NCBI GenBank assembly: GCA_021789755.1
Contig: JAJYJD010000004.1
Location: 1-32,314, forward strand
Reading direction: 5' to 3'
Length of the DNA stretch: 32,314 bases
Source: Bacteroidota bacterium
Lineage (GTDB): Bacteria; Bacteroidota; Ignavibacteria; Kryptoniales; JAKASW01
The notes beneath the pieces are model-generated. The model saw only the letters and a program-made list of their open reading frames with translations. It had not been told where the DNA came from and did no database searches. The position numbers were made by a program, and so were the translations under genes. Positions 1 through 32,314 of the stretch are shown one piece after another (within the stretch, counting starts at the first letter, position 1; every line of letters starts with the position of its first letter).

Positions 1-2
1 TT

Positions 3-2387
3 GATAGTCTCGGCGTTGGCTCTGCTGATTCCGGCGATGTTGTTGATCATCTCGACCGTGTGCCTCACACTTGAACTCAGTTCCTCCGTCGAGCTCATGT
101 TCTGATCGACGACGGCAGAAATCTTTTCAATCGATTTCAGCAAACCCGACATGATCCTGACCACCGCGCTATTCGCACCGGCCATGACATCGACCTGTTT
201 GCTCATGTTCTCCGAAGACGAAAGGAGCGAGTTGATCGCCTCACCCGATTCGGAGGCCATTTTGGTGCCGTCCTTCACTTTTTCGACGATCGACTTCACC
301 GATTTGCTCGCGTCTCCGATGTCTTCCTGAACCCTGCTTATCAGCCCGGACGTTTCCTTGGTCGCAGCAGCCGAGCGCTCCGCAAGGTTTCTCACCTCAT
401 CGGCGACGACGGCAAAACCGCGGCCGTGTTCTCCCGCTCTCGCGGCTTCGATTGCTGCATTCAGGGCCAGCAGGTTAGTCTGCTCGGCAATCTGTTCTAT
501 ACTTTCGATTATACCTTCGATTTGTTCGGAACGTTTCGCCATCCCTTCGATCTTTACGGCAAATGCGGCTACAGTCTCTTCGATTTTCTTCATCTGTTCC
601 AGGTTCTCCATTACAGCTCCGGCACCTGTCTTCGATACTCTTATGGCTTCTGAGGAGGCTGAAACCACGGCATTTGCGCTCGCGTTTGCCGAATTGACCG
701 CTTTGGATATTTCCACGGCGGAAGTCGACACGTCTTCCACCGCCACTTTCTGTTCGTGTGAATCGCGCGCTATAGTGTCGATAGCAGCTGAAATCTGTTC
801 CATGTTGGCGTTTGCGTTACTGATAGACATCGCCTCTTCGTTGAGGCTCTTCGCCATCTGCTGGATGGTCTTCGAAGCATAGCTGGACGCTTCCACCGAT
901 TGTTGAGCGGTCCCTGCCAGATCTCGGCTGAGACCCAGGAGCTTCTTCGACCTCTTGACAAGCGTGGAAAATATTCCACGGAGGCTCAAGGGTTCGCTGT
1001 TGAAAGTCGAGACAACTATCCCGCGATCCACAGCCTTGTTTATGAACGGGACCAGGTCTTTGTCGAAAATCCCCACGCTTACCGCGTCATATCTTTTCCT
1101 GATGCAGTCTTCAACCGCCGGCCCGTACACTGCCGCGCTCACATTGATCACGCCATTTTCAAATTGTCCCTTCGGGATAATCCAGTCGACGATCCCGTTG
1201 AAACTCCTCAACTCGGCCGCCGCAGCCTCGACCCCGGCCTTGAAGGAGACCCAAAAACGATCACCATCACGGCCCAGTACGGCAATCCTGATTGTGCCCT
1301 TGGATCTCTTTACGGGCTTCAGCCTTCGCGCTGCCATTGATTCAGTCTCGATCGCCCCTTTACCGGGCTGCCAATATTGCGAATAGTTGTCGCGAGTAAC
1401 CAGCTCCATACTTGTCAGAAGCCTCGACTGCTGCGGCTCCCAACCGGCGACTATGTGGTTGAACATCCCGATAACGGGGTCGTGGCCTTGCGCAAAGACG
1501 TCCTGCGAGAGCGTCGCTGTGATGACTCCTTGTTTCACATAATTCACCGTCTCATCTGCAAGGTCGTGGCAGATGACTTTTACGGCGCCCGCCCTGCCCA
1601 TCTCGACGACAGCCCTGGCCGCGGCCGCGCCGCTGTAAGTCACATATATACCTGCAAGATCGCTGTGCTTCTTCAGAAGCGCCTTCGCTTCGCTGTATGT
1701 GGTTTCAATATTCAGGTTAGTTTCGATCGAATCAACGACTGAAATTGACGGGTACTTCTCGCGCAGCACATTCTGGAATCCCTTTCGCCTCAGATCGTGA
1801 CCGATGATATCGAACTTCTCCAGCAGGATCGCCACTTTCCCGTTCCCGTCGAGAGCCTTTCCCATCGCCTCGCCGCAAGCCTGTCCTTCGAGATACGAAT
1901 CGGCGCCGACATAGATGAAGCGTTGGCATGGTTTGTCGGTGGCAGAATTGAATTCCTTGCTGGCATCGTTCAGATATTCAATAATCGAATTGAGCCCGTG
2001 CACCATCTCGCCTACGCGACCGTTGACCGAAGTGCCGATCGCACCCGATTCCAATTTTATCCTTGACGTTAGATTCCCGTGCGCCATTTCAGTCATGGCG
2101 GTCGACAACGAAGTGAAGTCTTTCTCCGCCATCTGCTTCACCTTGTCAGAGAGAAATCCGACCGGCGCACGGAGCGTAATCTGAATAAATATCGCGAGTT
2201 CGCATATTGTCACCGCGCTCCCGATAATCCCAATCGCCAGAAGTTGCCTCGCTTCCGAAACGGACTGTAGGCCGGGAGCGATGAGTTGCAGGTACCCGGC
2301 GACTTCAATCACCGTGAAAAGGACGATGAGAACGATTCCGAGGTGAAGAGAATATTTCCTGAGAAACTTCCTGGTTTCGTTGAGCAT
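3..2387 (-). CDS. Methyl-accepting chemotaxis protein, 3' end truncated by the window; TM-TM-HAMP-like segment, permuted periplasmic-binding-protein-like domain, MCP signalling domain
   Basis: Open minus frame from ATG at 2387 running off the window start, so absent from the ORF track. Manual translation begins [35 protein letters not shown]. The C-terminal part contains the MCP hairpin signature [42 protein letters not shown]. Confidence 0.93.
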
Positions 2388-2704
2388 GGCTTAGCCTCGC
2401 TTGGTATTTCCATGGGTCGGTCCGGGCGCGACCCGTCCGACAGTCGTAACGAAGTCGATATGTTTTTCCGGATACGGCATCATTACTATTTCTGGGAACA
2501 ACAGCCTATAATCCTCTATTTCATTTATCGGATTAAGAGGCGGCCACTTTAATGTCCCTAAAAGCAGCGAAAACATCGCAATTCGAAGGAGAATCTCGGA
2601 GTATCGACCTCCACACCAGACTGACCTTTCATCATCCGCCCAGTTTGCATTTCGAATTCCGCTTCACTATAGTTTTGCGAAAGGAATGATAAGAGGAGCT
2701 TACA

Positions 2705-3187
2705 TTGATCAGAGAAGTACGGCTGAGCGACGCGGAAGCATTGTGCAATATCTATAATGAATATGTGAAGAACTCCACCGCAACTTTTGACGAGATTCCT
2801 GTCCTAGTTGCAGAGATGGAAGAACGCATCAAAACTCTGACCGTAGATTACCCGTGGCTGGTCTGCGAAAACGAAGGTAAGGTTGTCGGTTATACATACG
2901 CACGGCGCTGGAGAGACCGGGCCTCGTACCGCAATTCGGTCGAAACAGGGACTTATCTCGATGCAGGATATTTAAGGAAGGGGCTCGGCACACTGCTCAA
3001 GGAGGCGCATCTGGACGCTCTGAAAGCCAAAGGATTTCACACCGTTATTTCGGGGATAGCTCTGCCGAATCCTGCAAGCATCGCGCTCCTCGAGAAGTTC
3101 GGTTTCAAAAAGGTTGCGCATTTCTACGAAGTCGGTTATAAACACAACAGATGGATCGATGTGGGTTACTGGCAGTTGATTTTATAA
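2705..3187 (+). CDS. GNAT family N-acetyltransferase, phosphinothricin acetyltransferase-like
   Basis: MIREVRLSDAEALCNIYNEYVKNSTATFDE...YRKGLGTLL-like acetyl-CoA loop (YLRKGLGTLLKEAHLDALKAKG), GIALPNPASIALLEKFGFKKVAHFYEVGYKHNRWIDVGYWQ is typical of the Pat/Bar-like subfamily. TTG start. Confidence 0.88.
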   Translation: MIREVRLSDAEALCNIYNEYVKNSTATFDEIPVLVAEMEERIKTLTVDYPWLVCENEGKVVGYTYARRWRDRASYRNSVETGTYLDAGYLRKGLGTLLKEAHLDALKAKGFHTVISGIALPNPASIALLEKFGFKKVAHFYEVGYKHNRWIDVGYWQLIL

Positions 3188-3216
3188 TATCACAAACAGA
3201 AAATGAGGAAAAGGGT

Positions 3217-3762
3217 ATGCGGAAAATTATTTTGCTATTGGTTCTAATCGGCCCGGCCGGGTTTGCCGGAGCTCAGGAGACGAAGACCGAACTTACGAGC
3301 CCCGCTTCGGATTACGATTCCAGACCTAACAGCGACTCGGTGCCGGACGTGTACGCTGTCGGCGGACAATTCGAGCGCGTGGTCGTGATCAGGCTGAAGT
3401 ACAAGACCGACCTTCTAGCCGGGCTCGAGAAGGCTGTCAAGGACAACAACATTCAGAATGCGGTCCTCCTTGCCGGCACAGGCTCGGTGATGTCCTGCCA
3501 TTATCACGTCGTCAGCAACACAGGATTTCCAACGAGGAATATCTTCGTGAAAGACAGGGCCGACCCTGCTGACCTTGTGAGCTTGAACGGCTACGTCATA
3601 AAAGGGCGCGTCCACGCACACGCCACATTCACCAGTGCGGACAAGGCCTTCGGCGGACATCTTGAGCCGGGAACCACCGTCTTCACGTTTGCCATCATAA
3701 CCGTCGGCGTCCTGAGCGACGAGCTTGATCTGAGTCGAGTAGACGACAAAAACTACAGGTAA
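3217..3762 (+). CDS. Exported PPC-domain (DUF296) protein
   Basis: ATG at 3217 gives an N-terminal signal peptide MRKIILLLVLIGPAGFAGAQ. The PPC core follows: GGQFERVVVIRLKYKTDLLAGLEKAVKDNNIQNAVLLAGTGSV...GRVHAHATFTSADKAFGGHLEPGTTVFTFAIITV. Confidence 0.8.
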   Translation: MRKIILLLVLIGPAGFAGAQETKTELTSPASDYDSRPNSDSVPDVYAVGGQFERVVVIRLKYKTDLLAGLEKAVKDNNIQNAVLLAGTGSVMSCHYHVVSNTGFPTRNIFVKDRADPADLVSLNGYVIKGRVHAHATFTSADKAFGGHLEPGTTVFTFAIITVGVLSDELDLSRVDDKNYR

Positions 3763-3861
3763 TAACGGCTGACTAATTGCAGCAACTCCTTGCCCTGACA
3801 GGGCGGCACCGGGCAGCTGTCCCGTTGCAATATCGTTTGAGACTCTCTAATTTGTACTATC

Positions 3862-4809
3862 ATGGAACAGAACCTTGGCAAGCAACTCGTCCTCGACGAG
3901 CTTTTCGATCTCACTCTCTACAAAAAGATACGCGAGATAGTCCCTGATGACCTGACGCCGCTCTTCGACCAGCTTATCCCGACCGAGACGAAACACCTCA
4001 AGTTCTGGCAGGATTTCTTCTCCGTAGACATTAACGAGCTCGATTTCAGGCGGAAGTTGAAACTGACTGTCCTGACGTCCGTCGCCCGAATATTCGGGAA
4101 CCTCGGCACTCACCTGGTCCTCGAAGCAATCGAGGTCTACGGAGTCAGGAAATACATAACGGTCTGGAACAAATACAAAGGGACGCCGACGGGCGAGGCG
4201 GTGCGCAAGATCCTCGAAGACGAATTCCAACACGAAGATGAGATAGTCTCATCGGCAAGCGAAAGGCTCATCCATCCGGAGCGTGTGCGGGATATCTTCC
4301 TGGGGTTGAACGACGGGCTTGTCGAGATACTCGGTGCCGTTTCGGGCTTCTTTGCCGCTCTCTCCAACATACCGGCGGTAATCGCGGCAAGCGCTGCGGT
4401 CGCCGTTGCCGGGTCGATTTCTATGGCGGCGGGCGCTTACGGCGCGATGAACTCCGAAAAGGAAGTCGAACGCGTCGAGGCCGCGAAAAGGGAATTTATC
4501 GAGGGGAAGGTGGCCGATGCAAAGGCCGGCTCTTCGAGCGCCGCCGAATCGGCATCGGTGGTCGGTGTGTCCTATTTCTTCGGTGCGCTTGTGCCCGTCC
4601 TTCCCGTGCTTCTTGGAGCTACAAATATTTTCTGGTCCCTCGGATTTGCCGCAGTCGTCATGGTTTTTATCTCGACCGTGATAGCCTTCCTTTCCGGGAT
4701 GCGGATGCGGAGAAGAATTGTTACCAACCTCGTCACTCTCCTCATCGCTGTCGGAATTACGTACGCCGTCGGGCTCCTGGCAAGGTCGGTATTCGGCATC
4801 AACATTTAA
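3862..4809 (+). CDS. VIT1/CCC1-family transporter with N-terminal ferritin-like domain
   Basis: N-terminal helical domain with TETKHLKFW and LEDEFQHEDEI, then FLGLNDGLVEILGAVSGFFAALSN and AAGAYGAMNSEKEVE, which are typical of VIT1/CCC1, plus C-terminal TM helices. Confidence 0.87.
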   Translation: MEQNLGKQLVLDELFDLTLYKKIREIVPDDLTPLFDQLIPTETKHLKFWQDFFSVDINELDFRRKLKLTVLTSVARIFGNLGTHLVLEAIEVYGVRKYITVWNKYKGTPTGEAVRKILEDEFQHEDEIVSSASERLIHPERVRDIFLGLNDGLVEILGAVSGFFAALSNIPAVIAASAAVAVAGSISMAAGAYGAMNSEKEVERVEAAKREFIEGKVADAKAGSSSAAESASVVGVSYFFGALVPVLPVLLGATNIFWSLGFAAVVMVFISTVIAFLSGMRMRRRIVTNLVTLLIAVGITYAVGLLARSVFGINI

Positions 4810-4970
4810 CACCACTGCCGCAAATTTCTCGTTCCCGGATTTAACCTATGAGAGCGTAGAGGGAACGCGGGGAGAAACCGATTTGCTGATCTTACTCCAC
4901 GCGACCCGACTTCCTGGATAGAAATACTCTGCGTACCTCTGCTGTCAAAGGAGGAACCTTGTCGGCACAT

Positions 4971-4996
4971 GAGGAGGTGGAGAGACAGACCTCCTC
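4971..4996. terminator. Hairpin between convergent CCC1 and cfa genes
   Basis: 8-bp perfect stem GAGGAGGT / ACCTCCTC with a 10-nt loop. No clear U tract. Confidence 0.3.
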
Positions 4997-5085
4997 TCAT
5001 TTACACAAAGAACAGAAAGGTGAGTCCTCTGTCGGTTTACTTTGCGGTTGAGTCTCAGCCATTATTTGCGCTGCAGGACCCGCTG

Positions 5086-6207
5086 TCATCTTATCGACCT
5101 GTAACCCCCGAGCACGCCCTTCTTCGATAAAACAAACTGCCAGAGCTGGTTGCTCCTCGCACGAAAGGCGCCCGCACTTGAAAGCAGGAAATATTTCCAC
5201 ATCTTGAAGAACGTTTCCCCGTAAGCTTCCTTCAGCGAATCCCAGCTCTTGCTGAAATTGTCGTACCATGCCATCAGGGTTTTATCATAGTCCGCACCGA
5301 AGTTGTGCAAGTCTTCCATTATGAACAAGCCTTCCATCGCCTTCGCCAGCTGTGCAACTGACGGCAGCATGCCGTTCGGGAAAATGTATTTGTGAGTCCA
5401 CGCATCGGTGCTTCTGACAGATCGTGGGCTTCCGATTGCGTGCAAAAGGAACAGGCCGTCTTCATTCAGGCATCTGTTGGACACTGCAAAATAATCCCGG
5501 TAGTTTTTGTACCCGACATGCTCGATCATCCCGATGGAAACGATCGCGTCGAATTTCTCGTCCGTTTCCCTGTAGTCTTGAAGCCTGAATTCGACTGGAA
5601 GCCCCTTACACATTTCCCTGCCGAGAGCTACCTGCTCCCGCGAGACAGTCAGCCCGACAACTTCGACACCGTAGTTCTCTGCCGCGTATTTACCGAACGC
5701 TCCCCATCCGCAGCCTATATCCAATACTTTCATCCCGGGCTCAAGACGAAGTTTCTCGCAAACCAGCTTCAGCTTGTCCTCCTGTGCCGCATCGAGGTTC
5801 CCGGCGTCTTTCCAGTACGCGCAACTATAGTTCATTCGCCTGTCGAGCATTTTTGTGAACAGCTCGTTGCCGAGATCGTAGTGCCTTCTACCGACAATGA
5901 AAGCCCTGCTCTTCTTCTGCATGTTTGTCAGCCTGAATGCCGCAAGCCGCAGGAGAATATTGAAATTACGCTTCACTTTGTCCTGGAGATCGGCGCGAAG
6001 AATCCTGAAAATGAATTCATCGACTTTCTCCGCAGCCCACCATCCCGCCATATACGATTCACCCAACCCCAACTCAGCCTCAGAAACCAGGCGTTCATAA
6101 ACCCTCTCGTCGTGGACCTGAATATCCCACGGCCGTTTTCCGTTGAGTTCAACCCCGGCAAATTCCAATAAGTCCCGAACGAGCGATTTTTCCCTCTGAT
6201 TGCTCAT
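5086..6207 (-). CDS. cfa: Cyclopropane-fatty-acyl-phospholipid synthase
   Basis: VLDIGCGWGAFGKYAAENYGVEVVGLTVSREQ, MNYSCAYWKDA, SIGMIEHVGYKNYRDYF and LHNFGADYDKTLMAWYDNF are Cfa family motifs. Confidence 0.92.
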   Translation of the reverse strand: MSNQREKSLVRDLLEFAGVELNGKRPWDIQVHDERVYERLVSEAELGLGESYMAGWWAAEKVDEFIFRILRADLQDKVKRNFNILLRLAAFRLTNMQKKSRAFIVGRRHYDLGNELFTKMLDRRMNYSCAYWKDAGNLDAAQEDKLKLVCEKLRLEPGMKVLDIGCGWGAFGKYAAENYGVEVVGLTVSREQVALGREMCKGLPVEFRLQDYRETDEKFDAIVSIGMIEHVGYKNYRDYFAVSNRCLNEDGLFLLHAIGSPRSVRSTDAWTHKYIFPNGMLPSVAQLAKAMEGLFIMEDLHNFGADYDKTLMAWYDNFSKSWDSLKEAYGETFFKMWKYFLLSSAGAFRARSNQLWQFVLSKKGVLGGYRSIR

Positions 6208-6576
6208 TTCATCACCTCCCGATTCTCAAATCTACACCGGGCAAACCAACCTGCGTCCACATCAACTTATTGATCGACCTATGTAAAAACAAACTACAGA
6301 CCTCCCGGATTCCCCGAGGCAGTTGCGTTTTCTGTACTATGAGGGGCAACTTGCAAAATCAATATTGTTGTATTAGAATAATCCGGTTAGTCTTGAGCAA
6401 GCACAACATAGGGATTCCGCACGCCAAGCTCCAAATAACTCCCCGACCATAACTTCAAAAGCACAAAATCAAACTTCATTAGAAGAACCGAACACTCGGT
6501 ATCATTGAAGGGAGGATTTCAGCCCCGGAGTGGCGGTGAATTTCTTTGACGGCTTCAACAAATAATAAGTGGAGGA

Positions 6577-8220
6577 ATGACAATGAGCGGAAAAGGGATT
6601 GAAAGGCGTGATTTCCTGAAATACGTCCTCGGAAGCATGGGAATGCTGGCACTCGACTGGAGTGCCCTGCCGAGAGGCGTTCAGGCATTGACAAAGGACA
6701 ATGAATACGACGCCGTGATAATCGGTTCCGGGCTTGGCGGACTTAGCTGCGGCGCGGCATTCGCGAGACAGGGATTTAAAGCGCTCGTTCTCGAGAAGCA
6801 TGACAAGCCAGGCGGATACGCGACAGCCTTCGAACGGCCGGGCGGATTCACATTCGACGTTTCGCTCCATTCTACGACAGTCGGCGAAAGAAACGGATTG
6901 CACAATCTCATCCCGGGTTTCCCTGAAATCAAAGAAGTGGAGTTCGTCCCGCACCCCAATTTATATCGCGTAATCTTCCCGGACTACGACATTACCGTTC
7001 CGCAGAAAGATCTGCAGGCATATGTTAAAAACATTACCGGCCTCTTCCCCGAAGAGAAGGAAGGGATTGAAGGATTGTTCAGCGACATGAAGGGGTTGGC
7101 GGGCGACATACAACGCCTCTCCGACGCCAGAGGCCAAATGGATATGCAACGTTTTGCCGTGGACTTCCCTTTCCTTGCCAAGCTTTATAACAGAACATGG
7201 AAGGACATGCTCGACGCAAGACTGAAGAATGAAAAGTTGAGGGCCATAGTCTCAGCACAATGGGCGTATTATGGACTCCCTCCTTCCAAGCTCGTGAGTT
7301 TCTATTATGCCATGCCGGCAATCGGTTATCTTACCGGCGGTGGATATTACCCGATAGGAAGATCGCAGAAGATCAGCGACGCGATGGTGAAATTCATAGA
7401 ATCCAGCGGCGGAAAAGTGATGTTGAATTCGCAGGTGGCAAAGATCCTGATAAAAGATCATTCAGCCTACGGTGTCCGCACAAGTTCGGGTGATGAATTC
7501 ACCTCCAGGGTCGTAGTATCGAACGCAAATCCCTTCGACACGCTCCGGAAGTTGACCGATGAACAGGAATACCTGTCCGCCTACCTCGACCAGCTGGATC
7601 ATTACAGCGTCAGCTTGTCATCGTTCCAGATATTCCTGGGATTGAAGGAAGATCTTGTTGGCAAGCTCGGGATAAAGGATTCCGAAATATTCTACGACAC
7701 CGGGTACGACATGGAAGAGGGTTATCTCGCTGCCCAGCGCGGTGACTTCGAGAACGGTGGATATGCGCTCACCCTGTACGACAATGTGTACAGGGGGTAT
7801 TCTCCTGCCGGCAAGAATACTATAAACATAGTAACATTTACGGGCTATGATCCATGGAAGGTTTATGAGACAGACTACTTCAACGGCAACAAGACCGCGT
7901 ACAAAAAGGAGAAGGAGCGCCTGGCGGACATTCTTATAGAAAGGGTCGAGAAGACTCTCATGCCGGGCTTGTCGGCGGCCATAGAGGTAAAAGAGATCGG
8001 CACTCCTTTAACCAACGTGAGATACACGAACAATTATCACGGCGCGATATACGGCCTGGACCAGACTGTCGACAACTCAGGCAGCAGCCGGCTCGGACAC
8101 GATACGCCGATCGCAAATCTTTATCTCGCAGGCGCCTGGACGAGGCCCGGTCACGGATATGGAACCGTGCTTGCAAGCGGGCTGGAATGCTTCGGAGAGA
8201 TAATGCAGAAGTGGGGATGA
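6577..8220 (+). CDS. FAD-dependent oxidoreductase (phytoene desaturase / NAD(P)-binding Rossmann family) with probable Tat signal peptide
   Basis: ERRDFLKYVLGSMGMLALDWSALPRGVQA matches a twin-arginine signal. YDAVIIGSGLGGLSCGAAFARQGFKALVLEKHDKPGGYATAFERPGGFTFDVSLH is a dinucleotide-binding and CrtI-type N-terminus. C-terminal NLYLAGAWTRPGHGYGTVLASGLE. Confidence 0.88.
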   Translation: MTMSGKGIERRDFLKYVLGSMGMLALDWSALPRGVQALTKDNEYDAVIIGSGLGGLSCGAAFARQGFKALVLEKHDKPGGYATAFERPGGFTFDVSLHSTTVGERNGLHNLIPGFPEIKEVEFVPHPNLYRVIFPDYDITVPQKDLQAYVKNITGLFPEEKEGIEGLFSDMKGLAGDIQRLSDARGQMDMQRFAVDFPFLAKLYNRTWKDMLDARLKNEKLRAIVSAQWAYYGLPPSKLVSFYYAMPAIGYLTGGGYYPIGRSQKISDAMVKFIESSGGKVMLNSQVAKILIKDHSAYGVRTSSGDEFTSRVVVSNANPFDTLRKLTDEQEYLSAYLDQLDHYSVSLSSFQIFLGLKEDLVGKLGIKDSEIFYDTGYDMEEGYLAAQRGDFENGGYALTLYDNVYRGYSPAGKNTINIVTFTGYDPWKVYETDYFNGNKTAYKKEKERLADILIERVEKTLMPGLSAAIEVKEIGTPLTNVRYTNNYHGAIYGLDQTVDNSGSSRLGHDTPIANLYLAGAWTRPGHGYGTVLASGLECFGEIMQKWG

Positions 8221-8250
8221 CTCGCTGAGAAATTCGATCATCAACAATCA

Positions 8251-8282
8251 AAAAGGCTGCGGCGGACTCACAGCAGCCTTTT
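8251..8282 (+). terminator. Rho-independent-like terminator after the FAD oxidoreductase gene
   Basis: Perfect 10-bp stem AAAAGGCTGC / GCAGCCTTTT with a 12-nt loop, ending in a T run. Confidence 0.75.
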
Positions 8283-8308
8283 CATTTGTCCAAACCTTGA
8301 TTTGACTT

Positions 8309-8705
8309 TTACCTTTTCTTGAACGGCGGTTGCTTCGGAGCGACGGGCGGATGTTCCTGGAGCAGCTGCATCACCGCCTGGATGCTCTTCTCAAGCTGCT
8401 GGTCCGTTCCCTTGCCGGGCTGTGCCGGATCTTCCACGACCCTGTAATCGGGATCGACGCCGTATCCTTCCTGGAACCACCTCCCGTCAGGTGTGTACAT
8501 CCTGAATGTCGGGACGGTTACGGATCCTCCGTCTATCAAATCCGGCTCACAGGCATGCTCTTATCTAGTTTCTGGTCCGGTCCGATGCCAGTGATGAAGA
8601 ACGACGGCTCTTTCAGCGATTCCCGCAAAGTCTATTCCAACCTCGTTGGTTTTCTCCTCGAGTTTCTTCTCATCCTTCTTCTTCGGCTTTCCATTATTTC
8701 CCTGC
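8309..8705 (-). pseudogene. Remnant of tricorn-like S41 peptidase: C-terminal tail plus a displaced internal fragment
   Basis: The frame of 8309..8539 reads DLIDGGSVTVPTFRMYTPDGRWFQEGYGVDPDYRVVEDPAQPGKGTDQQLEKSIQAVMQLLQEHPP, the tricorn-homolog C-terminus. An in-frame TAA lies just upstream. The frame of 8561..9076 contains KKKDEKKLEEKTNEVGIDFAGIAERAVVL, resembling the region just before the peptidase part of tricorn homologs. The intervening peptidase core is missing. Confidence 0.7.
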
Positions 8706-8789
8706 TCTTCGGTAGTGGCTCGGTTTGGATCTAACCGCAAATGCCGAATTGCGGCATCCCGTATATCCTTCTGTAATTTTAATGTACGG

Positions 8790-8965
8790 GAGACACCAAG
8801 GCGCAAAGAAGAAAATATATAATTCCCATGGAAGGGCTGTATTCCAGAGACACCAGGAAAACGTGCTGTTGCATTCAGACACAGCTTTGAACCGCATTGC
8901 GTCCCGGTTGCATATCCATGGGAGAATGTTATTTCACTTTGCGGTTCGGGCCTCTGCGGTGAGAC
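8790..8965. repeat. Imperfect long inverted repeat (foldback element)
   Basis: Arm CACCAAGGCGCAAAG...AATTCCCATGG (about 8794-8831) against CCATGGGAGAAT...CACTTTGCGGTTCGGGCCTCTGCGGTG (about 8916-8961). Confidence 0.45.
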
Positions 8966-9167
8966 CCGCGAATTGAAACTGAGCCGGTGTCCAGTATTGA
9001 CGACCCGCTTTACAGATCGTTCCCGTGTGTAGAGTGAATTACTTTCACCTTCTCTCCAGCAATTGTGCCGCCGCATTCTGCTCTTTCAAAAATTTCTTTG
9101 ACAACCGGCAGAAATAAGTCTTCTTTCTCCTCGATGTCAAATGTCCCGATGACGCACGGCAAATCCC

Positions 9168-9590
9168 TCAATTATTTTTCGCGCCCTGGTTAATCCACTG
9201 CTGGATGGTCTGAATATCGGATTGAGACAGCGCCGGCTTATTGTATGGCATGCGCACACCGCTGATCAATGGGCTCCCAGTTATTTTCAAGTAAAGGTAG
9301 CTGCTGTCGGCATTGAAAGGGTCGACTCGTTTGTATGCGGGCTCTTCGTGACTTGTGATGTTGACGGTGTAGCTGTATGCATCGCCGGCGGTCAAGTTTT
9401 GCCCCTGCTGGGGGCTGGAGCCGGCATGGCATCCCGAGAGTGCGCAATTTGCCGTGAAGATTGGCTGTACCTGGCTCGCAAAGCTTATTGTCGTGTCCGA
9501 TGAAGAGGGGCCGGACGGGTTGCTGCTGGAAGAGGATTTCGAGCAGGAAGCAAGCGCCACGGTGATCAAGGCTGCTACGGCGATTTTCAT
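9168..9590 (-). CDS. Lipoprotein with cytochrome c-like CX4CH haem-binding motif
   Basis: ATG at 9590 gives MKIAVAALITVALASCSKSSSSS (lipobox LASC). Core: ASQVQPIFTANCALSGCHAG...MPYNKPALSQSDIQTIQQWINQGAKNN. Confidence 0.75.
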   Translation of the reverse strand: MKIAVAALITVALASCSKSSSSSNPSGPSSSDTTISFASQVQPIFTANCALSGCHAGSSPQQGQNLTAGDAYSYTVNITSHEEPAYKRVDPFNADSSYLYLKITGSPLISGVRMPYNKPALSQSDIQTIQQWINQGAKNN

Positions 9591-9711
9591 GCATTTTTCC
9601 TTTTCGAGCCACAACAACCGATGACGCTGTCAAAGTTTCCCGGAAGGTGTGACGGCTACATCAAAAGGTGCTGGTTGTGAGGACAGAACGGAAGAATATT
9701 GCGACGAAGGT

Positions 9712-9879
9712 TCAGTCAGGAATACCGATGCGCCTGAGGTTTGAGCAGCGACGCCTCGGAAGATTCAGCCGTTTCCTTTGCATGACGTAGACTATCGGCG
9801 CCGGCTCAATCGGCTTCGGGTCGACGTTCGATACCGCCATGTAGAAGCTGAATGCGAAAAAGAAGACAAGAGCTCTCAT
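9712..9879 (-). CDS. Short hypothetical protein (55 aa) with hydrophobic N-terminus
   Basis: ATG at 9879 to TGA at 9712. MRALVFFFAFSFYMAVSNVDPKPIEPAPIVYVMQRKRLNLPRRR... Too short for the ORF track. Confidence 0.3.
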   Translation of the reverse strand: MRALVFFFAFSFYMAVSNVDPKPIEPAPIVYVMQRKRLNLPRRRCSNLRRIGIPD

Positions 9880-9978
9880 TGAATAAATTTAAGAAATTAT
9901 CTTCCTTTTTTTAAGCCAATTAATCCGAGGTACGGATTCCTGTCATTGATTCGGAAATCTGGAATATTAAATTAGGCT

Positions 9979-10398
9979 ATGAAATATCTCTACACTTCTC
10001 CTCTCTTTGTCGGTGCCGTGCTTGCCATCGCTCTCTCTTCTTGCAAGAACGTGGTCGGTCCCTCGACCGGGGCTGGCATTTTCTTCCCGGATACGGGCAC
10101 CATCAGTTATTCAAGGTACGTTCAACCGCTCTTCGACCAAACGTGTGCCACGTATGATTGTCACGATCAGGCCACGGGGAATAACGGGAATCTCGATCTC
10201 ACGGATCAAAACAGCTACTTCAGCCTGACAGGGACAGGGTATATAAACACGCGCGGAGACACGACGCACTGTATACTGCTGCAGGCAATAAAGGGACAGT
10301 TGACCCCTAGAATGCCTCTTCCTCCATACCCCAGGCTGACTCCCAATCAGATTTCGGGGATCACGAGATGGGTGGCGCAAGGAGCCAAGTATAACTAG
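9979..10398 (+). CDS. Lipoprotein with cytochrome c-like CX4CH haem-binding motif
   Basis: MKYLYTSPLFVGAVLAIALSSCKN (lipobox LSSC). SRYVQPLFDQTCATYDCHDQ...MPLPPYPRLTPNQISGITRWVAQGAKYN, the same layout as the 9168..9590 product. Confidence 0.75.
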   Translation: MKYLYTSPLFVGAVLAIALSSCKNVVGPSTGAGIFFPDTGTISYSRYVQPLFDQTCATYDCHDQATGNNGNLDLTDQNSYFSLTGTGYINTRGDTTHCILLQAIKGQLTPRMPLPPYPRLTPNQISGITRWVAQGAKYN

Positions 10399-10575
10399 AA
10401 ATGCATGAGTCTGGCGCGGTGAGCGCTTACAAGCCTGCAGGCGACAATCAACACTATCCGGATGTTTGCCCTTACTCTTACCGATATCAGGAGCCTTTGC
10501 GAAATCTCTCACGACGAACAAGTTCTGGACAGCCGGGTCTCCCCGCAGGCCGCGCGCAATCCGGTTTCCTTTCGA

Positions 10576-10824
10576 TCAGCGGAACATATCGTTCATCTCG
10601 CCGACGATCTTCATCTGAGCACGCAGTTCTTCCAGCTGCGCAGTAAGCTGCTCCTTGTGTTCCCGCTCCATCTTTGCCAATGAAAGGAAGAATTCACTCA
10701 CCCTCGTGTCGCAAGCCAGCTCGGCGGCGTGCAAATACTTTTCCTCGGACTCGATCTCACTCCCGATAGCTTCCTCGAGAATCGAAATTATTGTCTGCCT
10801 GATTTCGGGTTCACCATTCGCCAT
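10576..10824 (-). CDS. Small ferritin-like / rubrerythrin-type two-helix protein
   Basis: 82 aa: EAIGSEIESEEKYLHAAELACDTRVSEFFLSLAKMEREHKEQLTAQLEEL. Has the E...Y..A and E..H pattern of ferritin-like helices. Starts 10 nt after the upstream 2-oxoacid oxidoreductase gene. Confidence 0.65.
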   Translation of the reverse strand: MANGEPEIRQTIISILEEAIGSEIESEEKYLHAAELACDTRVSEFFLSLAKMEREHKEQLTAQLEELRAQMKIVGEMNDMFR

Positions 10825-10834
10825 AATCGTCTCC

Positions 10835-12181
10835 TTAAATTCCTCCGACGACGTTTTCTATTATCGACAGCAGCTCCTCGGGTTTGTTCTGCATCGCAGC
10901 AACGTCCTGGAACGCCAGCATCGGGAGCATACCTGTAGTTTTTGCAGCCGTAAGTATTCCCGCGAAGGCCGCCCCCGCCGGCAGATATTTCTTTCTGAGC
11001 GGCAGCTTCACGACTTTCCCCGCGCACGCAGGAAGCGTGAGGGTGTCATCCGCAATGACCAGTGTATCTGCATCGGCACTTCTGAATGTCCCTTTTGCCT
11101 CCAACTCCCGCACTCCATCTTCCGACACGACGACCACGATGTCGGGCGTGTCGATACCGGTATAGAAGATTTCGTCCCGCGATATGACGACCTCCGAGAG
11201 TGAGAATCCCGTTCCCTGTGTGACCGGATTGTCGTTCTTCTGAGTGGCGTTGGCGCCCGAGAGTACTGCCGCCTGCATGAGCATATACGACGCGAATTGC
11301 ACGCGCTCTCCAGCCGTTCCGCCTATAACGAAGCCGATCCTTTTCTCGAGCGCATTCTCATAACGGGGCTCAATTTCGGTCACCCTGGCTGCCGGCACAG
11401 GCCCCGAGAACTTTTCTCTGTATGAAACTCCAAACTCTTTTCTGTTCCGCCGGTTCACCAGTACACCGAGTTCGGCAACGGTACCGGGATCTATTTCCGC
11501 GAGCTTGTTTCCGCGAATTACGTTGCCGCGGACGGCATACTCCGTACACAGTTCCAGCACTTCGACAAGCGCAAAACCCGGATGGTTTATCGCTTGCGCA
11601 ATCGTCTCGGCGAGATCGGCATCGGTCGCCGTCTTCCTTGCCAGGAAGCCCGCGTTCGCGCCCTTCAAGATCGCCAGCAAATCGACCGGCGGTATAATGT
11701 TTCCTCCGGGCGTCGTGGCGGTGACGAAGTTGAGCGGCGAAAAACTGGAGTTCTGCCCGCCGGTCATCCCGAAAAGGAAATTGTTGTAGAGGACAACCGT
11801 AACATCGACGTTCATCTGGGCAGCGTTGATGAGATGAAGGAGACCTATCATCGCACCGCCGTCTCCGATCACGACGATATTTTTAAGCTTGGAATCTGCC
11901 AGGATCGAATCGGCTATTTCCACACCTGTCGAGAACGCCGTCGACCTGCCGTGAGTCGTGTGGAGCGAATGTACGCCCTCGAACAACGAATCGATAAGTC
12001 CGACACATCCTATGTCGCTTGTAATATTCACATGCCGCGCTTCCAGATCCAGCCTGACAAGTGCCGTGTTTATAGCGTTCGTAATGTGATGGTGACCGCA
12101 CCCTTTACAGAACGGGAACTTCTCCCCCACCTTTAGATATGTTTTGTTTATCTTCGAGCTTTGTGCCGCGACCTCAGACAT
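10835..12181 (-). CDS. 2-oxoacid:ferredoxin oxidoreductase, TPP-binding beta subunit fused to a C-terminal gamma-type domain
   Basis: Beta: FPFCKGCGHHHITNAINTAL, SDIGCVGLID, VVIGDGGAMIGLLHLINAAQMNVDVTVVLYNN. Gamma-like C-terminus: KRIGFVIGGTAGERVQFASYMLMQAAVLSG...SEVVISRDEIFYTGIDTPDIVVVVSEDG. Confidence 0.85.
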   Translation of the reverse strand: MSEVAAQSSKINKTYLKVGEKFPFCKGCGHHHITNAINTALVRLDLEARHVNITSDIGCVGLIDSLFEGVHSLHTTHGRSTAFSTGVEIADSILADSKLKNIVVIGDGGAMIGLLHLINAAQMNVDVTVVLYNNFLFGMTGGQNSSFSPLNFVTATTPGGNIIPPVDLLAILKGANAGFLARKTATDADLAETIAQAINHPGFALVEVLELCTEYAVRGNVIRGNKLAEIDPGTVAELGVLVNRRNRKEFGVSYREKFSGPVPAARVTEIEPRYENALEKRIGFVIGGTAGERVQFASYMLMQAAVLSGANATQKNDNPVTQGTGFSLSEVVISRDEIFYTGIDTPDIVVVVSEDGVRELEAKGTFRSADADTLVIADDTLTLPACAGKVVKLPLRKKYLPAGAAFAGILTAAKTTGMLPMLAFQDVAAMQNKPEELLSIIENVVGGI

Positions 12182-12191
12182 TGACTATTCC

Positions 12192-13325
12192 TCAGTTCCT
12201 TGATGATATGGCTTTTTCTATTTCGGCGGGCGTTATCATCCTGCCCACTCCGTTCACTCCCGTTATCTCCTTAGAGGGAAACAACCGCGCAATCTGACTC
12301 CGGTACAGACCTGTCATATTCTCCTCGACCACAACGATCCTCTTCGCCTTGCCGGCCGCATCGGTGATCTCGTTTTCCGGAATCGGGAAAAGTGTCTTCA
12401 AGTTACAGAATGCGACACGTTCTCCTTTCATGCGCAAGTTTGCCACCGCTTCTCTCGCAGTGCGTGCACTTATGCCGTAGCTGAATACAATGGTCTCAGG
12501 TTTAGCAGGCGAGTCGATTTCAAGCGTGGTTATTTCGTGTGACCTTGAGGAAACCTTCTCCTGCAGGTGTCTCAAAACCTCGACCGTCTCGGGAGAATTC
12601 TTCTGGAGCCGTCCCGCCATGTCGTGAGCGGAACCGGTGACAGTCACCTTCTCGGTTCCACCGATAGGCGCGAAATCCGGCACGTCGTTTCTTTCCGCAA
12701 GTGAATATGTCCTGAATGTCTCGCCGTCTGTCCTGTTGAACTCTTTTCGTTCCACAGTAATCACAGAAGGAAGAGCGGAATAATCGACATTCTCCGAAGT
12801 CATTGCCACTTCCTTGTCGGTCAAAAGAATCACCGGAGTCCTCAGCCTCTCCGCAACGTTGAAAGCATGTATCGTAAGCTCATAGGCCTCGACAGGAGTT
12901 GAAGGCGAATAGACGGGAATGGCGTAGCCGCCTGCGATTGAGTTGCCGACGAAGAGGACGTCACCCTGACCGCCCTGTGTGGCACCGCCGGTACTCGGGC
13001 CGAGCCGCTGAACAAGGGCGATGACCAGCGGCGTTTCCGTCATGACGGCATACTGGAGAGTCTCGACCATAAGTGAGAAGCCGGGACCCGATGTTGCAGT
13101 CATTGCCTTGAAACCGCGCTGCGATGCGCCCACGCAATACGCCAGAGCCGATATCTCGTCCGGGGAGCTTATCGCGACGTCTCCCCGCTTCGGGAGCTCG
13201 TCGATCATAAACTTGTAAATGCCGGAGGCAGGTGTTATGGGATAGCCGGCGAAGAACCTGCACCCGGCGGCCACCGCCCCCTCACCGATCATCTGGTTTC
13301 CGTTTCTGATTCTAAATAGCGGCAT
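12192..13325 (-). CDS. korA: 2-oxoacid:ferredoxin oxidoreductase alpha subunit (KorA-like)
   Basis: GNQMIGEGAVAAGCRFFAGYPITPASGIYKFM, TATSGPGFSLMVETLQYAVMTETPLVIALVQRLGPSTGGATQGGQGD, VVVEENMTGLYRSQIARLF. The substrate is not determinable from sequence alone. Confidence 0.85.
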   Translation of the reverse strand: MPLFRIRNGNQMIGEGAVAAGCRFFAGYPITPASGIYKFMIDELPKRGDVAISSPDEISALAYCVGASQRGFKAMTATSGPGFSLMVETLQYAVMTETPLVIALVQRLGPSTGGATQGGQGDVLFVGNSIAGGYAIPVYSPSTPVEAYELTIHAFNVAERLRTPVILLTDKEVAMTSENVDYSALPSVITVERKEFNRTDGETFRTYSLAERNDVPDFAPIGGTEKVTVTGSAHDMAGRLQKNSPETVEVLRHLQEKVSSRSHEITTLEIDSPAKPETIVFSYGISARTAREAVANLRMKGERVAFCNLKTLFPIPENEITDAAGKAKRIVVVEENMTGLYRSQIARLFPSKEITGVNGVGRMITPAEIEKAISSRN

Positions 13326-13444
13326 TAAATCTCCTTTTGTTCCTGGGCGCCCCTTACGAAGTCATCATATTCAAACCAACTCCGAGGGAACGCCGACTCA
13401 CACTTTGCGAATATCATCTCCAAGAACCGCAGTCCTGGAAGAAT

Positions 13445-14428
13445 CTATTTTTGCCTGCTTCGCACCTTTGTCGCGGCGCGCTTGGTGCGCGATGATTCTT
13501 TTTCCTTCTGCGGCGCGGCTTTCTTCAAGTGCTCCGCGCCCTTCGTAGATGCCAGTCTGACCGACAGTCTTTCCCAATCTTCGTCGACATATTTTTGAAT
13601 CTCTTCGATTTGATCTTCTCGCAGATGCCTGAACCTTCCCTGCATCCTGATATAATCGCGCACAGGGGTTCCTGCGGGCTGCCTCGACAACCTGTAGTCT
13701 ACACCGTCAAAAACCTCGAGAAGCGGGAAGACCCTGCTTTCGATCGCCATGCGCGAAATCTTTATCGAATCCTCCGGCTCAAATTTCCATCCGGGAGGAC
13801 ACGGCGAAAAGACATGTATGAATCGGAAACCGCTGATGTCTTTGGCCCTCTGAATCTTTGCTATCATGTCGTCAGGATAGGCGACGCTGGCAGTCGCAAG
13901 ATACGGTATTCGATGAGCGGCAAGAACTTCCACAATATTCTTCTTCTTCTCGGCCTTCGGCGACTCAGCAGGAGTCGTTGTCGTCCAGGCACCGAAAGGT
14001 GTAGCGGAGCTCCGCTGAATACCGGTGTTCATGTACGCTTCGTTGTCGTAACAAATGTAAATGAAATCTTCATTTCGCTCAGCCGCGCCCGAAAGTGCCT
14101 GGAAGCCTATGTCGAAAGTCCCTCCATCGCCGGCAAATGCAACGACAGTGGTCTCGTGGTCGCCCTGCGCCTCGAGTCCCGCCTTGACCCCGCTCGCCGT
14201 CGAAGCGGCAGTCTCGAAAGCCGTGTGAAACACCGGTACGCCTGCAGCCGAATACGGGACCGGCCCGTCTATGACGGACCAGCAGCACGCCGGAATAACA
14301 ACGATAACTTTCCTACCGAGCGCTTTGAGCATGTATCGCATCGTCAGAGTGCCGCCACAGCCCGGACACGCGAAATGACCGGGTGCAAGAATTTCTTCCG
14401 GAGGCAACTGATACTTTATCTGTCCCAT
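13445..14428 (-). CDS. porB: Pyruvate (2-oxoacid):ferredoxin oxidoreductase beta subunit
   Basis: GHFACPGCGGTLTMRYMLKALG, VIPACCWSVIDG, VVAFAGDGGTFDIGFQALSGAAERNEDFIYICYDNEAYMNTGIQRSSATPFGAWTTTTP. Basic C-terminal tail. Confidence 0.9.
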   Translation of the reverse strand: MGQIKYQLPPEEILAPGHFACPGCGGTLTMRYMLKALGRKVIVVIPACCWSVIDGPVPYSAAGVPVFHTAFETAASTASGVKAGLEAQGDHETTVVAFAGDGGTFDIGFQALSGAAERNEDFIYICYDNEAYMNTGIQRSSATPFGAWTTTTPAESPKAEKKKNIVEVLAAHRIPYLATASVAYPDDMIAKIQRAKDISGFRFIHVFSPCPPGWKFEPEDSIKISRMAIESRVFPLLEVFDGVDYRLSRQPAGTPVRDYIRMQGRFRHLREDQIEEIQKYVDEDWERLSVRLASTKGAEHLKKAAPQKEKESSRTKRAATKVRSRQK

Positions 14429-14431
14429 CGC

Positions 14432-15718
14432 TCACACTCCCTCAGATTTCATTCGTCCACCGGGGCCTTCAGGTATCGGAGGCTCCTCTTGTCCGGCAGA
14501 ATCGCTTTTCAGACTTATCCAGATAGTCTCTCTTTCAGGTTCGTCATGATTCAGTAGATAGGAGAAGATCTCCTTGATGGTCTCCGGTGTAATGTCACGT
14601 CCGCCGAGTCCCGCGATGAATCCGAACAGGCTCGGCCTGACGGGCGCATTATAAAGGACCGCTTTCGTTTCCTGGTAGATGATTCCGGTCGCACCGAACG
14701 AAATGTTCCGATCCATGACGCCGATCTTCTTGACTCTCTGTGCGAGTGCGCGTATCTCGTCGACCGGGAACGGCCTGAAAGCCCTGAGCTTCATCAGGCC
14801 CACCGGGAATCCCATACTTCTCAGCTCATCGACCGCGATGCGGGCCGTACTCACCGCGGTGGCCGATGTCAGCAACACAACCTCGGCATCTTCGGTGAAA
14901 TACTCTTCGACAAGTCCGCCGTATGAACGTCCAAATTTAGCAGAGAACTCCAGGTCGACGTCCCGTATGACTGCCCGCGCGTCTTCCATCGCCTGGAACA
15001 ACTTATACCGCATCTCCATGTATGCATCGGGTCCGATAAGAGCTCCGAAAGCTTTCGGGTCCGCGGTGTCGACCTTGAACAATGCCTTTCGGGCCGGGAG
15101 AAACTCGTCGACAACCTCCTGCTTCGGAATTGCGACCGGCTCGGATGTATGGCTCAAAACGAAAGCATCCAGGTTAATCATGACGGGTAACGAAACCGTC
15201 TCGGCGATCTTATATGCCTGCAGAACCGTATCCATTACTTCCTGATTGCTCTCGGCGTAGAATTGAAGCCAGCCAGTGTCGCGCTGGGAAAGACTGTCGT
15301 TGTGGTCGACGTATATCGACCACGGCGGCGCCATCGCGCGGTTGACGTTGACCATGACAATGGGAAGCCTGCTTCCCGCCGCCCAGTGCAGAAGCTCGTG
15401 CATCAGCGCGAGTCCCTGAGAAGATGTGGCGGTGAACGCCCTCGCTCCACTTATGGATGAACCGATGCAGCAAGCCATGGCCGAATGTTCCGATTCGACC
15501 TTTATAAATTTCGCCTGGAGCTCGCCGCCGCTTACGATTTCTGACAACTTCTCGACCACGCTGGTCTGAGGAGTTATCGGGTAGGCTGCAATTACCTGTA
15601 CGCGCGCGAGTTTCACGGCGTAAGACGCAGCGTGAGTCCCCTCTATTACAAGAACTCTGTCGACGGACGGGTGGAGGAGACCTCCGTTTCCATTGCTCTT
15701 ACTCATCCTGTTGATCAT
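14432..15718 (-). CDS. porA: Pyruvate (2-oxoacid):ferredoxin oxidoreductase alpha subunit
   Basis: AYPITPQTSVVEKLSEIV, FIKVESEHSAMACCIGSSISGARAFTATSSQGLALMHELLHWAAGSRLPIVMVNVNRAMAPPWSIYVDHNDSLSQRDTGWLQFYAES. ATG at 15718 overlaps the upstream TGA (ATGA), so it is preferred over the track start at 15808. Confidence 0.9.
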   Translation of the reverse strand: MINRMSKSNGNGGLLHPSVDRVLVIEGTHAASYAVKLARVQVIAAYPITPQTSVVEKLSEIVSGGELQAKFIKVESEHSAMACCIGSSISGARAFTATSSQGLALMHELLHWAAGSRLPIVMVNVNRAMAPPWSIYVDHNDSLSQRDTGWLQFYAESNQEVMDTVLQAYKIAETVSLPVMINLDAFVLSHTSEPVAIPKQEVVDEFLPARKALFKVDTADPKAFGALIGPDAYMEMRYKLFQAMEDARAVIRDVDLEFSAKFGRSYGGLVEEYFTEDAEVVLLTSATAVSTARIAVDELRSMGFPVGLMKLRAFRPFPVDEIRALAQRVKKIGVMDRNISFGATGIIYQETKAVLYNAPVRPSLFGFIAGLGGRDITPETIKEIFSYLLNHDEPERETIWISLKSDSAGQEEPPIPEGPGGRMKSEGV

Positions 15719-17418
15719 GCCTGTACAGCCTCCTCTTCCACTTCGTGAGCGCCTTCGGGGACGAGCTCCATGGCTTCTCGCGGACATTCGTTCACGCAAA
15801 TTCCACACCCTTTGCAGTGATCGTAATCGATCACGTACTCTCCGTCTTTATCCTTGCTTATCGCCACGTCAGGACAGAACGTCAAACAGACATCGCAGTG
15901 GAGACATGTTCCACATGTAAAGCATCTTTCTGCTTCATCGAGCGCCTGTCCTTCAGTCAGCGTTCTGTTGACTTCAGTGAAACTCGCCTTGCTCTTTTCA
16001 ACGGCAATCCGCGGGACTTTCACTCTCTTTTCGTGTGGAAAATAAAAAGTGTTGACATCATCCGGATGGACGACATCATGCGATAGCCCGTTCGACTGGG
16101 TGCGCCAGCCGAGGAACTCGTCTATGGATTTTGCCGCGTCTTTCCCTGCGCGGATCGCATTAACGACGGTGCCGTTCGGATTCGTCGCGGCGTCTCCGCC
16201 GGCGAATATTCCCGGAACTCCGGTAGAATAATCGTCATCGACGAAGAGTCTCACGCCTTTCTTGAGGAATGAGTACGGCAGGAATGAAAGATCGGGCTCC
16301 TCGCCGATCGCGGATATGATGGTGTCCGCCGCCATTGTGTAGTTGGAGCCTTTAACGGGAACAGGTCTTCTCCTTCCGCTGGCATCGGGCTCCCCGAGTT
16401 TCATCTTTATAAGCTCTATCTTCGAAGCCTTACCCTTGACACCAGTAATTTTCGCCGGAGCAACGAGAAACTCAAAACGGACGCCTTCTTTTTCAGCCTC
16501 TTCAATTTCCTCCGGTACCGCAGGCATTTCGGCCCGTGTTCGTCGGTATAGTATGGTCGCCTTCTTGCCGAGCCTGACTGCGCTCCTGGCTGCATCGATT
16601 GCCGTGTTTCCGCCACCAACGACGAGAACTTGCCGCCCGACCTTCGGAACGATGCCGGTGCTCAGGTCCCGCAGGAAATCGACACCGGTATAGACGCCCT
16701 TCAGACCTTCTCCCGCGACGTCCATCTTCCTGCTCCGCATGGCGCCCACGGCGACAAAAACGGCATCGAATTTCTCGAGCTCACTCCATGCTACATTTCC
16801 CCCGATCCTGGAATCCATCCGGATCTCGACACCTAAACTTTCAATATCGGCGATCTCTTTGTCCAGAATTTTTTTCGGAAGCCTGTACTCCGGTATGCCG
16901 TACCTCAGCATTCCTCCGGGCTCGTGGTCGGCTTCAAATATGACCGTTCGATAACCTTTCCTGGACAGCTGGTACGCGCAGGAAAGTCCCGCCGGTCCGG
17001 AGCCTATCACGGCAACCTTCTCGCTCTTAGGCGTCTCGGAGACTTGAGGGAGTTTCTTGTTACGTAGATTCTTGTCCGCCACAAACCGCTCTATGTTATG
17101 TATTGCGACAGCCTCATCGTACGGTTTCCTGTTGCACTGTCCTTCACACGGGTGATAACAGACCCTTCCCGTAACTCCGGGGAGCGGGTTATCTTCCAGA
17201 ATCTTGTACCAAGCCTCTTCGTATTTCTTCTGCCTGACAAGATCGAAATAAACGGGGATCTTCTCCCCGGCAGGACATCCGACCTCGCAGGGAGAAGTCT
17301 TGTTCTTGTAGACGGGTCTCACATGCCGCCAGCTTCCGGTAGGAATTTTTCTCGTCGACTCGAGCGAGAATGCCAGCGGCGGCATCTCTTCGACAGTTGT
17401 GTATTTATATCTTGTCAT
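15715..17418 (-). CDS. GltD-like FAD/NAD(P)-binding oxidoreductase with C-terminal 2[4Fe-4S] ferredoxin domain (PorD/PadH-like)
   Basis: N-terminal CEVGCPAGEKIP...GRVCYHPCEGQCNR; VIGSGPAGLSCAYQLSRKGYRTVIFEADHEPGGMLRYGIPEYRLPK; VVGGGNTAIDAARSAVRLG; C-terminal CFTCGTCLHCDVCLTFCPDVAI...CKGCGICVNECPREAM. Confidence 0.9.
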   Translation of the reverse strand: MTRYKYTTVEEMPPLAFSLESTRKIPTGSWRHVRPVYKNKTSPCEVGCPAGEKIPVYFDLVRQKKYEEAWYKILEDNPLPGVTGRVCYHPCEGQCNRKPYDEAVAIHNIERFVADKNLRNKKLPQVSETPKSEKVAVIGSGPAGLSCAYQLSRKGYRTVIFEADHEPGGMLRYGIPEYRLPKKILDKEIADIESLGVEIRMDSRIGGNVAWSELEKFDAVFVAVGAMRSRKMDVAGEGLKGVYTGVDFLRDLSTGIVPKVGRQVLVVGGGNTAIDAARSAVRLGKKATILYRRTRAEMPAVPEEIEEAEKEGVRFEFLVAPAKITGVKGKASKIELIKMKLGEPDASGRRRPVPVKGSNYTMAADTIISAIGEEPDLSFLPYSFLKKGVRLFVDDDYSTGVPGIFAGGDAATNPNGTVVNAIRAGKDAAKSIDEFLGWRTQSNGLSHDVVHPDDVNTFYFPHEKRVKVPRIAVEKSKASFTEVNRTLTEGQALDEAERCFTCGTCLHCDVCLTFCPDVAISKDKDGEYVIDYDHCKGCGICVNECPREAMELVPEGAHEVEEEAVQA

Positions 17419-17429
17419 GTCAGCCGCCC

Positions 17430-18044
17430 TTACTTTACGGTTATATTTTCATTTCCTTCCGAAGAGAGATGCTCGCGCACGATCGTCTCCGTCATGACTG
17501 AATCCACAGATTCATACGCCTCGAGCGCCGCAGCGGCGTTCTCATCCTGCTTCATTGGAACGCCCTCCCTTATCGCTTCCACTATCGCATCTATCCCGAC
17601 CACTCCTGAAAATTTCGCAAAGGCCCCGAGGATCGACGTGTTCACGATCGGCATGCTCTTCGTCCCGAGCCCGTGCTTAACCGCAATACCTGCTGCGTCG
17701 ACGGAGCCGACGGAATAGTCCCCCGGGAATGTGAAGGTACTCAGCGGATTCGATGTGTTCACGAGAATCGTACCTCCTCGTTTCAAACCGGAGAAAACGT
17801 TCGTGAATTTAATCAGTGTCGCATCGAGAATAATCAGGTGGTCAGGTTCGTAAATGGCCGTCCGAAGCCTGATGGGTTTATCGTCCACTCTTGTGAATGC
17901 GAGCACCGGGGCTCCTCTTCTTTCGACACCGAACGATGGAAAGGATTGAGCGAACTTACCTTCCTTGAAGATAGCGGAAGCGAGAATCTTCGCGGCAATC
18001 ACTCCACCCTGACCGCCTCTTCCGTGCATCCTGATTTCAATCAT
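17430..18044 (-). CDS. porG: 2-oxoacid:ferredoxin oxidoreductase gamma subunit
   Basis: MIEIRMHGRGGQGGVIAAKILASAIFKEGKFAQSFPSFGVERRGAPVLAFTRVDDKPIRLRTAIYEPDHLIILD is a PorG signature. Confidence 0.9.
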   Translation of the reverse strand: MIEIRMHGRGGQGGVIAAKILASAIFKEGKFAQSFPSFGVERRGAPVLAFTRVDDKPIRLRTAIYEPDHLIILDATLIKFTNVFSGLKRGGTILVNTSNPLSTFTFPGDYSVGSVDAAGIAVKHGLGTKSMPIVNTSILGAFAKFSGVVGIDAIVEAIREGVPMKQDENAAAALEAYESVDSVMTETIVREHLSSEGNENITVK

Positions 18045-18465
18045 CCTTGTTCTCCTCCCGCATTTTGTGCTAAGGGCAAGTATGTCAACGGGTCACCTGC
18101 GAAGGATCCCTTCGTCAGTCCGCTGAGCTTATAATGAACCGAAGAATTCACTGTAAACTGCGTCAAATGCCGTGCCCGTAAATTTGCCCAATTTCAGCGC
18201 ATTTCAAACATATGGGCGGATAATGACCTCCACTCGTTGCGACAACTTGCCACATCGCTTCCTCTTTGCAGCTGTACGGACTTACGCTGACAAGGCCAGC
18301 CTTTGGGGTGAATTTTCCCCGCCGTCTTCACGTCCCTCGCACCGTGAATCTTAACTGATCTTTGGCGAAATTGATTACAATCTCCACGACGGAGAAAATC
18401 TGTTGCTGCCGAATGCGCTGCCCGCTTACAATTTGGAATTCAAACATTAGAACTGTATTTCAGAA

Positions 18466-19875
18466 ATGACCTATTTAGTCGACACACATTCACATTTGAA
18501 TCACGAAAAGTTTCAGGATGTCCGCGCAACTTTGGAACAAGCGGCGTCGGTCGGAGTCGAGTATATCATCGTTCCGGGTTGGGATCTGGAGTCAAGCGAG
18601 AGAGCCGTCGAGCTGGCAGAGAAGTTCAAGAACGTGTTTGCAGCCGTTGGATATCACCCGCACGATGCGGCTAAGGCCGACGACACATCTCTAAAGAAGA
18701 TAGCCGATATGTCTTCTCATGAGAAAGTTGTCGCCATCGGCGAGATCGGCCTCGACTACCATTACAATCTCTCTCCTCCGGAGATTCAGAGGAAAGTGTT
18801 CGAGGCGCAAATCGAAATTGCCAGGTCCGTGAAACTCCCGGTCTCCATTCACAACCGCGAATCCGACCAGGACTTGATCACCATCCTTGACAAACACATT
18901 CAAACCGGCTGGGTTCTTCCGCGCAGGTTCGACTACCAGATAAGACTCCAGCCGAGGGGCGTCCTTCACAGCTTCATTTCTACTTTAGAGATCGCACGCC
19001 GCGCCACCAAACTCGGATTCTACCTCGGAATAAGCGGCATGGTGACATTCGGCAAGTCGGACAGGACAGAACTTCAGAAAGTGGTCGCGACATTCGAGCC
19101 GGAATATTTTCTCGTGGAGACCGACGCCCCGTACCTCGCGCCGGCTCCCTGCCGCGGGAAGACAAACGAACCCGCATTCGTACCGTACATCGTCGACAGG
19201 ATCGCAGTATTGCAGGAGCTGACGGTCGAGGATATCCGGCGCATCACTTCATACAATGCATACAAGCTGTTCGGCATCGGAGCGAAACCCGCGGCTAAGA
19301 TTGCGTATCAAATCCGCAACTCGCTCTATCTCAACCTCACTCTGCGATGCGACGCAGATTGTATCTTCTGCGATCGCAAAGGCGAGGCAATGGTCAAGGG
19401 GCACAATCTCCACATAGAAAAAGAGCCCTCGGCGCAGGAGCTGATGAATGAAATCGGCGATCCGAAAAGGTTCAAGGAAATTGTCTTCTGCGGATACGGA
19501 GAGCCGACGATCAGGATTGACGTTATCAAGGAAGTAGCACGTTATGTCAAAGACAATGGAGGCATGACTCGCCTCGATACGGACGGACACGGCAATGTCA
19601 TAAACCACCGCGACATACTGCCTGAAGTAAATGGCCTGATCGACGCCGTTTCAATCAGCCTCAACTCGACCGACCCTGAGGAATATGGCAAGCTGATGGG
19701 AACACCCAGCGGCAAACAATGGGATTCCATGTTTGAATTCGCAAAAGAGGCAAAAGATTTCATCCCGAAAGTTTACATGAGTGTTGTCGGAGTGGATGGG
19801 CTCGACATAGAGTCTGCGAAGGAATTCGTGGAAAAGAAAATGGGCGTAGAGTTCAGGTTGAGGCCGCTGTTCTGA
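18466..19875 (+). CDS. TatD-family metal-dependent hydrolase fused to TatD-associated radical SAM domain
   Basis: TatD: LVDTHSHLNHEKF, AAVGYHPHDA, AIGEIGLDYHYN, VLHSF, LVETDAPYLAPAPCRGKTNEPAFV. Radical SAM: NLTLRCDADCIFCDRKG (CX3CX2C) and FCGYGEPTIR. One uninterrupted ORF. Confidence 0.9.
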   Translation: MTYLVDTHSHLNHEKFQDVRATLEQAASVGVEYIIVPGWDLESSERAVELAEKFKNVFAAVGYHPHDAAKADDTSLKKIADMSSHEKVVAIGEIGLDYHYNLSPPEIQRKVFEAQIEIARSVKLPVSIHNRESDQDLITILDKHIQTGWVLPRRFDYQIRLQPRGVLHSFISTLEIARRATKLGFYLGISGMVTFGKSDRTELQKVVATFEPEYFLVETDAPYLAPAPCRGKTNEPAFVPYIVDRIAVLQELTVEDIRRITSYNAYKLFGIGAKPAAKIAYQIRNSLYLNLTLRCDADCIFCDRKGEAMVKGHNLHIEKEPSAQELMNEIGDPKRFKEIVFCGYGEPTIRIDVIKEVARYVKDNGGMTRLDTDGHGNVINHRDILPEVNGLIDAVSISLNSTDPEEYGKLMGTPSGKQWDSMFEFAKEAKDFIPKVYMSVVGVDGLDIESAKEFVEKKMGVEFRLRPLF

Positions 19876-19881
19876 GATGCC

Positions 19882-20805
19882 ATGGATAGCAGCCGGAAAA
19901 GACAGTTGAACTTCGCAGTATGGTGGCGTCTGATGAGGCCACACACTCTGACCGCGGCCGTCATGCCTGTCCTCATAGGTACTGCTCTTGCTTATTCGGA
20001 CGGCGCGTTCAACCTTCCACTTTTCGCCTCGATGATGATTGCTTCAGTGATAATCCAGGCCGCGGTGAATATGTTCAACGAGTATTTCGACTACAAGCGC
20101 GGGCTCGATTCGGTTGATTCGGTTGGAATCGGCGGCGTTATAGTCCGCGAGGAATTGCACGAGAAGACCGTATTGTCAATCGCCGTGACATTTTTCTCGG
20201 TCGCAGTAGTCCTGGGAGTTTACATCTGTGCGAGCACCAGCTGGTGGATCGCCGTTATCGGCTCGGCCAGCATGGCAGTCGGCTACTTCTATTCTGCCGG
20301 CAAATATCCGATCGCTTACACGGCTCTTGGAGAGGCCGCCTCGGGACTCTTCATGGGGCCGGTGATCGTGCTGATCGCGTTCTTTATTCAGAGAAACACC
20401 ATTACACTGCCGGCCGTTTTGCTTTCCATTCCGATCTCGATTCTCGTGGGCGCGATACTGATGGCGAACAATATCCGCGATGCGGAAGGAGACTCGAAGA
20501 AAGGAAGAAAGACGCTCGCTATTCTGTCGGGACGCAAACGCGCGATCGGGTTTCTCGGATGGATGTTCGCGACAACCTACTTCTGGACTGCCTTTCTGGT
20601 CCTCTTCAGGGTCACGACGCCCTGGATCCTTCTGACTGTTCTTGCAGTTCCTACGGCGACCCGGTCGATCAGGATTTTTCGAGCCGGTTCCACCTCATCC
20701 GAGATGATGCCTGCTATGAAGGCAGCTTCCCAACTTCACACTCAGTTCGGTGTTCTATTCACCATCGGCATTCTTCTGGGTAAATTTCTTTCTGCCGGAC
20801 ATTAG
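19882..20805 (+). CDS. menA: 1,4-dihydroxy-2-naphthoate polyprenyltransferase (UbiA superfamily)
   Basis: WWRLMRPHTLTAAVMPVLIGTALAY, VNMFNEYFDYKRGLDSVDSVGIGGVIV, LMANNIRDAEGDSKKGRKTLAILSGRK. Multiple TM segments. Confidence 0.85.
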   Translation: MDSSRKRQLNFAVWWRLMRPHTLTAAVMPVLIGTALAYSDGAFNLPLFASMMIASVIIQAAVNMFNEYFDYKRGLDSVDSVGIGGVIVREELHEKTVLSIAVTFFSVAVVLGVYICASTSWWIAVIGSASMAVGYFYSAGKYPIAYTALGEAASGLFMGPVIVLIAFFIQRNTITLPAVLLSIPISILVGAILMANNIRDAEGDSKKGRKTLAILSGRKRAIGFLGWMFATTYFWTAFLVLFRVTTPWILLTVLAVPTATRSIRIFRAGSTSSEMMPAMKAASQLHTQFGVLFTIGILLGKFLSAGH

Positions 20806-20906
20806 TCCATCTCCCGAAGCGCCTCTCCCGCCAGGGGGCCTCATGATTGTATTTTACCGCCCATCAAGATAAATTCGGATACACACGTAAGGCTGGAACT
20901 GACCGA

Positions 20907-23900
20907 ATGAAGAAACGACCGGGACCGGTACGGGCCGAGTCTCCGAAGAAAAGCACTATCGACACCCTCTTCGCGGCTTTCGCCAACACATGCGAATCGG
21001 CCCTTCAAGGAACGGACTTCAAAAAAGTGTCCGCCGAACTCGAGAGGGACCTGAAAGACCTTACAGGTGCGTTATCCGTTTCGCTTTTTACGGGGAGCGA
21101 CGGGAATGCTGATCTTCAGCTCCTGTCAAGCTCCGACGAAACCGGGCTTCACGCCGGCATTACTGTCCCTTTCGACCGCGAACCGGTAAGCTCATTCAGG
21201 AGATCAAAACACCCGACCCACCTGACCGCCGCCTCAAAGTATTTTGCCGAATTCAGAGACACGATTTTTGACGGAACGGTCGTCGACTCGATCAGGGTCT
21301 ACCCGCTAAGGTTCGGACAGGAATTCCTCGGCTTGCTCGTGGCGGCTTTCTGGGCGGCGAGCGAGTCATCCACGGAAAGCGAATCGACGGACCGGACTTT
21401 CTCTTCTGCAGCAAAACAGCTTTCTCTGGTGATCCACTCTTTCAACATCACGAATAAGTACAGCATACTCAAAGACAAATACAGGTCGGTGCTCGACCAG
21501 GTCAATTCCATCGTTTTCACATTCGAGCTTTCGACAGGCGCGATACTGGAAGCGAACGAGTCGTTCTTCAGATCTTTCGGTTATAAGAAGTCCGATCTTG
21601 CTAATCTGACATTATTCGATCTGGTGTTCGATTCGAAGGAAACCGTAGAGTCGAATATCAAGCTCGCCGCGAAGGCCGGGAAGGTGCATTTCCCCTCCAA
21701 GTTTTACAAACACCGCGACGGATCGCAGATCGAGATGGAAGTCAGAGGCACAGACATCAGTTACGGGGACAGAATTTTCGGCCTCGTGACCGCGGTCGAC
21801 CTGACCGAAAAACGGAAAGCGGAGGAAGAGTCGGAACTGCAGAGAGCCCGCTACCAGAATTTCATCCGCAACAGCGCGGAGGGAATCTGGAGAATGGAAT
21901 TCACAGAGCCCGTAGATATCTCACAGGGCAGCCAAAAAATAGCGGAGGAAATAGTCAAGAGAGGGATCATCTCAGAGTGCAATCAGACCATGGCCCGGAT
22001 GTACGGGTTCGACAGTCCCGAACAGCTGATCGGAAAGAGCGCGCTCGACTTCATCGCCGATCTGGACGCATACACCGCTTCGAAGCTCAAATTCACAGAG
22101 AACAACTTCTCAACGGCAAATATCGAGACGGTCGAGAAAGACCGGCAGGGGAACATACACTATTTCGAAAACTCTTATATCGGAGAGACTCTGCAGGACA
22201 AGCTCGTCAGGATATGGGGTATTCAGCGCGACATTACCGAGAAGCGAAGACTTCAGGAGCAGCTCAGGGCGTCGGAGAACCGATACCGGAACCTGGTCGA
22301 ACAGGCAAACGACATGGTGCTCCTGTTCAACGACCACGGAGAGTTCATCTTCGCAAATAAAAGATTCTTCGAACAAACCAGTTATACGGCGGACGAGATC
22401 TGGGGCAAATCAATATTGCTGATCGCGCATCCCGATGATGCGGACAGTTTCATGAAGAGGATCGAAGAACAATTCCGGTCCCCGGACATACACCTGCGCC
22501 ACACGCTCAAGCTCGTGACAAAATTCCATCAAGAGAGGATCGTCGAGCTCAGTATGACGACGCTGCGCGCGGCGGACAAAGCAACCGGCATCCTCGCGAT
22601 CGGCAGAGACGTTACCATCGAGCAATCCGTCAAGACTGCGCTTCACGAATCCGAAGAAAAATACAGGAGCCTCGTCGAACACTCGATCCTTGCCGTACTG
22701 GTGATCCAGGAAAATGTCATCGTTTATGCGAACCAGACTTCCAGCGACCTCTTCGAGACGGAAATGTCATCTTTCCAGGGGAAGCCGCTCGATACGTTCA
22801 TACACCCGAACGACTACATCCGCATATTTGAAAAATTCGAGGAGGCCTCCCTTGCCCCGAACAAGGATGTGCAGTTCTCGGTCCGCGGTATAACGTCAGG
22901 AGGAAAACTAAAGTCGATCGAAGGATGGGCCGCAGGTATAACCTACATGGGCAAACCGGCGATCCAGGTTGCCATGGTTGATGTCACGGAAACGAAGAAG
23001 CTGGAAGAGCAGCTGATCCAATCCCAGAAAATGGAAAGCATCGGCCAGCTGGCCAGCGGAGTGGCGCACGACTTCAATAATCTTTTGGGTTCGATCTACG
23101 GAGCTATCAGCATTCTGAGGGAGAAATATGCCTCCAGGGACTCAAATCTCGGTAAATACATCGATATTCTCGATTCGTCCGCGAAAAGGGCGGCGGAGCT
23201 CACGTCACAGCTGCTGACATTCTCCCGGCAGCGCGGAAGCGACGTCAAACCCGTCAGGCTGAACGACATCGTCAACGACGCGATGAAAATTCTCATCAGA
23301 AGCATCGGGAAGAATATAAAAGTCGAAAACTCTCTTGACCCGACGCTGCATGCCATCGAAGCAGACCCGAGCCAGATCGAAGGAGTAGTCATAAACCTGA
23401 GCATCAACTCGCGCGATGCGATGCCCTCCGGAGGAATCCTGCACATCGAGACTTCCAATGTCGAGTTCGACAAAGAAATCGTCAGGCAAATTCCCGACGC
23501 GCGCCCGGGTCATTACGTCTGCCTTTCCGTCTCCGACACCGGTATCGGGATGGACGACGAAACCAAGAGGAAAATCTTCGAACCATTTTTCACGACAAAG
23601 CCGGTGGGAAAAGGCTCGGGACTCGGACTCTCTATAGTCTACGGCATCGTAAAAAATCATAAGGGCTTCATAAATGTATACAGCGAGCCCGAGCGTGGAT
23701 CGATTTTCAAAGTATATTTCCCGGCCACCGACAAGATACCGATCGACGAGCTGATAACTGCTCAAAAGGAGATCCCGCGCGGCACGGAAACGATTCTAAT
23801 CATCGACGACGAACTTACGCTTCTGGACCTGACCAGAGAGCTTCTTGAAGGGCTCGGCTACAACGTGATTACGGCACAGGGAGCATTGGAAGGCATCAAC

Positions 23901-24155
23901 GCCTATAGAGAGCGGCATAAAGAGATCCAGATGGTGATCCTCGATATGCTCATGCCGGAGATGACCGGCAACCAGGTTTACCCCGTCCTGAAGGGAATTA
24001 ATCCGCGCGTCGCCGTGCTCCTCGCGACCGGACTCAGCGTCGGGGAGAGAGTCGACGACATGATTTCACTCGGGGTCAACGGTGTAGTCGGAAAGCCGTA
24101 TTCGGTAAGCGACCTGGCCACACACGTCCGCAGCGTCCTGGACTCGAAGAGATAA
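20907..24155 (+). CDS. Hybrid sensor histidine kinase: GAF-like region, four PAS domains, HisKA, HATPase_c, receiver domain
   Basis: Four PAS modules read from the translation. H-box [17 protein letters not shown]-box [12 protein letters not shown]-boxes [40 protein letters not shown]. Receiver [13 protein letters not shown]...[12 protein letters not shown]...VGKPY. Start taken as ATG 20907; the track start is TTG 20847. Confidence 0.9.
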
Positions 24156-24206
24156 TCCGCGCCTATCAACGTCTGTCAAATTTCGATTTGCATTCATCCC
24201 TGCGAA

Positions 24207-24245
24207 GAGCCGGTGATGCGATTGTTCCCCCGTTAATTCCGGCTC
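24207..24245. terminator. Hairpin between convergent genes, possible bidirectional terminator
   Basis: 7-bp stem GAGCCGG / CCGGCTC, followed by a second short CGGCC...GGCCG inverted repeat. Confidence 0.4.
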
Positions 24246-24284
24246 GACTCCGTCGCCCCGGCCAAAATCCGGATTGAAAGGCCG

Positions 24285-26252
24285 CTAGTTCAAGAACTCC
24301 CAATTGATTCCGAGGCAGAAGCTGTTATCGAGAGCCGGATAAACCGGAGCCATTACGTAATTTTCGCCCGTGATATTGAAGATCGTAAAGTAGATTACCG
24401 CGTCTCCGACTCTTCCCCGCACGAAGAAATCGGTACTCCCGAACGGACCGAATTCATTCACGTCTGCTGGAACGTATATAAGGGCTTGCGGGTAAAAATC
24501 GTTTCCTGTGAATGTGCTCAACACTTTTCCCTTCAGACCCAGTTCGATATTCAGATGTCCCGTGAAGAGGATATTATGATAGTACAATTCGCCGGAAGCA
24601 AAATACTTCGGAAGCGAGTACACCTGGCTCCCGTCTGTTTTTTCATATATGTAATTGAAAGTGCCGGCGGCGGTGAACTTCCAGAGCGTGATGCGCATTG
24701 TTGCGTCGACGCCGTATATATCACGCTTGCTCAGGTTGGCTACGGATATGGTCGGATAAATCGGCTCTCCCGTGTAATTTGCCGAAAAGTAAATCGGGTT
24801 GTCGATTGTCCGGATGTAAGGCTTCACGAACAAAGCGACATTTTCGCCGAAATTGGCGGTCGCTTTAACTTGCAGTACCTTGTCCGTTTCAGCGGTCAGG
24901 TTCGGATTCCCTTTGAAATCCTGTGTCTTAGAATACATTTGAGACATACTCGGCGTATGACGCGAGATGCTCCCGCCGGCTTCAAGTTCGAAACTCTCAT
25001 TGCCGAGCCCGAACGACGCTCCCATCGCGGGATAGAATTCCGAACCTGCGAGATCGCCCCGGCCGAACACTCCGGCTTTCACAAAATTGAAAAGGCTGAA
25101 CTCGTCATCACCGTAAACCGAGATTCGGTTCCGTGAAGGAATGTTGGCAAACGAATTGTAGTAAGTCTCGTCCCGCACCGCCTCCGCCCCAAAATTAAGC
25201 TTCGTGCCGACGATCGTCTCACTCCCCCGTAAATTGGCTCCGAATCTTCTGCTAAGATTGCTCAGATAATACGGCAGAGATACGTCCCCGAACTGGAAGC
25301 TGTAATAATCGAAGAAGGCCGTCGCGGTCAGGAGACCGGTTGAATCGCGGGGATCCCATTGCGAATACGCGACCTGGAGATGATGTTGAAGGTAAGTGAG
25401 ATTTGCGTCCTGGCTCCGCACGAGAGTGTAGTATGCAGGGTCGAAGATATTTGCCGTTATGTTATACGGGAGATCGCCGCCTGTCACACCGCCTTTCGTC
25501 CGGTAATAGACTTCCGTGGCCGTCAGCTGCTTCGTGGAATCGATACTATATCGGAATTTACCCCGGATGTTCACGCCGTCATATACGGAATTCACGAAGC
25601 GGCCGTCGGTCGTCTGATGTTCGAAGCCGACGTCGATGTTCGAGTTGTAACCGATGTTCTGGGAAAACACCCCGTCGGTTATGAGGTAGTTGTAAGGTTC
25701 TTCGAGATGCCTGACTTTCGAGAATGGCACGGACTCGCTGTACAGTTGTGACTGGACATTCACTACCGCGCCGTTCGCATTGAACTGGTAAATCGGGGCT
25801 CTGACGGCGTCGATGTATTCAACATCCTTTGCGAATTCCATCGGGATGTGGTAGAGGTTCAGCATCGAAGTCGTCGGCTCGTTCATCTCTACGCCGTCGA
25901 GAAGATATTTCGTGTAGTCGCTTCCCAGGCCGTCGAAGTACAATGCCGACGGTGCACCCGGCTGGTACATGTTTGCAAGGAAAGTCCCGGGGATTTTCTG
26001 GAGCAGGTCGCCCGCATAAGTGTAATCGCTCCATCTTATGACGGAGTCCGGTATGGCGTATGACACGTTCGACGTTATTGTTCCGGATGTCCACACCGGG
26101 TTCACGAGATATTTCAGCGGGATGCCTGCGGTATCTGCCGCCGCGGTTTTGGCGGAATCTGCCTGCGAGTATGCGGCAGAAGCCGTCATTAGAATGAGCA
26201 TCGGGAAAATGAAGCCATTACACCTGGAGATAATCCTGACCCGGTTTGTCAT
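24285..26252 (-). CDS. TonB-dependent receptor-like outer membrane beta-barrel protein with plug domain
   Basis: Signal sequence. Plug-like YAGDLLQKIPGTFLANMYQPGAPSALYFDGLGSDYTKYLLDGVEMNEPTTS. Beta-strand-rich barrel region with alternating aromatic residues. Confidence 0.75.
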   Translation of the reverse strand: MTNRVRIISRCNGFIFPMLILMTASAAYSQADSAKTAAADTAGIPLKYLVNPVWTSGTITSNVSYAIPDSVIRWSDYTYAGDLLQKIPGTFLANMYQPGAPSALYFDGLGSDYTKYLLDGVEMNEPTTSMLNLYHIPMEFAKDVEYIDAVRAPIYQFNANGAVVNVQSQLYSESVPFSKVRHLEEPYNYLITDGVFSQNIGYNSNIDVGFEHQTTDGRFVNSVYDGVNIRGKFRYSIDSTKQLTATEVYYRTKGGVTGGDLPYNITANIFDPAYYTLVRSQDANLTYLQHHLQVAYSQWDPRDSTGLLTATAFFDYYSFQFGDVSLPYYLSNLSRRFGANLRGSETIVGTKLNFGAEAVRDETYYNSFANIPSRNRISVYGDDEFSLFNFVKAGVFGRGDLAGSEFYPAMGASFGLGNESFELEAGGSISRHTPSMSQMYSKTQDFKGNPNLTAETDKVLQVKATANFGENVALFVKPYIRTIDNPIYFSANYTGEPIYPTISVANLSKRDIYGVDATMRITLWKFTAAGTFNYIYEKTDGSQVYSLPKYFASGELYYHNILFTGHLNIELGLKGKVLSTFTGNDFYPQALIYVPADVNEFGPFGSTDFFVRGRVGDAVIYFTIFNITGENYVMAPVYPALDNSFCLGINWEFLN

Positions 26253-26298
26253 TCAGCGCTGAGTATATTTAAGCCTTGAATCGAGAAAGCATACGATT

Positions 26299-27534
26299 TC
26301 ATCGATAAAGCAAATACTTTTCCCTCAGAATATCAAATTTCCTGATATCGTTTTGCCAGGAGGCAAAAATCTTGTCGGGTGTCGCGCCATTTTCAAGCAT
26401 TGACCGCACGGATGAAGTCCCTGCAAGCCTGTCGAAATAAGAAGGGATAAACTTGAATTCTCCCGGATATAGTTTGCGAATTGCCCAGACTATCGTGACG
26501 CCGGTCTCGACCGGCTTGAAGGAATCTCTCCCAGTAACGATGACTTTGATTCCGTGACAGAGCTCGCCTTCATATTTCGGCTTGACTGCCCAGGGGAATG
26601 AGCGTGGTGCAAACTCAAACGGCCGGAAAGTCACGCCCTCAAGATTTTGACTTTTCAACAATGATATCAGCTTCTTCGAGTCAATGTAAGGCGCGCCGAT
26701 TGTCTCGAACGGATGTTTGGTCCCGCGTCCTTCCGATACGTTCGTGGCTTCCAGCAAAACGTTTCCGGGATAAACCTCGACAGCATTCATATCGGGAAGA
26801 TTCGGCGAAGGGGTGACCCATTTAAGCCCCGTCTCGTCGTACCACATATTCCTTTTATAATTCTCCATCCTGACCACTGCGAGCTCTGCCTGTACTCCAC
26901 CCTCGAGCATTCCGCCATTGTTCATCATCGTCGCCAATTCGCCCGGTGTCATTCCGTAGACACTAGGGATCGGCTGGATCCCTACAAATGATCTCAAGGA
27001 ATCGACGAGCACGGGCCCGTCAACTAAATTCGCCCGGAGCATGTCAGGCTTGTCGAGAACGATAAACTTGATATGATTCTCCGCGGCAGCCTCGAGGCAG
27101 TAGTCGAGCGTGCTTATGTAAGTATAAAACCTTGTGCCGACGTCCTGGATATCGTATATCAGGACGTCGATCCCCTTGAGCATCTGCGGCGTCGGCTTCT
27201 TCGTTTTCCCGTAAAGAGAGTAAACAGGCACGCCGGTTTTCTTGTCGAAACCTGACGAGACCTCCTCCCCCGCGGACGCTTTTCCCCTTATACCGTGCTC
27301 GGGAGAAAAGAGAGCGACGAGCTTGACACCCGGCAGCTTCGAGAGCACGTCGACGATATGCCTGCCATCCTGCATCTCGCCGCTCTGGTTCGTAATTATT
27401 CCGATCGACTCACCTTTGATAAGATTGAGATCCTTTTCCACGAAGACTTCGTCTCCGGTTTTCACCCTTTGCTGCGCCGGCACATTCAACGCAACCGAGA
27501 ACAAGAGAATAAGAATCGACAGTGACCGCTTCAT
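26299..27534 (-). CDS. DUF1343 family protein (NamZ-type exo-beta-N-acetylmuramidase family), exported
   Basis: Signal peptide MKRSLSILILLFSVALNVPAQ. LIKGESIGIITNQSGEMQDGRHIVDVL, LVALFSPEHGIRGKASAGEEVSSGFDKKTGVPVYSLYGKTKKPTPQMLKGIDVLIYDIQDVGTRFYTYISTL. Confidence 0.9.
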   Translation of the reverse strand: MKRSLSILILLFSVALNVPAQQRVKTGDEVFVEKDLNLIKGESIGIITNQSGEMQDGRHIVDVLSKLPGVKLVALFSPEHGIRGKASAGEEVSSGFDKKTGVPVYSLYGKTKKPTPQMLKGIDVLIYDIQDVGTRFYTYISTLDYCLEAAAENHIKFIVLDKPDMLRANLVDGPVLVDSLRSFVGIQPIPSVYGMTPGELATMMNNGGMLEGGVQAELAVVRMENYKRNMWYDETGLKWVTPSPNLPDMNAVEVYPGNVLLEATNVSEGRGTKHPFETIGAPYIDSKKLISLLKSQNLEGVTFRPFEFAPRSFPWAVKPKYEGELCHGIKVIVTGRDSFKPVETGVTIVWAIRKLYPGEFKFIPSYFDRLAGTSSVRSMLENGATPDKIFASWQNDIRKFDILREKYLLYR

Positions 27535-28088
27535 TTATTTTTCTCCTTTATGAATGCCGAAACACTCCGGCGGGAAAGTAACCATGCTGCGAGCGTCATA
27601 CCGTCCCAGATGGTTCCATCTTCAACAAGCTTCTCAAATTCCGTGACGGACATCCTGAGCAGCTCGAATTCCTCAGATTCATCTTTCTCACGGTACGCCC
27701 GGCTCATGCCGGTGGCGAGAAAGACCCTGCAGACCTCATCGGTGGCACCGTTGAATGGATTGAATTCGCCGATCTCTTTCCACTCTGCGGCCGCAAGATG
27801 TGCTTCTTCCGCCAGCTCGTTTTTCGCCGTCATCAGGAAATCTCCGTTCTTCACGCCTCCGCTTGCGAACTCGATGCTCTCCCTCTTCCACAGATACCTG
27901 AATTGCCTGACCAGGACCAGGGTCTCGTCATCTTCGACAGCGACGACCATCACCGACCCCGGCGAGTGCACGTAATGGTACTCCCCGGCCTGACCGCCGG
28001 GGAGCGTGTAATTATCCAGCTTGTATTCCCAATAGGGATTTTTGAAAAGTAGTTTTGAGGCGAGGGTTTCCAGCTTCTTGAGGGACAA
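27531..28088 (-). CDS. Nudix hydrolase, ADP-ribose pyrophosphatase-like, with divergent Nudix box
   Basis: VRQFRYLWKRESIEFASGGVKNGDFLMTAKNELAEEAHLAAAEWKEIGEFNPFNGATDEVCRVFLATGM. The stop overlaps the downstream start (ATGA). Confidence 0.8.
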   Translation of the reverse strand: MSLKKLETLASKLLFKNPYWEYKLDNYTLPGGQAGEYHYVHSPGSVMVVAVEDDETLVLVRQFRYLWKRESIEFASGGVKNGDFLMTAKNELAEEAHLAAAEWKEIGEFNPFNGATDEVCRVFLATGMSRAYREKDESEEFELLRMSVTEFEKLVEDGTIWDGMTLAAWLLSRRSVSAFIKEKNK

Positions 28089-28090
28089 GT

Positions 28091-28513
28091 CTACTGCAAT
28101 TCGACGATCTCTCGTTCCGAGAAAAAGAACCCGATCTCACGTTCCGCGTTCTCGGGTGAATCCGATCCGTGGACTATATTTTCGCCTTTGCTTTCTGCAA
28201 AGTCTTTTCTTATGGTACCAGGTACGGCGTCCTTAGGATCCGTAGCGCCGATAAGCTTCCTGAACTCCTCGAATGCATTTTCCTTTTCCAGCACCATCGG
28301 GACACAAGGTCCGGAAGTCATGAACTCGACCAGACCGCCGTAGAAGGGACGTTCCTTATGGACGGCATAGAATTCTCCGGCCGCCGCCTTGTTAAGGCGT
28401 ACCATCTTCAGACCGACTATCTTGAAATTGGCTTTCTGTATTCTTGCGATGACTTCGCCGGCGAGATTTCTTCTTACGCAATCCGGTTTCAATATTGCAA
28501 GTGTGCGACTCAT
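28091..28513 (-). CDS. ndk: Nucleoside diphosphate kinase
   Basis: [25 protein letters not shown]...[23 protein letters not shown]...[28 protein letters not shown], with the active-site His motif. Confidence 0.96.
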
Positions 28514-28587
28514 ATTTTACTTCAGTTTCCTTTCGGACTTTTGGGCCGGCAGCTTCCTGAAGTCGACAGGAAGCTTCCGACGTGCTT

Positions 28588-29547
28588 TTACTTCTTTTTT
28601 GATTTTGACGAGTTCCTTCTTGATTTCCGCCCACCCGACGGTTTCCTTACCGTGACGCTGGTTTTCTTCTTCGTCTTTTTGCCGAGGACCTTTGCGACTG
28701 CATCGCCGATCATAGCGGGGCTTTCAACCACGACGATGCCGGCTTTTTTCATAGCCTTCATCTTTTCGTCCGCCGTCCCGTGTCCGCCGGAAATGATCGC
28801 ACCGGCATGGCCCATCCTTCTTCCGGGAGGGGCTGTGCGCCCCGCGATGAACCCGACAACCGGTTTATTGAAATTCTTATATATATATGCCGCTGCTTCT
28901 TCTTCAGCCGTCCCGCCTATCTCGCCGATCATAACGACGGCCTCGGTCTGCTCGTCGTCCTTGAAAAGCTTCAGAGTGTCGACGAATTTCGTACCAATAA
29001 CGGGGTCACCGCCTATACCGACGCATGTGGACTGGCCGTAGCCGTGTGCCGTCACCTGGGCTACTGCTTCGTATGTGAGCGTTCCGCTCCTCGAGATCAA
29101 TCCTACAGCCCCTTTCCTGTGGATGAATCCCGGCATTATGCCGACTTTCGCTTTCCCCGGCGAGATGACTCCGGGACAATTCGGCCCGACCATCCTGACA
29201 TTCTTCTTCTTGAGAAAGTCGTACACGCCGACCATATCGCGGACCGGGATACCTTCGGTTATGCAGACGATGAGACGGACACCGGCGTCCGCCGCTTCCA
29301 CGATCGCGTCGGGAGCGAATGCCGCGGGTACAAATATGACCGAGGTATTGGCACCCTCTTTTTCGACCGCCTCGGCGACGGTGTTGAACACCGGGACGCC
29401 TATGTGCTTCGTGCCGCCCTTGCCTGGTGTAACGCCACCGACGACCTTTGTACCGTATTCGATCATTTGTTCAGCATGGAATGAACCTTCGCCCCCGGTG
29501 ATTCCCTGAACCACGAGGCGCGTCGATTTGTCAACAAGGATGCTCAT
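28588..29547 (-). CDS. sucD: Succinyl-CoA ligase alpha subunit with basic C-terminal extension
   Basis: [118 protein letters not shown]. Lys/Arg-rich tail. Confidence 0.95.
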
Positions 29548-29559
29548 TTTAGCTCTCTT

Positions 29560-30981
29560 TCAACTCTTCAATGATTGTTCAATGTAGTGTGCCAATGTCA
29601 GTATCGTATCTTCCTCGAACTGCCGTCCAAGCAGCTGTAATCCGATCGGGAGTGAAGCAGAATCTCTTCCTACCGGCAAGGAGACAGCGGGTATGCCGGC
29701 GAGGTTTGCAGAGACCGTGAATATATCTGAAAGATACATCTGTATCGGATCCGAAGTCTTCTCGCCGATCTTGAACGCGGTGGTCGGCGCAGTCGGCGTA
29801 ATTATCGCATCGACATTCTGAAAGGCGTCGTCGAAATCCCGTTTGATGAGCCTCCGGACGCGTTGTGCCTTTCCGTAGTACGCGTCGTAGTACCCGGCCG
29901 AAAGCACAAATGTGCCGAGCATTATCCTTCGTTTCACCTCCGGGCCGAACCCTTCCGACCTGGAGTCGACGTACATATCTTCGAGCTCTTCCACGCCCCC
30001 GGACCTGTGACCGTAACGAGCCCCGTCGTACCTTTCAAGATTCGAGGAAGCCTCGGCGGTCGCGAGAATGTAGTAGGTCGGGATCGTATAGTCGAGATGT
30101 GGTATCGACACATCTTTAATCTCGACACCGGACGAACGAAGCATGTTTATTTGCTTCTCGACGGCCTGCCGAACATCGTCGGCAACTCCGGCACTGAGAG
30201 CCTCCTTCGCTATACCGACTTTGAATTTACCGGCGTCGCGGTCCAGCAAGGAAGTATAAGATGGTACGGGTTTATCGGCGGAAGTTGAATCCCGCTCATC
30301 ATGACCGGCAATAACTTCCATCAACAGCGCGACATCGTAAACTGAATTAGCGAAAGGTCCTATGACGTCAAACGACGAAGCGAAAGCAACGAGCCCGTAC
30401 CTCGAAACACGTCCATATGTCGGTTTGAGTCCAACCACACCGCAGAAGGATGCCGGCTGCCGGATAGATCCGCCGGTATCGGTACCCAGCGCCGCGTGGC
30501 AAAGTCCTGCCGCCACAGCCGCGGCACTTCCGCCGCTCGACCCTCCCGGAACTCTCGATGTGTCCACAGGATTCCGTACGGCGCCGAACGCGCTGTATTC
30601 AGTGGACGACCCCATCGCGAACTCATCCATATTGGTCTTGCCGATTACGACTGCATCTTCCTGCTCCAGGCGTTCTATTACCGTTGCGTCGTACACCGAA
30701 GTGAAATTCCCGAGTATCTTCGATCCGCAGGTGAGCCTCTTGTCCTTCATGGCGATGACATCTTTCACGCCAAGGACGAGGCCGGCCAGTTTCCCCTGCG
30801 TGCCGGCTCTTATCTTCGCGTCGACTTTCTCCGCCGCCTGAATCGATTCATCGAACAACTGCAGGAAAGCGTTCAGGTCCGTTCTTGATCTTGCCCTATT
30901 AAGATAAGCCTCTGCGACATTCCTGCACGAGGCCTCCCCGGCGAGAAGTGTTTTTCTGAAATTCTGATATGTATCCGGCAA
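29560..30981 (-). CDS. gatA: Asp-tRNA(Asn)/Glu-tRNA(Gln) amidotransferase subunit A
   Basis: GVKDVIAMKDKRLTCGSKIL, GKTNMDEFAMGSSTEYSAFGAVRNPVDTSRVPGGSSGGSAAAVAAGLCHAALGTDTGGSIRQPASFCGVVGLKPTYGRVSRYGLVAFASSFDVIGPFA is the amidase signature of GatA. Confidence 0.96.
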   Translation of the reverse strand: MPDTYQNFRKTLLAGEASCRNVAEAYLNRARSRTDLNAFLQLFDESIQAAEKVDAKIRAGTQGKLAGLVLGVKDVIAMKDKRLTCGSKILGNFTSVYDATVIERLEQEDAVVIGKTNMDEFAMGSSTEYSAFGAVRNPVDTSRVPGGSSGGSAAAVAAGLCHAALGTDTGGSIRQPASFCGVVGLKPTYGRVSRYGLVAFASSFDVIGPFANSVYDVALLMEVIAGHDERDSTSADKPVPSYTSLLDRDAGKFKVGIAKEALSAGVADDVRQAVEKQINMLRSSGVEIKDVSIPHLDYTIPTYYILATAEASSNLERYDGARYGHRSGGVEELEDMYVDSRSEGFGPEVKRRIMLGTFVLSAGYYDAYYGKAQRVRRLIKRDFDDAFQNVDAIITPTAPTTAFKIGEKTSDPIQMYLSDIFTVSANLAGIPAVSLPVGRDSASLPIGLQLLGRQFEEDTILTLAHYIEQSLKS

Positions 30982-30989
30982 AACTCTAT

Positions 30990-31253
30990 TTACTTTAGTT
31001 CGGTATTCGACTGAGGATCGGCTTTGGAACTCCCGGAAACCGAAGGATCGATAGCCTTGGGGGCGGGCTGCACTTTCGGCTCTTCGCTCACCGGCTTCTG
31101 GATTTCGTCCGACACGTCTCTCATCGCCTTCCTGAATTCCCTTATCCCTTTACCGATCGACTGGGCAATATCCGGTATCTTTTTCGGACCGAAGAAAATA
31201 ATAAGTACGAAAAGGATCAGCAGAATTTTGCCGAAGCTAAAATCTTCAAACAT
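30990..31253 (-). CDS. tatA: Sec-independent translocase TatA/E-family protein (tandem copy 1)
   Basis: MFEDFSFGKILLILFVLIIFFGPKKIPDIAQSIGKGIREFRKAMRD: one TM helix plus amphipathic helix. Confidence 0.9.
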   Translation of the reverse strand: MFEDFSFGKILLILFVLIIFFGPKKIPDIAQSIGKGIREFRKAMRDVSDEIQKPVSEEPKVQPAPKAIDPSVSGSSKADPQSNTELK

Positions 31254-31459
31254 CTCTTTGTGCTCCGGAGTTCGCCGATGCTCACTCCATTTGATTCTAG
31301 TTCGTCTGAAACACGCACAGACTTCAGCGCGCCTTCAGAACCTGACGCGCTGAAACGTTACTAATTTAAAAGCACAGAGGCTATCTTCAAAACCACTGAA
31401 ACGTCACCAGGAATGCCGCAAATGCCCGTAAGGATGAAGATTAAGGAAAGGAGTGAATT

Positions 31460-31726
31460 TCAGGACTTTGTTTCTGTCTTAGAACGCGCGTCCGTCTTCG
31501 ATTCGGCACCCGCCGCCGGCGGTCGAATCTCTTTGGCTTTCGGTGTCGCGTCGCTGTTCGCCGAAGTCGACACATCCTCCTGAATATCCTTCATAGCCTT
31601 CTTGAACTCGCGGATTCCCTTTCCGATCGACTGTGCTATGTCAGGTATCTTCTTCGGTCCGAAGAAAATTATCAGCACAACGGCTATCAGCAGCAACTTG
31701 TCCCAACTAAGGAGGTCTTCAAGCAT
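31460..31726 (-). CDS. tatA: TatA/E-family protein (tandem copy 2)
   Basis: MLEDLLSWDKLLLIAVVLIIFFGPKKIPDIAQSIGKGIREFKKAMKDIQED. Confidence 0.9.
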   Translation of the reverse strand: MLEDLLSWDKLLLIAVVLIIFFGPKKIPDIAQSIGKGIREFKKAMKDIQEDVSTSANSDATPKAKEIRPPAAGAESKTDARSKTETKS

Positions 31727-31770
31727 CTTCTTTGCCTAATTCGTAACTGTTTCGTGTGTCGCGGTAAAAA

Positions 31771-32043
31771 TCATGACTGGACTTTCGCATCTGTTCCTGC
31801 GCTTCTCTTCAAATCCTGATTGGCGGATGGCTGTCCAAGTTCGTTCTGTTTCTGTGGTTTGGGAGTCGGCTCTTCGTTTATCGATTTGGAGACTTCATCC
31901 TGAACGTCCTTCATCGCCCGCTTGAATTCGCGGATCCCCTTGCCGATAGACTGCGCGATATCCGGAATTCGCTTCGGGCCGAAGAACACTATAAGTACGA
32001 CAATGATTATGAAAAGCTCACCGAAACCGATGTTCTCAAACAT
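31771..32043 (-). CDS. tatA: TatA/E-family protein (tandem copy 3)
   Basis: MFENIGFGELFIIIVVLIVFFGPKRIPDIAQSIGKGIREFKRAMKDVQDEVSK. Confidence 0.9.
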   Translation of the reverse strand: MFENIGFGELFIIIVVLIVFFGPKRIPDIAQSIGKGIREFKRAMKDVQDEVSKSINEEPTPKPQKQNELGQPSANQDLKRSAGTDAKVQS

Positions 32044-32061
32044 TTTCTTTGAAACTTCTCT

Positions 32062-32244
32062 CTAGTCTTTCTTTTCTTCTTCTTTCTTCTCGCTTCCCTC
32101 TGCGGGCTCTTTCACTGCCTTCTTAAACTCCTTGATTCCTTTTCCGATGCCCTGCGCCAATTCCGGTATTTTCTTTCCGCCGAAAAGGAGCAATAACGCG
32201 ACAACGATCAGGATTATTTCTGTCGGGCCTATCGATTCAAACAT
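32062..32244 (-). CDS. tatA: TatA/E-family protein (tandem copy 4, shortest, FGGKK type)
   Basis: [60 protein letters not shown]. Confidence 0.92.
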
Positions 32245-32314
32245 CGCAACCTCCGCTTTCCATCAATTTAAACTCTCTATCACCGATTTCAAAACCATGA
32301 CTCCGCCGGCGCTT

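What the first reader, a model, noticed from the sequence alone, without database searches (positions are those of the whole stretch)
10576..10824. Half-size ferritin-like protein in a 2-oxoacid oxidoreductase operon
An 82-aa two-helix protein with ferritin-type E...Y..A / E..H spacing begins 10 nt after the fused beta-gamma subunit gene. Half-ferritins (e.g. encapsulated ferritin-like proteins) must dimerise to build a di-iron site. Coupling one to oxygen-sensitive Fe-S enzymes suggests iron supply, O2/peroxide scavenging, or Fe-S protection.
Basis: partly seen in the sequence, partly recalled or inferred. Interest (0 to 1): 0.6.

Follow-up and report, generated by a model that had tools for sequence, protein, structure and literature searches.

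The report
Half-ferritin partner of 2-oxoacid oxidoreductases
A tiny two-helix iron-binding-type protein is encoded right behind an oxygen-sensitive enzyme of central carbon metabolism, and across a whole bacterial class related small proteins sit in the same place, so it is probably an unrecognised helper or subunit of that enzyme.

Summary
Window 10576-10824 (minus strand) encodes an 82-aa helical hairpin, 10 nt after a fused beta-gamma 2-oxoacid:ferredoxin oxidoreductase gene. It is a real gene under strong purifying selection. It is a half-ferritin: E23, Y30, E53 and H56 have exactly the spacing of the published EncFtn ferroxidase-site ligands (E32, Y39, E62, H65), and they are invariant in a diverse set. 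No encapsulin gene was found in 63 genomes searched, so it is not an encapsulin cargo.

Linkage is far beyond chance. In the genus, 12 genomes have this enzyme and 12 have the gene (11 adjacent, one at contig ends); the one genome without the enzyme lacks it. Across the class, half-ferritin genes sit just downstream of a second, only ~27% identical KorABG set in about ten families. These include an undescribed sister type with four invariant cysteines (CX3CX3C plus a loop Cys) instead of ExxH. Of 50 such genes in genomes with a located KorG, 49 directly follow it. Other families lack it entirely.

Most likely it is a dedicated accessory subunit of Kor that guards or services its Fe-S cluster. 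The linkage and site spacing are shown; binding, dimerisation and chemistry are inferred. An apparent Kor-ferritin fusion proved a scaffold-gap artefact.

The parts
10576..10824 (-). Half-ferritin gene (82 aa, two-helix hairpin), last gene of the operon
   Evidence: homologues; selection
10756..10758 (-). Codon of E23, predicted iron ligand (equivalent to EncFtn E32)
10735..10737 (-). Codon of Y30 (E23+7; EncFtn E32/Y39 have the same spacing)
10666..10668 (-). Codon of E53, predicted iron ligand (E23+30; EncFtn E62)
10657..10659 (-). Codon of H56, predicted iron ligand (E23+33; EncFtn H65)
10825..10834 (-). 10-nt gap between KorBG stop and half-ferritin start, holds most of a Shine-Dalgarno AAGGAG that overlaps the stop codon
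10835..12181 (-). Fused beta-gamma subunit (KorBG, 448 aa); C25, C28, C59, C212 fit the beta-subunit [4Fe-4S] ligands, TPP motif GDG intact
12192..13325 (-). Alpha subunit of the second enzyme (KorA type)
13445..14428 (-). Beta subunit of the first enzyme (PorB/PadI type)
14432..15718 (-). Alpha subunit of the first enzyme (PorA type; ATG start at 15718 inferred from 428-aa relatives)
15715..17418 (-). GltD-like NAD(P)H flavoprotein with C-terminal PorD-type two-cluster ferredoxin domain
17430..18044 (-). Gamma subunit of the first enzyme (PorG/PorC type)

Best explanation
The gene encodes a dedicated small partner (probably a subunit) of the KorA-KorBG 2-oxoacid:ferredoxin oxidoreductase. Two hairpins pair antiparallel into one four-helix bundle and build a di-iron site from E23, Y30, E53 and H56 of each chain. 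Sitting on or next to the enzyme, the di-iron centre removes O2/peroxide or captures released Fe2+ where the oxygen-labile [4Fe-4S] cluster of KorB lies, with electrons from the operon's own ferredoxin/flavoprotein. In sister families the same slot holds a four-cysteine variant that would do the equivalent job with another metal site. Shown: gene, fold class, ligand spacing and conservation, operon linkage, absence of encapsulin. Inferred: dimerisation, iron binding, physical contact with Kor, and the protective chemistry.
For: Ligand spacing identical to EncFtn (E, +7 Y, +30 E, +33 H) and invariant. Invariant residues point to one face of each helix (100-140 and 200-280 degrees at 100 degrees per residue), as expected if that face is buried in a dimer. 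The profile matches both halves of full-length ferritin-like proteins (2fzf, 1vjx), EncFtn 5n5e (E 2e-7), EncB, and the de novo helical hairpin 1mft; Foldseek top hits are EncB and EncFtn (probability 1.00, rmsd 1.0 over 55 columns for the best). Linkage: genus 12/12, with joint absence in G006; f3 10/11, f9 1/1, f57 1/1; Cys-type 49/50. The linkage recurs with distant subunit sets (KorABG about 27% identical to the window's subunits). KorBG keeps the four cluster cysteines. 79 of 80 genomes tested encode haem-copper oxidase, so Kor works in O2-using cells. Precedent: a rubrerythrin-like peroxidase fed by ferredoxin:NADPH reductase protects H. thermophilus.
Against: Kor-linked relatives without the di-iron ligands (Cys-type; f17 E53K; f6 degenerate) keep the same slot, so the shared function may not be di-iron chemistry. 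Families f10, f21, f7, f14, f18 and f12 have KorG and nearly always haem-copper oxidase but no half-ferritin, so it is not required. In the sister family f2 the gene sits in a multihaem-cytochrome operon instead. No physical or enzymatic data exist.
Confidence: 0.5

Rival explanations
1. Iron chaperone or cluster-repair protein: the dimer stores or hands over Fe2+ to build or repair the Kor [4Fe-4S] cluster and has no scavenging role.
For: Same anatomy; last position in the operon; half-ferritins such as EncFtn are ferroxidases. A paralogue sits in a leu/ilv operon that also encodes another [4Fe-4S] enzyme, LeuCD.
Against: The leu-operon paralogues have E53 replaced by K or R, and the Cys-type lacks the iron site, so iron transfer from this site cannot be their common role.
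Confidence: 0.22
2. Structural, assembly or regulatory subunit of Kor in which the helix bundle itself matters; metal (di-iron, or a four-Cys Fe-S or Zn site) only staples the dimer.
For: Linkage survives replacement of the metal ligands: Cys-type, f17 type and f6 type. In EncFtn the metal site controls oligomerisation. A paralogue clusters with LeuA-like synthases, which are not themselves Fe-S enzymes.
Against: Near-absolute conservation of either the di-iron ligands or the four cysteines within each type suggests the metal does more than can be lost easily.
Confidence: 0.2
3. General ferritin-like stress protein that merely travels with the operon (co-regulation or linkage hitch-hiking).
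For: Ferritin-like proteins are common; in f2 the gene lies elsewhere.
Against: Position conserved across about ten families, at two different Kor enzymes and in two subtypes, with joint absence in G006.
Confidence: 0.06
4. Encapsulin cargo (EncFtn/EncB-like iron store).
For: Closest folds and sequences are EncB and EncFtn.
Against: No Linocin_M18 encapsulin in 63 genomes, with positive controls found; the protein ends MKIVGEMNDMFR, within helix 2 of the model, with no extension that could serve as a targeting peptide.
Confidence: 0.02

Closest known systems
Encapsulated ferritin EncFtn (R. rubrum Rru_A0973; P. furiosus 5n5e; H. ochraceum 5n5f)
   Same: Two-helix half-ferritin; ligand spacing E, +7 Y, +30 E, +33 H identical; profile match E 2e-7 to 5n5e.
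   Different: No encapsulin gene and no evident targeting tail; lies in a Kor operon; Pfam EncFtn-like PF22277 does not match the window protein.
EncB, M. xanthus encapsulin ferritin-like cargo (7s5c, 7s5k)
   Same: Best Foldseek matches: rmsd 1.0 over 55 columns, probability 1.00; hairpin half-ferritin.
   Different: Cargo of an encapsulin; about 24% identity; NCBIfam EncB far below cut-off (13.9 of 210 bits).
Rubrerythrin / erythrin superfamily (PF02915)
   Same: Over the Pfam cut-off; ExxH di-iron motif.
   Different: Only half the domain; no rubredoxin domain; needs a partner chain for the site.
Ferriperoxin of Hydrogenobacter thermophilus
   Same: Rubredoxin-less rubrerythrin-like protein in an aerobic organism that uses 2-oxoacid:ferredoxin oxidoreductases.
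   Different: Full-length rubrerythrin-like protein, not a half; whether it lies near a Kor operon was not looked at.
De novo di-iron hairpin dimers (DF series, 1mft)
   Same: Short helical hairpins that match this profile; from general knowledge they dimerise around two metals.
   Different: Designed proteins; show feasibility only.
Epsilon/delta subunits of five-subunit OGOR/PFOR (Aquificaceae)
   Same: Extra small subunits of 2-oxoacid oxidoreductases in organisms that use oxygen.
   Different: Epsilon is a two-cluster ferredoxin and delta resembles a CODH/ACS subunit; neither is ferritin-like.

Membership tests
Encapsulated ferritin (EncFtn) | Two-helix protein with E...Y and ExxH ligands at EncFtn spacing | tested here: met
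   E23/Y30/E53/H56 against E32/Y39/E62/H65
Encapsulated ferritin (EncFtn) | Encapsulin shell gene in the genome | tested here: not met
   PF04454: 0 of 63 genomes, controls positive
Encapsulated ferritin (EncFtn) | Match to EncFtn family models (PF22277, TIGR04535) by the window protein | tested here: not met
   Neither listed at E up to 1
Encapsulated ferritin (EncFtn) | Decamer with inter-subunit ferroxidase centre | not testable with these tools
   Only monomer prediction was available
Rubrerythrin | Pfam PF02915 over gathering score | tested here: met
   26.8 bits against 22.8
Rubrerythrin | Complete four-helix domain with both halves of the di-iron site in one chain | tested here: not met
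   Only profile positions 2-61 of 137 matched; two helices
Half-ferritin (ferritin-like superfamily) in general | Hairpin homologous to each half of full-length ferritin-like proteins | tested here: met
   2fzf and 1vjx matched twice; Foldseek ferritin-like hits
Subunit of 2-oxoacid:ferredoxin oxidoreductase | Conserved gene linkage and joint presence/absence | tested here: met
Subunit of 2-oxoacid:ferredoxin oxidoreductase | Fusion to a Kor subunit in some genome (supportive, not required) | tested here: not met
   The single candidate (L174) runs through 24 N of a scaffold gap
Subunit of 2-oxoacid:ferredoxin oxidoreductase | Physical complex | not testable with these tools
   Needs co-purification

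The most novel reading that the evidence does not exclude
Half-ferritins are an unrecognised lineage-wide subunit of 2-oxoacid:ferredoxin oxidoreductases that lets these oxygen-labile enzymes work in respiring cells. They come in two interchangeable metal chemistries: an inter-chain di-iron site, and a four-cysteine site in which three N-terminal cysteines of one chain may meet the loop cysteine of the other at each end of the bundle. In family f13 both forms are encoded in tandem and may pair as a heterodimer.
Probability: 0.3. Interest if true: 0.82.

Novelty: new variant of a known kind. Interest (0 to 1): 0.6.

Why it matters
How oxygen-sensitive 2-oxoacid:ferredoxin oxidoreductases work in microaerobic and aerobic bacteria is an open question, and extra small subunits are a known puzzle. 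A small protein that nearly always follows Kor in many bacterial families, and carries either a di-iron or a four-cysteine site, is a concrete, easily expressed candidate for that protection. It also shows a half-ferritin lineage that is independent of encapsulins.

Tried and rejected
1) Kor-ferritin fusion in G516 (L174, 542-aa frame): rejected; the frame passes through 24 N, and the KorBG stop and the half-ferritin ATG are visible in the correct frames. 2) Identity with the epsilon subunit (ForE/PorE) of five-subunit OGOR: rejected; epsilon is a ferredoxin. 3) Encapsulin cargo: no shell gene in 63 genomes. 4) Half-ferritin marking O2-users against anaerobes: not supported; 79 of 80 genomes, with and without it, have haem-copper oxidase. 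5) Two-repeat 147-171 aa ferritin-like proteins as fused versions in the same slot: mostly not Kor-linked. 6) Plasmid homologues: none. 7) Literature on Kor-linked half-ferritins: nothing in the open library, which misses most subscription papers. 9) One alignment call failed on coordinates, one search exceeded the handle limit and one paper search used a disallowed character; all were redone another way. Not reached: other phyla, because genome searches are centred on the window's lineage and the one genome-contig scan found only close relatives. A structure of the Cys-type was not predicted, because its loci came from a tool outside the list that the structure predictor accepts.

Full report
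THE GENE. Window 10576-10824, minus strand, is an ATG-started ORF of 82 aa. It begins 10 nt after the stop of the fused beta-gamma gene, with an AAGGAG ribosome-binding site spanning the stop. It is a real gene: pairwise omega in the genus is 0.02-0.12 where synonymous change is not saturated, and differences fall mainly at third codon positions (5/4/36 against G010). Pfam PF02915 scores above its cut-off but only over the first half of the profile. No NCBIfam family reaches its cut-off.

THE OPERON. From upstream to downstream: PorG (17430-18044), a GltD-like flavoprotein with a PorD-like ferredoxin domain (15715-17418), PorA (14432-15718), PorB (13445-14428), then a second enzyme, KorA (12192-13325) and KorBG (10835-12181), then the half-ferritin. 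KorBG keeps C25, C28, C59, C212 and the GDG motif, so it very probably carries thiamine diphosphate and a [4Fe-4S] cluster (established for this enzyme family; inferred here).

FOLD AND SITE. AlphaFold2 gives a hairpin with helices 4-36 and 40-81, mean pLDDT 79 from a 7-sequence alignment. Foldseek's best PDB matches are EncB and EncFtn half-ferritins (probability 1.00; rmsd 1.0 over 55 columns for the first), then full-length ferritin-like proteins; no E-value passes 0.001, as expected for so short a hairpin. A sequence profile of 18 homologues finds 2fzf (E 8e-11) and 1vjx (4e-8), each matched twice, once per half, and EncFtn 5n5e (2e-7). Invariant positions are A19, E23, Y30, M52, E53, H56, L60, L64. 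The published EncFtn ferroxidase centre uses E32, Y39, E62 and H65 of two chains (PMC5012862): exactly the same spacing. The invariant residues lie on one face of each helix. A di-iron site in a dimer is therefore feasible; it was not modelled.

NOT AN ENCAPSULIN CARGO. No encapsulin (PF04454) is found in 63 genomes including the window's own, while control genomes are found.

LINKAGE IN THE GENUS. Twelve of 13 genomes have this KorBG (67% identity or more) and the same 12 have the half-ferritin; 11 are adjacent, and in G005 the two genes lie at the ends of different contigs. G006 lacks both. Named members of the group in a public collection are called Bacteroidetes or Candidatus Kryptoniota bacteria.

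LINKAGE ACROSS THE CLASS. With the metal-type profile, half-ferritins follow another KorABG set (about 27% identical to the window's subunits) in f3 (10 of 11 KorG sites, with DUF1573-family genes between), f9, f57, f6 and f13. In f17 they follow a KorA-KorBG pair 50-60% identical to the window's.

A SISTER TYPE WITH FOUR CYSTEINES. In f13 two half-ferritin genes stand in tandem after KorG. The second has the di-iron ligands; the first lacks ExxH and starts with CX3CX3C. The same Cys-type stands after KorG in f4, f17, f19, f20, f58 and f63. Across 39 sequences the three cysteines, a fourth in the hairpin loop, and the residue equivalent to E23 are invariant (one first Cys is lost to start-codon choice). 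Profile comparison with the metal type gives probability 99.3, and the Cys-type forms a supported clade (99/92; short proteins, so the tree is poorly resolved elsewhere). In genomes whose KorG was located, 49 of 50 Cys-type genes lie directly downstream of it, with family median gaps of 25-78 nt; the exception is at a contig end. By my estimate the chance of such a position per gene is of order 1e-4. No Pfam family reaches its cut-off for the Cys-type members tested. A two-chain four-cysteine site is inference from antiparallel bundle geometry.

LIMITS OF THE LINKAGE. Families f10 (0 of 39), f21, f7, f14, f18 and f12 have KorG but no half-ferritin, so the partner is optional. In the sister family f2 it lies in a multihaem cytochrome c / b561 operon. 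A paralogue in the window's own genome and in f4 sits in the leu/ilv operon near two LeuA-like synthase genes and has E53 replaced by K or R.

HOW IT MOST LIKELY WORKS. The recurrence with different Kor enzymes argues for a partner specific to these enzymes. The metal-type's strict ligands argue for iron chemistry; the Cys-type argues that the metal chemistry can be exchanged. I commit to a Kor-attached dimeric di-iron guard (O2/peroxide removal or iron capture), confidence 0.5, ahead of iron chaperone (0.22) and scaffold (0.2). The operon's flavoprotein-ferredoxin is a plausible electron source; a rubrerythrin-like peroxidase driven by ferredoxin:NADPH reductase is known from Hydrogenobacter (PMC3317640). 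Haem-copper oxidases in 79 of 80 genomes fit a need for protection but do not separate genomes with and without the gene.

WHAT IS KNOWN. No paper on Kor-linked half-ferritins was found in the open library. The ForE/PorE epsilon subunits are ferredoxins (PMC10052474). Whether the association exists outside this class could not be tested, so the novelty claim is limited to the absence of a named family and of open-access literature.

Noticed in passing
L135-L146 and others (f13), e.g. L056:6357-6871: Tandem Cys-type and di-iron-type half-ferritin genes directly after KorG: possible heterodimer.
   Followed up: partly
G000 contig C83 (L053:3909-4139); L153, L156 in family f4: Second conserved half-ferritin lineage inside leu/ilv operons, near two LeuA-like synthase genes, with E53 replaced by K or R.
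   Followed up: partly
L048-L050 (family f2): Half-ferritin with intact ligands inside a multihaem cytochrome c / cytochrome b561 operon.
   Followed up: partly
L176, L178 (family f18): Full-length ferritin-like genes lie close to genes resembling PFOR alpha and beta parts (about 26-31% identity): the ferritin/2-oxoacid oxidoreductase association may be wider.
   Followed up: no
window 3862-4809 (+): VIT1-family transporter whose N-terminal part shows ferritin-like E/Y and ExxH motifs by eye (MbfA-like arrangement), about 6 kb from the half-ferritin.
   Followed up: no
window 18466-19875 (+): TatD nuclease fused to a TatD-linked radical SAM domain (TIGR04038 over cut-off), divergently oriented next to the operon and conserved there in the genus.
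   Followed up: no
L052:5450-7114 and equivalents (families f3, f57): Two DUF1573/HYDIN-like genes, apparently exported, lie between KorG and the half-ferritin.
   Followed up: no
L040:3370-3756, L042:4728-5105, L043:3940-4317: In several genus members a 125-128 aa ORF (unannotated here) interrupts the operon between PorB and KorA.
   Followed up: no
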